A DNA stretch of 64,000 nt from Lentilactobacillus kefiri (GTDB lineage Bacteria; Bacillota; Bacilli; Lactobacillales; Lactobacillaceae): contig NZ_BJVK01000006.1 of assembly GCF_007989105.1 (NCBI RefSeq), positions 1 through 64,000 of the forward strand, in the 5' to 3' direction. This document shows, piece after piece, positions 1 to 64,000 of the stretch. The notes beneath the pieces are model-generated. The model did not search any database. It was not told where the DNA came from and saw only the letters and a list, made by a program, of their open reading frames with translations. How positions within the stretch are numbered: position 1 is the first letter of the stretch; every line of letters starts with the position of its first letter. The position numbers were made by a program, and so were the translations under genes.

Positions 1-645
1 CTAATCGGTTACGAAGTTTATCTGCCTGACTGGACCCAGGGAATTTTGGGACTCCGGGCATCAATGGCCGGTTTTGCCGTCACGCCCAGTTCACTGATGT
101 GGATTGTTGGGTCATTTTTAGCCGGCAAGCTGCTTGCAAGGACTTCACCATACCGAATTATTAATTTGAGCCTGTTCTTCATCCTGGTTGGGGCAATCAT
201 TATGGTCCTAATTCCGGCATATACGCCGTTTGTGGCCTTCTTGGGCATTTCAATGATCTGCGGTACCGGATTTGGCTTAACGGTCACCACGTCGATTATC
301 AGCGTCCAAAATGAGGTTAAGCCCAATCAGATTGGAGTCGCAACGTCATTCAACACCCTTTGCAGAACGTTAGGGCAGACGTTGATGATTTCCGTATTTG
401 GAATTGTGATGAATATGACCATGCTGAGAGGTGTCCGACAAACCGACGGCACATCTCTGAAGATGATGGATAAACTTATTAATCCACTGACTGCCAACCA
501 GCTTAGTGAGAAGGTTTTGCCACATCTACGAAACATCTTGTACAATTCTCTTCACAATGTGTTTATTGTGGGATTGATTTTAATTGTGATTGCGTACGCT
601 GCCAATTTGGCAGATCGCAGAAATAAAAAACAGCGAATCCATTAA
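1..645 (+). CDS. MFS multidrug exporter, DHA2-type, C-terminal part (5' end outside window)
   Basis: The frame is open from the first base, so the gene begins upstream of the window; about 214 C-terminal residues are visible. Hydrophobic segments alternate with short basic loops in the way of the last six or so helices of a 14-helix drug:H+ antiporter (EmrB/QacA, DHA2 group). A glycine-rich helix around the phrase GFGLTVTTSIISVQNEV is followed by a segment with GVATSFNTLCRTLGQT, which resembles the late part of such transporters. The tail is basic (ADRRNKKQRIH). It would sit in the cytoplasmic membrane and export lipophilic compounds; the substrate cannot be told from this part. Its stop overlaps the convergent gene on the other strand by four bases, and there is no clear terminator between them. 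Confidence 0.8.
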   Translation, partial: LIGYEVYLPDWTQGILGLRASMAGFAVTPSSLMWIVGSFLAGKLLARTSPYRIINLSLFFILVGAIIMVLIPAYTPFVAFLGISMICGTGFGLTVTTSIISVQNEVKPNQIGVATSFNTLCRTLGQTLMISVFGIVMNMTMLRGVRQTDGTSLKMMDKLINPLTANQLSEKVLPHLRNILYNSLHNVFIVGLILIVIAYAANLADRRNKKQRIH

Positions 646-1214
646 TCGATTCGCTGAATTGCCATCAAAATTGGTGGGAAATGTTCTTGATTTAAAAAGC
701 TGTATTTTAAAACACTGTATCGTTTTTGGTCTAAATGACTGCCAAATTCGAGAACGGTGTTTTTTTCTCGTTCACCACCAGGGTGACCATAATAGGCGAC
801 AATCACGATGATGCCATTGTGACCCAAGTGATTGAGGCATCCCTTGATCGCGGCAATCGTTGTTTCGGGATAGGTCACAATTGTTTTGTCACCACCGGGA
901 AGATACCCCAGGTTAAAAATTGCGCCTGAGATGGTCGTCTCATAAGGAAGAATCTCGTCAACCTTGGCGTGGCTGATATTATATAGATAAACGTTTTTGG
1001 TCATTGCGTGATTCTGTTGTAATAGGGCTTTTGTATTTTCAACCGCCTGTTTTTGAATGTCAAAACTATAAACATTTCCGTTTTGACCAACTAACTGGGT
1101 TAAAAACAATGTATCATGGCCATTGCCCATGGTGCAGTCAACCACAGTATCCCCAGAGTTAACGGTTTCGGATAGCAGTTGATGACTGAATTCCAGTGCA
1201 GACTTGATTTTCAT
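642..1214 (-). CDS. mnmM: Class I SAM-dependent methyltransferase, MnmM/YtqB type
   Basis: A 190-residue methyltransferase. The SAM-binding motif I is near the N-terminus (VVDCTMGNGHDTLFL, about residues 24-38), an acidic residue ends strand 2 (YSFDIQ), and the motif IV region is FNLGYLPGGDK. This layout and length match the YtqB family, whose Bacillus and Staphylococcus members were shown to be MnmM, the enzyme that methylates nm5s2U34 of certain tRNAs to mnm5s2U. The start is the ATG after a GGAGGGA site that lies inside the end of the upstream PAP2 gene; the two reading frames overlap as ATGA, so translation is probably coupled. The family assignment is firm; the exact tRNA substrate is inferred from the family. 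Confidence 0.8.
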   Translation of the reverse strand: MKIKSALEFSHQLLSETVNSGDTVVDCTMGNGHDTLFLTQLVGQNGNVYSFDIQKQAVENTKALLQQNHAMTKNVYLYNISHAKVDEILPYETTISGAIFNLGYLPGGDKTIVTYPETTIAAIKGCLNHLGHNGIIVIVAYYGHPGGEREKNTVLEFGSHLDQKRYSVLKYSFLNQEHFPPILMAIQRID

Positions 1215-1852
1215 GAGATCCCTCCAGCAAATTTATCAAATATCCATTGTGACAAAAGCAGTATGACTAATCCCAGGCTCCAGCCGCCAAGCACATCGCT
1301 GGCAAAATGGACGCCTACATAAATTCGACTAATGCCGATCCCTAAAATAATGATCAGTAATATCAGGTCGACAACCAGTTTTTGGGTGCTGTTTTTTAAA
1401 AATCGATTGGCCAGTAGGATTAGACTGCCACCGACAATCATTATACTCATTGAATGGCCGCTGGGGAAACTACTGCTGTGGACGTAAACCAGGTGGTGAA
1501 GAGTCGGTCTTGGACGATTAAAAAAGTGTTTAACCAAGACATTGATTGGGCCCGCCAATATAACGCCGTTCAGCAATAAAAAAAGAGCTGAACGAATTTT
1601 TCGAACCAGAAATAAGATCAGGCCTGCGCCGACTGTAAATCCCAGCAAAGATTGATAGTTGCCAAATTTGGTAAAATGGATCATAAATGAAGTCAACTCC
1701 GGGGTAGCCAACCCTCTGACTGCATTGCCAAAGTAATTATCAAATGTATGGATCCATGCTTTGTGGAACATGACACCATAGGCTAAGATGAGGAAAATTA
1801 TCAATGAGGCGATCCCCATCAAGGTGGATAACTTTTGAGATTGTTTTTTCAT
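1211..1852 (-). CDS. PAP2-family membrane phosphatase
   Basis: A 213-residue protein with about six hydrophobic helices and the three phosphatase motifs of the PAP2 superfamily: KHFFNRPRP (K-x6-RP), PSGHS, and SRIYVGVHFASD (SR-x5-H-x3-D). Enzymes of this class remove phosphate at the outer face of the membrane from lipids such as undecaprenyl diphosphate or phosphatidylglycerol phosphate. The first would recycle the wall carrier lipid; the second would feed phospholipid synthesis. The sequence does not decide between them. It is the first gene of a two-gene unit with mnmM. An extended -10 like element (TGCTATAAT, minus strand, near 1875) lies just upstream of the start. Confidence 0.85.
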   Translation of the reverse strand: MKKQSQKLSTLMGIASLIIFLILAYGVMFHKAWIHTFDNYFGNAVRGLATPELTSFMIHFTKFGNYQSLLGFTVGAGLILFLVRKIRSALFLLLNGVILAGPINVLVKHFFNRPRPTLHHLVYVHSSSFPSGHSMSIMIVGGSLILLANRFLKNSTQKLVVDLILLIIILGIGISRIYVGVHFASDVLGGWSLGLVILLLSQWIFDKFAGGIS

Positions 1853-1893
1853 GTTTTCAACTCCAATAACTAAAATTATAGCACTATGGGCAG

Positions 1894-1922
1894 TTGTTTT
1901 TTCACAAGTGTTTTGGTATGAT
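1894..1922 (+). promoter_or_regulatory. Putative sigma-A promoter of the leuS leader
   Basis: TTGTTT (1894-1899) and TATGAT (1917-1922) are separated by 17 bases, with a TG two bases before the -10 hexamer (TGGTATGAT). It would start transcription about 25 bases before the T-box stem I. Prediction from sequence only. Confidence 0.5.
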
Positions 1923-1951
1923 AATAAACAATAATTTCAATTTATGAAAAT

Positions 1952-2180
1952 GCAGAGACGAATTAGTAACCAACTGCCTGTTTTCCAGAAACTGAGTGGG
2001 TGCTGTGAACTCAGAACAGGTCGTGGCGAACTCATCGTCGAGTGCTTGGCTGAACGAAGTAAACCAAGCCGGTTTATCACCGTTATTGATTTCGAGAGCT
2101 CAAGTAATTGAGAATATAGGTGGTACCGCGTTAAATCGTCCTATAAGAAACCCAGTGTGGTTTCTTATAGGGCTTTTTTT
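1952..2180 (+). promoter_or_regulatory. T-box riboswitch, leucine-specific (CUC), controlling leuS
   Basis: The leader has the canonical T-box order. Stem I closes with GACGA (1957-1961) against TCGTC (2035-2039) and carries an AGTAA element on its 5' side. The specifier loop shows GAACTC at 2028-2033, so the specifier codon is CTC (2031-2033), a leucine codon read by tRNA-Leu(GAG). The T-box element AGGTGGTACCGCG lies at 2119-2131. The terminator that competes with it is a 13-base-pair hairpin (2140-2152 with 2159-2171) followed by a run of T. Known mechanism: uncharged tRNA-Leu stabilises the antiterminator and allows transcription into leuS. Specifier and downstream gene agree. Confidence 0.93.
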
Positions 2181-2216
2181 CATTTATTGAGAAATATGAA
2201 AGGTGGAAGTTGCAAA

Positions 2217-4637
2217 ATGGCATACAATCATGAGGTAATTGAACGCAAATGGCAGCATTATTGGAAAGAGCATAAGACATTTAAGACTGAAGAAATTGCC
2301 GATAAAGATAAGTATTATGTCTTGGACATGTTCCCTTATCCATCAGGCCAAGGGTTACATGTTGGGCATCCTGAAGGATACACGGCCACAGATATTATGG
2401 CCAGAATGAAGCGGATGCAGGGCAAAAATGTTCTTCACCCAATGGGATGGGATGCTTTTGGATTACCTGCAGAACAGTATGCTTTGAAGACCGGTCATAA
2501 TCCACGAGACTTTACGGCCAAGAACATTAAGACATTCAAACGTCAAATTCGTTCCCTTGGATTTTCATATGACTGGGACCGTGAAATTAATACGACTGAT
2601 CCAAGCTATTACAAGTGGACTCAATGGATATTTGAACAATTATACAAAAAAGGGTTGGCATACGAAGACAACATCGAAGTTAATTGGGCACCTGATTTTA
2701 TGGGTGGAACTGTTGTTGCCAACGAAGAGGTTATTGACGGTAAAACTGAGCGTGGTGGATATCCGGTTTATCGGGTCCCAATGCGTCAGTGGGTTTTAAA
2801 AATTACTGCATATGCTGATCGCTTAATTGATGATCTGGACGACTTGGACTGGCCTGAAAGCATTAAGGAACAGCAACGTAACTGGATTGGCCGTTCTCGT
2901 GGTGCCAGTGTCTTCTTCCAGGTTAAGGGTCATCCTGATGACAAAGTTGAGGTCTTCACGACTCGTCCCGATACTTTATTTGGGGCAACTTACATGGTTT
3001 TGGCACCGGAACATGATTTAGTATCAAAAATCACCACACCGGAACATGAAGCAGAAGTTAAAGCTTATCAAGAAGAAGTTTCCCGTAAATCGGATCTTGA
3101 ACGAACCGATTTGAACAAAGATAAGAGTGGTGTCTTCACCGGTGCATATGGTATCAACCCAATGACCGGAAAAGAAGTGCCAATCTGGATTGGTGACTAT
3201 GTTCTTGAATCATACGGAACCGGTGCCATTATGGCGGTTCCTGCTCACGATGATCGTGACTACGAATTTGCCAAGAAGTTTGGTCTGCCAATTGTTCCGG
3301 TTATTGAGGGTGGCGACACTGATGATGCTGCTTATACCGGTGACGGTCCTCACTTTAATTCAGGCTTCATGGACGGCATGGGTAAAGACGAAGCCATCAA
3401 GGCTGCCATTGCCTGGTTAACCGATCATAAAGCAGGTCATGAAAAAGTTAACTATCGTCTTCGTGACTGGATCTTCAGTCGTCAACGATACTGGGGTGAA
3501 CCAATTCCTGTTATTCACTGGGAAGATGGTGAAACAACCCTGGTTCCTGAAGATGAATTGCCATTAAGATTACCAAAAGCCAAGGATATTTCAGTTTCCG
3601 GCGGTAAAGAAAGTCCACTGGCCAACTTGGACGACTGGGTCAATGTTATTGATAAGAATGGTCGTAAAGGTAAGCGTGAGACAAATACCATGCCACAGTG
3701 GGCAGGTAGTTCATGGTACTGGTTGAGATATATGGACCCCCACAATGACAAAGCCATTGCGTCTCCTGAAAAATTGAAATACTGGTCACCTGTTGATCTG
3801 TATGTTGGTGGTGCAGAGCATGCGGTTCTTCATTTGCTATATGCAAGATTCTGGCACAAGTTCCTTTATGATTTAGGTGTCGTTCCTACCAAAGAACCAT
3901 TCCAGAAGTTGGTTAACCAAGGGATGATTCTTGGAACCAACCACGAAAAGATGTCTAAATCAAAGGGCAACGTTATTAATCCAGATGACATCGTTTCAGA
4001 ATACGGTGCCGATACCTTACGGGTTTACGAAATGTTTATGGGCCCAATCGATGCAGCCAAGCCATGGAGTACCGAAGGCATTCACGGTGCTTATCACTGG
4101 TTGGATCGGGTATGGCGTTTAATGATTGATGACAATAATCATCTTCGTGACCGGGTTACAACCATTGATGATGGTAAGTTAGATAAGATTTATAACCAGA
4201 CCGTCAAGATTGTTTCTGATGACTTTGAGCATATGCGGTTTAACGTTGGTATTTCTCAAATGATGATCTTCGTGAACGAAGCATATAAAGCTGATTCACT
4301 ACCAATCAAGTACATGGAAGGGTTCGTCAAGCTGTTGTCACCAGTTGCCCCACATATTGCTGAAGAGCTTTGGAGTTTGCTGGGCCATGACGGCACCATC
4401 ACGTATGAGCAATGGCCGACTTATGATGCTTCCAAGCTGGTCGAAAATACCGTTCAGATGGTTATTCAGGTGAATGGTAAAGTTCGTTCACATATCAAAG
4501 TAGCCCGTGATTTGGCTAAAGATAAGGTTGAAGAAGCCGCTAAAAAAGATGAAAATGTTGAGAAATATATTGAAGGCAAGACGATTCGTAAAGTGATCGT
4601 TATTCCTAACAAGATTGTCAACATCGTTGTCGGTTAG
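2217..4637 (+). CDS. leuS: Leucyl-tRNA synthetase
   Basis: An 806-residue class Ia aminoacyl-tRNA synthetase that charges tRNA-Leu in the cytoplasm. The HIGH-type motif appears as HVGHPEG about 45 residues in, within [20 protein letters not shown]. The KMSKS loop is present as EKMSKSKGN near residue 575. Between them are the tryptophan-rich zinc/insert region and the editing (CP1) domain with its threonine-rich stretch ([14 protein letters not shown]). The C-terminus is the anticodon-binding and KOW-like end ([15 protein letters not shown]). An upstream in-frame start exists inside the T-box terminator, but the ATG at 2217 has an AAAGGTGGA site nine bases before it and gives the usual N-terminus ([13 protein letters not shown]). 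Expression is set by the T-box leader. Confidence 0.97.
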
Positions 4638-4655
4638 TTAAGAAGATTTAAAAGA

Positions 4656-4687
4656 AGCAGCCAGGAAATTTCTTGGCTGCTTTTTGT
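4656..4687 (+). terminator. Rho-independent terminator after leuS
   Basis: GCAGCCAGGA pairs with TCTTGGCTGC (4657-4680) and is followed by TTTTTGTT. It lies 20 bases after the leuS stop. Confidence 0.85.
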
Positions 4688-4780
4688 TATCCCATAAAAA
4701 TAACCGTTTATTCCGATTGGTGGAATAAGCGGTTATTAAAATTCTGAAATTAAAATGGTTCTTGTCTTAATTTGTAATTG

Positions 4781-5734
4781 TTACTGCATCAATTCACTGG
4801 CAGAACTATCGCGATAATTCTTATCCCATAAGAACTCGGTCAATATCTTGTTAACTGCCATGTTGTTGTTATGAAGCGCACTATGTTGAGCTTTTGGCCC
4901 AAAGGCTTCAAATGTTTGATAAAAGCTCACGTGATCTCTTAAAACATATCCCAACGAAAGGGCAGATGCATTGGTGACAACGCCGTCCGAGTTGGAACCG
5001 TCACCAAGGTTCCCATAAATATTCAGGACTCTGGCCTGTTTTGGAAAGTTGCGTTTAAGCCTGTAAAGCATTTGGTATTCGGGATGAATAATCTTCGGCT
5101 TTCCAGTCGGCAGAATTCTGTTTTTATTAGGCGCATCGTCCCAAAGCTGCATGAGTGGACCCGAAGTCGGCTGGTTTGATTTGTGATTATCCATGATCCC
5201 ATCATAAGGACCGGCAATCACACAAACTTTATTGGTTCTCGGCAGAGACTTCTGGTTGCCGTTTAACAAATTATAGTAGATAACGGCGTAGGCACCCATG
5301 GAATGGCCGACAAAGTTCAACTCATTGACGTGATACTTTTGTTTAAGCAACTTGCAGACTTTGGTCAGCCAACGGGCATACTGAACTTCACCAGCTCGGT
5401 TATTATCCATTCTGACCATGATAATGGGATTGACCATCCATGGTTTGACAGTTCCGGTAACTGCAAGCTTGCCGCTGGAACGAACACGGATAATCATCCG
5501 TCTGGATGCTGCACCGCTAATTTCAGCAGCCGAAATCATGTCTTTTTCTGAACGCAGAGTCGCACCCCAGCCGTGAACAAAAATAGTAGGGGTACTTGAA
5601 TTGACATATTTGGCTTTCAGCTGTTGCTGATTACGCTGGGTCTGACAAATATTCCAACCGAAACCCAAGATTATGAGTCCACCTATTAAAAAGTAAAGTA
5701 TTCGCAAAATTCTTGAGCGCCGATAATTTATCAA
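4781..5734 (-). CDS. Membrane-anchored alpha/beta hydrolase (DUF915-like)
   Basis: A 317-residue protein. It begins with one hydrophobic segment (about residues 10-25, ILYFLIGGLIILGFGW) and no cleavage site that I can identify, so it is probably anchored with the catalytic domain outside. The strand FVHGWGATL gives the oxyanion region and GHSMGAY the nucleophile elbow with the catalytic serine. Late residues DGVVTNASAL and a histidine in QHSALHNN could supply the acid and base. This fits the Lactobacillales surface hydrolase group annotated as DUF915. The start is TTG at 5734, supported by AAGGCGG nine bases upstream; it overlaps the stop of the acyltransferase gene (TTGA), which suggests coupled translation and a shared envelope-modifying role. 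Substrate unknown. Confidence 0.8.
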   Translation of the reverse strand: MINYRRSRILRILYFLIGGLIILGFGWNICQTQRNQQQLKAKYVNSSTPTIFVHGWGATLRSEKDMISAAEISGAASRRMIIRVRSSGKLAVTGTVKPWMVNPIIMVRMDNNRAGEVQYARWLTKVCKLLKQKYHVNELNFVGHSMGAYAVIYYNLLNGNQKSLPRTNKVCVIAGPYDGIMDNHKSNQPTSGPLMQLWDDAPNKNRILPTGKPKIIHPEYQMLYRLKRNFPKQARVLNIYGNLGDGSNSDGVVTNASALSLGYVLRDHVSFYQTFEAFGPKAQHSALHNNNMAVNKILTEFLWDKNYRDSSASELMQ

Positions 5735-6759
5735 CTAACTGACCGCCTTACACGAGAATTCTTGATTTTTCGTTTAGCGTAGCCATATAACAACGAGAGT
5801 GCAAAGGAGATAATAACAGCTAAAACAGTTTCCATAATCGCACTGTCGTATCCAGCCTCATCGATGATATCAATGACGGCCTTGTGCAAATACATGATTC
5901 CCAGTGTTTGCTGACCAAGTAATTGAACCGGTTTGATCATGAACTGGGGCATGAACTTACAGAAATAATAGCTGGCACTAAAGACAACTAAACAAATGAT
6001 GATTGGGATAAATGTAATGTAAGAAACACGAGAAATGGCAATATGGTGATATGATGCGTGAATGATCTTTGACTTGAGATAGAATGCAAAGTTGAATCGA
6101 TCCATATGCTGCATCCAGAATAACCATACCGTCAGCATCGTCGCTGGAATGATAATCCACAAGTCTTTAACAAATTGCTGGATCTTATGGAAGTAAAGGT
6201 AGCCGAACAACATGAAGAACATTGCAATAAAGGCTACATCAAAGTCCCATGGAATATATTTATAGGATAAGAAGTAAATATGTTTATAACTGGTGGAGAC
6301 GATCAACGAAATAAACGCAACGATGATCTGTGCTTCCCGGTTTTTAACATATGTAATGACAATTGATGTAAATACCAAAGCCAACAGGTATACGTTAATG
6401 TACCAAAAGACACTTAAGTAATGGTTAAGGGTTCGACCACCATAGAAGAGCCGGGCGAAGTAGAAGATGGTGTATGACCAGCTTTCACCACGGATAAAGT
6501 GTGATAGAAGAATCAAAAAGCCACCGCAAATCACATATGACGTCAGCAGCGGGAAAATCCGTTTCTTAAAGAATCCCAGCCAATTATTATTAATAATTGG
6601 TTTTAAGAAAAAGCCCCCCATAATGAAGAATATTGGCATATGCCACCAATATAGAAAATGGAACATGGTTCCGTGTCGTGTCATGGCGTGACCAAATACA
6701 ACGGCGACAATTCCGACCGCTTTGGCGACGTCAATCCACTCGATTCGTTTTTTACTCAC
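5731..6759 (-). CDS. Acyltransferase family 3 membrane protein (O-acetyltransferase-like)
   Basis: A 342-residue integral membrane protein with about ten hydrophobic helices. The N-terminal pattern RIEWIDVAKAVGIVAVVFGHA is the hallmark of acyltransferase family 3: an arginine/aspartate pair and a histidine in the first helix. A second conserved stretch, WWHMPIFFIMGGFF, follows in helix 2. Such proteins move acetyl or other acyl groups from the cytosol onto sugars of surface polymers; the closest type here looks like the fucose-O-acetylase-like branch. The start is GTG after GAGGTG. It is the first gene of a two-gene unit with the surface hydrolase, and an acylation/de-acylation pairing is possible but only inferred. 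No polysaccharide cluster is next to it except the broken flippase on the other strand. Confidence 0.82.
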   Translation of the reverse strand: MSKKRIEWIDVAKAVGIVAVVFGHAMTRHGTMFHFLYWWHMPIFFIMGGFFLKPIINNNWLGFFKKRIFPLLTSYVICGGFLILLSHFIRGESWSYTIFYFARLFYGGRTLNHYLSVFWYINVYLLALVFTSIVITYVKNREAQIIVAFISLIVSTSYKHIYFLSYKYIPWDFDVAFIAMFFMLFGYLYFHKIQQFVKDLWIIIPATMLTVWLFWMQHMDRFNFAFYLKSKIIHASYHHIAISRVSYITFIPIIICLVVFSASYYFCKFMPQFMIKPVQLLGQQTLGIMYLHKAVIDIIDEAGYDSAIMETVLAVIISFALSLLYGYAKRKIKNSRVRRSVS

Positions 6760-6963
6760 AAGCTTTTCACCTCGAAAATTATTAAGACCACATATAAAAA
6801 TATTCTAGTGCATTTAGGGCATCCATGACAATACTTTTTCATTACATCGTAAGAAAACCTCTGATGCTTAAGTAATTTTTAATATATGAGGGGGTTATTG
6901 CTATTCACTTTCAACTTGATTAAAATAAAACGAGTGTTTATGTATACGAAAGTAGGAGCAACC

Positions 6964-8611
6964 ATGATTAATAATAAAGACCGGTCCGAAAAATCTCGTG
7001 ACCAAATGCTTTCCGGTTCAGCCTGGATGACGGCTGGAAGTATTTTAAGCCGCTTTTTGGGTGCCGTTTATATCATTCCCTGGGGTATTTGGTTTGGAAA
7101 TTACTTTTTTCAGAGCAAATGCTCTCTATGGATTGGGATATAACATTTACAGTTTCTTCCTGATTGCGGCAATTGCCGGCATTCCATCTGCGATTGCCAA
7201 GCAGGTTGCCCATTATAACGCCCTAAATGAGTATGGGGTCGGTGTTCGGCTGTATAAGCGTGGATTGGTTCTTGCCGTCGCAACCGGGGTCATATGCGCC
7301 TCAATTCTTTATTTTGGGGCACCATTGATCGATGGCGGAAATCCAGCCGTCATTCCAGTCTTGCATTCGCTTGCGTGGGCAATTCTCATTATTCCCACAA
7401 TGAGTTTAACCCGTGGCTATTTTCAAGGGTATCAGCAAATGGCGCCCTCAGCGATTTCACAATTTGTTGAACAGTTGGCCCGAGTTGCTTATATGCTGTT
7501 GACGGCTTTTATCATCATGCGACTGCTTCATGGCAGCTGGGTTCATGCTGTGGCTCAGTCAACCTTTGCCGCGTTTATCGGGGCGGTGGCCGGATTGGCA
7601 ACGTTGGGCGTTTACTACCTCAGACGTCGTGAGGACTTTCGCCACTTGGTACGCAATAGCGACAATCAAATTCATGTTGAAGCAAAGCAATTATATCAGG
7701 AAATTATTGCCCAGGCGGTCCCGTTTATTATTTTGGGTGCCGGGATTACAATTTTTATGTTGATTGACCAATTTACATTTTTCAAAATTATGAAGATGGC
7801 AACCAATTACAACTACACGACGTTGTCCGATCTTTACGCAATGTTTGCGGTTAACTCAAATAAATTGATTATGATTACTGTTTCGCTGTCATCGGCATTA
7901 GCCATTACCGCTGTGCCAATGTTATCCGAAGCTTTGACCAATGGTGACAAGACTGAAATCCGCAAGCAGAACTCAAATGTTTTGGGATTGTTTATGTTTG
8001 TAATGATTCCGGCAGCACTTGGGATGGCAGCCATCGCCGGTCCCTTAAACCGGGTGTTCTATGGAACCAGTCATCAAGCACTGGGCGCCAATATCTTGAC
8101 GTTTTCGTCAATTATTTCAATTCCGATGGGGATGTTTGTGGTTATCTCGGCCGTTATGCAGGGATTATCTCAAAACAGACGGGCAGTGAGGTTCTTTGCG
8201 GTTGGAACGGTCGTTAAATTCATTTTGCAGTGGCCATGTACGTATTTCTTAGGATCTTTTGGTCCGTTGTTGTCGACAGGAATTGGATTAACCGTTGCGA
8301 ACTGGCTGATCTTAAGATATATGAATCGTCACTTTGGCTTTGAAAAACATATGCTCGACATTGGTTTTCGAAAAATCACCAAATATTCCTTGTTTATGTA
8401 TGTCATCGCGTTAATCACAGTCTATGGGTTAAACTTCATTGTTCAATTAGTTGGCAACCCATTTGGACGGACCGTCAGTCTGATTGTGACATTGGTTGCG
8501 GTTGGCATTGGCGGATTGGTTTATATCTATCTGGCATTAAAGAGCCGGATTGCTGATATGATTCTTGGACCGCGCAGTGTTAAGCTTCGTCGGCTGCTTA
8601 AAATCGAATAA
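6964..8611 (+). pseudogene. Polysaccharide/lipid II-type flippase (MOP superfamily), interrupted by a +1 frameshift
   Basis: Two overlapping frames together encode one continuous protein of about 548 residues with some 14 hydrophobic helices, typical of SpoVB/MurJ-like flippases of the MOP exporter superfamily. The first frame starts at ATG 6964, seven bases after AGGAG, and runs through GSAWMTAGSILSRFLGAVY to FGNYFF. The second continues as RANALYGLGYNIYSFF to the stop at 8611. The break lies in a run of six T (7105-7110); five T would restore one frame and give GNYFFRANALYG. No other lesion is visible in 1.6 kb. So this is either a recent inactivating slip, a site of slippage, or a sequencing error. 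If intact it would flip lipid-linked precursors across the membrane. Confidence 0.8.
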
Positions 8612-8612
8612 A

Positions 8613-8650
8613 AAACATCCCTCACAATTGCGATTGTGGGGGATGTTTGT
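8613..8650. terminator. Bidirectional terminator between the flippase and nnrD
   Basis: AACATCCCTCACAAT pairs with ATTGTGGGGGATGTT around a four-base loop. A-rich and T-rich flanks make it usable on both strands, and it sits between two convergent genes. Confidence 0.8.
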
Positions 8651-8664
8651 ATTATCCAATAAAC

Positions 8665-9504
8665 TTATTCAGCTTGATTTTTGTGCATGAATTTAGGTAG
8701 TGATTCACTTATCTGATGGGGCATGACAACGTATTGTTTCTCGGCTAGTTTATCTGCAATTGCACTATGAGAATAAACAGCTGCCAAGACGGCCTTCGGT
8801 GTGTCTTTAAATTGAGCCGTGAACCCACCAACCATTCCGGCGAGGGTGTCGCCCATGCCGCCGGTGGCCTGTGCGGGAGTGCCACCGGTATTTTCGTAAA
8901 TGGTGTCATTTGCATAGACTTGAGTTCGATGAGATTTTACAACCACAATGGCGTTCAGTTGTTTAGCGACTGCTTGATTGTTTTCTGGTGATTGGTCGGC
9001 AATCTTAATACCTGAAACTCTTTGCCATTCCATTTGATGAGGTGTCAAAATGTTTAAAGAATCCGTTGGCAACTTCATATTGTTAGCTGCAACCAATGTT
9101 AGTGCAGAGCCGTCAATGACTAACTTTTGGCCCTTTGAAACGATTTCGAATACTTTTGTCAGCATATCAAATGCATGATTATCGGTTCCCAATCCGGGGC
9201 CGATAACAATGACATCCGCTGCTTTAATGATCGGCTCAGCCTGATCAAATTTGTTCCAGTCGACAAACATCGCTTCCGGAAGCCAATCGTGCAGGCTGGC
9301 TTGGTTACTGGGATCAGTCACCGTGGTTACCAGGCCGGCACCGGAATAGACCGCTGCCAATGATGCCATGATGATTGCACCACCAAAGTTTTGGCTGCCG
9401 CCAATTAAGACGATTTTGCCGTAAGTGCCCTTAAAACTGTCTGCCGGGCGCTTTCTGATAACATCTTTTAAAATACTTTTTGTAATTTTCTTAACTTCTA
9501 CCAT
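8665..9504 (-). CDS. nnrD: ADP/ATP-dependent NAD(P)H-hydrate dehydratase
   Basis: A 279-residue ribokinase-like enzyme of the YjeF C-terminal (carbohydrate kinase) family, which repairs hydrated NADH and NADPH. Visible motifs are GTYGKIVLIGGSQNFGGA near the N-terminus, VIGPGLGTDNHA in the middle, NILTPHQMEW, and the nucleotide-binding/catalytic loop ATGGMGDTLAGMVGG near the C-terminus with the catalytic aspartate in GMGD. The epimerase half (NnrE) is absent, as in many lactobacilli where it is separate. A TTG further upstream is in frame, but the ATG at 9504 has AGGAGA six bases before it and is preferred. Cytoplasmic; single-gene unit facing away from pepV. Confidence 0.92.
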   Translation of the reverse strand: MVEVKKITKSILKDVIRKRPADSFKGTYGKIVLIGGSQNFGGAIIMASLAAVYSGAGLVTTVTDPSNQASLHDWLPEAMFVDWNKFDQAEPIIKAADVIVIGPGLGTDNHAFDMLTKVFEIVSKGQKLVIDGSALTLVAANNMKLPTDSLNILTPHQMEWQRVSGIKIADQSPENNQAVAKQLNAIVVVKSHRTQVYANDTIYENTGGTPAQATGGMGDTLAGMVGGFTAQFKDTPKAVLAAVYSHSAIADKLAEKQYVVMPHQISESLPKFMHKNQAE

Positions 9505-9629
9505 AGTCAGATCTCCTATCAAAATCTGTTTTCACGTTAATTATAGCATTTCGGCTCTGGTCGGATTAGAAACGTGATGCCCATTGTGTGATAAAATTGA
9601 CTTATATGAAATGAACAGGAGCGAGATAA

Positions 9630-11033
9630 ATGACAGTTGATTGGAAAAAGCAAGCTCAAGATTATAAAGCTGATTATCTGAAGGACTTAAAAGAGTTAAT
9701 CAGTATCAACAGTGTTCGAGACGATGAACATAAAACGGATGAGTATCCTTTGGGTGAAGGCCCAACCAAAGCAATGCTGAAGTTCTTATCATTTGGTGAA
9801 CGTGATGGATTTACCACGAAGAATATTGATAATATTGTGGGTTATATCGAATATGGATCAGGTGATCAGACAATGGCGATGCAGGCACATGCTGATGTGA
9901 TGCCTGCAGGTGATGGCTGGGAGACCGACCCATTTGAAATGGTCGAAAAAGACGGCAACGTATTTGGCCGTGGGACTTCAGATGATAAAGGCCCTGCATT
10001 GGCTGCCTACTATGGCTTGAAAATGCTCAAGGATAATGGTGTGACACCAAACATGAAAATTCGCTTGATTATCGGGACTGATGAAGAAAGCGATTGGACA
10101 GGGATGAAACACTACTTTGAAGTTGAACCTGAACCAACCTTTGGCTTTTCACCCGACGCTGAATTTCCACTAATTAATGGTGAAAAGGGTAATGTCACAT
10201 ATGTGACAACCTTTGGCCATTCAAACGGATCAAATTATACTTTAAGAAAGTTTGATTCCGGCTTGCGTCCAAATATGGTTCCAGGCAATGCCGATGCTTT
10301 GGTTGAAGCAAGTGACAACGAAAAATTTGTCGATGCATTTACCGCATTCTTGGATCATAATCCGGTTGCCGGGGATGTTAAAGCGACTGGCAACGGAATT
10401 GCGCTTCACATTACCGGAAAAGCCGCTCATGCGATGGAACCTAAGAACGGGGTCAATGCAGGAACCTACATGGCCAAATTCTTAAATGAATTCCCATTCG
10501 AAGGGGCCGCTAAAGACTTTATCGCTTATCTTGCCGAAGACCTTCATGACGATTCCCGAGCTACCAAAATTGGGGCTGATCATGTGGATGATGTCATGGG
10601 TGATGTTACGATGAATGTTGGAATTATGAAGTTCGATACGCATAATGGCGGTAGTGTTAACACCAATTTCCGATATCCAAAGGGCACTGATGATAAAGAA
10701 ATCTTAGGTCATTTGCAAAAAGCTGCCGGCAAACATGATGGGGAAGTTAAGCAAATCAATAATATGGGTCCCCACTATGTTGACCCAAGTGATCCAATTG
10801 TCAGCACGCTGATGCACGTTTATCAAGAGCAGACAGGTGATACGAAGTCCAAGCCGGAAGTTGTCGGTGGTGGAACTTATGCCCGTCTGATGAAGCGTGG
10901 CGTTGCATTTGGTGCTTTATTCCCAAACGCCAAAGATACGATGCATCAAGCAAACGAATTTCAACCAATCGAAGATTTGATCAAGGCAATGGCAATTTAT
11001 GGCCAGTCAATTTATGAATTGACGGCCAAGTAA
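9630..11033 (+). CDS. pepV: Dipeptidase PepV
   Basis: A 467-residue M20-family metallopeptidase, the usual length of lactobacillal PepV, which cleaves a wide range of dipeptides in the cytoplasm at the end of the proteolytic pathway. The zinc ligands and catalytic residues are readable: His87 in QAHADVMPAGDGW, Asp118 in SDDKGPALA, and the glutamate pair 152-153 in GTDEESDW. The C-terminal GGTYARLM and KDTMHQANEF stretches match the end of the family. The start ATG follows CAGGAGCGAGATAA. A Usp gene follows 20 bases later in the same direction, so both are probably on one transcript that ends at the hairpin near 11575. Confidence 0.96.
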   Translation: MTVDWKKQAQDYKADYLKDLKELISINSVRDDEHKTDEYPLGEGPTKAMLKFLSFGERDGFTTKNIDNIVGYIEYGSGDQTMAMQAHADVMPAGDGWETDPFEMVEKDGNVFGRGTSDDKGPALAAYYGLKMLKDNGVTPNMKIRLIIGTDEESDWTGMKHYFEVEPEPTFGFSPDAEFPLINGEKGNVTYVTTFGHSNGSNYTLRKFDSGLRPNMVPGNADALVEASDNEKFVDAFTAFLDHNPVAGDVKATGNGIALHITGKAAHAMEPKNGVNAGTYMAKFLNEFPFEGAAKDFIAYLAEDLHDDSRATKIGADHVDDVMGDVTMNVGIMKFDTHNGGSVNTNFRYPKGTDDKEILGHLQKAAGKHDGEVKQINNMGPHYVDPSDPIVSTLMHVYQEQTGDTKSKPEVVGGGTYARLMKRGVAFGALFPNAKDTMHQANEFQPIEDLIKAMAIYGQSIYELTAK

Positions 11034-11053
11034 AGACATTTGAGGTGGTTCCC

Positions 11054-11518
11054 ATGCTGAATTTTAATTATTCAAATATTTTAGTTGGGATTGATGGATC
11101 AAAGACTGCAGCTAAAGCTGTTAAAAAGGCAATCTCGATTGCAGAGCATAATCATGCAAAGCTGACGATTGTCGCAGTTATCAACGACCGAGAAATTTTA
11201 GGTGTTGCAAAATCAGCATTAATCGGCTTTGGTAACGCCAATCAATCGACAATTGACGATGTAAAATCACGATTTCAGCGACTGGTCCACAAGTATGAAT
11301 TAATGGCAGAAGATCATGGCTTGGAAGTCAACGCATATGTCACTTCCGGTGATCCGAAAAATCAGTTGGCTCATGACATTGTTGATGACCAGGGGATTGA
11401 CGCGATTGTTGTTGGCGCGACAGGTGCCAATTTCGTTGATCGGATGACGATGGGGTCCACAGCTTCATTTGTGATTTCTCAGGCGCCATGTGATGTATTT
11501 GTCGTTCATCGCGACTAA
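11054..11518 (+). CDS. Universal stress protein (UspA family), ATP-binding type
   Basis: A 154-residue single-domain Usp. The C-terminal nucleotide signature is complete: VVGATGANFVDRMTMGSTA, that is G-x2-G-x9-G-S, so it probably binds ATP. The N-terminal strand ILVGIDGSKTA carries the usual aspartate. I choose the ATG at 11054, six bases after GAGGTGG; a GTG nine bases upstream overlaps that site and is less likely. These cytoplasmic proteins accumulate in stress and growth arrest, and the individual role is unknown. It sits just behind pepV and shares its terminator. A second Usp of the same type lies at 34345. Confidence 0.9.
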   Translation: MLNFNYSNILVGIDGSKTAAKAVKKAISIAEHNHAKLTIVAVINDREILGVAKSALIGFGNANQSTIDDVKSRFQRLVHKYELMAEDHGLEVNAYVTSGDPKNQLAHDIVDDQGIDAIVVGATGANFVDRMTMGSTASFVISQAPCDVFVVHRD

Positions 11519-11548
11519 GTTCTTAATATGATAATGATTGGTTCAACA

Positions 11549-11602
11549 AAAAAGCGGGATAACAGTGCAACTTTAAAAGCTGCGTGTTATCCCGCTTTAT
11601 TA
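11549..11602. terminator. Terminator after the pepV-usp unit
   Basis: A long hairpin: AGCGGGATAACA pairs with TGTTATCCCGCT, with flanking A and T runs. It stands between convergent genes and can serve both strands. Confidence 0.85.
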
Positions 11603-11612
11603 ATCTCATCAA

Positions 11613-11969
11613 TTATTGCTGCTGGTTAGAATGGTTCTTCCTTGGGTTGTTGACAATTAATGCCCAGATACCTGGAATGATATAAATAATGCTTCCCAGT
11701 AAGGCCAGGACAATCAAAACGATCGGCCAGACATAAGCATTATTCTTATGGAGATTCTTGATAGCAAACGCTGCGATTATTTGTTGAATCAGATAAATGA
11801 CGGTAAAAATTCCAAACGCTATCCAGAATGTTGATGACTTTCTAAAGCTGGGTTCACTGTAGAAAATCATAATAAAGCCCAGCCCAACTAGGATAATGGA
11901 AATTAACCACCAGATGTTCCAGCCGGCAGTTTGAGCTCCGGATAGATGATGCGGCTTGGATTGATTCAT
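11613..11969 (-). CDS. Small membrane protein of unknown function
   Basis: A 118-residue protein I cannot assign to a family. It has three hydrophobic segments: about residues 18-38 (NIWWLISIILVGLGFIMIFY), 46-68 (FWIAFGIFTVIYLIQQIIAAF) and 78-105 (YVWPIVLIVLALLGSIIYIIPGIW). The C-terminal tail is basic and glutamine-rich (NNPRKNHSNQQQ). No catalytic motif is seen. The start ATG follows AAAGGAGTG. It is alone on its strand, sharing the terminator with usp. The codon pattern looks like that of its neighbours. Confidence 0.7.
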   Translation of the reverse strand: MNQSKPHHLSGAQTAGWNIWWLISIILVGLGFIMIFYSEPSFRKSSTFWIAFGIFTVIYLIQQIIAAFAIKNLHKNNAYVWPIVLIVLALLGSIIYIIPGIWALIVNNPRKNHSNQQQ

Positions 11970-12038
11970 TTTGACACTCCTTTTATCGAATAATTATTAA
12001 AATTCTAGCAGTCGATCGATGGGGAAGTCAAATTCGAT

Positions 12039-12068
12039 TTGCATATCAGTATCCAAAGAAGTTATAAT
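12039..12068 (+). promoter_or_regulatory. Putative sigma-A promoter of the DUF1835 gene
   Basis: TTGCAT (12039-12044) and a perfect TATAAT (12063-12068) are 18 bases apart, about 50 bases ahead of the start codon. Sequence prediction only. Confidence 0.5.
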
Positions 12069-12119
12069 TTTTGAAGCGAGTCATTAAGAAATGATAATTT
12101 CGAAGGGTGAGGTTCGTTC

Positions 12120-12932
12120 ATGATTGATATAGTATTCAGTGATAGTTTTGCGACGACATTAAGACAGTATTATCAGCAAAAACAGATGATGCATGATGTT
12201 CTGTCACTGCCGTTGTACTTGAGCTTGGGGGATATCAGCCAGCGAACTTTTCTAGAGAGTCGAAAGACGGTTTATAAAATCCAATATGCCCATACGAACG
12301 AATCTGAAGCGCTGACTTCTCAATCCGTCCACAAAATAAAGAAGGCAATGCACAATTTGGATCTTGCGCTGGAAAGGGATGAACCCCTTCGAATCTGGTG
12401 GAGTGATAAAGCAGACGATTACTGTGGCTTTCTTTGGCTGTGTGATTATCTGGTGGACTTTGATGTGGTCACCACGTCTGTTCATGTTCCCATGGTGTTT
12501 TCGACGCTGGGGGACGAGTTACTGACAATTACCGGACTCGGTGACTTGAGTGAGTCAGGGATTGATAAACTTCAGTTATTCAGCTTTGAGTCGGCTTTAC
12601 CCAAAACTGAGCGGGATGCTTATCATTACTACTGGGCACAGCTGCGTGGGGAAAACAATCCCGTTCGAACAATCATCAACGGCTTGGCCGTCAGTCAATC
12701 CATTGATTTTTACGACCGCTTTATTTTTGCAAATTTAAGTCAGCGTCGCTTTCGGGATATTATTCGTGTCATTGGTGAAACGGTTGGTAATTATCCGTTT
12801 GCTCCAACCTGGTGGTATCGACACCGAATCGATTACTTGGTATCAAAGGGGACGATTGATTTTAAGCCAAGTGAACCAACTTTTGATGAATCCAGTGACG
12901 GAAAAATTAAATTAAATATGTCAAACCGTTGA
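12120..12932 (+). CDS. DUF1835 domain-containing protein
   Basis: A 270-residue soluble protein. The start (MIDIVFSDSFATTLRQ) and later WWSDKADDYCGFLWLCDYL resemble the DUF1835 domain, in which a short strand plus SxS-like segment is followed by a helical part; in the known family a DUF3658 domain often follows, and the C-terminal third here (RFRDIIRVIGETVGNYPFAPTWWYRHRIDYLVSKG) could be its counterpart. The biochemical role of this family is not known to me. ATG at 12120 follows AGGGTGAGG. It is monocistronic, between its own promoter and a strong terminator. Confidence 0.65.
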   Translation: MIDIVFSDSFATTLRQYYQQKQMMHDVLSLPLYLSLGDISQRTFLESRKTVYKIQYAHTNESEALTSQSVHKIKKAMHNLDLALERDEPLRIWWSDKADDYCGFLWLCDYLVDFDVVTTSVHVPMVFSTLGDELLTITGLGDLSESGIDKLQLFSFESALPKTERDAYHYYWAQLRGENNPVRTIINGLAVSQSIDFYDRFIFANLSQRRFRDIIRVIGETVGNYPFAPTWWYRHRIDYLVSKGTIDFKPSEPTFDESSDGKIKLNMSNR

Positions 12933-12973
12933 GTATTAGGTGTTCAAGACACAACATTCAGCGTTGAATAAAC

Positions 12974-13019
12974 AAAAAACAACTGGAATGTGAGTATTTA
13001 CTCATGTCCAGTTGCTTTG
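12974..13019. terminator. Bidirectional terminator between the DUF1835 gene and the deoxynucleoside kinase
   Basis: CAACTGGA plus a weaker inner stem (TGAGTA/TACTCA) pairs with TCCAGTTG. A-rich and T-rich flanks are present on both sides. Confidence 0.8.
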
Positions 13020-13020
13020 T

Positions 13021-13674
13021 TTATAATGCTTGACTTTTTGGTTGACGAATTTTGGCGAGGGCGTCATCGATTTGGCCTAAAACGATATCAACATTTTTTT
13101 GATCGGAAAGATCATATTTTTGCAGATCAATTTTAATCTTAGGACTAACGTCGTATTCCTGGAACCATTTCTTGTAGGCAGCCCACATCTTGAAGTAATA
13201 TTCTTGCAAGCCTGGATTGTCGTCAAATTGCTCGTAGTCGCGGCCGCGTTTCTTGATCCGGTGTTTGATCGTATCGAAATCACTATCGGCATAGACTAAC
13301 AAATCTGGCGCCTTTTTAGGCAGTTCGTTCAGTTCGCTCATCATATTGTCCAACAATTTTAAATAGACTGACAGTTCAGTGTCGGTTATGTTTCCCTGGG
13401 CGTTATTTTCGCGGGTAAATAAGGCATCTTCGTAGATTGAACGGTCTAAAACATTGTTGTCATCGCTTAAAGCCTGTTTGATCATTGAAAAACGTTTGTT
13501 TAAAAAATAGATTTGAAGTAAAAATCCATATTGCTTGGGATTGGAGTAGTAAAGTGGTAGAACTGGATTATCGCCAACTGGTTCAAAGAAAGCTTTGGTT
13601 CCTAAATGTTTTGCGATTTTTCCGGTTAAGGTCGTCTTGCCGACACCAATCATTCCTGCAGTTATTATCACCAT
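13021..13674 (-). CDS. Deoxynucleoside kinase (deoxyadenosine/deoxyguanosine kinase family)
   Basis: A 217-residue P-loop kinase that phosphorylates deoxynucleosides for the salvage pathway in the cytoplasm. The Walker A loop is at the very start (ITAGMIGVGKTTL), followed by the substrate-binding FFEPVGDNP with its conserved glutamate, the DRS motif (VLDRSIYEDALF), and the arginine-rich lid (RIKKRGRDYE). Lactobacilli often have two such genes side by side (dAK and dGK); only one is seen here, so base specificity cannot be read from context. The start ATG follows AGAGGGG. It is monocistronic and converges on the DUF1835 gene. Confidence 0.9.
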   Translation of the reverse strand: MVIITAGMIGVGKTTLTGKIAKHLGTKAFFEPVGDNPVLPLYYSNPKQYGFLLQIYFLNKRFSMIKQALSDDNNVLDRSIYEDALFTRENNAQGNITDTELSVYLKLLDNMMSELNELPKKAPDLLVYADSDFDTIKHRIKKRGRDYEQFDDNPGLQEYYFKMWAAYKKWFQEYDVSPKIKIDLQKYDLSDQKNVDIVLGQIDDALAKIRQPKSQAL

Positions 13675-13828
13675 GGTTGCCCCTCTTATTCATAAAATTA
13701 CAATATCTAGTGTACCACAAAATGTGGTAACACAATATATATAATCTCCACATTCGGCGGTTAAATATAGATATACACTCCCTATTAAGTAGTACAATAG
13801 AATTAATAAGTTAAATGGAGGGAATTCG

Positions 13829-14599
13829 ATGTATAAAGCGGTTGTGTTTTTTGACTTAGATGGGACACTTTTTGACAATGAAAAAAACGTGTCTGACGAA
13901 AATGTCGCAGCTATCAATGAATTACGCGAAAACAATATTTTACCAGTTATTTCCACTGGCAGAAATATTTTTGAAATTCAATACGTGATTGATGCTACCG
14001 GAATTGATTCATTAGTAAGTGCCAACGGAAGTTACGTTCAATATAAAGGCAAAAAATTAAAAGCTGAACAGATTAGTGATGACGTGATTGAAGAAGTGTT
14101 AGCCTTTGCCAAGGAGCAGGGCGATGTCATCGCGTTCTACAATAACAAAGAGTTTGCATTGACTGCAGAAAACGACATGACCAAGGTTAACTATCGATTA
14201 CTTCGATTGACACCTCATGTTGACCCTGAGTTCTATAAGAACAATGAGGTGAACTTCTTGAATGTCTTTAATTATGATAAGGACAAGCTCTATCAAGACA
14301 AATTTAAAGGTGAATTATCACTTGTTAGAAATAACCCCCGTTGTTTGGATACCATGAAGTGGGGCGTTTCGAAACAGACTGGGATTCAGGCTTTGATGAA
14401 GAAACTTGATTTGGGGGACATTCCTTCATATGCGTTCGGTGACCAAATGAATGATCTTCAAATGTTTGCCGAAGTTAAATTCCCAATTGCCATGGGGAAT
14501 GGAGTTCCCGAAGTTAAAGAAAAGGCTTCGTTTGTAACTAAATCAAATATTAACGGCGGAATTGTTAATGGGTTGCGTCATTACGGACTCATTAAATAA
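13829..14599 (+). CDS. Cof-type HAD-IIB phosphatase
   Basis: A 256-residue sugar-phosphatase-like protein of the haloacid dehalogenase superfamily with a C2B cap. Motif I is FFDLDGTLFDNE with the nucleophilic and acid/base aspartates, motif II lies at ISTGRN, the lysine of motif III is in the KWGVSKQTG region, and motif IV is FGDQMNDLQMF. The C-terminus shows the usual MGNGVPEVKEKASFVT run. Known relatives hydrolyse various sugar phosphates and flavin or pyridoxal phosphates with low specificity. The start ATG follows TGGAGGG. It converges with pgmB, another HAD enzyme, but is not its paralogue in cap type. Confidence 0.92.
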   Translation: MYKAVVFFDLDGTLFDNEKNVSDENVAAINELRENNILPVISTGRNIFEIQYVIDATGIDSLVSANGSYVQYKGKKLKAEQISDDVIEEVLAFAKEQGDVIAFYNNKEFALTAENDMTKVNYRLLRLTPHVDPEFYKNNEVNFLNVFNYDKDKLYQDKFKGELSLVRNNPRCLDTMKWGVSKQTGIQALMKKLDLGDIPSYAFGDQMNDLQMFAEVKFPIAMGNGVPEVKEKASFVTKSNINGGIVNGLRHYGLIK

Positions 14600-14608
14600 T
14601 TCTGATAC

Positions 14609-14657
14609 TAAAAAATACCATTCAGACAAAAATAATTTTGTCTGAATGGTATTTTTG
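14609..14657. terminator. Bidirectional terminator between the HAD phosphatase gene and pgmB
   Basis: AAATACCATTCAGACAAAA is followed by its reverse complement ending in TTTTTGTTT, a nearly perfect hairpin of about 18 pairs. Confidence 0.9.
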
Positions 14658-14671
14658 TTTAACGTTATTTA

Positions 14672-15343
14672 CTAAGCCATTTGAGCTTTAATGTTTGCAA
14701 GAGTCATTTCTGAGGTGTCGGCAAAGTTAATGTCGGCAGCTTTGAGGATGTTCTTATCACCAATTCCAATTGAAGTCTCGCCAGCAGCGTTGATTGATTG
14801 AACACCAGCGGCAGCATCTTCAACACCGATGCATTGTTCCGGCTTCAAATTGATTAATTCAGCACCCTTGAGGTAGATTTCAGGATCCGGTTTACCTTTG
14901 CTTAAAGTCTTTGGATCAACAATCTTTGGGAAGTAGTCGGTTAAATTTAACTTTTGAAGAACCTTTGGGGCATTTTTAGAAGCAGATGCCAATGACAGCA
15001 GGTAACCACCATTCTTGATTTCATCCAGGAATGCTTTAATTCCCGGTAAGATGTTATCAGGGGTCATTTGGTCAACCAGCTTTAAGTAGTTGGTGTTCTT
15101 TTCAGTTGCCAAAGCAACTTTTTGGTCTTCAGTGTACTTGTCTTGAAGATTACCTGCCTTCAAGATCATTTCCAATGAATCCATTCGGCTGATGCCTTTC
15201 AATCCGTCTTCCAATTCTTTAGACCAAGGGGCACCGACTTTGTCGGCAACTTGACGCCAAGCTTTACTGTGAAATACTGAAGTATCGGTGATGACACCGT
15301 CTAAATCAAATACAAATCCTTTAATATCAGAAAATTTTGCCAT
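14672..15343 (-). CDS. pgmB: Beta-phosphoglucomutase
   Basis: A 223-residue HAD-superfamily mutase that interconverts beta-glucose 1-phosphate and glucose 6-phosphate. Motif I, FVFDLDGVITDT, holds the phosphoryl-accepting Asp13 and the acid/base Asp15. HSKAWRQ provides the substrate-side histidine and lysine of the cap, ASASKNAP is motif II, KPDPEIYLKGA motif III, and GVEDAAAGVQSINAAG motif IV, all typical of PgmB. It lies 16 bases downstream of the GH65 gene on the same strand; this order is the classic arrangement in which a disaccharide phosphorylase produces beta-G1P and PgmB feeds it to glycolysis. The start ATG follows a TGAGGAGTG site. Confidence 0.95.
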   Translation of the reverse strand: MAKFSDIKGFVFDLDGVITDTSVFHSKAWRQVADKVGAPWSKELEDGLKGISRMDSLEMILKAGNLQDKYTEDQKVALATEKNTNYLKLVDQMTPDNILPGIKAFLDEIKNGGYLLSLASASKNAPKVLQKLNLTDYFPKIVDPKTLSKGKPDPEIYLKGAELINLKPEQCIGVEDAAAGVQSINAAGETSIGIGDKNILKAADINFADTSEMTLANIKAQMA

Positions 15344-15359
15344 TATGATTCACTCCTCA

Positions 15360-18077
15360 TTATTTATAAGTAATTGTAGACATTTTGTTCTTTTTAAGAG
15401 AATAACCTTTTTTAGCAACGCTGATATGAACATCGGCATCGGCAGTCACATCAATTCGGTGATGACCGATCACGAAGTTGTAATGAACGCCTTGGTAGGT
15501 TTCTTTAAATGAAATCTTCTTCCAGGTTGATGGCAAGTGGGGATTGATTGTGACTTCGTTGGTGTCAAATCGAACACCACCGTAGCACTTGGTTTCAATC
15601 TGAAGAGTTGCACCCATGACACCAAGATGAATTCCTTCAGCGGTCGTTCCACCTTGAATATCATAATAATCAGAGAATAGTGCTGTTGAGAATAACTGCC
15701 ATGATTGATCCATGTTGCCGTCAATTTGATCAAGAACCGAATAAACAATTCTTGAAAGGGTGGAACCATGGGTTGTCCGATCAAGGTAGAATCTCAAGTT
15801 GCTAGTGAAGAAGTTGGCAGGCAGCTTGTATCCCAAACGATTGATAACTTCCTGGACTTCATCAAATGGTAATTCGTAGTAGGCCATCAATGTATCGGCT
15901 TGCTTAGCGACTTGATAAGCATCTGGTGATTTACCTTCACCTTTAAGCAGACGATCAATTCGTGAAATATCACCATACTTCTTGCGGTAGGCGTCAAAGT
16001 TCAATTTCGACAGGTTGAAGTAGCCTGAGAATTGCCCAATGATACCTTCTTCGTTAATATCCAAACGAAGCTTATGGTCAATGTCTTGCATCTTGTTAAG
16101 CAGGTCTTTGTCGAAGTCGGCTTTTTCACTGGCTTTTTGAACGACGTCACTATTTTCTTTTGAAACCAGCGTATTCACTTTATCAAACAACCAGGAAACC
16201 ATGATGTTGGTATAAGCATTGTTTGTTAAACCATGGTCATTTGAGTTTGGATACTCTTCATGGAACTCATCAGGGCCCATGACATGATGAATATCGTAGC
16301 GGTCAGCTGATTGATCGTAATCGGTCATGCTGACCCAGAACTTACAGATGGAAAGGAGCATTTCCAATCCATATTGATCCATGAATTCCTGGTCACCGGT
16401 AATGTGGACATAATTGATAATGTCATAGGCAACTGAAATTGAAACGTGTCGCTGCAAGCGGCTGTTGTCCGGATCCCATTCACCACTGACAGGATTTAAA
16501 TGAACGAACTGCGATTGTTCATCACCGTACATTCCTGACTGCCAAGGATACATTGAACCTTGCTTGTCCTCAGATTTGGCGTACTTTCTGGCTTCGCCAA
16601 TTCGCTTGTAGCGATACAACAGACACTGCTTGGCAATTGCCGGGTAGTGGATTGCATAAAACGGCAGGTCGAAAGTAACATCCCAGAAGATGTGACCACG
16701 ATAAGCTTCACCGTGGAGGCCACGAGCACCAACCGAGGCGTCCAACTTTCCGGATGCCAATGCGGCACTTGTAACCAGCATATGGAAGATATTAACTCTG
16801 GTCAGCTTTTGACTGGTCAAATCGTTATCAATGATAATATCGGAGTGCTGCCAAACATTGTTCCAGAACTTTTTACTATCTGAAAGGGTATCTTCAAATG
16901 ATGAGTGATCAAGTTCTGTTTGGGCTTGAGCTTCCAAACCGTCATTCTGGTCTTTTGAAGTAAAGACGGTGACATTCTTCTCAAATTCATATGCTTTTCC
17001 AGGTTCAGCGTTGATGCTTAAAGTTTGTTCAACTTTTCCATCTTTCGTTGATGTTTCAATTAATTTCTTTGTATCATAATCTTTACTGCTGAGCTTTGAA
17101 TTGATGACGAACTGAACGTGTGATGTCTTAGTCTGTCCGGTCATTGAAACTTGGTTGTCGTGAGCGGCCATGCCAATAACATCGATGTGATGCTGATCAA
17201 AGTCCTGGTACCGTTCAACGTTTCCGTTGATGACGTTGCCGTCAATTCCGGCATAAATCTGTAAACTGCCTGAGAAATTGATTGGCTTTAATTCGTATTT
17301 GATGGCATAACGATGCCAGTTAGTCATATTAGCTGTTTTGGTTGCCCGAACTTGAAGAATATGTCCGGTTGAAAGTTGGATATGCAGGGTAGTTGTCAAA
17401 GTTCCCGTCTTTAAATCAAGACTTCGATAAATGTCTTGGATATCGGCTTTTTTAATTGTAAATGGTAATTGATGATCAACACCAAAACTAATGTACTGCG
17501 CATTGGGCAGGTTGACCAAGTCTTCATTTACAACATCACGACCATTAATGTTAGTCGTTAATTGGTTGTAAACACCGGCAACGTACATGCCGGGGTAATT
17601 ATCTTTGTCTGCGTGCGATTCAACATAGGCACCACGCAGGCCAAAGTAACCATTTCCAATGGTCAACAGTGCTTCTTGACCATAATTTCTTTTTCCGGCA
17701 TATTCACCGTAGTAGTCCAAATGCCACTTGAGATACTCTTCTTTTTCAGCAACGGCTTTTTCAAGGCCAACTTCCTTAATTTTTTGCAAGTTGACAACCG
17801 GAATGTTCATCATGTTGGCAATGGCAAGACCAATGTCAATCTTTTGATGGTTGATTCCGATAATCGTATCGGAAAACTCGTAGTTCAAAGAATTTTCAAT
17901 AATTGCGGCATCAATCGGCAGGCCGGTTAAGGCCGCTTTAATGTTTTCAAGATTATCGCCAATTGAAAATTTGGGGTTATATGTGATCATAAACTTTCGA
18001 AACGGTGGTCGGTTGGAATCTTCTGAGTAATTCAGTTCCATGACCCCATCGCGAGCCCTAATAGCAAACGTTCTCAT
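15360..18077 (-). CDS. Glycoside hydrolase family 65 enzyme, probable disaccharide phosphorylase with N-terminal extension
   Basis: A 905-residue GH65 protein. The family core begins around residue 130 (RNYGQEALLTIGNGYFGLRGAY), followed by the beta-sandwich domain, then the (alpha/alpha)6 barrel with WQSGMYGDEQ and the active-site segment MGPDEFHEEYPN. In it Glu604 is the likely general acid. A phosphate-loop-like THGSTLS lies near residue 775. Typical maltose phosphorylases are about 750-790 residues and read GPNEYE at the active site, so this is not a standard one. The first 115 or so residues are extra and unassigned. Kojibiose-, trehalose- or nigerose-type substrates are possible. Pairing with pgmB supports phosphorolysis giving beta-G1P. 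The ATG at 18077 after AAGAGG is preferred over an in-frame start 27 codons upstream. No sugar transporter adjoins. Confidence 0.88.
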   Translation of the reverse strand: MRTFAIRARDGVMELNYSEDSNRPPFRKFMITYNPKFSIGDNLENIKAALTGLPIDAAIIENSLNYEFSDTIIGINHQKIDIGLAIANMMNIPVVNLQKIKEVGLEKAVAEKEEYLKWHLDYYGEYAGKRNYGQEALLTIGNGYFGLRGAYVESHADKDNYPGMYVAGVYNQLTTNINGRDVVNEDLVNLPNAQYISFGVDHQLPFTIKKADIQDIYRSLDLKTGTLTTTLHIQLSTGHILQVRATKTANMTNWHRYAIKYELKPINFSGSLQIYAGIDGNVINGNVERYQDFDQHHIDVIGMAAHDNQVSMTGQTKTSHVQFVINSKLSSKDYDTKKLIETSTKDGKVEQTLSINAEPGKAYEFEKNVTVFTSKDQNDGLEAQAQTELDHSSFEDTLSDSKKFWNNVWQHSDIIIDNDLTSQKLTRVNIFHMLVTSAALASGKLDASVGARGLHGEAYRGHIFWDVTFDLPFYAIHYPAIAKQCLLYRYKRIGEARKYAKSEDKQGSMYPWQSGMYGDEQSQFVHLNPVSGEWDPDNSRLQRHVSISVAYDIINYVHITGDQEFMDQYGLEMLLSICKFWVSMTDYDQSADRYDIHHVMGPDEFHEEYPNSNDHGLTNNAYTNIMVSWLFDKVNTLVSKENSDVVQKASEKADFDKDLLNKMQDIDHKLRLDINEEGIIGQFSGYFNLSKLNFDAYRKKYGDISRIDRLLKGEGKSPDAYQVAKQADTLMAYYELPFDEVQEVINRLGYKLPANFFTSNLRFYLDRTTHGSTLSRIVYSVLDQIDGNMDQSWQLFSTALFSDYYDIQGGTTAEGIHLGVMGATLQIETKCYGGVRFDTNEVTINPHLPSTWKKISFKETYQGVHYNFVIGHHRIDVTADADVHISVAKKGYSLKKNKMSTITYK

Positions 18078-18123
18078 AACAAAACCTCTTCTCAATTTTT
18101 GGAAAATAAATAATTCGTTCACA

Positions 18124-18158
18124 TATATAATTCTAGCCCACACAGTCCGCAATCGCAA
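18124..18158 (-). promoter_or_regulatory. Putative promoter of the GH65-pgmB operon
   Basis: On the minus strand, TTGCGA (18158-18153) and TAGAAT (18135-18130) are 17 bases apart. A second register, TTGCGG with TATATA, also has a 17-base spacer. Both end about 50 bases before the start codon. I found no convincing CcpA (cre) site close to it. Confidence 0.45.
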
Positions 18159-18200
18159 TAAATTGCCGTTTTGAATACATACACGGGCATTTCAAGGCGA

Positions 18201-18566
18201 TTACTTTTGCTGCTTCAGCAAGTCTCTGATTTCTGAAAGTAGTACTTCTTTGTTATCAATAGCAGGCTGGGCTGGTTGCTTTTTGATGACTTTGTTGATC
18301 ATTTTGATTAGCAAGAAAACCACGAACGCGACAATTAGAAAATTGATCAGCGAGTTGATAAATGCTCCGTATTTGAATGTGGCGCCACCAACTTTAAATG
18401 CTAAATTTGAGAGATCCATTTTCCCCAAAAAGATGCCGATTAAAGGGTTGATCAGATTATTTGTCAGGGATGTCACGATCCCTGTAAACGCGCCACCAAT
18501 AATGACCCCAACTGCCAGGTCGATTACATTTCCGCGAGCGATGAAAGCCTTAAATTCTTTTAACAT
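18201..18566 (-). CDS. mscL: Large-conductance mechanosensitive channel MscL
   Basis: A 121-residue membrane protein. The N-terminal amphipathic helix and first transmembrane helix are unmistakable ([20 protein letters not shown], then [14 protein letters not shown]). A glycine-containing periplasmic-side loop follows, then the second helix ([18 protein letters not shown]) and a charged cytoplasmic helix ([14 protein letters not shown]). Five subunits form a pore that opens under membrane tension and releases solutes during osmotic down-shock. The start ATG follows a GGAGATTAATC spacing. It is monocistronic and lies upstream of the GH65 promoter on the same strand. Confidence 0.96.
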
Positions 18567-18723
18567 GTGATTAATCTCCTTTCGATCCGTTAATGTTTGT
18601 CGTTATCAATTATTATATCGATTCTAAAGATCAGATTACAAACTGTAACTTTACCAATTGAGACGTGAATTTGAAGGCCAAAGTATGATAGTATGAAATA
18701 AGAAATTTTACAGGAGAATTCAT

Positions 18724-18960
18724 TTGAAAAAGAGCAGATTATTCTTGATCGTTGGCGGTGTCTTATTGGTACTGGCACTGGCATTTTACATAACAAAATC
18801 ATGGCAAATGTCTGTGTTGCCGTTTGCGTTAATTTGGTTAATCGCGATTATTTTAATTCGGTTAATTTTAACGCCGCTGGTTGTGATGATTGTCCGTTCG
18901 CACGACCAGAAAAAAGAACTGCGGGAACAAGCAGACCGTCAAAACAAAAATGTTAAATAA
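18724..18960 (+). CDS. Small two-helix membrane protein of unknown function
   Basis: A 78-residue protein with two hydrophobic helices, about residues 5-24 (RLFLIVGGVLLVLALAFYI) and 30-57 (VLPFALIWLIAIILIRLILTPLVVMIV). A charged cytoplasmic tail follows (HDQKKELREQADRQNKN). The start is TTG, supported by CAGGAG seven bases upstream. It lies 24 bases ahead of the S53 protease gene on the same strand, so the two are probably co-transcribed. I do not recognise the family, and a role in protease secretion or membrane anchoring would be speculation. Confidence 0.65.
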   Translation: MKKSRLFLIVGGVLLVLALAFYITKSWQMSVLPFALIWLIAIILIRLILTPLVVMIVRSHDQKKELREQADRQNKNVK

Positions 18961-18984
18961 TTTAGTTGATCGAAGGGAAATTGC

Positions 18985-20841
18985 ATGAAGAAGGATTGGC
19001 TTCAAAAAATTGTTATATCGGCCGGATTTGCTGTACTGGCGTTGATGGGTACAGGAGCCGCTACAACTCAACAAGTTCAAGCGAAAACATCCAATGTTTC
19101 AGATTCAAAGCAACAGTTGGTTGATATTGTACTGCGGCCGAAAAGCCAAAAGTCGCTTCATAAATTTGTTTACAATTCAGTTGATCCAACTTCATCGAGT
19201 TATCGAAAATTTGTAACATCATCGACGTTTTCCAAGCAGTTCGGTCAAAGTTCAAAACAGGTTCATGCGCTTCAATCATATCTGAAAAAGCACCACTTGA
19301 AGACGACAACATACAAGGGAAACTTGGTGATGGCGGTTCAAGGTTCCACTAAGAATATTGAAAAGGCGTTTAAGGTCAATTTGGTCAATGTGAATAATGG
19401 TGAGGTCAAGTATCAAAAGGCCAACCGGAATCCCAAGTTGCCGAAAAAACTGTCAAAAAGTGTCTATACGGTGTTTGGCTTGTCGAATTATTCATTGTTT
19501 GCTTCATCCAAAAACCAGTTTCAACCGTCTTCGCTGCATACAAAGCTGACAAACTCTTCAATCGCCAGCACAACTAAGAAATATTCACCAACACGGTTCG
19601 TCCGTCGGTACAACCTACAGTCGCTGTATGATAATGGGGCGACTGGCCGAAGTAAGACAATCGGGATTATTTCATTTGCCAATTTCCATCCAAACGATGT
19701 TTATCGTTACTGGGATGACGAGGGAATTAACGTTAAATCCAATCGGCTGAGCGTTTATCGGACCAATCATTATAAGGGTAGCTGGGATGGCTATGATGAA
19801 ACAACCATCGATGTTGAACAGGCAGGGGCGATTGCTCCCGGGAGCAACATTCGGACGTATATTGCCAAACCCAATATTACGGGAATGGTTAATTCAATTG
19901 CTGCCGCCGTCGGTCAAAATGTCGCAGATACACTGTCCTTAAGCTGGGGACAAAGTGAAGCCCAAGTCGCTTATGAAATGAAACAGGGAATTACACCCAA
20001 AAAGTATAATCAGATTATGAATTTGTTGTTTGAACAAGCCGCTGCTCAAGGGATGAGCGTGTTCACTGCAACTGGTGATAATGGTGCTTATGACGGCATT
20101 ACCACCGGTCTGACATCCGGATTATCGGTTGATACACCATCAAACTCGCCATATGTGACGTCCGTTGGCGGAACGACCCTTCCCAAAACATACACTGTCA
20201 ATAAGAAAAAAGTGTCCATTAAACAAGAGCGTGCCTGGGGCGCGGACTTTCTGTATCCAAACTATAAACACCAACGTTTCTTCGGCAACTTGGACATGCT
20301 TCAAAGCTTTTTTGCCGGTGGTGGCGGTGGATTCAGCAAGTATAATTCCGTCCCGAGTTATCAAAAGGGTGTCAGTGGTGTAGGAACTTATGCCGCAACC
20401 GATTTGTGGAAGTTTAAATATGGTCGGCCAGTCTTGCTTAAAAAGCCGGTTAACAAAACCGGCAAGGCCAGTGGCCGGAATTTGCCGGATGTTTCAGCGA
20501 ATGCCGATCCTAACACCGGTTATAGTATGTTTATTACGCCTAAGAATAATCGTAATTCCAAAGGTCAGTGGCTGATCACCGGTGGAACCAGCGTGGTTGC
20601 ACCTCAAATGGCAGCGGCCAGCGTTTTAATGTCTGATTTCAACACCAATGGCCGATTAGGCTTCTGGAATCCTCAAATTTATCGTTTTGCTAAACGGTCA
20701 ACTTCGCCGTTTAATCCCTTGGACAGTCGAACCAACAATACAAACCTGTATTACACAGGCCAGCCTGGGAAGATTTATAATCAGGCAACCGGGCTGGGAA
20801 CCATTGATTTCACCGCTTTGAACAAAGCATTTAATAATTAA
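18985..20841 (+). CDS. Secreted S53 (sedolisin/kumamolisin-type) serine-carboxyl peptidase
   Basis: A 618-residue preproprotein. A signal peptide is clear (basic start, hydrophobic core IVISAGFAVLALMGTGA, then TTQQVQA). The activation domain (about residues 40-165, with SVDPTSSSYRKF) is typical of pro-kumamolisin. The catalytic set is complete: Glu272 and Asp276 in YDETTIDVE (E-x3-D), oxyanion Asp365 in ATGDNGAYDG, and Ser536 in GGTSVVAPQMAA. The C-terminus (LYYTGQPGKIYNQATGLGTID) is the calcium-site region. Such enzymes are acid-active endopeptidases released after self-cleavage of the propeptide. It is second in a run of genes with a small membrane protein before it and a CPBP protease 11 bases after it. 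A paralogue lies at 31868-33754. Confidence 0.93.
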   Translation: MKKDWLQKIVISAGFAVLALMGTGAATTQQVQAKTSNVSDSKQQLVDIVLRPKSQKSLHKFVYNSVDPTSSSYRKFVTSSTFSKQFGQSSKQVHALQSYLKKHHLKTTTYKGNLVMAVQGSTKNIEKAFKVNLVNVNNGEVKYQKANRNPKLPKKLSKSVYTVFGLSNYSLFASSKNQFQPSSLHTKLTNSSIASTTKKYSPTRFVRRYNLQSLYDNGATGRSKTIGIISFANFHPNDVYRYWDDEGINVKSNRLSVYRTNHYKGSWDGYDETTIDVEQAGAIAPGSNIRTYIAKPNITGMVNSIAAAVGQNVADTLSLSWGQSEAQVAYEMKQGITPKKYNQIMNLLFEQAAAQGMSVFTATGDNGAYDGITTGLTSGLSVDTPSNSPYVTSVGGTTLPKTYTVNKKKVSIKQERAWGADFLYPNYKHQRFFGNLDMLQSFFAGGGGGFSKYNSVPSYQKGVSGVGTYAATDLWKFKYGRPVLLKKPVNKTGKASGRNLPDVSANADPNTGYSMFITPKNNRNSKGQWLITGGTSVVAPQMAAASVLMSDFNTNGRLGFWNPQIYRFAKRSTSPFNPLDSRTNNTNLYYTGQPGKIYNQATGLGTIDFTALNKAFNN

Positions 20842-20852
20842 GGAGACCATGT

Positions 20853-21566
20853 ATGGCAGATGAAAGAAAGTTAACATTCGGCGATTACTTTGAACGGCTG
20901 ATGATTTTTGTTGGTCTGATCGTGTTGGTCGGATCAGTCCAGCTTCCCGTCATGTTCATTGCTCGGGGAAAATTGTCTTCCGTAGGGAATTATGCAGTCG
21001 CTGCCGTTTATTTATTAGGATTTTTGGTTGCCATCTGGCTTGCGCAGTTGGCCTATCGAAAATATGGCCGACGGCAGATGAAAAAGGTCACTTGGTCAGA
21101 CATTAAGCTAATTGTGATTGCCTGGGTAGGCTTCATTTTACTGGAATTTGTATTAGGCAATCTTAACAAGCTTTTATACCATGTGACTCAAACGGATAAT
21201 AATCAAGCAATTCAGACAATTCTGACCAGTAATCATTTAACACTGGTTTTAATGGCTTTTACAGCAATCTTCTGTTCACCAATTCTGGAGGAAACTATTT
21301 TTCGGGGTTACTTGATTACCGCATTTTTTAAATCCTCAAGCAAATGGCTGCCAATTGTTATCAGTGGTTTCGCTTTTGCATTTCCTCACATGGATCCAAA
21401 TCCCGCTCGGTTCAATATCATCAGTTTTTTGACCTATGCCATTTTAGGCGGTGTCTTGGCCTATTTGTATGTGTCAACTAAAAATTTGAAGGTGTCAATT
21501 GGGCTGCATTTTTTGAATAATTTGGTTGCTGTTGGCGCGATGGTTTTATCAGTTTTTTATATGTAA
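20853..21566 (+). CDS. CPBP-family intramembrane metalloprotease
   Basis: A 237-residue membrane protein with about seven hydrophobic helices. The three CPBP/Abi motifs are present: EETIFRG (E-E-x3-R), FAFPHMDPN (F-x3-H) and HFLNN (H-x3-N). These residues coordinate a metal in the membrane. Relatives process prenylated proteins in eukaryotes, while in lactobacilli they are linked with bacteriocin self-immunity and with protein maturation at the membrane. The start ATG follows AAGGAGACC, 11 bases after the S53 protease stop, so the two are likely translated from one mRNA. A role in handling that protease or its peptides is possible but not shown. Confidence 0.88.
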   Translation: MADERKLTFGDYFERLMIFVGLIVLVGSVQLPVMFIARGKLSSVGNYAVAAVYLLGFLVAIWLAQLAYRKYGRRQMKKVTWSDIKLIVIAWVGFILLEFVLGNLNKLLYHVTQTDNNQAIQTILTSNHLTLVLMAFTAIFCSPILEETIFRGYLITAFFKSSSKWLPIVISGFAFAFPHMDPNPARFNIISFLTYAILGGVLAYLYVSTKNLKVSIGLHFLNNLVAVGAMVLSVFYM

Positions 21567-21587
21567 TTTATTTAAGGGGTGTCAATA

Positions 21588-22697
21588 ATGGGATTTTCTG
21601 TCAAGTTAATGAATGATGTTTCAGATGGTGTAAAGGGTAAGCGAAATTTAATTACCGATGTTGCCGGCGTCAAAGTTGGTCAGGTAACCATTGATCAGGA
21701 CGATGTTCATAGTGGGGTTACTGCAATTGTTCCTCATCCCGGAAATGTTTTCAGGCATAAAGTTCCAGCCGCATCCTGCGTCATTAACGGGTTTGGGAAA
21801 AGTGTCGGGTTGGTGCAAATCGATGAACTTGGAACTATCGAAACCCCGATTGTTTTAACGAATACATTTGCGGTCGGAACTGCCATTAATGCGCTTACCA
21901 AGCAAATGTTGGCTCAGAATCCAGAAATTGGTGACACTACCAGCACAGTTAACCCAATTGTGATGGAATGTAATGATGGTGATGTATCCAATATTCGTAA
22001 AATGGCGATTAGTGAACAAAACGTGACTGATGCGTTAACAGCTGCCGGTCAGACTTTCGACGAGGGCGCCGTTGGCGGTGGCCGTGGGATGATGTGCTAC
22101 GACTTAAAAGGCGGCATTGGTTCTTCTTCCAGAATCGTCACGGTTGATGAGAAGCATCAGTATACTGTCGGCGCGCTGGTTATGACCAATTATGGTTATT
22201 TAACCGATTTTATCGTCAACGGGGCGCCGGTTGGGGCACCGTTGGCCAAAATGCTCGCTGAAGATAAGAAAAAAGAAGAAAAGGGTTCGATTATTACAAT
22301 ATTGGCCACCGATGCGCCGCTAAATTCCCGACAATTAAAGCGGATGGCTAAACGGGCGACGGTTGGAATTAATCGGACCGGTGGCTATATCGGCAACGGT
22401 AGTGGCGAAATTGTCCTGGCATTCTCAACTGCCAACCAGGTGGCACATTTTGAGCAAACCGAATTTGATACCGTAACGCGGTTCAATGATAATCAGATTG
22501 ATCTGTTTTTCCGAGCAACGGCAGCGGTCGTTGATGAATCAGTTTTGAGCTCGATGATTCATGCTGAATCGGTTGTTGACCGCAAGGGACGTCTTCGGTT
22601 GAATTTAGTTGATGCATGCAAGAAGTTGTCGTCACAGCATTCGGAATATACGGAAATGTTGGAAAAGGCTTTGTCGCAGCTCGGGGTAACTTTATGA
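21588..22697 (+). CDS. P1-family (DmpA/BapA-type) N-terminal nucleophile aminopeptidase
   Basis: A 369-residue protein of the DmpA/BapA family, which cuts itself into two chains and uses the new N-terminal serine as nucleophile. The N-terminal half shows NLITDVAGVKVGQVTI and GVTAIVPHP. The expected cleavage region is GRGMMCYDLKGGIGSSSR, with breakage likely between Gly and the first Ser of GSSSR. Members release D- or beta-amino acids or normal residues from short peptides. No signal peptide is visible, so it is cytoplasmic. I choose the ATG at 21588 after AAGGGGTGTC; a GTG three codons upstream overlaps the ribosome site. Its stop overlaps the next start as ATGA. Confidence 0.9.
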   Translation: MGFSVKLMNDVSDGVKGKRNLITDVAGVKVGQVTIDQDDVHSGVTAIVPHPGNVFRHKVPAASCVINGFGKSVGLVQIDELGTIETPIVLTNTFAVGTAINALTKQMLAQNPEIGDTTSTVNPIVMECNDGDVSNIRKMAISEQNVTDALTAAGQTFDEGAVGGGRGMMCYDLKGGIGSSSRIVTVDEKHQYTVGALVMTNYGYLTDFIVNGAPVGAPLAKMLAEDKKKEEKGSIITILATDAPLNSRQLKRMAKRATVGINRTGGYIGNGSGEIVLAFSTANQVAHFEQTEFDTVTRFNDNQIDLFFRATAAVVDESVLSSMIHAESVVDRKGRLRLNLVDACKKLSSQHSEYTEMLEKALSQLGVTL

Positions 22698-23245
22698 ATG
22701 AAAAAGTCATTTTAAACGCTGAAAATATTCGTCAGCTTGATTGGGGCGCCATTAATGGCTGTGAGGCTGCAAGTTTATTGGAAGGACTTCATTATCAACA
22801 CCATGCTCGCCAGTTGAATTACGGTGAATTTTTACTTCAAATGCCGATTAGTTCGGATGCCAATCCTTACCATGGATTTGGCGGTTCACCGTTTAAAAAT
22901 CAACCCGGAAATTTTGAAGCTATTTTTACCAGACCATTAGTTTGGTGGGGCTCATCATATGGCCATTTAACTGAACTTTCCGGCGCGGATCCCGACTGGC
23001 TTTATTGCAGTGTCCGTCAAGGTGATCCGGTTTTAGTATTTGTCACGATTCACTTTGAAGCCCCTGAATGGGACGAGTATCCATTTGGGCGGGTTCCAGC
23101 GAACAACCATGCCGTCCTTTTAGATGGTGTTGACACCCATCAGGTTCATGTGAGTGATCCAATTGACGGTCAGTACTGGTTGTCTAAGGCGACTTTCGAA
23201 CAGATATACAATGCCCGACGAATGGCAATCCAAATTAATAAGTAA
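22694..23245 (+). CDS. C39-like cysteine peptidase, cytoplasmic
   Basis: A 183-residue protein with the pattern of the peptidase_C39_2 (C39-like) domain. The nucleophile is probably the cysteine in AINGCEAASLLEGLHY, the base the histidine in NNHAVLLDGVD, and the acid the aspartate in VSDPIDGQYW. The spacing and the phrases around GFGGSPF fit the family. There is no signal peptide or membrane segment, so it would act in the cytosol. It is translationally coupled to the DmpA-type peptidase through an ATGA overlap, which suggests a joint peptide-processing task. The substrate is unknown. A hairpin terminator follows. Confidence 0.75.
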   Translation: MNEKVILNAENIRQLDWGAINGCEAASLLEGLHYQHHARQLNYGEFLLQMPISSDANPYHGFGGSPFKNQPGNFEAIFTRPLVWWGSSYGHLTELSGADPDWLYCSVRQGDPVLVFVTIHFEAPEWDEYPFGRVPANNHAVLLDGVDTHQVHVSDPIDGQYWLSKATFEQIYNARRMAIQINK

Positions 23246-23270
23246 AGTTCACATCAAAATCGCATATTAG

Positions 23271-23317
23271 TACAGGCTTTCTGAAATTAATATTAGAAAA
23301 AGCCTGTTTTTTTTATA
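23271..23317 (+). terminator. Terminator after the protease/peptidase run
   Basis: ACAGGCTTTCT pairs imperfectly with AGAAAAAGCCTGT and is followed by eight T. It separates the S53/CPBP/DmpA/C39 group from the substrate-binding lipoprotein gene. Confidence 0.8.
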
Positions 23318-23386
23318 CATTTATGCTAAATTAGAATTAAGATTCTTTTGTTAATACTTTTACATATTTTATGGGAGGCTTATATC

Positions 23387-25006
23387 ATGCATTTATCTCG
23401 TGGAGTGGCTGCACTTGCTGGGGTTGCAAGCATCGCACTTGTCTTATCAGGCTGTGGCCAAAATTCTGGTCAACAGAAGAAGACAATTACGACTTCTGCA
23501 GATACAGAGTTGACAACGGTTGATCCATCAAAAACGACCGCTGTTGGAACTTTTAATGTTTTGAATAACGTTGATGAAGGTTTGGTTCGTTTGGGCAAGG
23601 ACAGTAAGGTTGAACCCGGAATTGCAACGGACTGGACCGTTTCAAAGGACGGCAAGACCTATACCTACAATCTTCGTAAGGGCGCTAAATGGAGTAATGG
23701 TGATCCGGTAACGGCCCAGAATTTCGTCTATTCATGGCAGCGGACTTTGAATCCAAAGACCGCATCACAATATGGTTATCTGTTCTCAGGCATCAAGAAT
23801 GCCGACAAGATTCAAAACAAGAAAGCAAAGGTTTCAACGTTGGGAATTAAAGCCGACGGCAAATATAAACTGACTGTCAAACCTGAGCAACGCATTCCTT
23901 ACTTTAACTTATTGATGGGATTCCCAGTGTTCTTCCCACAGGATTCAAATGCTGTTAAGAAATTCGGTAATGATTACGGAACTTCATCCAAGACCCAGGT
24001 TTATAACGGTCCATTTACATTAACCAAATGGACAGGAACAAATAATACTTGGACTCTTAAGAAGAATAAAGATTATTGGGATAAGAAGCAGGTTAAGTTG
24101 GATAACATTAACTTCAAGGTCCAACCAGACACTTCAACGTCATTGAACTTGTACAACCAAGGTAAACTTGATATGGCCCAATTATCAGCTACTCAAGCTA
24201 AACAAATGGGTAACAAGAAAGATTTGATTTCTCGTAAGCAATCTTCAAATTACTACATTGCAGTTAACCAAAAAAGCAAAGTCTTCAAGAATTTGAAGAT
24301 TCGTCAAGCAATGTCAATGATCATTAATCGGAAGGTCTTGGCCAACAAGGTTATGGGTGGCGGTGCCATCAATAATAAGAGCTTTGTTTCAGAAGGATTG
24401 GCTGTTTCACCTAAGAATGGCACTGACTTCACCAAAGACACGACTGTTCCCGCTTCAATGGACTACAACCCAACCAAAGCTAAACAGCTGTTTAAGCAGG
24501 GTCTCCAAGAAGTTGGTCGGACATCACTTCATTTCACTTTGTTGAACTCAGATGGCAGCGATCAAAAGCAGTTGAGTGAGTATCTCCAAAGCGCTTTACA
24601 AAAGCTTCCTGGACTTAAAGTTACACTGAATAATATTCCAGGACGGGCAATTCTTTCACGTCAAGCCAGCGGCCAATTTACCGTCACTGTTGCCAACTGG
24701 TTTGCCGACTTCTCCGATCCAATCACATTCTTAAATATTTTAACTTACAACAACCCAAGCAACATTTCCGGCTGGAAGAATTCTCAATATGATTCATTGA
24801 TTAAGGATAGTAATGCAGATGACGGCAGCAACGCCAATGCTCGTTGGGATGATATGGTCAAGGCACAAAATATTGCTTTGAAAGACCAAGCCATTATTCC
24901 ACTTTATCAATCCGGTGAAAAATGGATGGTTAATTCCAAAGTTAAGGGAATTGTTTACAACACTGCCGGTGCCAACTACAATTTCAAGGAAGCATATGTT
25001 AAATAA
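23387..25006 (+). CDS. Oligopeptide-binding lipoprotein (OppA family), orphan
   Basis: A 539-residue extracellular solute-binding protein of family 5. The start ATG at 23387 follows GGGAGG and gives a lipoprotein signal ending in the lipobox LSGC. The mature part shows the family signature around WSNGDPVTAQNFVYSWQRT and later LNILTYNNPSNISGW. It delivers peptides to an Opp/Dpp-type ABC importer. No permease or ATPase gene is adjacent, so it must use a transporter encoded elsewhere. It is followed 20 bases later by the dipeptide epimerase gene, which resembles the Bacillus ykf-dpp arrangement in which a binding protein (DppE) for murein tripeptide sits with recycling enzymes. Specificity for murein peptides is inferred from that context only. 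Confidence 0.92.
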   Translation: MHLSRGVAALAGVASIALVLSGCGQNSGQQKKTITTSADTELTTVDPSKTTAVGTFNVLNNVDEGLVRLGKDSKVEPGIATDWTVSKDGKTYTYNLRKGAKWSNGDPVTAQNFVYSWQRTLNPKTASQYGYLFSGIKNADKIQNKKAKVSTLGIKADGKYKLTVKPEQRIPYFNLLMGFPVFFPQDSNAVKKFGNDYGTSSKTQVYNGPFTLTKWTGTNNTWTLKKNKDYWDKKQVKLDNINFKVQPDTSTSLNLYNQGKLDMAQLSATQAKQMGNKKDLISRKQSSNYYIAVNQKSKVFKNLKIRQAMSMIINRKVLANKVMGGGAINNKSFVSEGLAVSPKNGTDFTKDTTVPASMDYNPTKAKQLFKQGLQEVGRTSLHFTLLNSDGSDQKQLSEYLQSALQKLPGLKVTLNNIPGRAILSRQASGQFTVTVANWFADFSDPITFLNILTYNNPSNISGWKNSQYDSLIKDSNADDGSNANARWDDMVKAQNIALKDQAIIPLYQSGEKWMVNSKVKGIVYNTAGANYNFKEAYVK

Positions 25007-25026
25007 ATCATTGGGAGTGACGTTGA

Positions 25027-26100
25027 TTGGAACCCGTTATTAAGCACATTGATTTCAAGGAAGCCGCGGTTCCTCTAAAGAGGCCGTTTAAAACGGCTTT
25101 AAGGACAGTGACGACGGCTCAAACATTAATCGTCAAGGTGACTGACAGTAATGGTCGGATCGGTTATGGTGAAGCTGCACCGACTCCGGTTATTACCGGT
25201 GATACACTGCCGAGTATTGAAGAGGCTGTTGGTCATATTATCGGTCGCAAGATTATTGGGAAAAGACTTGCGGATTCTGAAGATATTAAGTCCACAATTG
25301 AAGAGTCGATGGTTCATAACTCCAGTCCCAAAGCGGCTTTGAATATTGCCGTTAACGATTTACTGGCCCAATCATACGGGGTTCCGCTTTACCAGCTGCT
25401 GGGCGGCCATTCTGATAAGATCACGACAGATTATACTGTGAGTGTCGGATCAATTGATGACATGATTAATCAGGCAAAGGATCTCATCGCCAAAGGCTTC
25501 ACAACTTTGAAAATTAAAGTTGGCGATGATTCCGAGCAAGCCGATCTTGACAAAATTGTTGCCATCAGAGGGGCTGTTGGGCCTGAAATAAAGATTCGCC
25601 TGGATGCCAATCAAGGCTGGCACCCGAAACAAGCTGTTGCGGTGATTAATCGAATGCAGGATTTGAATCTCAATATTCAATTGGTTGAACAGCCAGTTAA
25701 GGCAGTGGATTTTGAGGGCATGGCATATGTGACTCACCACACAACAACCATGATTATGGCTGATGAAAGTATCTTTTCCGTTGCGGATGCCGCAAGGATT
25801 ATCGCAATGGGTGGCTGCGATATTATCAACCTTAAGTTGATGAAGGCCGGTGGCATTGACAACGCCTTAAAAATCAACACGTTGGCAGAGGCTGCCCGCA
25901 TTCCATGCATGGTTGGCAGCATGATTGAGTCGTCGGTTTCAGTGACTGCGGCAGCACATTTGGCCGCGGCTAAACGCAACATTAAATATGTTGATCTGGA
26001 TGCCTCGATGATGTTTACCGACAACCCTGTGAAGGGTGGAATCATCAATAAACGGAATGAAATTACTTTTCCAGCGTTATCTGGATTAGGATTTGAATAG
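25027..26100 (+). CDS. Dipeptide epimerase (L-Ala-D/L-Glu epimerase type, enolase superfamily)
   Basis: A 357-residue enolase-superfamily enzyme with the dipeptide epimerase pattern. After the capping domain come the KxK base (TLKIKVGDD), the three metal ligands (RLDANQGW, LVEQPVK, MADESIF), the second lysine base (NLKLMKAGG) and the C-terminal specificity loop (SMIESSVSVTAAAH, VDLDASMMF). The known member YkfB converts L-Ala-D-Glu from murein to L-Ala-L-Glu so normal peptidases can cut it. The start is TTG at 25027 with GGGAGTG upstream. It lies between the binding lipoprotein and the NlpC/P60 endopeptidase, matching a murein-peptide recycling role. Confidence 0.9.
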   Translation: MEPVIKHIDFKEAAVPLKRPFKTALRTVTTAQTLIVKVTDSNGRIGYGEAAPTPVITGDTLPSIEEAVGHIIGRKIIGKRLADSEDIKSTIEESMVHNSSPKAALNIAVNDLLAQSYGVPLYQLLGGHSDKITTDYTVSVGSIDDMINQAKDLIAKGFTTLKIKVGDDSEQADLDKIVAIRGAVGPEIKIRLDANQGWHPKQAVAVINRMQDLNLNIQLVEQPVKAVDFEGMAYVTHHTTTMIMADESIFSVADAARIIAMGGCDIINLKLMKAGGIDNALKINTLAEAARIPCMVGSMIESSVSVTAAAHLAAAKRNIKYVDLDASMMFTDNPVKGGIINKRNEITFPALSGLGFE

Positions 26101-26101
26101 G

Positions 26102-26140
26102 AATGGATCGTACTGAAATGACTCAGTGCGATCCATTTTG
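26102..26140 (+). terminator. Probable terminator or attenuator after the epimerase
   Basis: AATGGATCGTACTGA pairs with TCAGTGCGATCCATT around a short loop, followed by only a modest T run (TTTTGTAT). A TATAAT at 26174-26179 suggests a new start for the next gene. Confidence 0.6.
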
Positions 26141-26233
26141 TATCCTAATTCAACGTCTTGCTGGCTAAAGGACTATAATATATGTATACTAAAAATTATT
26201 AATGATAAACAAAAATCGAATGGAGGTGCTCAG

Positions 26234-27124
26234 ATGGAAACAAGACGTATAAAAGTACCAGTTGCAACTATCTGGAAATCTAAAAAATCACCAAGGAAGG
26301 TTGATAAGCCTGCTTTGGATGGCGATGTTAAAAAGTGGGTTGAACAAATGAGTGACAAGGATTCAATTGCTTTGTCAGACGATGATTTGTTGGAAACCCA
26401 AGCATTGTTTAACGATGAGGTCATCATTGACCACTTTGATGGTGACTGGGCTAAAGTGTATGTCCCAAGTCAGCGCGATGATTCTGACTCAAGAGGTTAT
26501 CCCGGCTGGGTACCGACAAAACTATTAAGTGACAGTCAGATCAGTTATCCACCAATCACCTCGATTGTCAGAATTGCTGTTCGAACCGCAAAGCTGTTTG
26601 ATGAAGATAAAAAGCCAATTCTGGAGATGAGTTTGGGAACGGTTTTACCTCAAATTGGCATTGACGGAGATTACATCGAAGTTGAGACACCAATTGGAAA
26701 GGGCTTTATTGAAAAATCAGCTGCGACACTTCCGTTTGTGGGGGCTAACGCTGGTGAAACAATGGTCCAAATGGCCCGCCAGTTTCTTGGAGAGCGATAT
26801 CTTTGGGGTGGCACAAGCTCATATGGGTTTGACTGTTCCGGATTTGTTTACACACTTCACCGAGTTCTTGGGTTCGATATTCCTCGGGATGCTGATGACC
26901 AACAGGAAAACGGTCTGCCATTAGCGCCGGAAGAGATTCAACCTGGCGATCTGGTTTACTTTGCTTATGATCACGGCACCGGTTATGTTCACCATGTTGG
27001 CATGTATATTGGCAATGGTGAAATGATTGAATCCCGAACACCTGGTGCAAAAGTGGATATTGCGAAATTGACAGAACCTAAATTTTCCTCAGAGTTCGCT
27101 GGATTCAGGAGATATTGGCGATGA
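26234..27124 (+). CDS. NlpC/P60 endopeptidase, YkfC-like (gamma-D-glutamyl-diamino acid endopeptidase)
   Basis: A 296-residue protein with two SH3b-like domains in the first 180 residues and a C-terminal NlpC/P60 domain. The catalytic cysteine is Cys201 in SYGFDCSGFVYT and the histidine is His254 in YVHHVGMYIG; ESRTPGAKVDIA follows. YkfC of Bacillus cuts between D-Glu and the diamino acid in muropeptides with a free N-terminal L-Ala. As in that enzyme, there is no signal peptide, so it works in the cytosol on imported peptides rather than on the wall. The ATG at 26234 follows TGGAGG. It overlaps the next gene by four bases (ATGA). Confidence 0.9.
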   Translation: METRRIKVPVATIWKSKKSPRKVDKPALDGDVKKWVEQMSDKDSIALSDDDLLETQALFNDEVIIDHFDGDWAKVYVPSQRDDSDSRGYPGWVPTKLLSDSQISYPPITSIVRIAVRTAKLFDEDKKPILEMSLGTVLPQIGIDGDYIEVETPIGKGFIEKSAATLPFVGANAGETMVQMARQFLGERYLWGGTSSYGFDCSGFVYTLHRVLGFDIPRDADDQQENGLPLAPEEIQPGDLVYFAYDHGTGYVHHVGMYIGNGEMIESRTPGAKVDIAKLTEPKFSSEFAGFRRYWR

Positions 27125-27876
27125 AAAATGATCTGGCTGATAAAATTGAGCCGATTTTTTCAGATGTCCAATTTAATTATGGCTTGCTGATTCGGATGAA
27201 TGGCCAAACATTGGTTGAACACAGAAGTAGGGCGTCGTTTCCATCGGCTTCCTTGATTAAGCTGGCAATATTGGCCGATATTTTAGATAGTCACATTCAA
27301 TTGGACCAAATGATTCCTGTTCATGAAGATCAATTAGTTGGCGGTGCTGGGGTGCTGCAACTCCTTCAACCACGCGACTGGAAATTACGAGATTTGTTAG
27401 CGTTAATGATTAGTGATTCTGACAATTCGGCAACAAACGTTGTGATTTCATTCATTGGTATGGAACACGTTCAAAATTATCTTAAAAGTAATGGCTTCGA
27501 ACAAACCAAGCTCAACCGTTATCTGATGGACGGGCGTTCATTGGCCCTTGGCATTGATAATTTCACCAGTGCAGAAGAGAGCTTGAGGCTTCTGGATTCG
27601 GTTTTGAGCCATGGTGCAACCATTGCTTCATGGTTTAAGGACCAACAATTTCGTTATAAATTGCCAGGTAATTTTGATGAATCAAATGAGAAGGTTGTTG
27701 TATACAATAAGACTGGCGAAGGGTATTTAATTGACCATGATGTTGCAAAAGTTGTATATAACAATAAAGCGGTTGACGTTGGACTGCTGACATCTGGTTC
27801 AAACCATCGAATGGATACACTTCACATTTTTAATCAGGTTGGCCAAACATTATTGGACTGGCTTAAAATGGAATAA
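27121..27876 (+). CDS. Cytosolic serine hydrolase of the class A beta-lactamase fold
   Basis: A 251-residue protein with all three motifs of class A beta-lactamases: SxxK at Ser44-Lys47 (SASLIKL), SDN at 100-102 (SDSDNSATN) and KTG at 197-199 (NKTGEG). The ESALAL-like region reads NRYLMDGRSLALGIDN and does not show a clear Glu166 equivalent, so it may not be a true lactamase. There is no signal peptide; the start ATG overlaps the stop of the YkfC-like gene. It is therefore an intracellular enzyme co-translated with a muropeptide endopeptidase. A carboxypeptidase, esterase or amidase acting on D-amino-acid-containing peptides is a reasonable guess but unproven. Confidence 0.85.
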   Translation: MKNDLADKIEPIFSDVQFNYGLLIRMNGQTLVEHRSRASFPSASLIKLAILADILDSHIQLDQMIPVHEDQLVGGAGVLQLLQPRDWKLRDLLALMISDSDNSATNVVISFIGMEHVQNYLKSNGFEQTKLNRYLMDGRSLALGIDNFTSAEESLRLLDSVLSHGATIASWFKDQQFRYKLPGNFDESNEKVVVYNKTGEGYLIDHDVAKVVYNNKAVDVGLLTSGSNHRMDTLHIFNQVGQTLLDWLKME

Positions 27877-27912
27877 AGTAACTTCATTTAGGATTAAACG
27901 TTTATTAATATG

Positions 27913-27956
27913 AAAGGGCTGAAACATCATTTACAGATGTTTCAGCCCTTTTTTGT
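27913..27956 (+). terminator. Terminator after the serine hydrolase gene
   Basis: AAGGGCTGAAACATC pairs with GATGTTTCAGCCCTT around a short loop, followed by TTTTTTGTA. It lies between convergent units. Confidence 0.92.
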
Positions 27957-27981
27957 ATATGGCAAGATGCGTCTTGTTTGG

Positions 27982-28230
27982 TTATAATTTGTAAATCATT
28001 TTGAGAGCTTCCTCAATTTTGTCATCATCAACTTTACCGTTATTAGCCAAACATTTTCGAATGTTTTCGGCAACCACGAGGCCCATCACTTTATCGAGGC
28101 TGGATCTCACAGCCATTAATTGAACCATGGTTTCCTGACAGGATTTATCGTCGTCCATCATTTTTAAGATACCGCGAATTTGTCCTTCGGTTCGTTTCAA
28201 GCGGTTGGTAATTTTCGGATCACACGCCAT
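27982..28230 (-). CDS. CsoR/CstR-family regulator, CstR-like (persulfide-sensing) type
   Basis: An 82-residue all-helical repressor of the DUF156 (CsoR/RcnR/FrmR/CstR) family. Cys31 (KSCQET) and Cys60 (RKCLANN) sit at the same positions as the two cysteines of staphylococcal CstR. The histidine that copper-sensing CsoR has four residues before the second cysteine is an asparagine here (Asn56), so copper sensing is unlikely and CstR-like persulfide or per/polysulfide sensing is favoured. An additional Cys3 is present. It ends the operon rhodanese - CoA-disulfide reductase - regulator, 12 bases after the reductase, with AAGGAGG before its ATG. It presumably represses its own operon through the operator near 30230. 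Confidence 0.85.
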   Translation of the reverse strand: MACDPKITNRLKRTEGQIRGILKMMDDDKSCQETMVQLMAVRSSLDKVMGLVVAENIRKCLANNGKVDDDKIEEALKMIYKL

Positions 28231-28242
28231 GGGTATTCCTCC

Positions 28243-29886
28243 TTAATGGATAATCCGTTCAGGATATGCTGCGCTGTAAGTTAAGAATGCACCATCCAAG
28301 TTCTTAACGTTAAAGCCGTCATTTTTCAAAATTCGTTCTGCAATATAACTTCGCTGACCACTTCGACAGCTGACAATAATTTGCTTGTCTTTGGGAATTG
28401 TGTTCAAGTGATCTCTGAGCGAATCAAGTGGGATATTGACCGCATTTGGCAGTCGGCCGTCTCGACTTAGTTCTTCTGGCGTTCGGACGTCGATAAGATA
28501 ATCACCGTTTCTAACTGCTTCATCTACTTGATCAAATTGAATATTTTCGGATAATCCCTCAAGCAAATTTTCGCCAGCGTAACCAATCATATTGACGGGA
28601 TCTTTGGCTGAACCAAAAGGTGGGGCGTAACTTAGTTCAAATTCCGGCAGATTGGTAATCTTCATTTTTGATTTGATTGCAACCGCCAAGACATCGATCC
28701 GTTTATCCACACTGTTTTTTCCAACTGCCTGGGCACCGTATAATTGGCCGGTCTTTGAATCGAACATGACTTTCAGCGAAAGTGGGGTTCCACCAGGAAA
28801 ATATCCCGCGTGACTTGAATTCGTTGTATGAACGGTCATGAAGTCGATGCCGGTTGATTGAAGCTGTTTTGCGTTCAATCCAGTTGCTGCAGCACCGAGA
28901 TCAAAGGTGCGAACAATGGCAGTTCCAATGCCGCCTTTATTGCGTCTGTTGATTCCCATAATGACATCGGCGACCTGCCGACCTTGGCGGTTCGCAGGCG
29001 ATGCCAGGGGGATTGATACGAGTTGGTTGGTGATCAAATCTTTAACCAGGATTGCGTCGCCAACAGCGTAAATATCTTGCTCAGATGTTTGGTAATGGTC
29101 ATCGACAATGATTCCACCACGATCACCGGTCTTAATGCCAACTTTTTGAATGAGTGATGTATCCGGGCGGACACCAACTGCCAAGATGACGATATCAGCA
29201 CTGACAACCGTATCATCACTGAGAGTTAACTGATCATTATTAATTTGTTTAACCCGGGTGTTTAACTTAACGTCAACTTTGTGTTCGGCCAGTTCTTTTT
29301 CAACAATTCCAGCCATTTCAAAATCTAAAAACGGCAGCACATGGTCACCCGCCTCAATTAAAGTGGTTTTGATTCCGCGGTTGGTCAGATTTTCAACGGC
29401 TTCGACACCGATTGATCCGGCGCCAATGACAGCCGCTGTTGCAGGATGGCTTTCAAGACGATTCATAATCTTATCAACATCGGGAATGTTTCTTAAGGTA
29501 AAGACATTGTTCGCCTTGGAAAGGCCAGTAATCTCTGGGATAACTGCTTTTGATCCTGGAGATAAGATGAGTTTATCATAGTCCAGAGTGTCTTGACTGC
29601 CGTCGTGGTTGACTGTTACCTGATGCTTTGCGGGGTTAATATCAGTGACTTCTGTGTTTGGTCTGACGTCAATTCTAAACCGTTGATTCAACTGTTCCGG
29701 ACTTTCAACAATTAAATCATTACGATCACTGATTTCGCCAGAAAGGTAGTAGGGTAAGCCACAATTTGCAAAGGAAACGTAGGGACCTTTATCCAGTACA
29801 ACAATTTCCGTGTCTTCGGACAATCTTCTTAAACGGGTAGCCGCAGACATTCCGCCTGCGACGCCACCAACAATTACGACTTTCAT
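28243..29886 (-). CDS. CoA-disulfide / persulfide reductase with C-terminal rhodanese domain
   Basis: A 547-residue flavoprotein. The N-terminal FAD fold is seen in VVIVGGVAGGMSAATRLRR and the catalytic cysteine in SFANCGLPYYLSG (Cys42). The NAD(P)H-binding site is AAVIGAGSIGVEAVENL and the second FAD motif QDIYAVGDAI. A dimerisation domain follows, then a rhodanese domain from about residue 455 with active Cys507 in VSCRSGQRS. This two-part architecture matches CoADR-RHD and NADH-dependent persulfide reductases, which reduce CoA disulfide or CoA persulfide and can release sulfide. Together with the separate rhodanese and a CstR-like regulator, it forms a reactive-sulfur handling operon. The ATG follows ATAGGAGGATATCTG. 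Confidence 0.93.
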   Translation of the reverse strand: MKVVIVGGVAGGMSAATRLRRLSEDTEIVVLDKGPYVSFANCGLPYYLSGEISDRNDLIVESPEQLNQRFRIDVRPNTEVTDINPAKHQVTVNHDGSQDTLDYDKLILSPGSKAVIPEITGLSKANNVFTLRNIPDVDKIMNRLESHPATAAVIGAGSIGVEAVENLTNRGIKTTLIEAGDHVLPFLDFEMAGIVEKELAEHKVDVKLNTRVKQINNDQLTLSDDTVVSADIVILAVGVRPDTSLIQKVGIKTGDRGGIIVDDHYQTSEQDIYAVGDAILVKDLITNQLVSIPLASPANRQGRQVADVIMGINRRNKGGIGTAIVRTFDLGAAATGLNAKQLQSTGIDFMTVHTTNSSHAGYFPGGTPLSLKVMFDSKTGQLYGAQAVGKNSVDKRIDVLAVAIKSKMKITNLPEFELSYAPPFGSAKDPVNMIGYAGENLLEGLSENIQFDQVDEAVRNGDYLIDVRTPEELSRDGRLPNAVNIPLDSLRDHLNTIPKDKQIIVSCRSGQRSYIAERILKNDGFNVKNLDGAFLTYSAAYPERIIH

Positions 29887-29897
29887 CAGATATCCTC

Positions 29898-30206
29898 CTA
29901 TCTTCTAACCGGGCCGTTCCATGCATTCATTCCGCCCTTAACGTTAATGACATTATAACCTGCTTTGGCAAGTAATTTTGCGGCTCGTATGCTTCGGGCG
30001 CCGGACCGGCAGATTAAATACCATGGTTGGTGCTTGGCTTGAGCACTAATTTGTTGCGCCAATTTAGATAGTGGCATGTTGACTGCTGATGGGATATGAC
30101 CGGTTTTGTACTCAAAATCTTCTCGAACATCAATCACCGTCGGATTGTGCTTTAGTTCGTCTTGAAGCTCATTAGTTGTCACTGATTTTACTTTTGAAAA
30201 TAACAT
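29898..30206 (-). CDS. Single-domain rhodanese-like sulfurtransferase
   Basis: A 102-residue rhodanese domain. Cys66 in YLICRSGARS is the persulfide-carrying residue, and the loop CRSGAR is of the six-residue type typical of sulfurtransferases. VIDVREDFEYKTGHIPSAVNMPL is the usual N-terminal hallmark. It acts in the cytoplasm, moving sulfane sulfur between thiols. It is first in the operon, 11 bases before the CoA-disulfide reductase gene; its start ATG follows AAGGAGAATTTGA, which directly adjoins the predicted CstR operator. Confidence 0.93.
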   Translation of the reverse strand: MLFSKVKSVTTNELQDELKHNPTVIDVREDFEYKTGHIPSAVNMPLSKLAQQISAQAKHQPWYLICRSGARSIRAAKLLAKAGYNVINVKGGMNAWNGPVRR

Positions 30207-30222
30207 TCAAATTCTCCTTTTT

Positions 30223-30238
30223 ATACCACTGGGGGTAT
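30223..30238 (-). promoter_or_regulatory. Predicted CsoR/CstR-type operator of the persulfide operon
   Basis: ATACCACTGGGGGTAT is a 16-base imperfect inverted repeat with the ATACC/GGTAT arms and G-rich centre known for CsoR- and CstR-type operators. It lies between a possible -10 (TATTCT, minus strand, near 30253) and the ribosome site of the rhodanese gene, so bound repressor would block transcription start or early elongation. Its regulator is encoded as the last gene of the same operon. Confidence 0.7.
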
Positions 30239-30289
30239 CTACTATCAAGTAGAATACCGTAAATTTTGAGCTTTGTAAACATGGGACAC

Positions 30290-30322
30290 AAAAAAAGCAT
30301 CGCCTAATCGCGATGTTTTTGG
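30290..30322 (-). terminator. Terminator of the OhrR-like regulator gene
   Basis: On the minus strand ACATCGCGATTAGGCGATGC folds into a short GC-rich hairpin followed by seven T. It separates the marR-type gene from the persulfide operon promoter. Confidence 0.75.
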
Positions 30323-30341
30323 ATGATGTGTTTATTGAATG

Positions 30342-30794
30342 TTAAAGATGTGATTCGTTATATGAATCTAATTTGGTTTCGATTGTCGACATTGTCTGAG
30401 AGCAGGCTTCCTTTTCTTCAGGGGTTAGTCCCAAAATGTCAAAACAGCTGTTAACCCGTTCAAAAACATTGTCACGCTTATTCTTAGCGTCATCAGTCAA
30501 TTCGATGATCACTGTTCGTTCATCGGATTCACTGCGGCTGCGAGTGATCCAACCGTGGCTTTCGAGCCGCTTTAATAACGGCGTTAAAGTACCACTGTCC
30601 AAGTGGAGGTATTCGCCCAATTGTTTGACTGACAGTGGGGCATATTGCCACAGTGTCAGCATCGCAATATACTGTGGATAGGTTAAATCAAATGGTTTAA
30701 GGGCTTGTTGGTAAAAGTGATTAAACTTTTTATTTGCTGTGTACACTTGGAAACATAGTTGTTGATCCAAGCGAATTGGTTTAGTTTTAGGCAT
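30342..30794 (-). CDS. MarR-family transcriptional regulator, OhrR-like with redox cysteine
   Basis: A 150-residue winged-helix regulator. DQQLCFQVYTANKKF near the N-terminus places a cysteine (Cys14) where OhrR of Bacillus has its peroxide-sensing Cys15. The DNA-binding part is LSVKQLGEYLHLDSGTLTPLLKRLE followed by the wing SRSESDERTVIIEL, which is close to the OhrR subgroup. Such proteins release DNA when the cysteine is oxidised by organic hydroperoxides. The start ATG at 30794 follows AGGAG by seven bases; an upstream in-frame ATG lacks a site. No ohrA peroxidase gene is next to it. Instead it is divergent from a polytopic membrane protein across a strong inverted repeat. Confidence 0.9.
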   Translation of the reverse strand: MPKTKPIRLDQQLCFQVYTANKKFNHFYQQALKPFDLTYPQYIAMLTLWQYAPLSVKQLGEYLHLDSGTLTPLLKRLESHGWITRSRSESDERTVIIELTDDAKNKRDNVFERVNSCFDILGLTPEEKEACSQTMSTIETKLDSYNESHL

Positions 30795-30882
30795 AATATT
30801 AACTCCTGTATGTTTGCAAGTGACCGCCACCGTTTTTGCACGGCACGGACTAGTCGATTCATTTCAAATTCTTTATGTTATT

Positions 30883-30952
30883 ATTGTAATGTATTCACAA
30901 TTAAAAGCAAGACAAACGTGTGAGGTCAATTTAATTGTAAACAATTAATTTG
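30883..30952. promoter_or_regulatory. Divergent control region with inverted repeats, predicted OhrR-like operator
   Basis: The 26 bases at 30927-30952 form an inverted repeat with 12-base arms, 11 of 12 matching, around a two-base centre; the core is AATTGTAAACAATT. A second, weaker pair, ATTGT (30883-30887) and ACAAT (30897-30901), lies closer to the regulator gene. The AT-rich ACAATT/AATTGT elements resemble known OhrR operators. They sit between the divergent starts at 30794 and 30975, so one or both transcripts are likely repressed here. Confidence 0.65.
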
Positions 30953-30974
30953 ATGACAAAGGGGATTATGACGT

Positions 30975-31673
30975 ATGAAAATTGGTAAATTAAGATTTAG
31001 CACATGGTTATTTTGGATCACAATTGTTTCGATGGTCGGGTACATTGGTTATTACGGCTATTGGTTTATGAAAGGTCAGCCAAAATTTCATGGTCAAATG
31101 TTACTGCTGGTGGAAGTCTTTATTGGGATCTTGATTGCCAGCCTGCCATTTTTGATTGAGAAGCTGGGAAACTTTTATTTTCCACAAATTGAATTGGTCT
31201 TCTTCTATATTTTCTTATACATGTCGATTTTCCTTGGATCCGGTCTTCAATTTTACGGCGTGACCTTTTGGGATAAGTACGAACATGTCTTATCAGCCAT
31301 GATGCTTGCTGGCTTGGGCTTTTCTATTTTCCAAGGGTTGCTCAGTGCAAGAGACAATGTTTCTAATAAGCCATTTTTGATGAGCCTATTTGCATTCGCC
31401 TTCGGTACCACTTGCGGGGTTTTCTGGGAACTTTACGAATTTACCGCTGATGGTTTAGGCGGCCTCAACCTTCAAAGATATGAAGAAGCCGGAAGATTAT
31501 TAGTTGGCCGGGCTGCTTTGATGGATACGATGACGGATCTGATCGCTGATTTAACAGGGGCATTTTTGATGGCTCTGATTGGATATCTCATGATGAAACA
31601 GGATCCAAGTTCAAGTCGGTACCTGGTATTTAAATCAAAACGACAAAACTTCTTTTCAAGTTACTACTTTTAG
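30975..31673 (+). CDS. Polytopic membrane protein, DUF2238/YjdF-like
   Basis: A 232-residue protein with six hydrophobic helices. Charged residues inside helices are conserved-looking: WDKYEHVLSAMMLAGLG, GVFWELYEFTADGLGG, and DTMTDLIADLTGAFLMAL. This H-x-glycine, E-L-Y-E and D-x3-D-x3-D layout recalls the DUF2238 (YjdF) family, whose function is unknown to me. ATG at 30975 has AAAGGGGA upstream. It is divergent from the OhrR-like regulator gene across a strong inverted repeat and may be its target. A tRNA-Leu gene follows 21 bases after the stop with no terminator between, so read-through is possible. Confidence 0.7.
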   Translation: MKIGKLRFSTWLFWITIVSMVGYIGYYGYWFMKGQPKFHGQMLLLVEVFIGILIASLPFLIEKLGNFYFPQIELVFFYIFLYMSIFLGSGLQFYGVTFWDKYEHVLSAMMLAGLGFSIFQGLLSARDNVSNKPFLMSLFAFAFGTTCGVFWELYEFTADGLGGLNLQRYEEAGRLLVGRAALMDTMTDLIADLTGAFLMALIGYLMMKQDPSSSRYLVFKSKRQNFFSSYYF

Positions 31674-31694
31674 TGTAAAATAATATATGTTGTT

Positions 31695-31778
31695 GCCCTC
31701 GTGGCGGAACTGGCAGACGCGCAGCGTTCAGGTCGCTGTTTGAGCAATCAAGTACAGGTTCGAATCCTGCCGAGGGCA
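31695..31778 (+). tRNA. tRNA-Leu (anticodon CAG)
   Basis: An 84-base class II tRNA. The acceptor GCCCTCG pairs with CGAGGGC followed by discriminator A; the D loop has GGCAGACGC. The anticodon stem CAGCG/CGCTG closes the loop TTCAGGT, giving CAG. A long variable arm follows, and the T arm is ACAGG-TTCGAAT-CCTG. CCA is not encoded. Confidence 0.96.
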
Positions 31779-31788
31779 TAACACAATA

Positions 31789-31837
31789 AAGAAGCACCTC
31801 AATCCATTAGGAACAATGGACTGAGGTGCTTCTTTTA
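31789..31837. terminator. Bidirectional terminator between tRNA-Leu and the second S53 protease
   Basis: GAAGCACCTCA plus TCCATT pairs with its complement to give a hairpin of about 18 pairs, flanked by A-rich and T-rich runs. Confidence 0.88.
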
Positions 31838-31867
31838 TACTGCTCTAATTTATCTTAATCATTCATT

Positions 31868-33754
31868 CTAATTAGAAGAATTTTCAGATCCAAACTTGTT
31901 ATAAAGTTTGTCAAAGTTAATGGTTCCCAAACCGGTTGCCTGGTTGTAAAGCTTGCCCGGTTGACCCGTGTAGTATAAGTTGTTGTTATTGTCTGCGTCA
32001 TCAAGAACTGTAAATGGTGAATCAGTTTCGGCAGCAAACTTATAAATTTGTGGATTCCAGAAACCTAATGGGGTATCGCGGCCACTGTTCATGACAGCAT
32101 TTGCAGCTGCCATTTGTGGGGCGACGAAACTTGTTCCGCCATTGACACTCCAGGACTTAATTGGATGATTGGTTAACTTCTTGGTCTTTTTGTCATACGA
32201 AAGATTATTACCTGATACGTAGGTTGCATAACCAGTCAGATTGTCAGCATTCGCTGAGACATCTGGTAAGTTACGACCGCCAGCGGTACCTGTGATAATT
32301 CTTGGATTCTTTTGGATTAGGAAGCCGCCTTTGACGTATTTAAGAAGTTCAATGGCTCTGAATGTGTTAACACCAGGAACACCTAATTGATATCTTGGGG
32401 TTGGGTTTAACAAGGAGAAGCCGCCACCGCTTCCGGCATATATGGATGGCTTGGATTCCGGCTTGCTGTAAGTGTCACCCCAGGCCCGTTCTTTATTAAC
32501 GGTGACGAGTTTGCCATCGATAATCTTAGTGTACGGAAGGGTGGTGCCACCGGTAATCACTTGGTAAGGCGAAGTTGAAAAGACATGGTTAAAGTCTTTC
32601 ATTGCCAATTCTCTTGGGCCATAGTCACCACTTGCTTTGAACACGGTAATTCCTTGAACGGCAGCCTGCTCCAACATCACATTGAAAGCATCACTATAAT
32701 CGGACATTGAGGAACTTGAATTCTGCTCCCAGTTGCTTGGTAGTTCCACATTGGGGCCAAAGCTGGTTGTCAGTTGTTTATCACGGTTATCGGAAATTGC
32801 TTTCATAAAAGTTGTGTAGTAAGTGGATGTTGAGGAGGTCTTCTGGTCAAGCGAAAGGCCAACGTAAGCATCAATATTGGCATCCGGGGCAACTGAAGCA
32901 GATTGGTTAACGTCCAATGTTGCTTCCATTTGTGGGGCACTAACACCCAGTGTCAGCATAAGGTCACCGGTCTTGTGACCGTCAACTGTGTAGATTTTGT
33001 TAATCCGGTTGGGATTGTCGTTAACGCCAACTTGATCTAAGTATGTTAAAACATCATCTTTTTTGAAATCAGAAAGGGTGATAATTCCAATTCGCTGACC
33101 TTGACCGGTTAATCCTTTGGCATACAAATTATTCAGCTGATACCGATCGGCGAATTTTAATGCACCATACTTTTTAGAAAACGAGGTCTTACTCAGATCT
33201 GTATTTGGTGATGTCGGGGCCTTTGGAATTGATGGGTTCAAACTTGATTTGGTCTTTTTTGTTTTAGGCTTCTTTGCATAAACCCCAATCACACTGATTA
33301 CCTTATCGGATAGCTTGGCAGGAAACTTTATCTTAGTCCGATATTGCTTTGAACCGATCTTGGTGCTTTTGGCATCAAACGCTTTAATCAGGTTGGCTCG
33401 GCTACCCCATACTTTTAATGCTAAATTTCCGGGATAAACCGCGGATTTCAAATGATATTTGGCAAGGTAGTTACTGAAATCACTGATTTCTGACTGACTT
33501 CTACCAAATTTGTCTGCAACCTGATCCGGTGTCAGATATTTATGAAAATTCGATGATGTCGGATCGACGGTATCATATGTGTAATCGGTCAATTGGGATT
33601 CACTTTGAGGCTTAAATGCGATATTTGCCACAACCGTATTTGAACCCTTTACTGATGGCAGCTTAAATGATGCTGCTTTGGAACTGATCGTTGAACTTCC
33701 CAAAAGAACGATTATTCCGCTCAATAATCCTAAGGTTATTCTGTTTCCCCTCAT
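31868..33754 (-). CDS. Second secreted S53 (sedolisin-type) peptidase
   Basis: A 628-residue preproprotein, paralogous to the S53 enzyme at 18985. The signal peptide is RITLGLLSGIIVLLGSSTISSKA. The propeptide shows TVDPTSSNFHKYL and the GNLALKVWGSRANLIKAF region. Glu277 and Asp281 (MEATLDV, E-x3-D), Asp377 (KASGDYGPRE) and Ser542 (GGTSFVAPQMAA) form the complete catalytic set. The C-terminus (NNLYYTGQPGKLYNQATGLG) is almost identical to that of the first copy. ATG at 33754 follows AAGAAGTGG and is preferred over a start 11 codons upstream. It is monocistronic with a strong terminator. Acid-active extracellular proteolysis is expected. Confidence 0.93.
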   Translation of the reverse strand: MRGNRITLGLLSGIIVLLGSSTISSKAASFKLPSVKGSNTVVANIAFKPQSESQLTDYTYDTVDPTSSNFHKYLTPDQVADKFGRSQSEISDFSNYLAKYHLKSAVYPGNLALKVWGSRANLIKAFDAKSTKIGSKQYRTKIKFPAKLSDKVISVIGVYAKKPKTKKTKSSLNPSIPKAPTSPNTDLSKTSFSKKYGALKFADRYQLNNLYAKGLTGQGQRIGIITLSDFKKDDVLTYLDQVGVNDNPNRINKIYTVDGHKTGDLMLTLGVSAPQMEATLDVNQSASVAPDANIDAYVGLSLDQKTSSTSTYYTTFMKAISDNRDKQLTTSFGPNVELPSNWEQNSSSSMSDYSDAFNVMLEQAAVQGITVFKASGDYGPRELAMKDFNHVFSTSPYQVITGGTTLPYTKIIDGKLVTVNKERAWGDTYSKPESKPSIYAGSGGGFSLLNPTPRYQLGVPGVNTFRAIELLKYVKGGFLIQKNPRIITGTAGGRNLPDVSANADNLTGYATYVSGNNLSYDKKTKKLTNHPIKSWSVNGGTSFVAPQMAAANAVMNSGRDTPLGFWNPQIYKFAAETDSPFTVLDDADNNNNLYYTGQPGKLYNQATGLGTINFDKLYNKFGSENSSN

Positions 33755-33827
33755 ACATGCCACTTCTTTCTTGCAATATTTATACATAAATTATAACGCT
33801 ATTTGAATCAAAACCTGCTTTAGTGCC

Positions 33828-34149
33828 TTACTTTGAAAAAATCACGCTGTTAATGCCAAATACATTCATCACGTACAAAATAAGGATAACTGAGTTGGTG
33901 ATTGCTGAAAAAACGATCAGGTCATATCTAAGGGTCGTGTGATAGATACTAAAGCTCCAGCCACTGTTATATTTTTTGCCTTTGTAGGTGAATGAAACGA
34001 TTATCAAAAACAGGCTTAAAATTCCTTGGATAATCATGCCGATAATATAGATAAAGGAATTGCCATAGGAATATTGAAATAGGTATAAACCGACACAGAA
34101 AGCGTCAATTAAGATTGTTATGAATGGGATAGGAATCAGCTCTTTTCAT
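33828..34149 (-). pseudogene. Small membrane protein gene with an apparent frameshift near its start
   Basis: From 34037 down to 33828 one frame encodes 69 residues with two hydrophobic helices. The same frame is open further upstream and reads like the front of the same protein (LIPIPFITILIDAFCVGLYLF, written here only as its helix), but no start codon is in that frame. In the neighbouring frame, ATG at 34149 follows TGGGGAT and encodes MKR before running into a stop 15 codons on. Removing one A from the four-A run just after that ATG would join both into a protein of about 106 residues with four hydrophobic helices. So this is a one-base lesion or sequencing slip; a shorter product starting at 34037 cannot be excluded. 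Function unknown. Confidence 0.5.
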
Positions 34150-34344
34150 TTTAATATCCCCATTATATCAAACCGCACAATTCGGGGGTCGGTAGGGGGT
34201 TGATGATGGATAACGATCGCTGCACTGACGGCTAAAAATCATTTGATTATATCCCTAAACTTATTAATTGCTTTTTGATTATAAACGTTGCATTATAGTG
34301 GTGTAGACAAGTAATGGTTCCGCTTACATGAAAGGGTGATTGGT

Positions 34345-34785
34345 ATGTATAAAAACATTTTAGTTCCGTTGGACGGAAGTAAGAATTCACAACTTGCTTT
34401 AGAGGAAGCATGCAAGTTGGCAAAGCAATTCGACTCTACAATTCATTTGGTAACAGTTATTAATAACACCAATTTCTATTATGGAGCTGGAGCTGCCGGC
34501 ATGCCGCCTCGTATGTATGACGACCAGCGTGACATTGCTGAGAACATTATTAATGCAGCAAAGAAATATGCCGATTCACAAGGCGTTAAGTACGAGAGCT
34601 CCATTGATACTGGAAACCCTAAGAATATCATTGCTCATGTATATCCAGACGAGCATGATGTTGATTTGATTGTCATTGGTAAATCCGGTGTCGATGCGAT
34701 CAACCGGGTATTGATTGGTTCAACCACTGCATTCGTTGTACGTAATTCAACAACCAAGGTTTTAGTTGTTAATACCAAAGGCTAA
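34345..34785 (+). CDS. Universal stress protein (UspA family), ATP-binding type
   Basis: A 146-residue Usp with the strand ILVPLDGSKNS at the start and the complete nucleotide signature VIGKSGVDAINRVLIGSTT (G-x2-G-x9-G-S) near the C-terminus. A loop rich in glycine and methionine (GAGAAGMPPRMYDD) lies in the middle. ATG at 34345 has AAAGGG eight bases upstream; a GTG three codons earlier lies within that site. It is monocistronic. It shares its family with the gene at 11054 but differs clearly in sequence, so the two probably respond to different conditions. Confidence 0.9.
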   Translation: MYKNILVPLDGSKNSQLALEEACKLAKQFDSTIHLVTVINNTNFYYGAGAAGMPPRMYDDQRDIAENIINAAKKYADSQGVKYESSIDTGNPKNIIAHVYPDEHDVDLIVIGKSGVDAINRVLIGSTTAFVVRNSTTKVLVVNTKG

Positions 34786-34793
34786 AGTCAATA

Positions 34794-34845
34794 AAAAAAT
34801 GGTTCAGCGTTATCTGGGAAGGTAACGTTGAACCATTTTTTATTC
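34794..34845. terminator. Bidirectional terminator after usp
   Basis: AAAATGGTTCA and CGTTA pair with TAACG and TGAACCATTTT around a short loop, with A and T runs outside. Confidence 0.85.
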
Positions 34846-34850
34846 ATCAA

Positions 34851-35084
34851 TTAAATTTTATCAGAAATCTTGTATGGCTTCTGAATGGCATTCTTTTCAT
34901 TATCATGACTGATAATATCGTCCGCCATAAAAATATCAAAGTTTTTATTGTCGACGCCATGAACGACGAGGACATTTTTGTTATGTTCTTTTTCTTTGTA
35001 TATTTGAGCGGTCTTTACCGCCTCGTTATGATCATGAAAGTTGCCAATTGAATCTCCTGGGTTGAAAAATACGATTTCATCCAT
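34851..35084 (-). CDS. Small soluble protein of unknown function
   Basis: A 77-residue protein, acidic to neutral, with no membrane segment. It reads MDEIVFFNPGDSIGNFHDHN and contains a helix rich in lysine and glutamate (AVKTAQIYKEKEHNKN) followed by a strand VLVVHGVDNKNFDIFMADDII. The alternation of strand, helix and strand suggests a small alpha/beta fold. I do not recognise the family. ATG at 35084 is supported by GGGAGA nine bases upstream. Monocistronic, converging on usp and sharing its terminator. Confidence 0.65.
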   Translation of the reverse strand: MDEIVFFNPGDSIGNFHDHNEAVKTAQIYKEKEHNKNVLVVHGVDNKNFDIFMADDIISHDNEKNAIQKPYKISDKI

Positions 35085-35297
35085 TTGTATCTCTCCCTTC
35101 AATACATTTGTATCTCTAAAACAAGTATAACTTAAAATAATGGTAAAACAAAATTCGAAAATGTTTTATTTTCAGTTGAGTCGCTGTTTTTTAAGAAAGT
35201 TTTATACTACTGGTAGCAAGGGTGTTAATCTGATAAAATATAAACCGTTATTGATTTTAAGACTAACCAAGAAGATTTTATAAAAGGGGTATAGGAT

Positions 35298-37178
35298 ATG
35301 TGCGGATTTGTTGGTTACGTTAACCAAAAAGATGTTCCAGAAGGTACCATTAACAGCATGGCTGATAGGATCAAGCATCGTGGCCCCGACGACGAAGCTT
35401 ATTTTTCAGACGACAATGTTTCAATGGGCTTTCGACGACTTTCAATCATTGACTTGGCACATGGCCGTCAGCCGATGTTCAACGCTGACCAGACTAAAGT
35501 ACTGACTTTTAATGGTGAAATTTACAATTACAAAGAAATTCGTGAAGAACTTCGCGATTTGGGTTATGAGTTTAAGACGGATGTTGATTCAGAAGTTCTT
35601 GTTTATGGATATGAAGAATGGGGTCCAGCATTGTTGGATAAGCTCCGTGGAATGTTTGCCTTCGTTATCTACGACAAGAAGAAAAATGAAGTCTTTGGTG
35701 CCCGTGACCACTTTGGAATCAAGCCGCTTTATTACTACGATGATGGCGATACTTTCCTTTGGGGATCAGAAATTAAAGCTTTCTTGGAACATCCAAACTT
35801 TAATAAGGAATTGAATCTCCGCTTATTGCCAATTCATTTGAGCTTTGAGTTTATTCCATCCAGAGAAACAATGTTCAAACATGTCTACAAATTATTGCCT
35901 GGACAATACTTCCTGCACAAGAACGGAAAAACCGAAACCCATCGTTATTACAAATTTAATTATGATCACATTGATAATAGTCAAACCATTAAGGGCGATG
36001 CCGATAAGATTGGCAAGCTGGTAGATGATTCTGTTAAGGCCCATATGATTGCCGATGTTGAAGTTGGAAGCTTCTTATCCAGTGGAATTGATTCCAGCTA
36101 CGTTCTTAATGAGGCAGCCAAATTAAAGCCAATTCAATCATTTTCAATTGGTTTTCATCACTCCAAATATAGTGAGTTGGCTTGGTCAACCGAGTTTGCC
36201 AAGACGATTAACCAAAAGAACACCCCAATTTACATGAACGGGGATGACTACTTCAACTTCCTGCCAACAATGATGTACTACATGGATGAGCCACTTTCAA
36301 ATCCAGCGGCAATTCAGTTGTACTACTTGTCAAAAGACACTTCCAAACATGTCAAAGTTGCGTTATCCGGTGAAGGTGCCGATGAATTCTTCGGTGGCTA
36401 TAACACCTATTTGGAAGCTATTCCGTTTGACCGTTACCAAAAGTACGTGCCAAAGCCGGTTCGTAAGGGCCTGGCAGCCGTTGCAAAGCGCTTGCCTCGA
36501 TTCCATGGGAAACGGTTCCTGGTTCGTGGTGCCCAGCCGCTTAGCGAACGCTATTACCGAGTTAACTACGTCTTTAACTATGACGACCGGAACAAAGTGT
36601 TGAAGGATCCATCAATCAACGTTGATTCTGGTGCATACACCAAGCACATCTTTGATGACGTTAAGGGCAAAGATGAAATGACCCAAATGGAATACTTTGA
36701 TATCAACACTTGGCTGCCATTTGATATTTTGCACAAGGCTGATCGAATGAGTATGTGTAACTCACTTGAAGTTCGGGTTCCATTCGTTGATAAGGAAGTT
36801 GCCAAGTTTGCCGAAACGATGCCTGTCAAAACGCGGATTACGCCAAACGAAACCAAAATTGCATTACGGACATCTGCTGAGCGAGAGATGCCTAAGAAGA
36901 CGGCTCTTAAAGAGAAGCTTGGATTCCCATCACCAATTGCCAGCTGGATTAATGATCCAAAATATCACGAACGGATTGTGAAAGCATTCCATTCAGATAC
37001 TGGTAAAAAGTTCTTCAACACCCATGAACTTGATCGATTGTTGAAAGAACATGCTGAAGGTAAATCCAACATGCAAAAGATCTTCACAATTTACACATTT
37101 ATCCTTTGGTACCAGGTTTACTTCCCAGAAGATACAACTGAGGACACAATTAAACTGGTTCATCGGACACAAATTTAG
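35298..37178 (+). CDS. asnH: Glutamine-dependent asparagine synthase family amidotransferase, probably AsnH (D-Asp amidation of the cross-bridge)
   Basis: A 626-residue class II amidotransferase. Cys2 (MCGFVGY) is the glutaminase nucleophile and RGPDDEAY lies in that domain. The synthetase domain carries the ATP pyrophosphatase loop SSGIDSSYV, and ALSGEGADEFFGGYNTY follows. Classical AsnB makes asparagine. The homologue AsnH of Lactococcus and Lactobacillus amidates the side carboxyl of D-Asp in the peptidoglycan interpeptide bridge. Because this gene heads an operon with murE, a D-Asp ligase and aspartate racemase, the AsnH role is favoured; free asparagine synthesis remains possible. The ATG follows AAAAGGGGTATAGG. 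It lies 29 bases before the start of murE. Confidence 0.85.
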   Translation: MCGFVGYVNQKDVPEGTINSMADRIKHRGPDDEAYFSDDNVSMGFRRLSIIDLAHGRQPMFNADQTKVLTFNGEIYNYKEIREELRDLGYEFKTDVDSEVLVYGYEEWGPALLDKLRGMFAFVIYDKKKNEVFGARDHFGIKPLYYYDDGDTFLWGSEIKAFLEHPNFNKELNLRLLPIHLSFEFIPSRETMFKHVYKLLPGQYFLHKNGKTETHRYYKFNYDHIDNSQTIKGDADKIGKLVDDSVKAHMIADVEVGSFLSSGIDSSYVLNEAAKLKPIQSFSIGFHHSKYSELAWSTEFAKTINQKNTPIYMNGDDYFNFLPTMMYYMDEPLSNPAAIQLYYLSKDTSKHVKVALSGEGADEFFGGYNTYLEAIPFDRYQKYVPKPVRKGLAAVAKRLPRFHGKRFLVRGAQPLSERYYRVNYVFNYDDRNKVLKDPSINVDSGAYTKHIFDDVKGKDEMTQMEYFDINTWLPFDILHKADRMSMCNSLEVRVPFVDKEVAKFAETMPVKTRITPNETKIALRTSAEREMPKKTALKEKLGFPSPIASWINDPKYHERIVKAFHSDTGKKFFNTHELDRLLKEHAEGKSNMQKIFTIYTFILWYQVYFPEDTTEDTIKLVHRTQI

Positions 37179-37207
37179 AAATATGCAGAGAATGGAAGGT
37201 GCACAAA

Positions 37208-38743
37208 TTGGCACAAATTACTGTTGCTGAGGTTGTCTTATTACTCAAAGAACATAATTTATTGATTGAAAGTCAATTTAGCAGCTCAACCCATCATTTT
37301 GATCAGATTGCATATAATTCTAAGCTCGTAGTTGATAACTGTTTGTTTTTCTGCAAAGGAAACTTTAAACCGGCTTATCTGGATGATGCCCAAACGCATG
37401 GTGCCACTGCTTATATGTCTGAAAAGGCTTATAGCAATGCCAAAATTCCAGGTTTTATCGTTAAGAATATCCAAAAAGCAATGTCGCTCGTAAGTGCGGC
37501 ATTTTTTGGGTTTCCACAAGATAAATTGCCGACCATTGCATATACCGGTACCAAGGGCAAAACAACTTCAGCTTACTTTACCAAAGCCATTCTGGATCAA
37601 ACCTATGATCGAAAAGTTGCTTTATCTTCAACCATCAATACGGTTGTCGGACCAACAAGTAAAGACGTTGTTAAATCGAATTTAACAACGCCGGAATCAT
37701 TGGATTTATTTACCAACATGCATAAAGCGGTTGAAAATGGGATGAGTCATCTTGTGATGGAAGTATCGTCACAAGCCTATAAAAAGAACCGGGTATACGG
37801 TTTACATTACGACGTCGGGGTTTTCCTGAACATTTCACCTGATCATATCGGTCGAAATGAACACCCAACTTTTGCCGACTACCTGCACTGTAAAGAACAA
37901 TTGCTGGTTAATTCGGATGCCTGTGTGTTTAACGCTGACGGCACCCATCTGACCGATATCTATTACACCGCCAAGGCAACGACTCAGCCAGAAAATATTT
38001 ACATTTATGGCCGACAGCGTGAAGGTCAGGAAACCGAATATCCAATCGATTTTCTCTATCATTCCATAGAAGATTCATTAACAGAAAATGAGATTCAAAT
38101 TACTGCCAATACTGAAAAAGCCAAGAAACTTCACATTGACGGTGCTTATCACATTGCAATCCCTGGTGACTATAACGAAGGCAACGCAGTGGCTGCCGCC
38201 ATTACCAGTGCTTTGATGGGAGCCAAGCCGAGTGAAATTGAATATGGCTTGTCCAATACAACTGTTCCGGGACGAATGGAAATCTATCAAACCAAGGACC
38301 ATGGAACCATTTACGTTGACTATGCCCATAATTATGGCAGTCTGCATTCCGTACTCGACTTTCTTAAGAGCCAAGCACCCAAGAGTAAGGTAACAGTAAT
38401 TACCGGAAGTACCGGTGATAAGGGGATTGATCGTCGTGAGGGCCTTGGCAAGGCAATTAACGAGTCAGCGGATCAGGCTTATTTAACAACTGATGATCCT
38501 GCGACGGAAGATCCTAAAAAGATTGCCGAAGAGATTGCCCAACATATTGATCCAACGCAAGTCGCTACCAGCTACATTGCCGATCGTAAACAAGCGATTA
38601 CGAAAGCCGTTACGGAAAGCAAGAAGGGCGATTTGGTCGTCGTTGCCGGCAAAGGGCATGACGAATATCAAAAGATTAACGGCAAAAATGTGCCTTACGA
38701 AGGCGATGCCGCTATTGTTAAAAATCTCGTGAAAGGACTTTAA
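37208..38743 (+). CDS. murE: UDP-MurNAc-L-Ala-D-Glu:L-lysine ligase
   Basis: A 511-residue Mur ligase that adds the third stem-peptide residue in the cytoplasm. The ATP loop is AYTGTKGKTTSAYF and NLTTPESLDLF, SQAYKKNR and FLNISPDHIGRNEHPTF follow, typical of MurE. The residue-selecting motif is D429-D-P-A (TDDPATEDP), not the DNPR of enzymes that add meso-diaminopimelate, so L-lysine is expected. This agrees with a Lys-D-Asp type wall. I choose TTG at 37208, seven bases after GGAAGGTG; a GTG three codons upstream is part of that site. It is second in the operon and ends two bases before the ligase gene. Confidence 0.93.
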   Translation: MAQITVAEVVLLLKEHNLLIESQFSSSTHHFDQIAYNSKLVVDNCLFFCKGNFKPAYLDDAQTHGATAYMSEKAYSNAKIPGFIVKNIQKAMSLVSAAFFGFPQDKLPTIAYTGTKGKTTSAYFTKAILDQTYDRKVALSSTINTVVGPTSKDVVKSNLTTPESLDLFTNMHKAVENGMSHLVMEVSSQAYKKNRVYGLHYDVGVFLNISPDHIGRNEHPTFADYLHCKEQLLVNSDACVFNADGTHLTDIYYTAKATTQPENIYIYGRQREGQETEYPIDFLYHSIEDSLTENEIQITANTEKAKKLHIDGAYHIAIPGDYNEGNAVAAAITSALMGAKPSEIEYGLSNTTVPGRMEIYQTKDHGTIYVDYAHNYGSLHSVLDFLKSQAPKSKVTVITGSTGDKGIDRREGLGKAINESADQAYLTTDDPATEDPKKIAEEIAQHIDPTQVATSYIADRKQAITKAVTESKKGDLVVVAGKGHDEYQKINGKNVPYEGDAAIVKNLVKGL

Positions 38744-38745
38744 AA

Positions 38746-39996
38746 ATGGAAAAAGAGAAGCTTGATTTTACGCCCGTTTTATTGGGAAGTGATTTTAATG
38801 CGTATGGGATGGCCAGAAGCCTATACGAAGTTTATGGCAAGCCGGTTAAGGCATTTGCCCAAACCCAGTTGGCACCAACCAGATTTACAAGAATCGTTGA
38901 TTTGGAATTAATTCCAGGCTTTAGTGAAGATCCTGTCTGGATTAATACCATGAAAAAGATTAAGCAGCGTTATGCCGATCACAAAGAGCCGGTGATTTTG
39001 ATTGGCTGTGGGGATGGATACGCTGAACTTATTTCAAAGCATAAGAAAGAATTGGAAGATGTCTTCATCTGCCCATACGTTGACTATGATTTGATTAAAA
39101 AATTAAACGATAAAGAGAACTTTTACAAGATGTGTGACAAATATGATTTGCCATATCCTAAGACCAAGATCATTTCAAAGGCAATGTACGAGTCTGGAGA
39201 TCCAATTGAACAGCCATTTGGCTATCCGGTTGCCCTCAAGCCTGCCAACAGTGTTGAATGGCTGGATATTCACTTTGAGGGTCGTAAGAAAGCCTTTATT
39301 ATTAAGAGTGAAGCCGAGTTTAAGGATATTGTCGCCAAAAGTTATGACAACGGATATACGTCTGATTTTATTCTTCAAGACTTTATCCCGGGTGACGACA
39401 GTAATATGCGGACATTGAACGTGTATGTCGATAAGAACCATAAAGTTAAGTTAATGTGTCTCGGCCATCCATTGCTTGAAGATCCTGCACCTGCTGCAAT
39501 TGGTAATTATGTTGCCATCATTCCCGATTTCAATCAGGATATTTATAATCGGGTTCAAAAGTTCTTGGAAGAAATTAATTTCCATGGTTATGCCAACTTT
39601 GATATTAAATTCGATCATCGGGATAACTCTTACAAATTGTTTGAAATTAACCTCAGAACCGGCCGGAGCAGTTTCTTTGTCACTCTGAACGGACATAAAT
39701 TGGCTGACTGGGTTGTTCAAGATTATGCGTTTGATTCATTGAAGGACAAGCCGACTGTCTATGCAAACAAAGATAAAAGCCAGTATTTCCTCTGGTTAGG
39801 GGTTACACCAAAGATTTTTGAAAAGTATGCCAAGGATAACGATGCCAAGAAGCAGGCCATGGAAATGATCAGCGAAGGTCGTTATGGTGATACATTCTGG
39901 TATGCCAAGGACAAAAACATCAAACGCTTTGCATTATACAAGTGGATGATGCACAATTATGCCAAGAGCTTTAATAGGTATTTTGTCGAAAAATAA
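38746..39996 (+). CDS. ATP-grasp carboxylate-amine ligase, probable D-aspartate ligase (Asl)
   Basis: A 416-residue ATP-grasp enzyme. The lid and ATP-binding stretches are PFGYPVALKPANSVEW and FILQDFIPGDDSNMRTLNVY, and the metal-binding part is FDIKFDHRDNSYKLFEINLRTGRSS (read in two pieces). Length and start (PVLLGSDFNAYGMARSLYEVYG) match the D-Asp ligase family first described in Enterococcus faecium (Asl-fm), which activates D-Asp and attaches it to the lysine side chain of the UDP-linked precursor. Downstream lies an aspartate racemase gene, as in E. faecium, and upstream murE and asnH. The start lies two bases after the murE stop, so translation is probably coupled. Confidence 0.88.
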   Translation: MEKEKLDFTPVLLGSDFNAYGMARSLYEVYGKPVKAFAQTQLAPTRFTRIVDLELIPGFSEDPVWINTMKKIKQRYADHKEPVILIGCGDGYAELISKHKKELEDVFICPYVDYDLIKKLNDKENFYKMCDKYDLPYPKTKIISKAMYESGDPIEQPFGYPVALKPANSVEWLDIHFEGRKKAFIIKSEAEFKDIVAKSYDNGYTSDFILQDFIPGDDSNMRTLNVYVDKNHKVKLMCLGHPLLEDPAPAAIGNYVAIIPDFNQDIYNRVQKFLEEINFHGYANFDIKFDHRDNSYKLFEINLRTGRSSFFVTLNGHKLADWVVQDYAFDSLKDKPTVYANKDKSQYFLWLGVTPKIFEKYAKDNDAKKQAMEMISEGRYGDTFWYAKDKNIKRFALYKWMMHNYAKSFNRYFVEK

Positions 39997-40008
39997 GGAC
40001 TGATTTAA

Positions 40009-40725
40009 GTGAAAAATTTCTTTACAATCATTGGGGGAATGGGTACCGAAGCGACCGAAACCTTTGTGCATATTCTCAACGAACGAACCCATGCAACAAA
40101 TGACCAGGAGTATTTGAATTATATATTGGTTAATCATTCAACTGTTCCTGATCGGACTGATTACATTTTAGATCATTCGAAGCCAAATCCATTTACGCCT
40201 TTGGCTGAAGATATTCAGCAGCAGAGTGCGCTGAATCCAGACTTCTTTGCGATTCCATGCAACACTGCGCATTATTTCTACGATGATTTACAGAATCTGA
40301 CTGACATTCCGATTTTGAACATGCCAAAAGAAACCGTAGCTGCGATCAAGGATTATGCGCCCAATGCAAAACGGGTGGGCCTCATCGCAACCAAGGGGAC
40401 ATTGCACGATAAAATTTATGATAATGAAATCACTAACGCCGGCTATGAATTGGTTAAGCCCACGGAGAAGATTGCTGATCAAACGATGTCTCTCATCTAC
40501 GATGACATTAAGGCTAAAAACTACGTTGACGAAAGCCTGTATCATTTAATCCTTTCTCAAATGGTTGAAAACCTTAAATGTGACATTGTCATTTTGGGAT
40601 GTACCGAGTTGTCAGTTGCCCAACAACGAGCCTGCAATCATGATTATCCAGTGATTGATGCGCAAACTGTTTTGGCTGACAAGTGTATTGAGTTGGCTAA
40701 AAATAATCGAGACAAAAATAAATAG
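40009..40725 (+). CDS. racD: Aspartate racemase
   Basis: A 238-residue member of the Asp/Glu/hydantoin racemase superfamily, cofactor-independent. The two catalytic cysteines are in AIPCNTAHYFYDDL and VILGCTELSVAQQ. The start reads FFTIIGGMGTEATETFV, which is typical of the aspartate rather than glutamate branch. It supplies D-Asp from L-Asp for the neighbouring ligase. The start codon is GTG at 40009, preceded by AAGGACTG; it lies 12 bases after the ligase stop. It is the last gene of the asnH-murE-Asl-racD operon. A weak hairpin overlaps the end (about 40723-40750) without a good T run. Confidence 0.92.
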   Translation: MKNFFTIIGGMGTEATETFVHILNERTHATNDQEYLNYILVNHSTVPDRTDYILDHSKPNPFTPLAEDIQQQSALNPDFFAIPCNTAHYFYDDLQNLTDIPILNMPKETVAAIKDYAPNAKRVGLIATKGTLHDKIYDNEITNAGYELVKPTEKIADQTMSLIYDDIKAKNYVDESLYHLILSQMVENLKCDIVILGCTELSVAQQRACNHDYPVIDAQTVLADKCIELAKNNRDKNK

Positions 40726-40734
40726 CCAACTAAC

Positions 40735-41073
40735 TTAATAGTTGACTAAGGTTTGGATGTAAATGGCAATTGGAACGGCAACGATTAGAAGCCAGAGAAG
40801 CTTGGGACTATAATTAACGTCCTCTTTTCTTCCATAAGCTGTTTCCGTCAGTGCAATCACTCCTAAAGTAATCAGAGCACCAACGATAACCAATAACGGA
40901 TGACGGTGAAAGGAACGCAGTGCAATGACAACTTGGCTGATAACAATCACCCAATAGAACAGCCTGGCAATCATCATTGAGTCAATCACATGTTTTTTAA
41001 TTGATCTGGTTAAACCCCAGATATAATTGACTAACAGGATTGCCTAACAGCTGTAGTTCAAAATAATCCACAT
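40735..41073 (-). pseudogene. DUF1516 (YisL-like) membrane protein gene with an amber codon at position 10
   Basis: ATG at 41073 follows AAGAGGTG and begins MWIILNYSC; the tenth codon is TAG (41046-41044). After it the same frame is open for 103 codons (AILLVNYIWGLTRSIKK, then IARLFYWVIVISQVVIAL and more) to the stop at 40735. Start, length (112 codons) and four hydrophobic helices fit the DUF1516/UPF0344 family, where a tryptophan is common at this place, so TGG to TAG is the simplest change. A shorter protein could begin at GTG 40989 without the first helix, but it lacks a good ribosome site. Function of the family is unknown. Confidence 0.6.
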
Positions 41074-41157
41074 TCAAATCACCTCTTAAGTTAAGTATCA
41101 GTATTTTTACCATAAAAATCAATCTTTTCTAGATTTCTTTACACATTTCAAATCTTT

Positions 41158-41186
41158 ATGACAAAGATAATTTAAAATGATATAAT
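41158..41186 (+). promoter_or_regulatory. Promoter of tRNA-Gly
   Basis: ATGACA (41158-41163) and a perfect TATAAT (41181-41186) are 17 bases apart; the tRNA begins 12 bases after the -10 element. Confidence 0.65.
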
Positions 41187-41198
41187 TGTCTTTGCTAT

Positions 41199-41269
41199 GC
41201 GGGTATAGTTTAGTGGTAAAACACAAGCTTCCCAAGCTTGCGTCGCGGGTCCGATTCCCGTTACCCGCT
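41199..41269 (+). tRNA. tRNA-Gly (anticodon CCC)
   Basis: A 71-base tRNA. Acceptor GCGGGTA pairs with TACCCGC, discriminator T. The D arm is AGTTTAGTGGTAAAAC. The anticodon stem CAAGC/GCTTG closes the loop TTCCCAA, giving anticodon CCC. The T arm is CGGG-TCCGATT-CCCG. CCA is not encoded. Confidence 0.95.
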
Positions 41270-41308
41270 TAGTGCTGTTAATTGGCACTATGTTGTGATT
41301 AATAACTG

Positions 41309-41338
41309 TTGACACCAACTGGGTTAACAAGTTATTAT
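41309..41338 (+). promoter_or_regulatory. Promoter of the argS leader
   Basis: A consensus TTGACA (41309-41314) is followed after 18 bases by TATTAT (41333-41338). Transcription would start about 20-25 bases before T-box stem I. Confidence 0.7.
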
Positions 41339-41344
41339 ACACAT

Positions 41345-41553
41345 TGGACGTTATAAATATTCAGTGATAAAAGAATAGTAGTTGGTTGCTAGATAGTCAG
41401 CGATTTCGGGGTAATGGAAGCCGAAATATTTAGTCAGCGAAGCGCGCTTTTTAGAATATTAATTTAATACTTTGAGCGGATATTTTTATCAAATAGAGTG
41501 GTACCGCGGGTTTACTCGTCTCTTACAATTGTTTATTTTGTAAGAGTTTTTTT
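41345..41553 (+). promoter_or_regulatory. T-box riboswitch, arginine-specific (CGC), controlling argS
   Basis: Stem I closes with TAAAAG (41368-41373) against CTTTTTA (41447-41453). The 5' side has the AGTAGT element, and an apical stem ATTTCGG/CCGAAAT is present. The specifier side reads GAAGCGCG; taking the codon one base before the closing stem, as in the leuS leader, gives CGC (41443-41445), an arginine codon. The T-box element GAGTGGTACCGCGG lies at 41496-41509. The terminator CTCTTACAA/TTGTAAGAG plus eight T follows. Antitermination by uncharged tRNA-Arg is expected. Confidence 0.9.
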
Positions 41554-41579
41554 GTATATTTATAGATGGAGGGAACATA

Positions 41580-43271
41580 ATGGACTACAAAGCACAGGTT
41601 ACGAACTCAATTTTAAGTGTCTTAAATGACGAATTATCATCAGCAGAGGTATATGAAAAGCTTGAAAAGCCAAAGACCCTTGCAATGGGTGACTTGGCCT
41701 TTCCAGCATTTACCTTGGCAAAGGTCTTTCATAAAGCACCAAATGCGATCGCTGAAGAATTGGTTGCTAAAATTGACCAATCATCTTATGAAAAAGTCGA
41801 AGCAAAGGGTGCCTACATCAACTTCTTCTTGGACAAGGGAACATTCAGTAATGAAATCCTGAATGAAGTCTTGGAAGAAGACTCCACATACGGCCAAAAT
41901 GATAATGGTAAGGGTGGTAATGTTCCAATCGATATGTCATCACCTAACATTGCCAAGCCAATTTCAATGGGTCATTTACGATCAACTGTTATTGGTAACT
42001 CAATTGCCAAACTGTTGGTTAAAAACGGTTACCATCCAATCAAGGATAATCATTTAGGTGACTGGGGTACTCAATTTGGTAAGTTGATCGTTGCCTACAA
42101 GAAGTGGGGTAATGAAGAAGACGTTAAAAAAGATCCAATTAACAACCTGGTTAAGTATTACGTTAAGTTCCATAAAGAAGATAAGGCTCATCCAGAACTG
42201 GATGACGAAGCCCGTGAAACCTTCAAGAAGCTTGAAGACGGCAACAAAGAAGAAGTCTTCCTTTGGAAATGGTTCCGTAAGGTTTCATTGGAATCATTCA
42301 ACAAGATTTACAAGAAGTTGGGTGTCAGCTTTGACACTTACAATGGTGAAGCCTTCTATAACGACAAAATGGATGAAGGTATCCAAATTCTTAAAGACAA
42401 GGGCCTTTTAGTTGAATCTCAAGGTGCCCAAGTTGTAAAGCTTGATAAATACAATTTGAACCCAGCCTTGATTTTGAAGAGTGATGGCGCAACTTTGTAC
42501 ATCACCCGTGATATTGCGACTGCCATTTACCGTGACAGAACCTACAAGCCAGCAATGAACCTCTATGTTGTTGGTGCAGAGCAGACTTATTACTTCAAAC
42601 AGTTAAAAGCTGTTTTGCTTGAAATGGGTCTCCCATCTGCTGAAAACTTACATCATATTCCATTTGGCTTGATTACCGTTAATGGTAAGAAGCTTTCAAC
42701 TCGTTCCGGCCGAATTATTTTGTTGGACAAGGTTTTGGATGACGCTATCGATCTTGCCAAGAAACAAATCGAAGCAAAGAACCCTGACTTGCCAAACAAG
42801 GATGAGGTTGCCAACGAAGTCGGTGTTGGTGCCATTATCTTCGGTGATTTGAAGAATGAACGAACTAATAACATTGATTTCGTTCTTGAAGACCAATTAC
42901 GTTTTGAAGGTGAAACCGGTCCTTATGTTCAATACTCACATGCTCGTGCAGAAAGTATCTTGAGAAAAGCCGGCGACATTGATTTGCATAGTGCCGACAA
43001 ACAGCTTGACGATCCGACTGCTTGGGAAACAATCACTGCTTTGAAAGACTTCCCAGCTGTTGTTGAGAGTGCATGCAAAGACTTTGAACCTTCAGAAGTT
43101 GCCAAGTACTCATTAAGACTGGCAAAGGCATTTAACAAGTACTACGCACACTCAAAGATTTTGGTTGAAGATGACCAATTGGCTGCCCGTTTATCACTTG
43201 TCAAAGCTGTTTCAATCGTCCTTAAAGAGTCACTTAACTTACTTGGTGTTAAAGCACCGGATGCAATGTAA
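41580..43271 (+). CDS. argS: Arginyl-tRNA synthetase
   Basis: A 563-residue class I synthetase that charges tRNA-Arg. The N-terminal Add-1 domain comes first, then the HIGH-type motif as SPNIAKPISMGHLRST (about residues 120-135), and the KMSKS-equivalent loop reads GKKLSTRSGR near residue 370. The DALR anticodon-binding domain closes the protein (YAHSKILVE and LGVKAPDAM). ATG at 41580 follows TGGAGGGAACATA. It is preceded by its arginine T-box leader and followed by a terminator, so it forms a single-gene unit regulated by tRNA-Arg charging. Confidence 0.97.
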   Translation: MDYKAQVTNSILSVLNDELSSAEVYEKLEKPKTLAMGDLAFPAFTLAKVFHKAPNAIAEELVAKIDQSSYEKVEAKGAYINFFLDKGTFSNEILNEVLEEDSTYGQNDNGKGGNVPIDMSSPNIAKPISMGHLRSTVIGNSIAKLLVKNGYHPIKDNHLGDWGTQFGKLIVAYKKWGNEEDVKKDPINNLVKYYVKFHKEDKAHPELDDEARETFKKLEDGNKEEVFLWKWFRKVSLESFNKIYKKLGVSFDTYNGEAFYNDKMDEGIQILKDKGLLVESQGAQVVKLDKYNLNPALILKSDGATLYITRDIATAIYRDRTYKPAMNLYVVGAEQTYYFKQLKAVLLEMGLPSAENLHHIPFGLITVNGKKLSTRSGRIILLDKVLDDAIDLAKKQIEAKNPDLPNKDEVANEVGVGAIIFGDLKNERTNNIDFVLEDQLRFEGETGPYVQYSHARAESILRKAGDIDLHSADKQLDDPTAWETITALKDFPAVVESACKDFEPSEVAKYSLRLAKAFNKYYAHSKILVEDDQLAARLSLVKAVSIVLKESLNLLGVKAPDAM

Positions 43272-43287
43272 TTTAAGCAACTAACAT

Positions 43288-43325
43288 AAGTCTCGGTAAG
43301 CGCAACGCTTGCTGAGGCTTTTTGC
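43288..43325 (+). terminator. Terminator after argS
   Basis: AGTCTCGGTAAGCG pairs with CGCTTGCTGAGGCT around a CAA loop, followed by TTTTTGCTG. Confidence 0.85.
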
Positions 43326-43430
43326 TGTTTGATAGTGTTTTTTAAATCCTCGTTAAATTTTCTATCCCATTAAATCGCCACCTTTTCAGATATGATACAA
43401 TACTGGGGTATTCACAAAAGGAGTATCCGC

Positions 43431-45518
43431 ATGAATAACAATTCAACCAAAACAATTAAACAATCGGCGGGGCATTTTTTTAAACGCTTCAACCGATTTT
43501 GTCGAAGGTTTCATCTGGTTAAATGGCTAGTGGTTATCTTTTTGACAATCTCATTAGTCACAAGCACGTATTTGGTTTTCCTGGCTAAAACAGCCCATGT
43601 GCAGAATCTGGAGTCATCACTCTCCAAGACCACTGAAATTTTTGATGTTAGTAACAAAAAAGCCGGTGAATTATATGCGCAGAAGGGCACTTATGTCCAT
43701 TTGAATCAGGTTTCGGCTAATATCCCGAAAGCCGTTTTGTCCACTGAGGATCGAAATTTTTATCACGAATATGGATTCTCGTTTAAAGGAATTGCGCGGG
43801 CAATGTTTCTGTTAGTCAAAAATAAGCTTCTTCATCGTGACTATATCAGCGGTGGTGGTAGTACGCTTACTCAACAGCTGGTTAAGAATGCCTATCTTTC
43901 TCAAGAACAGACGATGACTCGAAAGCTCAAGGAACTCTTCTTGTCCATTCAGGTTGAAAATGTTTATTCCAAGAATGAAATTTTAACAATGTATTTGAAC
44001 AATGCCTACTTTGGAAATGGTGTTTGGGGTGTTCAGGATGCTGCCAGAAAATATTTTGGTGAAGACGCCGTTGATCTTTCGGTGCCGGATTCCGCTGTAT
44101 TGGCAGGAATGTTGACTTCTCCAAGTGCCTTTAACCCGATTGATAATCCTAAAGCGGCCAAATGGCGGCGAAACGTTGTCTTGCAGCTGATGGTTGAAAA
44201 CAACAAACTTACCCAGGCCCAGGCCAACTATTATAAGAAGACGCCAATTGTGACCCGAGATACCTATGTCCGTAAAGACGGCTACAAATATCCTTACTAC
44301 TTTGACGCGGTTATTGATGAGGCAATCAGTAAATACGGCATGACGGAATCAGAAATTATGAACCGTGGTTACCGGATTTATACGAATTTGAATCAATCGC
44401 AGCAAAAGGCGATGCAGACCAATTTTGATAATAATGCCATGTTCCCAGCCAATGCGGCTGATGGAACAGAGGTTCAAGCCGCTTCAATTGGAGTGTCGCC
44501 AACGACTGGTGGAGTAACGGCTGTTGTTGGTGGACGAGGCAAGCACGTCTTCCGTGGTTATAACCGAGCCACTCAGATTAATCGGCAACCTGGTTCTACC
44601 ATGAAGCCGTTGGCGGTTTATACACCAGCTCTGGAAGCTGGGTACAAATTTGATTCCGAATTGGTTGATAAGAAGAAATCATATGGAACCAACCATTACA
44701 CACCGAAAAACTATAATAATGTTTATCAGGGCAAAGTGCCGATGTATGAAGCTTTAGCTCAGAGTATGAATGCGCCTGCGGTTTGGTTACTTAACCAAAT
44801 TGGTGTCAGCCGTGGTTATGATTCGGTTAAGGACTTTAATATTCCGGTTACCAAGAAGGACAAGAACCTTGCTCTTGCCTTGGGTGGGATGTCCGGCGGG
44901 GTTTCACCACAGCAAATGGCGGGTGCATATACGGCCTTTGCTAATGGCGGTAAGATTGTCAAACCGTTCTATATCCGAAAAATCGTGGATTCCACCGGAA
45001 AAGTGGTTGTGGATAACACAGCCAAACAGGAAGGCCGTCAGATTATGTCTTCTGCGGTTGCCAAACAAATGACCAGTATGATGCTTGGGGTCTTTAATAA
45101 CGGAACTGGTGCCGATGCCAAACCTTATGGGTATCAGGTTGCCGGGAAAACCGGTAGTACCGAAGCCGATAATACGGGGTCATCGGATGCAACCAAGGAT
45201 AAATGGATCATTGGATACACGCCCGACCTGGTTGTGGCAACTTGGGAAGGATTTGACAGTACCAGTCAGGCGCATCATTTGGAAAACTTGAGTGGGACTG
45301 GTGTCGGTCCATTATTTAAGAACGAAATGCAAACGATGCTGCCTTATACAAAGAATTCCAGCTTTGATACCAAGGACGCTCAATCACTTGTTCAAAGCCA
45401 AAGCAGCAATGACAATATTTGGGATACAATCCAAAAGAAGAGCAGCCAATATGGTAATCAAATTGAACAAAAAGCCAAAGATTTAATTGATGATGCCAAA
45501 AGCTGGTTCAATCATTAA
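43431..45518 (+). CDS. Class A penicillin-binding protein (PBP1A/2A family), bifunctional
   Basis: A 695-residue peptidoglycan synthase. After a basic cytoplasmic tail comes one membrane anchor (about residues 27-49, WLVVIFLTISLVTSTYLVFL). The GT51 glycosyltransferase domain shows STEDRNFYHEYG with its catalytic glutamate, and GGSTLTQQLVKNAYLSQ. The transpeptidase domain has SxxK in GSTMKPL, SxN in SMNAPAVW and KTG in GKTGSTEAD. It polymerises lipid II and cross-links the strands outside the membrane, which fits the nearby murE, murC and D-Asp bridge genes. ATG at 43431 follows AAAAGGAG. No extra C-terminal domain is present; the tail is low-complexity and ends in KSWFNH. Confidence 0.94.
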   Translation: MNNNSTKTIKQSAGHFFKRFNRFCRRFHLVKWLVVIFLTISLVTSTYLVFLAKTAHVQNLESSLSKTTEIFDVSNKKAGELYAQKGTYVHLNQVSANIPKAVLSTEDRNFYHEYGFSFKGIARAMFLLVKNKLLHRDYISGGGSTLTQQLVKNAYLSQEQTMTRKLKELFLSIQVENVYSKNEILTMYLNNAYFGNGVWGVQDAARKYFGEDAVDLSVPDSAVLAGMLTSPSAFNPIDNPKAAKWRRNVVLQLMVENNKLTQAQANYYKKTPIVTRDTYVRKDGYKYPYYFDAVIDEAISKYGMTESEIMNRGYRIYTNLNQSQQKAMQTNFDNNAMFPANAADGTEVQAASIGVSPTTGGVTAVVGGRGKHVFRGYNRATQINRQPGSTMKPLAVYTPALEAGYKFDSELVDKKKSYGTNHYTPKNYNNVYQGKVPMYEALAQSMNAPAVWLLNQIGVSRGYDSVKDFNIPVTKKDKNLALALGGMSGGVSPQQMAGAYTAFANGGKIVKPFYIRKIVDSTGKVVVDNTAKQEGRQIMSSAVAKQMTSMMLGVFNNGTGADAKPYGYQVAGKTGSTEADNTGSSDATKDKWIIGYTPDLVVATWEGFDSTSQAHHLENLSGTGVGPLFKNEMQTMLPYTKNSSFDTKDAQSLVQSQSSNDNIWDTIQKKSSQYGNQIEQKAKDLIDDAKSWFNH

Positions 45519-45590
45519 ACAGATAAGCCGGAAGCGATTTCTGGAATGTGTTAGAATTAGATAAATAAATTAGTTAGGGGAATATATTTA

Positions 45591-45935
45591 ATGAATGAAA
45601 AAATGACCGCAACTGTGAACCAACTCCAATCCGAATTGATCGCATCTGATGAATTCACGGAGATTCAAGCAGCATTTGCCGACCTTAAGAAGAACGTGGA
45701 TGATTACAAGGTCTTTAATGACTTCCAAGAGGCTCAAGCAAAGCTTCAACAGAAACAAATGCAAGGTGCTCAACCTACGCAAGAAGAGATTCAGAACATT
45801 CAGGCAATTGCCGGAAAAATGCGTGAAAGCAAGTTAATCTCCAACTTGATGACTAAGGAAAAAGCGCTCAGCCAATTATTGGCCGACATTAACAATACGG
45901 TTACAAAGCCGATTAGCGATTTATATCGTTCATAA
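45591..45935 (+). CDS. YlbF/YmcA-family protein
   Basis: A 114-residue all-helical protein. The helices AVNQLQSELIASDEFTEIQAAFADLKKN and YKVFNDFQEAQAKLQQKQMQG are of the YlbF/YmcA (Com_YlbF) family. In Bacillus, YlbF, YmcA and YaaT form a complex that influences RNase Y and development. Lactobacilli keep a related protein of this size, often called YheA/YmcA-like, next to yhaM or similar genes. The ATG follows TTAGGGG. It is separated from yhaO by a terminator-like hairpin, so it may be its own unit although the neighbourhood is conserved. Confidence 0.85.
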   Translation: MNEKMTATVNQLQSELIASDEFTEIQAAFADLKKNVDDYKVFNDFQEAQAKLQQKQMQGAQPTQEEIQNIQAIAGKMRESKLISNLMTKEKALSQLLADINNTVTKPISDLYRS

Positions 45936-45937
45936 TC

Positions 45938-45980
45938 AAAAAAAGCGCGGAATTAGTTTAAATCTAATTCGGCGCTTTTC
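45938..45980 (+). terminator. Terminator after the YlbF-family gene
   Basis: AAGCGCGGAATTAG pairs with CTAATTCGGCGCTT around a TTTAAAT loop, followed by TTTCC. The T run is short. Confidence 0.7.
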
Positions 45981-46009
45981 CGTACATATATGTTAGAAAG
46001 GTATTCATT

Positions 46010-47251
46010 ATGAAATTCATTCATACGGCAGATCTACATTTGGATAGTCCATTTTTAGGACTCAAAAATAACGGGCTTCCTGATGAACTTTGGGAAAAGG
46101 TTCATCAATCAACCTTTGATTCTTTTAAAAGAATCATTGATGGGGCAATTGAGCAGCAAGTGGATTTTGTTTTGCTGGTAGGTGACCTGTTCGACCGTGA
46201 AGAACGAAGTGTCGCTGCTGATGCATTTTTGATTAACCAGCTAAATCGGCTTAAGGACCACGAAATTGAAGCGTTTGTCAGTTTCGGTAACCATGATTAT
46301 TCGACGGCGGACCCGGCTTCGTTCGGCTATCCGGCCAATACTCAGGTATTTGGCAATCAGGTTGAGACAAAGCGGTATCCGTTGCATGACGGCACGGTTG
46401 TTGCCATTAATGGATTTAGCTTTGACAAGCAGTGGATTACGCAACCGGTGATTCAAGAATATCCTCAGGCGGTTTCCGATGCGACCTGGAATATTGGGAT
46501 GCTTCACGGCAGCTTGAGCTCCTTGAACTCACCTGAAGCGAATTACGCGCCATTCACACTATCAGAACTCCAAGAAAAGGGTTATGACTACTGGGCATTA
46601 GGCCATATTCACAAGCGGCAATCATTAAACGCTCAGGGAACGATCAACTATTCAGGAAATACCCAGGGACGACACATTAACGAATCAGGTGAAAAGGGAT
46701 ATCTGCTGGTTCAAAATGAGGGTCAACAACTTACAACGACATTTAAACCGACTGCACCAATTATTTGGGAAAAAGTCACCATGTCTTTGGCTGATTTATC
46801 AACCGATCAATTGGCAGCTTCAATGCTTGAAAAAATTGCCGATTTGAAATATTCAAAACTTCACTTCATCAGAATTGAGCTAACCAGCGACACTAATGTT
46901 GATCCGGCCATTCTTAATCAGATTAACAATGGTGATTTGCTGGATGAGCTCCAGGAACTCAATACCGATAAGTGGCAGCAATTGAACTGTTGGATCACTT
47001 CGGTAGAAGCTCCACAAGTCAGTGATGTGGTCTACAGCACGATTGACCAGAAGTATTTCAATCAGGCACGGGAAGCAACTTTGAACGATGATGTCTTTAA
47101 CCAAGTTCTCAAAGACTTTTCAAAGCAACCGGCGTTTATTAAAGACGAAGTCAGTCAAGCGGATGCCAAACATGAAATTTATGATCAGGCTGGAACAATT
47201 TTGCAAGAAAACGTGGTTAATCCTGATGATGTAGAGGAGGATTCTAAGTGA
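46010..47251 (+). CDS. yhaO: DNA repair metallophosphoesterase YhaO (SbcD/Mre11-like)
   Basis: A 413-residue exonuclease-like protein. The calcineurin-type metal-binding motifs are in order: FIHTADLHLDSPF (D-x-H), LLVGDLFDRE (G-D-x2-D), SFGNHDYS (G-N-H-D), GMLHGSL and ALGHIHKRQ (G-H-x-H). These are the Mre11/SbcD nuclease residues. The C-terminal part is the capping domain. It pairs with YhaN, a Rad50/SbcC-like ATPase, encoded by the next gene with a four-base overlap (GTGA). The complex is expected to process DNA ends. ATG follows AGAAAGGT. Confidence 0.93.
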   Translation: MKFIHTADLHLDSPFLGLKNNGLPDELWEKVHQSTFDSFKRIIDGAIEQQVDFVLLVGDLFDREERSVAADAFLINQLNRLKDHEIEAFVSFGNHDYSTADPASFGYPANTQVFGNQVETKRYPLHDGTVVAINGFSFDKQWITQPVIQEYPQAVSDATWNIGMLHGSLSSLNSPEANYAPFTLSELQEKGYDYWALGHIHKRQSLNAQGTINYSGNTQGRHINESGEKGYLLVQNEGQQLTTTFKPTAPIIWEKVTMSLADLSTDQLAASMLEKIADLKYSKLHFIRIELTSDTNVDPAILNQINNGDLLDELQELNTDKWQQLNCWITSVEAPQVSDVVYSTIDQKYFNQAREATLNDDVFNQVLKDFSKQPAFIKDEVSQADAKHEIYDQAGTILQENVVNPDDVEEDSK

Positions 47252-49830
47252 TTATTAAGCAATTAAATATTTACGGTTATGGTCGCTGGATTGATCAGCA
47301 AATTGATATCCAGAATCCTCTGCAAGTCATTTATGGCCCGAATGAAGCGGGAAAAAGTACCATTATCGCTTTTATAAAGGGCATCCTGTTTGGCTTTCCC
47401 GACAAGAAGCATTCACCCCATGGCCAATATCAACCCAAAGGAAATGCACCTTATGGTGGTGAAATGACTTTCGAGGTTGATGGGCACCTCTATAAAATTG
47501 TCCGAACTGGTTTAAAGTATAATGGCACGATAAAATTTTACGATTTAGATCAAGGTACAAAACTGACCAAAGACGATTATCAGAATATCATCTCGCCGAT
47601 TGACCGGACAGCATACGATCAATTGTTTTACTTTGGCAGTATTGATCAACACGAGTTCTACCAGATGGGGCGTGATGAACTGAGGATGCGGATTCAATCC
47701 ATTGGGGTTGCGGGAGCTGGAGACTGGATGTCCCTGCAGTCGAATTTGGATAAACAATCGGCGAAGATGTATGCCCCTCATGGTCGGACAAAAACGATTA
47801 ACGTTCAAATTTCAGATTATAAAAAGCTGGAAAAGCAAGTTACCGACGCCAAGGCAGATTTTCCCCGTTACCAGCATTTGCAAGCAGATTTGAAAACAAA
47901 ACAGGCGAGCTTGGATCAACTGCAGTCACAGTTAAAGGTTCTCGATCGTCAGTTGGACGAAAAACGTCATCTGCAGACGTTATTGCCACTGGTCAGTCAG
48001 CTAAAAGGATTAAAGGGTCTTGATGAATCCCAACTGAAGGCGGGATTCACCAATGATGATATTAATCAGTTTAATCAGCTTGACTTGCAGCTTAAGACGC
48101 AAGAAGAGCAGGTATCTACAAGACAAAAAGCGGTTGATGAAATTGCCGGCAATCTGGTAGTGACCCCTAGTCAAAAGTTTTATGAAGCCCATAAATCCGA
48201 CGTTGACCGATTGACTGATGAATTGCCGGATGCTCAAAAGCTGGCTCTTAGAATTGAAATGACCGCAGCTCAGATTGCGGAAGTTCAAAAACAAGTTGAT
48301 GAAAAGGCAAGCCTGATTGATAAGAATGACCAGGGGGAATTACCCAAGCCGTTTGATCGGCAAACTTTTAATCAGGTCAATGATTTATTGCGTGAACAAC
48401 AGAATTTGAAAGAACGGTTATCAGAAAATCATCGCCGTCGCAGACAGTCTAGTCCATCCAAAAACCAACCGAATTTCTCAATTTGGTATGGTGTTGCGAT
48501 TGCATTAATCATTGGGGCGGTTCTCCTGAGTACCACTTCGGCTGGTTGGATTGGTTACATTTTAGCGATTGTTTCGGCAGTTTGGGGTTGGTACAACGCC
48601 AAGAATTCGACCCAGGATGCACCGGTTGAAACAAGGGATGATCAGGCGGCTGTTCAAAGCCAGTTAGAGAAAATTCAAGATAAAATGGCCGTTATCTCTA
48701 AGAAATTTCAGCTCCAAGGAATTGATGAACCAAATTGGATTTCCATTCAGTCACCATTGCAGCAGGTTGCTGATTTAAAGGTAAATTTACAAAAGCAGTC
48801 CAATACTTTGAATGATAGTCAACGAAAATACTCGGACTTTCTCAGGAAATGGACGTTTGCCAGTGATTGGCTGAAGTTTGATCAGTCGAAGTATTCCCAG
48901 ACGGTTGAGACAATTGCTGGAACTGTCAAACACTGGCAGCAGTTATCAGCAAGCTATCAACAGCAGAAAGACGAACTGGATAAACGGCAAAAGGACCTTG
49001 CGTCAGCCAAAGCGGATTTTGAACAATTGTTGCTGAAGAAAAAGCAATTTTTAGATCATCGTGGAATTCAGTCAGACACGGCATTTAATCAGTTGGTTGA
49101 ATCTCAAGGTTCACTGGCAAAAGATTTGAGTCGAAAAGCTGATTTGGAAAAACAGATCACCGCAGCCAATGTGCAGATTCCCGATGACCTAGATTCGGAA
49201 CAATTAGATGCAGCAATTAATGATCTGGCCGTTAAGGGTCAGGCAATGCGTCAAAAGTTGGATGACTTAAGTCAGGAGACCACTCGAATTAAGACCGAAG
49301 TCGAAGGCTTGATTAAGAACGGAAAATATTATGATTTGCGCCAACAGTTGGTAAACATGCAGACAGAAATTGTTGAAAATGTTCAAAAGTATATGGCGTT
49401 GAAGTTAAGTTCTCAGTGGATTCAAGCAGTTCTCAACATTGCCAGCAAGGGGCGTTTGCCAAAGACATTGGCCCTTGCCAAAGAGTATTTTGCGACTTTG
49501 ACCAATAATGCGTATAAGGATATCATTTTCAAGAATGAAATTTCAGTTGTTCGAAATGATGACGTGCATTTTCCAATTAATGAATTATCGACCGGTACGT
49601 TGGAGCAGCTTTATCTAGCATTAATCTTTTCAATGTCGGTTGGGTTTAGTGATCAGTATCCAATGCCGATTATGATTGACGATGGCTTTGTGAACTTTGA
49701 CAAAGATCGGAAAAAGGCAGCTGGTAAATTGCTTGATCAGGTTAGCGAAAGAACCCAAGTCTTATACTTCACCGCAAACCTCGATGACAACATTGATTCA
49801 AGTTTGGTCTTAAATCTTAAAAAGCTTTAG
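47248..49830 (+). CDS. yhaN: SbcC/Rad50-like ATPase YhaN
   Basis: An 860-residue SMC-like ATPase. Walker A is YGPNEAGKSTIIAF near residue 30, and the N-terminal head is followed by two long coiled-coil regions. Between them a pair of hydrophobic segments occurs (about residues 412-450, SIWYGVAIALIIGAVLL and IGYILAIVSAVWGWY), as in other YhaN proteins, which suggests a membrane-associated hinge in place of a zinc hook. The C-terminal head has the signature LSTGTLEQLYLAL and Walker B MIDDGFVNFD. The start is GTG overlapping the yhaO stop, with GAGGAGG upstream. Together with YhaO it forms an end-processing complex. Confidence 0.92.
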   Translation: MIIKQLNIYGYGRWIDQQIDIQNPLQVIYGPNEAGKSTIIAFIKGILFGFPDKKHSPHGQYQPKGNAPYGGEMTFEVDGHLYKIVRTGLKYNGTIKFYDLDQGTKLTKDDYQNIISPIDRTAYDQLFYFGSIDQHEFYQMGRDELRMRIQSIGVAGAGDWMSLQSNLDKQSAKMYAPHGRTKTINVQISDYKKLEKQVTDAKADFPRYQHLQADLKTKQASLDQLQSQLKVLDRQLDEKRHLQTLLPLVSQLKGLKGLDESQLKAGFTNDDINQFNQLDLQLKTQEEQVSTRQKAVDEIAGNLVVTPSQKFYEAHKSDVDRLTDELPDAQKLALRIEMTAAQIAEVQKQVDEKASLIDKNDQGELPKPFDRQTFNQVNDLLREQQNLKERLSENHRRRRQSSPSKNQPNFSIWYGVAIALIIGAVLLSTTSAGWIGYILAIVSAVWGWYNAKNSTQDAPVETRDDQAAVQSQLEKIQDKMAVISKKFQLQGIDEPNWISIQSPLQQVADLKVNLQKQSNTLNDSQRKYSDFLRKWTFASDWLKFDQSKYSQTVETIAGTVKHWQQLSASYQQQKDELDKRQKDLASAKADFEQLLLKKKQFLDHRGIQSDTAFNQLVESQGSLAKDLSRKADLEKQITAANVQIPDDLDSEQLDAAINDLAVKGQAMRQKLDDLSQETTRIKTEVEGLIKNGKYYDLRQQLVNMQTEIVENVQKYMALKLSSQWIQAVLNIASKGRLPKTLALAKEYFATLTNNAYKDIIFKNEISVVRNDDVHFPINELSTGTLEQLYLALIFSMSVGFSDQYPMPIMIDDGFVNFDKDRKKAAGKLLDQVSERTQVLYFTANLDDNIDSSLVLNLKKL

Positions 49831-49841
49831 GAGGCGATTTT

Positions 49842-50828
49842 ATGGCAAAACAACTCATGGATATTCAGTTGGATGAGGACTTTGAGATGTATGTTCTCTT
49901 AAAAGATTCAACGAAACGAGTCGCAAAAAACGGCAAAACATTTTTGTCACTGGTATTTCAAGATAAATCGGGAGAAATATCTGGTAAGTATTGGGATGCT
50001 TCCAAGGAAGATGTGGCACGATTCACTTCCGGAAAAGTTGTTTTATTAAAGGGAAAACGAGAGAATTACATGAACTCCCCACAAATTAAAATTCTTGCGA
50101 TGCGGTTGGCTAACAACAGCGAGCCGCATGACCCGGTCAATTTTGTTAAGCGGGCAGGCATGTCTCGGGATCAAATGGAAGAGTACATTGATCAAACAAT
50201 TTTTGAAATCACCAATGCAACCTATAACCGGATTGTTCGGTCATTGCTTTCAAAGCATGCCGATGCATTTTACACATTTCCGGCTGCTAAATCGAACCAC
50301 CATGATTTTGCCGGTGGCTTGGCATTTCATACGATTTCGATTTTACGTCAGGCACATGCAATCGTGAGTCAGTATGATGGTATAAATGCGCCTTTATTAT
50401 ACGCAGGTGCCATTTTACATGATCTTGGTAAAACGATAGAGTTGTCCGGCCCAGTGGCCACAGAGTACACATTAGCGGGTAATCTGCTTGGACACATCAG
50501 TATTATGGATGCTGAAATTAGTGAGACTGCTGATAAATTGGGAATTGACCCAGAATCACAAGATTTATTGCTCTTAAGACATATGATTCTTTCACACCAT
50601 GGATTGCTGGAATATGGATCTCCGGAACAGCCGAAGATTCTTGAAGCAGAAATCCTTCATCATCTTGACGAGCTTGATGCGACGATTGTGATGATCCAAG
50701 GTGCTACTAAGAATATTGAACCGGGACAATTCAGTGATCGAGTGTTCGGATTGGATAATCGGCGCTTTTATAAGCCTAAAAAGTCGGTTGATCCCAAACA
50801 AAAACCGACCCAGGGCAAGCTTTTATGA
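49842..50828 (+). CDS. yhaM: 3'-5' exoribonuclease YhaM
   Basis: A 328-residue nuclease with an N-terminal OB-fold (about residues 10-95, LKDSTKRVAKNGKTFLSLVFQD) and a C-terminal HD domain. The metal-binding residues are seen in HDFAGGLAFHT, AILHDLGK (the HD pair) and LSHHGLLEYG. YhaM degrades RNA and single-stranded DNA from the 3' end and helps mature mRNA ends in Firmicutes. It follows yhaN by 11 bases with AGGAGGCG before its ATG, completing a three-gene operon that ends at a strong terminator. Confidence 0.94.
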   Translation: MAKQLMDIQLDEDFEMYVLLKDSTKRVAKNGKTFLSLVFQDKSGEISGKYWDASKEDVARFTSGKVVLLKGKRENYMNSPQIKILAMRLANNSEPHDPVNFVKRAGMSRDQMEEYIDQTIFEITNATYNRIVRSLLSKHADAFYTFPAAKSNHHDFAGGLAFHTISILRQAHAIVSQYDGINAPLLYAGAILHDLGKTIELSGPVATEYTLAGNLLGHISIMDAEISETADKLGIDPESQDLLLLRHMILSHHGLLEYGSPEQPKILEAEILHHLDELDATIVMIQGATKNIEPGQFSDRVFGLDNRRFYKPKKSVDPKQKPTQGKLL

Positions 50829-50839
50829 TGTTAAGACAA

Positions 50840-50879
50840 TAAAAAAGGAATTGAACTTAAAAGTTCAATTCCTTTTTGT
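50840..50879. terminator. Bidirectional terminator between yhaM and prsA
   Basis: AAAAAGGAATTGAACTT is followed directly by its reverse complement, giving a hairpin of about 17 pairs with T runs on either strand. Confidence 0.9.
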
Positions 50880-50895
50880 CTAGCTATTTTTAAGA

Positions 50896-51777
50896 TTACT
50901 TCTTAGTTGAGCTTGATGAAAGGTAATCTGATAAGACGTTTTGAAGGTCTTTATCTTGGATGGTAACTTTACCTTTTTTAAGAACCTTAGATACAACTGA
51001 ATGTAAGGTGTTGCTGTCAGACATCTTGGAAGTAACGATTTGATTCTTCAATTCTGATTCATGTTGTTTCCAAGTTCCCTTTGAAGGGTGGTTAACCATT
51101 TGGATAATTTGGTAACCATATTGAGTCTTAACAGGGGTCTTGGTGTATTCACCGTTCTTCAACTTGAATGCAGCTTTCTTGAAGTTAGAATCAAGAGTGG
51201 TGTTAGTGTTGTCAAATGGTGAAATACGTCCGCCTTTGTTCTTAGTTGCAGTGTCAGTTGAATACTTCTTAGCTAAGCTTGAGAAGCTCTTGCCATCTTT
51301 AAGTTCACTGATAACTTTGTTTGCTGTGGTTTTCTTAGAAACCAAGATTTCGTTAACAGTAACTTTTGGTTGATATGACTTGAACTGAGTTTGAAGTTGA
51401 GCATCAGTAATGGTGATGTTGTCTTTAACAGCTTGCTTCAATAAGAGGTTTGAACGAATTGAGTCCTTTAATTGAGAAGCGGTCATACCATTTTGTTGGA
51501 GAACTGAGTTAAATGATGAACCATATTGCTTCTTGTATTTAGCAAATTCACTATTTACTTGTGAGCTCTTAACATCTTTACCGTATTGCTTTTCCAAGAC
51601 CTTGTTTAAGATCATTTGTTGCAATACTTGTTTACCGCTTGAAGTACTCTTCAAACTACTGTAATAAGCACTTTCTGTAATTTTACCGCCGTTTGTAGTT
51701 GCAACAGTTTTGCTGCCACAAGCTGCAAGGGTAAAACTCATCATAATGCCGGCTAAAACGATTAGCCATTTTTTCAT
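50896..51777 (-). CDS. prsA: PrsA foldase lipoprotein (parvulin-type peptidyl-prolyl isomerase)
   Basis: A 293-residue lipoprotein. The signal peptide [16 protein letters not shown] ends in the lipobox LAAC. The central parvulin domain (about residues 140-230) shows [35 protein letters not shown] and YGYQIIQMV. The flanking helices form the chaperone part. It sits outside the membrane and helps secreted proteins fold, which suits the two secreted S53 proteases and the PBP in this window. The parvulin loop lacks some residues of active isomerases, so it may act mainly as a chaperone; this is uncertain. A second ATG four codons upstream (51789) is possible. Confidence 0.93.
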
Positions 51778-51907
51778 ACAAAAACACATCCATTCCTAAA
51801 AGTATTCGTCTGCAAAGCAAACGTTCTCGATAATAATAATAACATAATATGACACGTTTATATAATGACCACTGGAATTTAACGAAATTTTCAGATTTTA
51901 TTAAAGA

Positions 51908-52216
51908 CTACTTTAGTTTGTCTGAATATTTGTTAATTTCATCCAGGCGGGGTTCAATTTGAAACATGGCGTCATCGATATCTCGTTGAATGCCGGAAAT
52001 TGTTTTTTCCAGGGCAGGCAATTGGCTCTTAAATTGATCCATTGAGTTTTTAAAATCCTGATAAGCTGTTTTCCAATCTGCAGCTTTCTGTTTTTTATCC
52101 TCAAATGATGTCTTGGCCCGTTGGACAAATTCTTCCGGCGTTTCTTTGCGGGAATAAAGGTAAGCACCCGCAACAATCGCGGTTGCACCGATAATTTTAA
52201 AAGCTGTCTTCATCAT
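51908..52216 (-). CDS. Small membrane-anchored coiled-coil protein (YtxH-like)
   Basis: A 102-residue protein with one short N-terminal hydrophobic helix (FKIIGATAIVAGAYLYS) followed by a charged coiled coil from about residue 25 to the end (EEFVQRAKTSFEDKKQKAADWKT and DEINKYSDKLK). This layout resembles the YtxH group, whose function is poorly known. The ATG overlaps the stop of hit (TAATG), so it is translated from the same mRNA. This gene order, hit followed by a small coiled-coil protein and then prsA, recurs in lactobacilli to my knowledge. Confidence 0.75.
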   Translation of the reverse strand: MMKTAFKIIGATAIVAGAYLYSRKETPEEFVQRAKTSFEDKKQKAADWKTAYQDFKNSMDQFKSQLPALEKTISGIQRDIDDAMFQIEPRLDEINKYSDKLK

Positions 52217-52644
52217 TAATCACCTATATGTTTTTCGATTGATTCCTGGATGGCCTTGAGTTGATCGGGAGAGTATTTTTTTGAATTGTCCTTGAAGATC
52301 ATCTTAAAGTCATCATTGTTGGTATAGCGGGGAATTAAGTGGAAGTGAGAATGGAAAACAGACTGGTAGGCAACCTGACCATTGTTGTTCAAAATGTTCA
52401 TCCCTTTAATATCCGGGTTGGATGCCTTGACAGCACGCGCAATCTTTGGAATTCTTGCAAAAACCTCACTTGCCAGTTCTTCATCATAATCAAAGATATT
52501 GGCAATATGTTTCTTGGGGATTACCAAAGTATGTCCTGGAGTTCCCTGAGAAATATCCAAAAATGCCTTTACAATATCATCCTCATAAACAGTGTAGCTG
52601 GGGATTTCATTTCTTACGATTTTACAAAAAATGCAATCTTTCAT
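52216..52644 (-). CDS. hit: HIT-family nucleotide-binding protein
   Basis: A 142-residue histidine-triad protein. The catalytic triad is in FHSHFHLIPRY (H-x-H-x-H), and CIFCKIVRNEIPSY at the start carries two cysteines that may bind zinc. It hydrolyses nucleoside phosphoramidates or adenylated compounds in the cytoplasm; the natural substrate is not known. It is divergent from ecsA, as in Bacillus. It is followed by the coiled-coil gene with an overlapping start. The ATG follows AAGAAGGCAGAG. Confidence 0.94.
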   Translation of the reverse strand: MKDCIFCKIVRNEIPSYTVYEDDIVKAFLDISQGTPGHTLVIPKKHIANIFDYDEELASEVFARIPKIARAVKASNPDIKGMNILNNNGQVAYQSVFHSHFHLIPRYTNNDDFKMIFKDNSKKYSPDQLKAIQESIEKHIGD

Positions 52645-52676
52645 AATCTCTGCCTTCTTTCTGTGAATACTAATGA

Positions 52677-52734
52677 TATTATACCATTAATATCCGCTTG
52701 GCCTAATTCAACGGCTGATGTAATATGGTATAAT
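52677..52734. promoter_or_regulatory. Divergent extended -10 promoters of hit and ecsA
   Basis: TGGTATAAT occurs on the plus strand (-10 at 52729-52734) ahead of ecsA and on the minus strand (-10 at 52682-52677) ahead of hit. For ecsA a TTCAAC lies 16 bases upstream; the hit promoter has no clear -35. The two -10 elements are 46 bases apart. Confidence 0.6.
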
Positions 52735-52770
52735 CTTGTTTGTAGATTTTAGATGATGTGGAGGTAAATA

Positions 52771-53508
52771 ATGTCTTTAGAAGTTTCGAATCTGGTCGGC
52801 GGTTATTCTCAAGTACCAGTATTAAAAGACGTCAGCTTTGACGTTAAAGATGGCGAGTTGGTTGGATTAATCGGCCTTAACGGAGCCGGAAAGTCCACAA
52901 CTATCAACCATATTATTGGTTTATTAACCCCGTTCAAGGGATCCATTAAAATTAACGGCACCACGCTTAACGAGGATGTCAAAAAGTATAAAGAACAAAT
53001 TGCTTATATTCCGGAACAGCCAATCGTCTATAAAGAGTTGACACTAAAGGAACACCTGGAAATGACGATGCTTGCCTATAACCTGGACCAGGATGAATCC
53101 TGGAAACGGGCTCACAAGCTGCTGAAACTATTCAGACTTGATAACAAATTAGATTGGTTCCCAGACAACTTTTCAAAGGGAATGCGGCAAAAAGTCATGA
53201 TTGTTTGTGCATTTTTAACGAATGCCAAGCTGTTTATTATTGATGAACCATTTCTTGGCTTGGATCCTTTGGCAGTGAATGATCTGTTGAACCTGATTTC
53301 CGAAAGAAAAAAGCAGGGTGCAAGTATTTTAATGTCAACTCACGTTCTGGATACCGCTCAACGTTACTGTGACCGTTTCGTATTGCTTCACAACGGTCGG
53401 GTAAGGACTGAAGGAACCATTGAAGAACTGCGGAAATTGTTCCCAGAAGCCGGCGATTCATTGAATGATATCTATCTCACTCTGGCAAGGGAAGGCGATG
53501 CCTCATGA
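52771..53508 (+). CDS. ecsA: ABC transporter ATP-binding protein EcsA
   Basis: A 245-residue ABC ATPase. Walker A is GLNGAGKSTTI, the Q-loop is in AYIPEQPIVY, the signature is FSKGMRQKVM and Walker B is LFIIDEPFLGLDP with the D-loop after it. STHVLDTA holds the switch histidine. It pairs with EcsB, whose gene overlaps by four bases (ATGA). In Bacillus and Staphylococcus the Ecs transporter affects secretion, competence and intramembrane proteolysis by RasP, probably by exporting peptides. ATG follows TGGAGGTAAATA. Confidence 0.95.
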   Translation: MSLEVSNLVGGYSQVPVLKDVSFDVKDGELVGLIGLNGAGKSTTINHIIGLLTPFKGSIKINGTTLNEDVKKYKEQIAYIPEQPIVYKELTLKEHLEMTMLAYNLDQDESWKRAHKLLKLFRLDNKLDWFPDNFSKGMRQKVMIVCAFLTNAKLFIIDEPFLGLDPLAVNDLLNLISERKKQGASILMSTHVLDTAQRYCDRFVLLHNGRVRTEGTIEELRKLFPEAGDSLNDIYLTLAREGDAS

Positions 53509-54728
53509 AGCAGTTATTTAGGCAACGCTTGACTTCACATCTAAAAGAAATGATGCGGTACCTGAGACTGGTATTTAACGATTACTTTGTGTTGGCACTG
53601 CTATTCGTGATTGGTGGATTGGGGTATTATTATTCCCATGCGCTTAAACAGCTTCATACCGGAATCTGGTGGGCACCAATCCTGATTATTGGTGTCCTAT
53701 TAGTCAGTGTTCAGCTGGGACGATTTGCGACCTTAATCCAAGCACCTGACTATGTTTTCCTGTTACCGCGGGAATCTGATATATACAACTATCTTAAGAG
53801 CGGTTATAAGTACAGCTTATCAATTGCCTTGGCCATCCAGGTCTTGTTGTGGATCATATTGATGCCGTTCATCCAGGTAACGATGCATGTGACGGCAACT
53901 GATCTTTATGTATTGTTGGCCACAGTGCTTCTAATGAAGACGGTATGGTTGAACGCTGATTTTGCACGAAAATATCATTTGCAAAATCGTTGGCTGTCAA
54001 ACCGCTTAATCTTTCGATTAGTAGTTCCGATTATCACATTTGCGCTGTGCGTTTATGTTAATTATTGGCTTGGGTTGGCACTCGCTGTCATTGCACTGAT
54101 TGTGAGTTATTTCAGTCGCCAAAAGTGGGCCGCCAGATCACTTGATTGGACAAAAATGATTGCCGATGAAAATAGTCGAATGCATACGGTTTACCAGTTC
54201 TTCAACTTGTTTACAGATGTTCCAACGCTTCAGGGATCCGTTAAGCGTCGTCGATATGTCGATGGCATTTTGAATCGGATCAAATTGGTTCCAAAGAATA
54301 CCTACCTCTATTTGTATGGCCATGGAATTGTTAGAGACAATGAAATGAGCGGCTTATATGTTCGTCTGTTGGTGATTGGGACATTGTTTTTAGTCTTTAT
54401 CAAAGGTGAAATGCTGCCAATCTTATTGAGCCTGCTGTTTGTCTATCTGATAGGTTTTCAAATGATTCCGTTTTATTTTCACTTTTCGGATAATGCGTTT
54501 GTTCATGTCTATCCAATCACGAACCAATATCAATTAATGAGCTTTCAAAAAGTGCTGCTTTACCTGCTGTCAACCGTTGGCGTTGTCTTTGCAATCGCAG
54601 TGGTTGCGGTGAACTACTCGAACCTTGTGACGGTCTTTGGCGTGATTATTGGAGAGGCAGTAGAAATTTGGGCGTTTATTTATCTTTACCTGCCAAAACG
54701 ACTGGCAAGAAGTGAACGTGTTAGATAG
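53505..54728 (+). CDS. ecsB: ABC transporter permease EcsB
   Basis: A 407-residue membrane protein with about ten hydrophobic segments, typical of EcsB. The start MKQLFRQRLTSHLKEMMRYLRLVFNDYFV matches the family and a long cytoplasmic loop with KWAARSLDWTKMIADE lies in the middle. It forms the membrane part of the Ecs transporter with EcsA. The ATG overlaps the ecsA stop. It is followed by trmB 25 bases later with no terminator between, so the three genes probably form one transcript. Confidence 0.92.
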   Translation: MKQLFRQRLTSHLKEMMRYLRLVFNDYFVLALLFVIGGLGYYYSHALKQLHTGIWWAPILIIGVLLVSVQLGRFATLIQAPDYVFLLPRESDIYNYLKSGYKYSLSIALAIQVLLWIILMPFIQVTMHVTATDLYVLLATVLLMKTVWLNADFARKYHLQNRWLSNRLIFRLVVPIITFALCVYVNYWLGLALAVIALIVSYFSRQKWAARSLDWTKMIADENSRMHTVYQFFNLFTDVPTLQGSVKRRRYVDGILNRIKLVPKNTYLYLYGHGIVRDNEMSGLYVRLLVIGTLFLVFIKGEMLPILLSLLFVYLIGFQMIPFYFHFSDNAFVHVYPITNQYQLMSFQKVLLYLLSTVGVVFAIAVVAVNYSNLVTVFGVIIGEAVEIWAFIYLYLPKRLARSERVR

Positions 54729-54753
54729 AATGTTTAATTTATAGGAGAAATAT

Positions 54754-55395
54754 ATGCGTGTAAGAAAAAAGCCATGGGCTGATAAATATATCAAAGACCA
54801 TGGCGACTATATTGTGACTGATCCAAAGAATTGGCTGGGAAAATGGCAGCAGCGGTTTGCCAAACAGCAACCTTTAAATGTGGAGGTTGGAATCGGTAAG
54901 GGCAGGTTTATTATTGAAACTGCCAAAGCCAATCCCGACATCAACTATATTGGAATTGAATTGCAAACTTCCGTCATTGCAACGGCTTTGCGGACCTTCA
55001 TGGAAAACCCACTGTCAAATGTTCAGTTTGTTTTGACAGATGGGGCTGATTTAGACGAATTGTTTTATCAGGATGAGATCAAAAAGATCTTTTTGAATTT
55101 TTCCGATCCATGGCCTAAAAAGCGTCATGCCAAACGGCGATTGACCTCACCACTTTTTCTCAAAACCTATCAACATGTTTTAGCTGATGATGGTGATATC
55201 GAATTTAAAACGGATAACCGGGGATTATTCGAGTATTCATTGGTTACCTTTAACAACTACCCAATGAAATTCGACTATGTATCATTGGATTTACACAAAT
55301 CCCCTGAGAACGAGACCAATATCGAAACTGAATATGAGCAGAAATTCAGTCCAAAAGGGCCGATTTATAAGCTGATTGCTCATTTTACAAAGTAA
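54754..55395 (+). CDS. trmB: tRNA (guanine-N7-)-methyltransferase
   Basis: A 213-residue SAM-dependent enzyme that makes m7G at position 46 of tRNAs. The SAM site is VEVGIGKGRFI with NYIGIELQ after it; the catalytic stretch FLNFSDPWPKKRHAKRRL is diagnostic of TrmB. The C-terminus shows TNIETEYEQKF. ATG at 54754 follows AGGAGAAATAT. The last 11 bases overlap the end of a convergent gene on the other strand. Confidence 0.97.
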   Translation: MRVRKKPWADKYIKDHGDYIVTDPKNWLGKWQQRFAKQQPLNVEVGIGKGRFIIETAKANPDINYIGIELQTSVIATALRTFMENPLSNVQFVLTDGADLDELFYQDEIKKIFLNFSDPWPKKRHAKRRLTSPLFLKTYQHVLADDGDIEFKTDNRGLFEYSLVTFNNYPMKFDYVSLDLHKSPENETNIETEYEQKFSPKGPIYKLIAHFTK

Positions 55396-55696
55396 TGAGT
55401 TGGTGTTTCATAATTCGTTGAGTTTGCGTGTTAATCCAAAATTCTTCGGATTGATGCTGGCCATTTTGATCAAGATAATTAAAGCCAAAATGAAAAACTT
55501 CCGGATTTGAATTCTGACCTGGAATGGTGGTCCAGCTTCCCAGATATTTGAAGCCTTTTAATGCGGCTGAATGTTTGGTATTCTTAACGATAGTAGTTAA
55601 ATGGTTGTTGTATTTTTGATCGGATTTGCTGACTGCGTAAGCTCCTGCAGCAAGTGCTGCCAGTGACAAACCATAAAATATTGTTTGCTTTTTCAT
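55385..55696 (-). CDS. Small exported or anchored protein of unknown function
   Basis: A 103-residue protein starting with a hydrophobic segment (MKKQTIFYGLSLAALAAGAY), either a signal peptide or an anchor. The rest is polar and may be a beta-rich domain: FKYLGSWTTIPG, EVFHFGFNYLDQNG and EEFWINTQTQRIMKH. The last phrases resemble extracellular domains that repeat PepSY-like strands, but I cannot place it. ATG at 55696 has GGGGAGAATT directly upstream; a start six codons earlier lacks a site. It converges with trmB and overlaps it by 11 bases. Confidence 0.7.
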   Translation of the reverse strand: MKKQTIFYGLSLAALAAGAYAVSKSDQKYNNHLTTIVKNTKHSAALKGFKYLGSWTTIPGQNSNPEVFHFGFNYLDQNGQHQSEEFWINTQTQRIMKHQLITL

Positions 55697-55825
55697 AATT
55701 CTCCCCGTTTTCATTGTATGATATGTATACTTTAATATATTGACGACGGATGAGCAAACTGAACCCGATAAATGACTTCATGCGGTATAATGTACTTTAC
55801 ATTAGTAAGTGAAAGGATGATTACT

Positions 55826-56161
55826 TTGAAAAAATTACAAAAAACGAACTTAAATGATCTCAACCAAGAACTTAAAAATGGCAAATACATGCTGTTCTTT
55901 ACCGCTGACTGGTGCCCAGACTGCCGCTTTATCAAGCCTGCCATGCCAGCAATTGAAGCCGAATATTCTGAATATACCTTTTTGATGGTTGATCGTGATG
56001 AAAATATCGATCTTGCCGGTGAAATGGGTATTATGGGAATTCCAAGTTTCGTTGCTTATTCAGACGGCGAGGAAATTGGTCGTTTTAATAATGGCGACCG
56101 TAAGACAAAAGCTGAAGTTGAAAACTTTATCAACTCATTATCAAGTACCGTTGCAAAATAA
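55826..56161 (+). CDS. ytpP: Thioredoxin-family protein YtpP
   Basis: A 111-residue thioredoxin-like protein. The active site is ADWCPDCRFIKP (C-P-D-C) and the cis-proline is in MGIPSFVAYSDG. It is soluble, without signal peptide, and reduces or exchanges thiols in the cytoplasm. I favour TTG at 55826, with GAAAGGA eight bases upstream; an ATG three codons earlier lies inside that site. It leads the group ytpP-ytpR-sftA-murC, an order found in Bacillus as ytpP-Q-R-S with murC next, here without ytpQ. Confidence 0.9.
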   Translation: MKKLQKTNLNDLNQELKNGKYMLFFTADWCPDCRFIKPAMPAIEAEYSEYTFLMVDRDENIDLAGEMGIMGIPSFVAYSDGEEIGRFNNGDRKTKAEVENFINSLSSTVAK

Positions 56162-56185
56162 TTTATTGTTGGAAGGAATTTTTAA

Positions 56186-56824
56186 ATGTTAATAGCCAGT
56201 TATAACCCCAAGAATACAGGCGACACAATGGTTCTCATCATGAATCCCGATGCTGCCGCACAAGACGTTACAATTCATGATCATGTTGCCCGAATATTTT
56301 CAACTGAAGATAATCAAACACTGGGGTACAACTTTTTAAAAGCAAGTGAAATTCTTCCTGAAATTGTAAAAGAAAATGGCCGAGTTTCATTAACCCAAGA
56401 TCAGGTAGCCAAGTTAAATCAGTATCTTGACGGACACGGATTCTCTGGGGATATTGTCTATGATGACGCGCCCAAGTTTGTTGTTGGCTATGTGAAGTCA
56501 GTTGAAGATCATCCACATGCAAACCATTTGCAGATTACCAAGACCGATATTGGAAATGGTAAAGATCTTCAAATCGTCAGTGGTTCTCCAAACATGCGTG
56601 AGAACATCAAAGTTGTTGTTGCTCTTAGTGGCGCAATGATGCCTAACGGACAAATTATCTGGCCTGGTGAACTGCATGGCGTTGAGAGTGACGGCATGAT
56701 TTGTTCCGGCCGGGAACTGCATATTCCCAATGCACCTCAAGTTCCTGGTGCATTGATTTTGCCTGATGATTACCAAGTTGGAACTGCTTTTGATTTTCAA
56801 AAGGCACAACATTTATTTGACTAA
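56186..56824 (+). CDS. ytpR: YtpR-family tRNA-binding-domain protein
   Basis: A 212-residue protein with an N-terminal DUF4479 part (about residues 1-95, with LIASYNPKNTGDTMVLI) and a C-terminal OB-fold EMAP-type tRNA-binding domain (VVGYVKSVEDHPHANHLQI, VSGSPNMRENIKVVVALSG, and GVESDGMICSGREL). This is the free-standing counterpart of the N-terminal domain of the phenylalanyl-tRNA synthetase beta chain. Its role is not established. ATG at 56186 follows GGAAGGAATT, 24 bases after ytpP. A DNA translocase gene follows. Confidence 0.93.
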   Translation: MLIASYNPKNTGDTMVLIMNPDAAAQDVTIHDHVARIFSTEDNQTLGYNFLKASEILPEIVKENGRVSLTQDQVAKLNQYLDGHGFSGDIVYDDAPKFVVGYVKSVEDHPHANHLQITKTDIGNGKDLQIVSGSPNMRENIKVVVALSGAMMPNGQIIWPGELHGVESDGMICSGRELHIPNAPQVPGALILPDDYQVGTAFDFQKAQHLFD

Positions 56825-56845
56825 ACTATTTTGGGTGGATGAACT

Positions 56846-59041
56846 ATGAAGCATTATGATGGACCAGCTTTTTTTCGTAAAAAGGGGATTTCAAGAGCTC
56901 CTCGCGAAAAAAAGGTTACTAAACAATTTAAAACACCACGTTTTGATGACACCCAAGACAAGCGGGCGGCAAATATTCTTAAGCGGGATTCGGACCATGG
57001 GGATGAAACACCTGCATTTCTAAAAGAGATTAAGAATTTCAAGCCTCAAAAGCGATCAAAATCTGATAAACGTAAGCAGCAGATTAAAACGAATTATTTT
57101 CTCAGCCAGCAGCGTCGTCAACATCATTTGTATGATGAGTTGACCCGCCGGCTGCGGATTACATATGATGATTTAATTGTCATTGCCGATAAACAGGCAA
57201 CAATTGATGAACCAAAAGAACAATCGAAAGAACCAACAAAGGCAAAAGAACCGGAAGATTTACCAACTTCTTATCCAGTTCAAACCACTGAAATGAAGCA
57301 AACGTCGTTACCGCGATCTACCAACAATCATTTATCTGCGGATCATTCAGCAAGCCCACATTCAGCGAGTCAACGATTATCGAAGCATAGGCGCAGATCC
57401 TTGAATCATAGAGGACTGGGGCAATCACTTAATACCATTATTAACAAGGAACAGGCCAGTAAATCTGACCTTTCTTTGTTTCATACTCAACATCGTGATA
57501 CACCTTCAGCATCTGATAAAGCGCCGGTTCCGTCGGAAAAAGTTGTTGCGTCTCAAACAGAATCAGAGCAGAATCACATCCCAGCTGTGACAAGTGATGA
57601 ACGGGGCTATCATTTCCCACCGATTTCACTATTATCAAAACCACAGGTAGCTGAATCGGACTCGATTGACGAATGGATTTCCCATCAGTCTGATATTTTA
57701 AACCGGACATTTGCCGCGTTTAAAGTGGATGCCAAGGTCGTTGCATGGACGAACGGACCCACAGTTACCCAGTTCCAAGTTAAATTGGCTCTTGGTGTTA
57801 AAGTCAGCAGAATTACAAATTTGACCGATGATTTAAAGCTGGCTTTGGCTGCCAAAGATATCCGGATTGAAGCACCAATTCCAGGTAAAACCACCGTTGG
57901 TATTGAAATCCCCAATCCTAAACCAAGGCCGGTTGTTTTATCTGAAGTGATTTCAACTGATCATTTCAAAAACAGTCAGTCTCCATTAACCACCGCACTG
58001 GGTGTTGATTTATCTGGCGTTCCTCGAACAGCTGATGTTCGGAAAATGCCTCATGGGTTGATTGCCGGAGCGACAGGATCTGGAAAGAGTGTCTTTATCA
58101 ATAGTCTGCTGGTTTCTTTATTGTATAAGGCAACGCCTTCAGAATTACGTTTATTGTTAATTGATCCTAAGGCCGTTGAACTAGCCCCTTACGATGGAAT
58201 TCCACATTTGCTGTCACCCGTTATTTCAGATCCAAAGACGGCCGCAGCTTCTTTGAAATGGGTCACTGAGGAAATGGACCAGCGTTATGAAAAATTAGCA
58301 GCTGCTGGGGCAAAGAACATTGAACAATTCAATCGTGACGCCGAAAAGTCTGGTGAATATGGATTAAAGATGCCTTATATTTTGGTGATCATTGATGAAT
58401 TAGCCGATTTGATGATGGTCGCTTCAAGCAAAGTTGAAGATTACATTGTTCGAATTACTCAAAAAGCTCGGGCAGCCGGTATTCATTTAATTGTTGCCAC
58501 TCAACGTCCAAGTGTCGATATTGTGACTGGGACAATTAAGAATAATATTCCAACCAGAATTGCATTTATGGTTTCCAGTCAGGTTGATTCCAGAACGATT
58601 TTGGATTCTGCCGGGGCTGAGCGTCTGCTTGGCCGTGGGGACATGCTATATCTGGGTAGTGGCGCTAATCAGCCTGTCAGACTTCAAGGAGCGTTTGTAA
58701 CCAATCAGGAGCTTGACAGGATTGTTGATTTTGTTCGCCAACAAGATGAGCCAAAATATCTTTTCACACCGGATAGTTTAAAAAAATCCAGTTCTGAAGA
58801 AAGTTCACAAGACCGATTAATGCCCCAAGTTTTGAAATATATTGCAAATGAAAACACAATTTCTACCTCAAAGCTTCAACGTGTATTTTCAATCGGTTAT
58901 AATAGAGCTGCAAACATTATTGATCATTTGCAGGAAAAAGATCTGGTTTCAGAGCAACAGGGTTCAAAACCGCGGACTGTGTACTATAAGCCGACGGAAA
59001 ATGGACCAGCTCCGGAATCACAGCACAATAATCAAAAATAA
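56846..59041 (+). CDS. sftA: DNA translocase SftA (soluble FtsK/SpoIIIE family)
   Basis: A 731-residue FtsK-type motor without the N-terminal membrane helices of FtsK, which makes it SftA-like (YtpS). The first 260 residues are low-complexity, rich in K, R, Q, S and E. The motor starts around residue 265: alpha/beta parts with KVVAWTNGPTVTQFQV, Walker A GATGSGKSVFINS, Walker B LVIIDELADLMM, and TQRPSVDIVTG. The C-terminal winged-helix gamma domain (ISTSKLQRVFSIGYNRAANIIDHL) recognises oriented DNA sequences. It moves chromosome DNA away from the division septum. ATG at 56846 has GGGTGGATGA upstream. It is 25 bases ahead of murC. Confidence 0.93.
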   Translation: MKHYDGPAFFRKKGISRAPREKKVTKQFKTPRFDDTQDKRAANILKRDSDHGDETPAFLKEIKNFKPQKRSKSDKRKQQIKTNYFLSQQRRQHHLYDELTRRLRITYDDLIVIADKQATIDEPKEQSKEPTKAKEPEDLPTSYPVQTTEMKQTSLPRSTNNHLSADHSASPHSASQRLSKHRRRSLNHRGLGQSLNTIINKEQASKSDLSLFHTQHRDTPSASDKAPVPSEKVVASQTESEQNHIPAVTSDERGYHFPPISLLSKPQVAESDSIDEWISHQSDILNRTFAAFKVDAKVVAWTNGPTVTQFQVKLALGVKVSRITNLTDDLKLALAAKDIRIEAPIPGKTTVGIEIPNPKPRPVVLSEVISTDHFKNSQSPLTTALGVDLSGVPRTADVRKMPHGLIAGATGSGKSVFINSLLVSLLYKATPSELRLLLIDPKAVELAPYDGIPHLLSPVISDPKTAAASLKWVTEEMDQRYEKLAAAGAKNIEQFNRDAEKSGEYGLKMPYILVIIDELADLMMVASSKVEDYIVRITQKARAAGIHLIVATQRPSVDIVTGTIKNNIPTRIAFMVSSQVDSRTILDSAGAERLLGRGDMLYLGSGANQPVRLQGAFVTNQELDRIVDFVRQQDEPKYLFTPDSLKKSSSEESSQDRLMPQVLKYIANENTISTSKLQRVFSIGYNRAANIIDHLQEKDLVSEQQGSKPRTVYYKPTENGPAPESQHNNQK

Positions 59042-59066
59042 CATAATGGGATAGGTAGGATGTCGA

Positions 59067-60398
59067 ATGAATTCAGATACTGTATATCATTTTGTAGGAA
59101 TTAAAGGAACAGGAATGGCCGCAATGGCTTTGATCTTGCATGATCGTGGCGAAAAAGTGCAGGGATCCGATATTGATCAGTACACTTTTACTCAACGAGG
59201 CCTTGAAAAAGCAGGTATTAAACTATTACCTTTTGATGAAAAGAACATTCATGAAGGTTTGACGGTTATTGCCGGCAACTCATTTACTGATGACCATCCA
59301 GAAATCAAAAAAGCTCGGGAAATGGGCCTGACTGTTTATCGTTATCACCAATTCCTTGGTAAAATTATCAAGGGAAAGACGAGTATCGGTGTTTCCGGTG
59401 CCCACGGAAAGACAAGTACAACTGGCTTGCTGGCACACGTTCTTTCAGGAATTGCACCAACTGATTATTTAATCGGTGATGGTTCCGGTAAGGGTGTTCC
59501 AAATGCCCGGTTCTTTGTTTACGAAGCCGATGAATATCGTCGTCACTTCTTGGCAACTGAACCTGATTATGCCATTATGACAAACATCGATTTTGACCAT
59601 CCTGATTACTACAAGAGTATTGATGACGTTCAAAGCGCTTTTCAAACCTTTGCCAATCAGACTAAGAAAGGCATTTTTGCCTGGGGCGATGACAAGCGGC
59701 TTCGTCAATTAAAAGCCAAGGTTCCAATTTATTACTATGGTTTGCATGATACAGATGATTTCCAAGCTGTTGACGTTAAGCGGACAACTAGTGGTTCAAG
59801 CTTCAATGTCACATATAAAGGCAAAGACCTAGGAAACTTCTTTGTTCCATTGTTTGGTGAACACAATATCTTCAATTCATTAGCTGTTGTTGCGGTGGCA
59901 TATTTCGAAGATGTTAACCTTGATGAAATTCGTAAAGAATTAAAAACATTCCAAGGTGTTAAGCGCCGATTTGCTGAACGCAAGATTGCCGGCATGACGA
60001 TTATTGATGATTATGCTCACCATCCAACTGAAATTAAAGCCACTATTGATGCTGCTCGCCAAGAATATCCAAACAAACAGATTGCGGTTGTGTTCCAACC
60101 ACATACGTTCAGTCGGACGATTGCGTTAATGGACGACTTTGCCAAGAGTTTGAATCTTGCTGATGAAGTCTTCTTGACTTCAATTTACAGCTCACCACGT
60201 GAAAGTCACGGCAAGGTTTCAAGTGAAGATTTGTCAAAGAAGATTACCAAAGGTGGTCGGATCCTATCTGTTGATAACATGTCACCATTATTGGATTACG
60301 ATAATGATGTGGTTATCTTCATGGGTGCCGGAGATATCCAAAAGTATGAAAAATCATATGAGGATCTCTTGAGCCATTTAACTAAGAAAACTAATTAA
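59067..60398 (+). CDS. murC: UDP-N-acetylmuramate:L-alanine ligase
   Basis: A 443-residue Mur ligase that adds L-Ala to UDP-MurNAc, the first stem-peptide step. The N-terminal nucleotide-sugar fold is [18 protein letters not shown]. The ATP loop is [15 protein letters not shown], and [11 protein letters not shown] holds the metal-binding glutamate. [11 protein letters not shown] and [12 protein letters not shown] follow, all typical of MurC. ATG at 59067 follows GGATAGGTAGG. It is the last gene of the ytpP-ytpR-sftA-murC unit, and a hairpin lies just after it. Confidence 0.97.
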
Positions 60399-60406
60399 GA
60401 TATCTT

Positions 60407-60453
60407 ATAGAAGCTGTTAATTGGGTGGTAATTACTTGATTAATGGCTTCTAT
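60407..60453 (+). terminator. Terminator-like hairpin after murC
   Basis: ATAGAAGCTGTTAAT (60407-60421) pairs with ATTAATGGCTTCTAT (60439-60453) with two non-Watson-Crick positions. The T run after it is short (TTTGG), so termination may be partial. Confidence 0.55.
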
Positions 60454-60541
60454 TTGGTAAAATTACTTAACAGTATAGGTATGAATGCTGTTTCATAATC
60501 TGAATGGTGTTCAAACTTACAAATAAAAGGGAGCGGATTTA

Positions 60542-61264
60542 ATGAACAATTATCCAAATGAACAACCGGAAGCTCGGAAAGTCGTTAACAACGCTGCCGG
60601 GTTGAATACCTTCTTAACGAAAATGTATGGCTGGATGAGTCTGGCCGTCTTGGTTTCAGCAGCAACCGCATTTTTGGTTAGTGGTTCTGTTGCCGGTGGA
60701 ATGGCTGTTTACATTGCAGCTCATCGAGGTGTTATGTGGGGATCAGTGATTTTATGGTTTTTCTTGCCAATTATCATTTCAATTCAGGCATTGAAACGGC
60801 CGACACTTGCATTTACGGTATTAATGCTATATTCCATTCTTAGTGGCTTTGTGTTTGCCACCGTGGCTTGGGCATATACCGGTGCTTCTATCGCAGCAGC
60901 CTTTGTTTCTGCTTCGGCAATCTTTATTACGATGACAACTGTTGGTCTAGTGACCAATAAAAGTTTGGATTGTTGGGGTGCGCAGGCAACTGCCGCATTA
61001 ATCGCATTGGTAATTGCGATGGTTATTAACATCTTCCTTCGCAGCTCGATGATTTCATTTGTCCTCTCAATCATTGCCGTCATTATCTTCACTGTCTTGA
61101 CTGCATATGACACTCAGAAGATGAAGCAAATGTATAATCAATATGCTGGCAATGGCGAAGTTTCGATGACTGGTTTGGCAGTCTTCGGTGCTTTGCAATT
61201 GTATTTGGACTTCGTTAACTTATTTATCCAATTACTTTCAATTTTCGGTAATAACGAGCGTTAA
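60542..61264 (+). CDS. Bax inhibitor-1 (BI-1/YccA) family membrane protein
   Basis: A 240-residue membrane protein with seven helices. The N-terminus carries LNTFLTKMYGWMSLAVLVSAAT and the C-terminal part VLTAYDTQKMKQMY with its conserved aspartate, then GALQLYLDFVNLFIQLLSIFG, as in the YetJ/BI-1 family. YetJ of Bacillus is a pH-sensitive calcium leak channel; the same activity is possible here. ATG at 60542 follows AAGGGAGCGGATTTA. It is monocistronic, between the murC hairpin and its own terminator. Confidence 0.93.
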   Translation: MNNYPNEQPEARKVVNNAAGLNTFLTKMYGWMSLAVLVSAATAFLVSGSVAGGMAVYIAAHRGVMWGSVILWFFLPIIISIQALKRPTLAFTVLMLYSILSGFVFATVAWAYTGASIAAAFVSASAIFITMTTVGLVTNKSLDCWGAQATAALIALVIAMVINIFLRSSMISFVLSIIAVIIFTVLTAYDTQKMKQMYNQYAGNGEVSMTGLAVFGALQLYLDFVNLFIQLLSIFGNNER

Positions 61265-61280
61265 TTTTTAAAACAATCAT

Positions 61281-61317
61281 GAACGATTAACCATTGAGTT
61301 GGTTGATCGTTTTTTGT
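61281..61317 (+). terminator. Terminator after the BI-1 family gene
   Basis: AACGATTAACCA pairs with TGGTTGATCGTT, followed by TTTTTGTTAT. Confidence 0.85.
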
Positions 61318-61367
61318 TATCTGTCGTGGTAAAATTAAAGTAATAGTTTTCATCAGAGGAGAAGTCA

Positions 61368-64000
61368 ATGACTAAGAAATTATTATTAATCGATGGTAAT
61401 AGTGTCGCTTTTAAAGCATTTTATGCCTTGTACACTGCCATGGATAAATTTACAAATTCATCCGGCCTGCACACCAGCGCCATCTTTGGTTTTAATCGGA
61501 TGCTGGACAAGGTTTTAACTACTGAAAAGCCAACCGACGTGCTGGTGGCGTTTGATGCTGGTAAAGTTACATTCCGAACTAAAATGTATGCGGATTATAA
61601 GGGTGGTCGGGCAAAAACGCCGACTGAATTATCAGAACAATTCCCATTTATCAAAGAACTTCTGAACGACCGTGGCATTCAAACTTATGAGCTGCCCAAT
61701 TATGAAGCCGATGATATTATCGGTACGTTGGCGAAGCAAGCTGAAGATGCCGGTGATTATAAGGTTGTTATCGTGACTGGAGACCGCGATTTAACGCAAC
61801 TGACTTCCGACAAGACAACCGTTCAGGTTTCCAAAAAAGGTGTGACAGAATTGGAAACCTACACACCAAAACACGTGGAAGAAAAGCTCGGTGTTAAGCC
61901 GAGTCAAATTATTGAGATTAAAGGTCTGAAGGGTGATAACTCTGATAATTATCCAGGTGTCGAAAAAGTTGGTGATAAGACTGCCGTTAAGCTGGTTCAG
62001 CAATTTGGCACGATTGAAAACCTTTATAAGAATATTGATCAGGTCTCAGGCAAAAAATTAAAAGAACATTTGATTAACGATCAAAAGCAGGCCGAAAGAG
62101 CTCATACTTTGGCAACGATTAATCGTGAGGCACCCATTACAATTTCCTTGGATAAACTAAAATATCAAGGTGATAATATTGAAAAGCTCACTGATTTTTA
62201 TGAGCGAATGGGCTTTAAATCATTTCTGTCAAAATTGTCAGTTGATGATAATGATCACGCTGATGATCAAAAGGCCATTCAATATACCGTTTTAGATGCA
62301 AAAAACGTCTCCGAGCTTGATCAGTTTACGGACGAAGTTTCATTTCATCTTGAGATGTCCGAAGAAAATTATCATATCTCGCCGTTAGTGGGATTTGCCA
62401 TTGGCCAAGGGGACAAGTGGTACGCAACCAATAACCCGGACCTGTTGGAAAACGACCACGTTAAACGATTACTGACAAGTCAGAAAATCAAGAAGAACGT
62501 TTTTGATGCCAAACGGACCTATGTTGGCTTATACCGTCAGGGTATCAAGCTTCAAAATGTTGACTTCGATATGCTGCTGGTCTCATATTTGCTTAATACA
62601 ACTAATAATAGTAATGACGTTGGAACCGTTGCCCATCTGCACGGGTTCTATAATGTTAAAACCGATGAAGAAGTTTATGGCAAGGGTGCCAAGCGTAAGA
62701 TTGAGACTGAATCACCCGAATTTTTGTCCCACTTGGTTCATAAAGTCAATGCGATTGATCAGTTACACGATGAAATGTTTAAAGATCTTGACGAGCATAA
62801 TCAAACCAAGCTCTATCGCGACATTGAAATTAAGATTGCGTTTGTATTGGCCCAAATGGAAATCAACGGCATTAAAGTGGATTCTGCCACTCTTGAAAGT
62901 ATGGGCAGCAAGTTCAAAGAGCGTTTGGCAGAAATTCAACAGACAATTTATCAAGAAGCTGGCGAAGAATTTAATATTGGTTCACCCAAGCAGCTTGGTA
63001 AGATTTTGTTTGAAAAGTTACGTTTGCCAATTTTGAAAAAGACTAAAACCGGCTATTCAACTTCAGTCGATGTTTTGGAAAAGCTGGCGCCAGATGCACC
63101 GATCGTCCAAAATGTCTTGGATTACCGTCAAATTGCCAAGTTACTTTCCACATACGTTGATGGCCTCTTGAAGGTGATTCATAAAGATGATTCCAAGGTT
63201 CACACCAGATATTTGCAGACTTTAACCCAGACCGGCCGATTGTCTTCAGTAGATCCAAACTTACAGAACATCCCGGTTCGAACTGAAGAAGGCCGTTTGA
63301 TTCGTCAAGCATTTATTCCATCGCATCCCGGTTGGCAAATCTTTTCATCCGATTATTCGCAAATTGAACTGCGGGTTTTGGCTTCAATTACTGAGGACAA
63401 AAACATGCAGGATGCCTTTAAAAACGGTGAAGATATTCATGCCACTACTGCCAGGAGAATCTTTGGATTGCCTTCCAACGAGGAAGTAACTCCTGATTTG
63501 AGACGTCAGGCAAAGGCGGTTAATTTTGGAATTGTTTACGGTATTAGTGATTTTGGTTTGTCAAAGAATACCGGTATTACCCGTAAGCATGCGCATCAAT
63601 TTATTCAGCGTTACTTCGAAGAATATCCCGGCGTAAAGAAGTATATGAACGATATTGTGGAATTTGCACGGAATCACCGCTATGTTGAAACAATTGCCCA
63701 CAGACGGCGTTATTTGCCCGATATCAATGCCAAGAGCTTCAACCTGCGTTCGTTTGCTGAAAGAACCGCGATGAACACACCAATCCAAGGAAGCGCAGCG
63801 GATATTATCAAAATTGCCATGATTAATATGGCAGATGCTATTAAAGATATGAAGACCAGAATGTTACTCCAGGTCCACGATGAATTAATCTTCGAAGTTC
63901 CAGATGAAGAAATGGAAACTGTCAAAAAGTTAATTCCAAGTGTCATGGATTCGGCAATCAAGCTGCACGTTCCATTGAAGGTTGAAAGCCACTGGGGTAA
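61368..64000 (+). CDS. polA: DNA polymerase I (3' end just outside the window)
   Basis: The visible 877 codons are open to the right edge, and by comparison with the usual C-terminus only about half a dozen residues are missing. The 5' nuclease domain starts with LLLIDGNSVAFKAFYAL and holds TGDRDLTQL and IKGLKGDNSDNYPG. The 3'-5' exonuclease-like domain begins near residue 310 but reads FHLEMS where an active enzyme has D-x-E, so proofreading is probably lost. The polymerase domain shows DYSQIELRVLAS (motif A), RRQAKAVNFGIVYG (motif B) and LLQVHDELIFEV (motif C). It fills gaps in repair and removes RNA primers. ATG at 61368 follows AGAGGAGAAGTCA. Confidence 0.96.
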   Translation, partial: MTKKLLLIDGNSVAFKAFYALYTAMDKFTNSSGLHTSAIFGFNRMLDKVLTTEKPTDVLVAFDAGKVTFRTKMYADYKGGRAKTPTELSEQFPFIKELLNDRGIQTYELPNYEADDIIGTLAKQAEDAGDYKVVIVTGDRDLTQLTSDKTTVQVSKKGVTELETYTPKHVEEKLGVKPSQIIEIKGLKGDNSDNYPGVEKVGDKTAVKLVQQFGTIENLYKNIDQVSGKKLKEHLINDQKQAERAHTLATINREAPITISLDKLKYQGDNIEKLTDFYERMGFKSFLSKLSVDDNDHADDQKAIQYTVLDAKNVSELDQFTDEVSFHLEMSEENYHISPLVGFAIGQGDKWYATNNPDLLENDHVKRLLTSQKIKKNVFDAKRTYVGLYRQGIKLQNVDFDMLLVSYLLNTTNNSNDVGTVAHLHGFYNVKTDEEVYGKGAKRKIETESPEFLSHLVHKVNAIDQLHDEMFKDLDEHNQTKLYRDIEIKIAFVLAQMEINGIKVDSATLESMGSKFKERLAEIQQTIYQEAGEEFNIGSPKQLGKILFEKLRLPILKKTKTGYSTSVDVLEKLAPDAPIVQNVLDYRQIAKLLSTYVDGLLKVIHKDDSKVHTRYLQTLTQTGRLSSVDPNLQNIPVRTEEGRLIRQAFIPSHPGWQIFSSDYSQIELRVLASITEDKNMQDAFKNGEDIHATTARRIFGLPSNEEVTPDLRRQAKAVNFGIVYGISDFGLSKNTGITRKHAHQFIQRYFEEYPGVKKYMNDIVEFARNHRYVETIAHRRRYLPDINAKSFNLRSFAERTAMNTPIQGSAADIIKIAMINMADAIKDMKTRMLLQVHDELIFEVPDEEMETVKKLIPSVMDSAIKLHVPLKVESHWG

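Follow-up and report, generated by a model that had tools for sequence, protein, structure and literature searches.

The window analysed here, a 64,000-nt stretch of the Lentilactobacillus kefiri genome, carries on its forward strand a group of genes whose predicted products suggest the use of murein peptides inside the cell. The interval 20853-27876, singled out by a sequence-only reading, opens with a conserved neighbour unnamed in that reading, a CPBP-type membrane protease (20853..21566; Pfam Rce1-like, 7.2e-22). The genes that it did name are all present and all on the + strand: an S58 peptidase of the DmpA type (21588..22697; Pfam Peptidase_S58, 1.7e-113), a C39-like peptidase with no signal peptide seen in its sequence (22694..23245; Pfam Peptidase_C39_2, 5.5e-12), an OppA/DppE-type peptide-binding lipoprotein with the lipobox LSGC in its translation (23387..25006; Pfam SBP_bac_5, 1.2e-83), a YkfB-type L-Ala-D/L-Glu epimerase (MR/MLE) starting at TTG (25027..26100), a signal-less NlpC/P60 enzyme of the YkfC type, predicted to be a gamma-D-Glu-L-diamino acid endopeptidase (26234..27124), and a signal-less 251-aa SxxK hydrolase of the class A beta-lactamase fold (27121..27876; Pfam Beta-lactamase2, 7.8e-39). 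The NlpC stop and the hydrolase start overlap as ATGA (27121..27124), the S58-C39 junction has the same overlap, and AGGAG lies upstream of the hydrolase ATG. Hairpins with T-runs, likely terminators, were found 3' of the C39 gene (23272..23315; -13.9 kcal/mol, z -4.0), of the epimerase (26104..26139; -25.1 kcal/mol, z -7.8) and, by the terminator scan, of the hydrolase (27912..27954; -27.9 kcal/mol, z -7.9), all on the + strand. Because the three hairpins split the genes, we rejected a single six-gene operon; the six named genes probably form about three transcription units, one of which is the NlpC-hydrolase pair, set apart by the hairpin after the epimerase. A promoter scan of the locus did no better than on shuffled sequences.

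The dipeptide epimerase proposed earlier proved to be of the YkfB/AEE type: its top PDB match is B. subtilis AEE (1jpm/1tkk; 6.7e-104), with which it aligns end to end, keeping the KxK and DxD motifs as KIKV and DLD, and the Mg ligands. The NlpC protein had likewise been described correctly as YkfC-like and lacking a signal. B. cereus YkfC (3h41; PMC2954226) is its top PDB match (1.2e-56) and closest solved relative, with the same substrate-binding residues. We identified the catalytic C201 and H254, SH3b domains (Pfam SH3_YKFC_2nd), and Y89 and D219, which correspond to Tyr118 and Asp256 of the YkfC signature, the readers of a free N-terminal L-Ala; all 26 aligned proteins have this Tyr and this Asp. 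The signature is complete except for S257 of BcYkfC, which is Ala in the window protein, as in DPP VI; BcYkfC also has a signal peptide whereas the window NlpC has none. Since Ala occupies this position in all 26 aligned sequences whatever the lineage, it is uninformative on substrate amidation and was rejected as a marker of amidated substrates. By sequence the NlpC protein is a YkfC-subfamily enzyme; its putative role, like that of OppA in the set, is assigned by homology only. Another lactobacillus enzyme of this subfamily, L. plantarum LytC (PMC6473061), has been proposed for stem-peptide recycling; it is predicted to be extracellular, unlike the window NlpC, and the available sections of that paper describe no beta-lactamase-fold partner for it.

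The hydrolase presents the motifs SASLIK (S44-x-x-K47), S100-D-N and K197-T-G, which together with its fold place it among the class A-fold SxxK acyltransferases, and an acid pair, E200/D205. Its AlphaFold2 model (pLDDT 93.6, pTM 0.92) matched solved structures with a VIA Z of 33.1 to 4hes and of 29.7 (rmsd 2.3) to PBP-A. The fold begins at residue 4, and the N-termini of both the hydrolase and the NlpC protein are not hydrophobic, in agreement with the earlier description of a signal-less enzyme whose start overlaps the NlpC stop. That reading had also asked what stands at the position of Glu166, which serves deacylation in class A beta-lactamases. The residue there is L135, and Leu, Met or Phe replaces Glu166 in every aligned copy; the best score against the NCBIfam class A models was 57 bits, below the cut-off of 200. 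The closest solved structure, an uncharacterised class A-like protein of Veillonella parvula (4hes), shares an LNRxxMD loop and an acid-HD motif but has Ser following KTG where the hydrolase has Glu. Thermosynechococcus PBP-A (2j7v; PMC11189452) also lacks Glu166 (Leu158). This DD-carboxypeptidase/endopeptidase, membrane-anchored unlike the signal-less hydrolase, favours D-isoGln muropeptides and keeps the amide, which it reads through Glu96; the aligned residue of the hydrolase is Gly75, invariant in alignment A1. PBP-A has Val at the Arg244 position, where the hydrolase has an acid. Among murein-linked copies, the 237 position is acidic in 44/45 and the 244 position in 40/45, so that nearly all of them have acids (E200 and D/E205) in the subsite where class A enzymes and DD-peptidases bind the leaving carboxylate. 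R230 is a possible substitute carboxylate binder.

The NlpC-hydrolase pair was adjacent in 19/19 genomes from two genera. Of the 18 loci besides the window, 15 have the same 4-nt overlap and the remaining ones overlap by 1 or 8 nt; both genes were jointly missing from three genomes of the window's genus. The sequence-only reading would have fallen had the pair rarely occurred together, and this pattern is the opposite. In 13 further Lactobacillaceae loci without YkfC, the epimerase lies directly upstream of the hydrolase. Across Lactobacillaceae, 32 of the 35 catalytically intact copies are epimerase-linked as against none of the five inactivated ones. In a survey of 250 evenly sampled Bacilli genomes, 10 of the 12 strong matches outside the family were within ~5.5 kb of a YkfB-like epimerase, nine of them on the same strand (binomial P <1e-15 even at 2% per genome). 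Because the 4-nt overlap recurs in 15/18 loci and an epimerase is near 10/12 matches, the conservation of the hydrolase with murein-peptide genes cannot be chance. The hydrolase is the last gene of ykfA-B-C in one relative (L073) and of dppE-ykfABCD in four others (L075-L078), which match the gene order of B. subtilis ykfABCD-dppE. The window shares with that system the uptake lipoprotein, the L-Ala-D/L-Glu epimerase and a signal-less YkfC; it differs in that YkfA and YkfD are not adjacent and in its extra class A-fold hydrolase, which lies 3' of YkfD in L075-L078 and is not mentioned in the literature on ykf that we examined. With OppA, YkfB and YkfC adjoining the hydrolase here and its coupling to YkfC, YkfB or YkfD conserved elsewhere, these results suggest that it is very probably a regular cytosolic component of the YkfB/YkfC pathway for murein peptides. 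The earlier idea of an intracellular murein-peptide set with a cytosolic beta-lactamase-fold enzyme coupled to a muropeptidase is thus upheld by the conserved overlap and linkage. Deep branches of the hydrolase tree were weakly supported, so specificity may vary by lineage. Several clusters also carry PTS, MurQ and MupG genes, and a signal-less class C enzyme is present in related clusters. This enzyme is a possible counterpart of B. subtilis AmiE (YbbE; PMC5061867), a muropeptide recovery enzyme that acts outside the cell on MurNAc-L-Ala.

It had been proposed that the hydrolase replaces or supplements YkfA, or cuts another D-residue bond in peptides with a D-Asp/D-Asn bridge. One candidate activity is that of a cytosolic carboxypeptidase or endopeptidase that works at D-Ala (DD or LD) and shortens imported tetra- and pentapeptides; in the window lineage it would stand in for YkfA. 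D-Ala bonds exist in every lineage, the fold relative PBP-A has this activity, and S66 (YkfA) is absent from the whole window genome, so the locus is not a B. subtilis-type ykfABCD set, and from 17/19 of the genomes carrying the pair. However, S66 is also missing in 160/251 genomes of the family, and the mixed pattern led us to reject a clean exchange of S66 for the hydrolase (nominal P 0.014, kinship ignored). S66 and the hydrolase share an operon in five genomes (L073 and L075-L078), YkfA adjoins the hydrolase in L088, and VanY-type carboxypeptidases cluster with it in six loci (L053, L055, L056, L063-L065). These co-occurrences and the acidic carboxylate subsite leave the replacement of YkfA unsupported, if conceivable in the window lineage with its lack of S66. 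Moreover, D-Ala removal would not explain the epimerase-hydrolase pairs of YkfC-less genomes, and we consider this activity unlikely. That the hydrolase supplements the pathway is supported, and the proposal that it supplements the YkfA step or cuts another D-residue bond is supported in part; a function tied to the bridge is at odds with the presence of the hydrolase in ykf operons of other families of Bacilli, provided that their walls are, as we presume, directly cross-linked.

An even less likely activity is that of a dipeptidase splitting L-Ala-L-Glu (or L-Ala-D-Glu), the step adjoining the epimerase. The epimerase is the tightest partner of the hydrolase in most lineages, the dppE-ykfABCD operons that we saw contain no dipeptidase gene, and the acidic pocket could accommodate a free amino group; yet a PepV-type dipeptidase occurs in the same six VanY-bearing clusters, and SxxK enzymes are usually acylated on D-residues. 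It is improbable that the hydrolase is a serine stand-in for YkfC acting on gamma-D-Glu-L-Lys(DAP): no full-length YkfC was found anywhere in 17 of the 18 Lactobacillaceae genomes that have the hydrolase without an adjacent NlpC, but such an enzyme would be redundant in the window genus, in g20 and in the ykf operons, all of which have an intact YkfC next to the hydrolase or in the same operon. The PTS, MurQ and MupG genes of several clusters would suit an AmiE-like intracellular MurNAc-L-alanine amidase. However, MurQ was absent from all nine window-genus genomes examined, so that MurNAc-peptide cleavage is unneeded there, ykf operons handle free peptides, and the class C enzyme may hold that role in MurQ-type clusters; we rejected this very improbable activity. 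Equally remote is a plain esterase or beta-lactamase outside murein metabolism, which the class A fold and motifs would allow but which is at odds with the missing Glu166 and with operon partners conserved across many families.

By elimination, since each of the other steps is filled by another enzyme in some lineage (the carboxypeptidase step by S66 or VanY, the dipeptidase step by PepV, the MurNAc-peptide step perhaps by the signal-less class C enzyme, the gamma-D-Glu-Lys step by YkfC), we tentatively favour, with somewhat less than even confidence, a pathway member that deamidates D-isoglutamine and so feeds the epimerase. Free stem peptides would be taken up through OppA, and YkfC would cleave the gamma-D-Glu-L-Lys bond and so free L-Ala-D-Glu; where MurT is present, as in the window genome, this dipeptide would be amidated (L-Ala-D-isoGln). 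The hydrolase would form a serine acyl-enzyme on the D-centre carbonyl, most likely taking off the alpha-carboxamide of D-isoglutamine; YkfB, whose magnesium would have to be coordinated by the free alpha-carboxylate, could then epimerise L-Ala-D-Glu and dipeptidases would complete the breakdown. The chemistry that we count in favour is the lack of Glu166 and the acids at the 237 and 244 positions. Against deamidation count R230, which might take over carboxylate binding from Arg244, and the nearest characterised relative, PBP-A, which keeps the amide. The literature searched contained no amidase of class A-type fold acting on D-isoglutamine. The bond itself, the alpha-carboxamide of D-isoglutamine, is possible rather than probable. 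Nine Bacilli genomes whose hydrolase is epimerase-linked gave no MurT match, so D-isoglutamine is not a residue of their own walls; deamidation of D-isoglutamine was rejected as a family-wide rule and is the favourite only for MurT-bearing lineages. Where a family has no MurT, this chemistry would need a different D-centre amide as its target, for example amidated meso-DAP.

Recycling of the Gram-positive wall has mostly been modelled on E. coli and B. subtilis. Yet D-glutamate is amidated in many Gram-positives, and the epimerase, as its reaction is understood, depends on a free alpha-carboxylate. No paper describing the hydrolase was found in the literature searched, in which subscription journals were thinly covered. 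A conserved extra enzyme beside YkfB and YkfC in lactobacilli and other Bacilli indicates that the recycling scheme is incomplete, and because the hydrolase keeps this company across many Bacilli, their recycling of wall peptides probably includes a step not yet assigned. With slightly more reserve than for the bond itself, we suggest that the step missing for amidated walls might be supplied by a beta-lactamase-fold enzyme of the cytosol that, through an acyl-serine, strips scavenged murein peptides of their D-centre carboxamides (those of D-isoglutamine and perhaps of amidated meso-DAP) on the way to the epimerase. The hydrolase offers a single gene for probing the use of amidated peptides and, if this suggestion is true, a beta-lactamase-fold enzyme would be put to catabolic use in the cytosol.

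All the genes that the sequence-only reading had placed in one direction indeed lie on the + strand, preceded by a CPBP protease gene (20853-21566) of the same strand: an S58/DmpA peptidase (21588-22697), a C39_2 peptidase (22694-23245; ATGA overlap with the S58 gene at 22694-22697), an OppA lipoprotein (23387-25006), an epimerase (25027-26100), an NlpC/P60 protein (26234-27124) and the class A-fold hydrolase (27121-27876), whose start overlaps the NlpC stop in another ATGA. Because hairpins with T-runs lie 3' of the C39 gene (-13.9 kcal/mol, z -4.0), the epimerase gene (-25.1 kcal/mol, z -7.8) and the hydrolase gene (-27.9 kcal/mol, z -7.9), the window genes most likely form three transcription units, the last comprising only NlpC and hydrolase. 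The genome is assembled in 118 contigs (2.49 Mb), and its gene content reads as that of a Lactobacillaceae species. The S58 and C39-like peptidase genes adjoin throughout the window genus and in loci L041 and L046. On either side of the region lies a gene for a secreted S53-type (sedolisin-like) protease (18985-20841 and 31868-33787), the two being on opposite strands, a pattern seen again in L034-L036.

The hydrolase was matched in 78 of the 251 Lactobacillaceae genomes, and we inspected 39 loci representing the best or most informative matches. NlpC lies directly upstream of it in 19/19 cases from the window genus (12 genomes sampled, 9 with the hydrolase) and a second genus, g20 (10 genomes). 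The overlap between the two genes is likewise conserved in other genomes, measuring 4 nt in 15 of the 18 loci beyond the window; of the other three, two have a 1-nt and one an 8-nt overlap. The three window-genus genomes without the hydrolase also lack a full-length YkfC. In genera without an adjacent NlpC, the epimerase is directly upstream in 13 loci, several of them overlapping. An even sample of 250 Bacilli genomes yielded 12 strong matches outside the family, of which 10 lie within ~5.5 kb of a YkfB-like epimerase, nine on the same strand (P < 1e-15 even if a chance rate of 2% per genome, a generous value, is assumed). L075-L078 present the order OppA/DppE, S66, epimerase, NlpC, ABC ATPase and hydrolase, which is dppE-ykfABCD with the hydrolase added, and three of these four have the ATGA overlap; L073 presents S66, epimerase, NlpC and hydrolase. 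Within Lactobacillaceae, 32/35 copies with intact motifs are epimerase-linked, against 0/5 copies that lost Ser or Lys. These conserved partners support the proposed membership of a murein-peptide pathway. The inactivated full-length paralogues (L051:7986-8786, L052:7983-8813, L070:7959-8720, L071:7953-8747, L072:7995-8789), from two other genera, changed Ser to Gly (two) or the active-site Lys to Asp (three); no epimerase adjoins any of them and they are possibly binding or regulatory proteins.

Other clusters hold the hydrolase as well. L055, L056 and L063 present epimerase, hydrolase, S11-like, VanY, S33 and PepV; L064 and L065 are alike except that no S11-like gene is present, and L053 carries OppA, S11-like, VanY, PepV, epimerase and hydrolase genes in a different arrangement. 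These six are apparently complete intracellular murein-peptide sets. Their VanY has no signal peptide, and the SxxK motif of the S11-like protein is intact in L053 and degenerate in L055, L056 and L063. In L059, L060, L062 and L066 the epimerase and hydrolase are accompanied by a class C enzyme without signal peptide, and several of these loci also have MurQ-type, RpiR or PTS genes; L057 and L061 combine MupG, epimerase, hydrolase and MurQ; L067 and L069 run PTS, RpiR, MurQ, class C, hydrolase. The hydrolase therefore goes with murein breakdown in several guises. The class C enzyme (SLTK; L067:6715-7734, homologues in L054, L057, L059-L062, L066 and L069) is a second cytosolic beta-lactamase-fold enzyme, found in MurNAc-salvage clusters and adjoining the epimerase in several; it is possibly a counterpart of AmiE. 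The epimerase ORF is fragmented upstream of an intact hydrolase in L059:1033-2145 and L063:8738-9824, by sequencing error or decay. In L079-L081 the hydrolase stands in one uninterrupted row with a permease, an M20 enzyme close to N-carbamyl-L-glutamate amidohydrolase and an epimerase homologue (33%).

The hydrolase matches Pfam Beta-lactamase2 and scores under all curated class A cut-offs. Its AlphaFold2 model (23 sequences; pLDDT 93.6, pTM 0.92) begins helix 1 at residue 4, leaving no space for a signal peptide, in agreement with the signal-less enzyme of the sequence-only reading. The closest structures are 4hes (Z 33.1), 4ewf (29.9), PBP-A (29.7) and class A beta-lactamases (~28). Its motifs are SASLIK, SDN and KTG. 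At the Glu166 position every aligned copy has Leu, Met or Phe, comparable to Leu158 of PBP-A, so efficient beta-lactam hydrolysis would not be expected. In class A enzymes, the residue after KTG and the Arg244 position line the substrate-carboxylate site. Murein-linked copies are set off by acids directly after KTG (44/45) and at the Arg244 position (40/45), positions assigned by sequence register in a profile alignment with solved chains. Judged by this register, the substrate would place an amine or amide at this site, which speaks against a carboxypeptidase; R230 could still serve as carboxylate binder. In seven signal-less homologues from other contexts (L085-L087, L089-L092) the residue after KTG is Ser or Trp, and the Arg244 position is usually Thr, Gln or Arg. 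The more distant class A-fold proteins of L087, L091 and L092, which have Trp after KTG, share a cluster with an amino-acid ABC transporter, an Amidohydro_3 enzyme and a 435-443 aa protein (weak HTH match).

The window epimerase aligns over its full length with the B. subtilis L-Ala-D/L-Glu epimerase (1jpm, 1tkk; 6.7e-104). For the NlpC protein the best PDB match is YkfC of B. cereus (3h41; 1.2e-56). The NlpC protein keeps every YkfC residue reading L-Ala-gamma-D-Glu (Glu83, Thr84, Tyr118, Trp228, Asp237, Cys238, Ser239, Arg255, Asp256, His290, His291; PMC2954226); the sole change is Ser257 to Ala, as in DPP VI (PMC2954226). It lacks a signal peptide, in which it resembles B. subtilis YkfC and differs from BcYkfC.

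Four bonds were set aside by elimination. A carboxypeptidase role is less likely, and the suggested replacement of YkfA is not supported, as S66 or VanY already adjoins the hydrolase in other lineages. MurNAc-peptide cleavage may duplicate the class C enzyme of the sugar clusters, and MurQ was not found in the window genus genomes. Cleavage of gamma-D-Glu-Lys would suit the 17/18 other Lactobacillaceae genomes that have the hydrolase and lack YkfC, but the window genus, g20 and the ykf operons already possess YkfC. A dipeptidase role would repeat PepV, present in six hydrolase clusters.

With these bonds set aside, we favour an amidase acting on the alpha-amide of D-isoglutamine, in a cell with MurT, which the window genome encodes. 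Enolase-superfamily epimerases hold the substrate alpha-carboxylate by magnesium, and L-Ala-D-isoGln should therefore be no epimerase substrate before deamidation. SxxK enzymes acylate on an L-D arrangement, which L-Ala-D-isoGln has. The hydrolase would strip the alpha-amide from this dipeptide and the epimerase would act afterwards. PBP-A indicates that the fold is able to read the D-isoGln amide (PMC11189452), although its amide reader, Glu96, aligns to an invariant Gly in the hydrolase copies. MurT co-occurrence across Bacilli does not support the amidase as a general rule: G379, G443, G433, G452, G303, G346, G355, G410 and G316 have a linked hydrolase and no MurT match. In such genomes, either the substrate is another D-centre amide or peptides scavenged from foreign bacteria, or the amidase proposal is wrong. 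We found no published description of the hydrolase in the open-access papers searched. The reactions proposed here are candidate assignments, and the place of the hydrolase in the pathway is supported.
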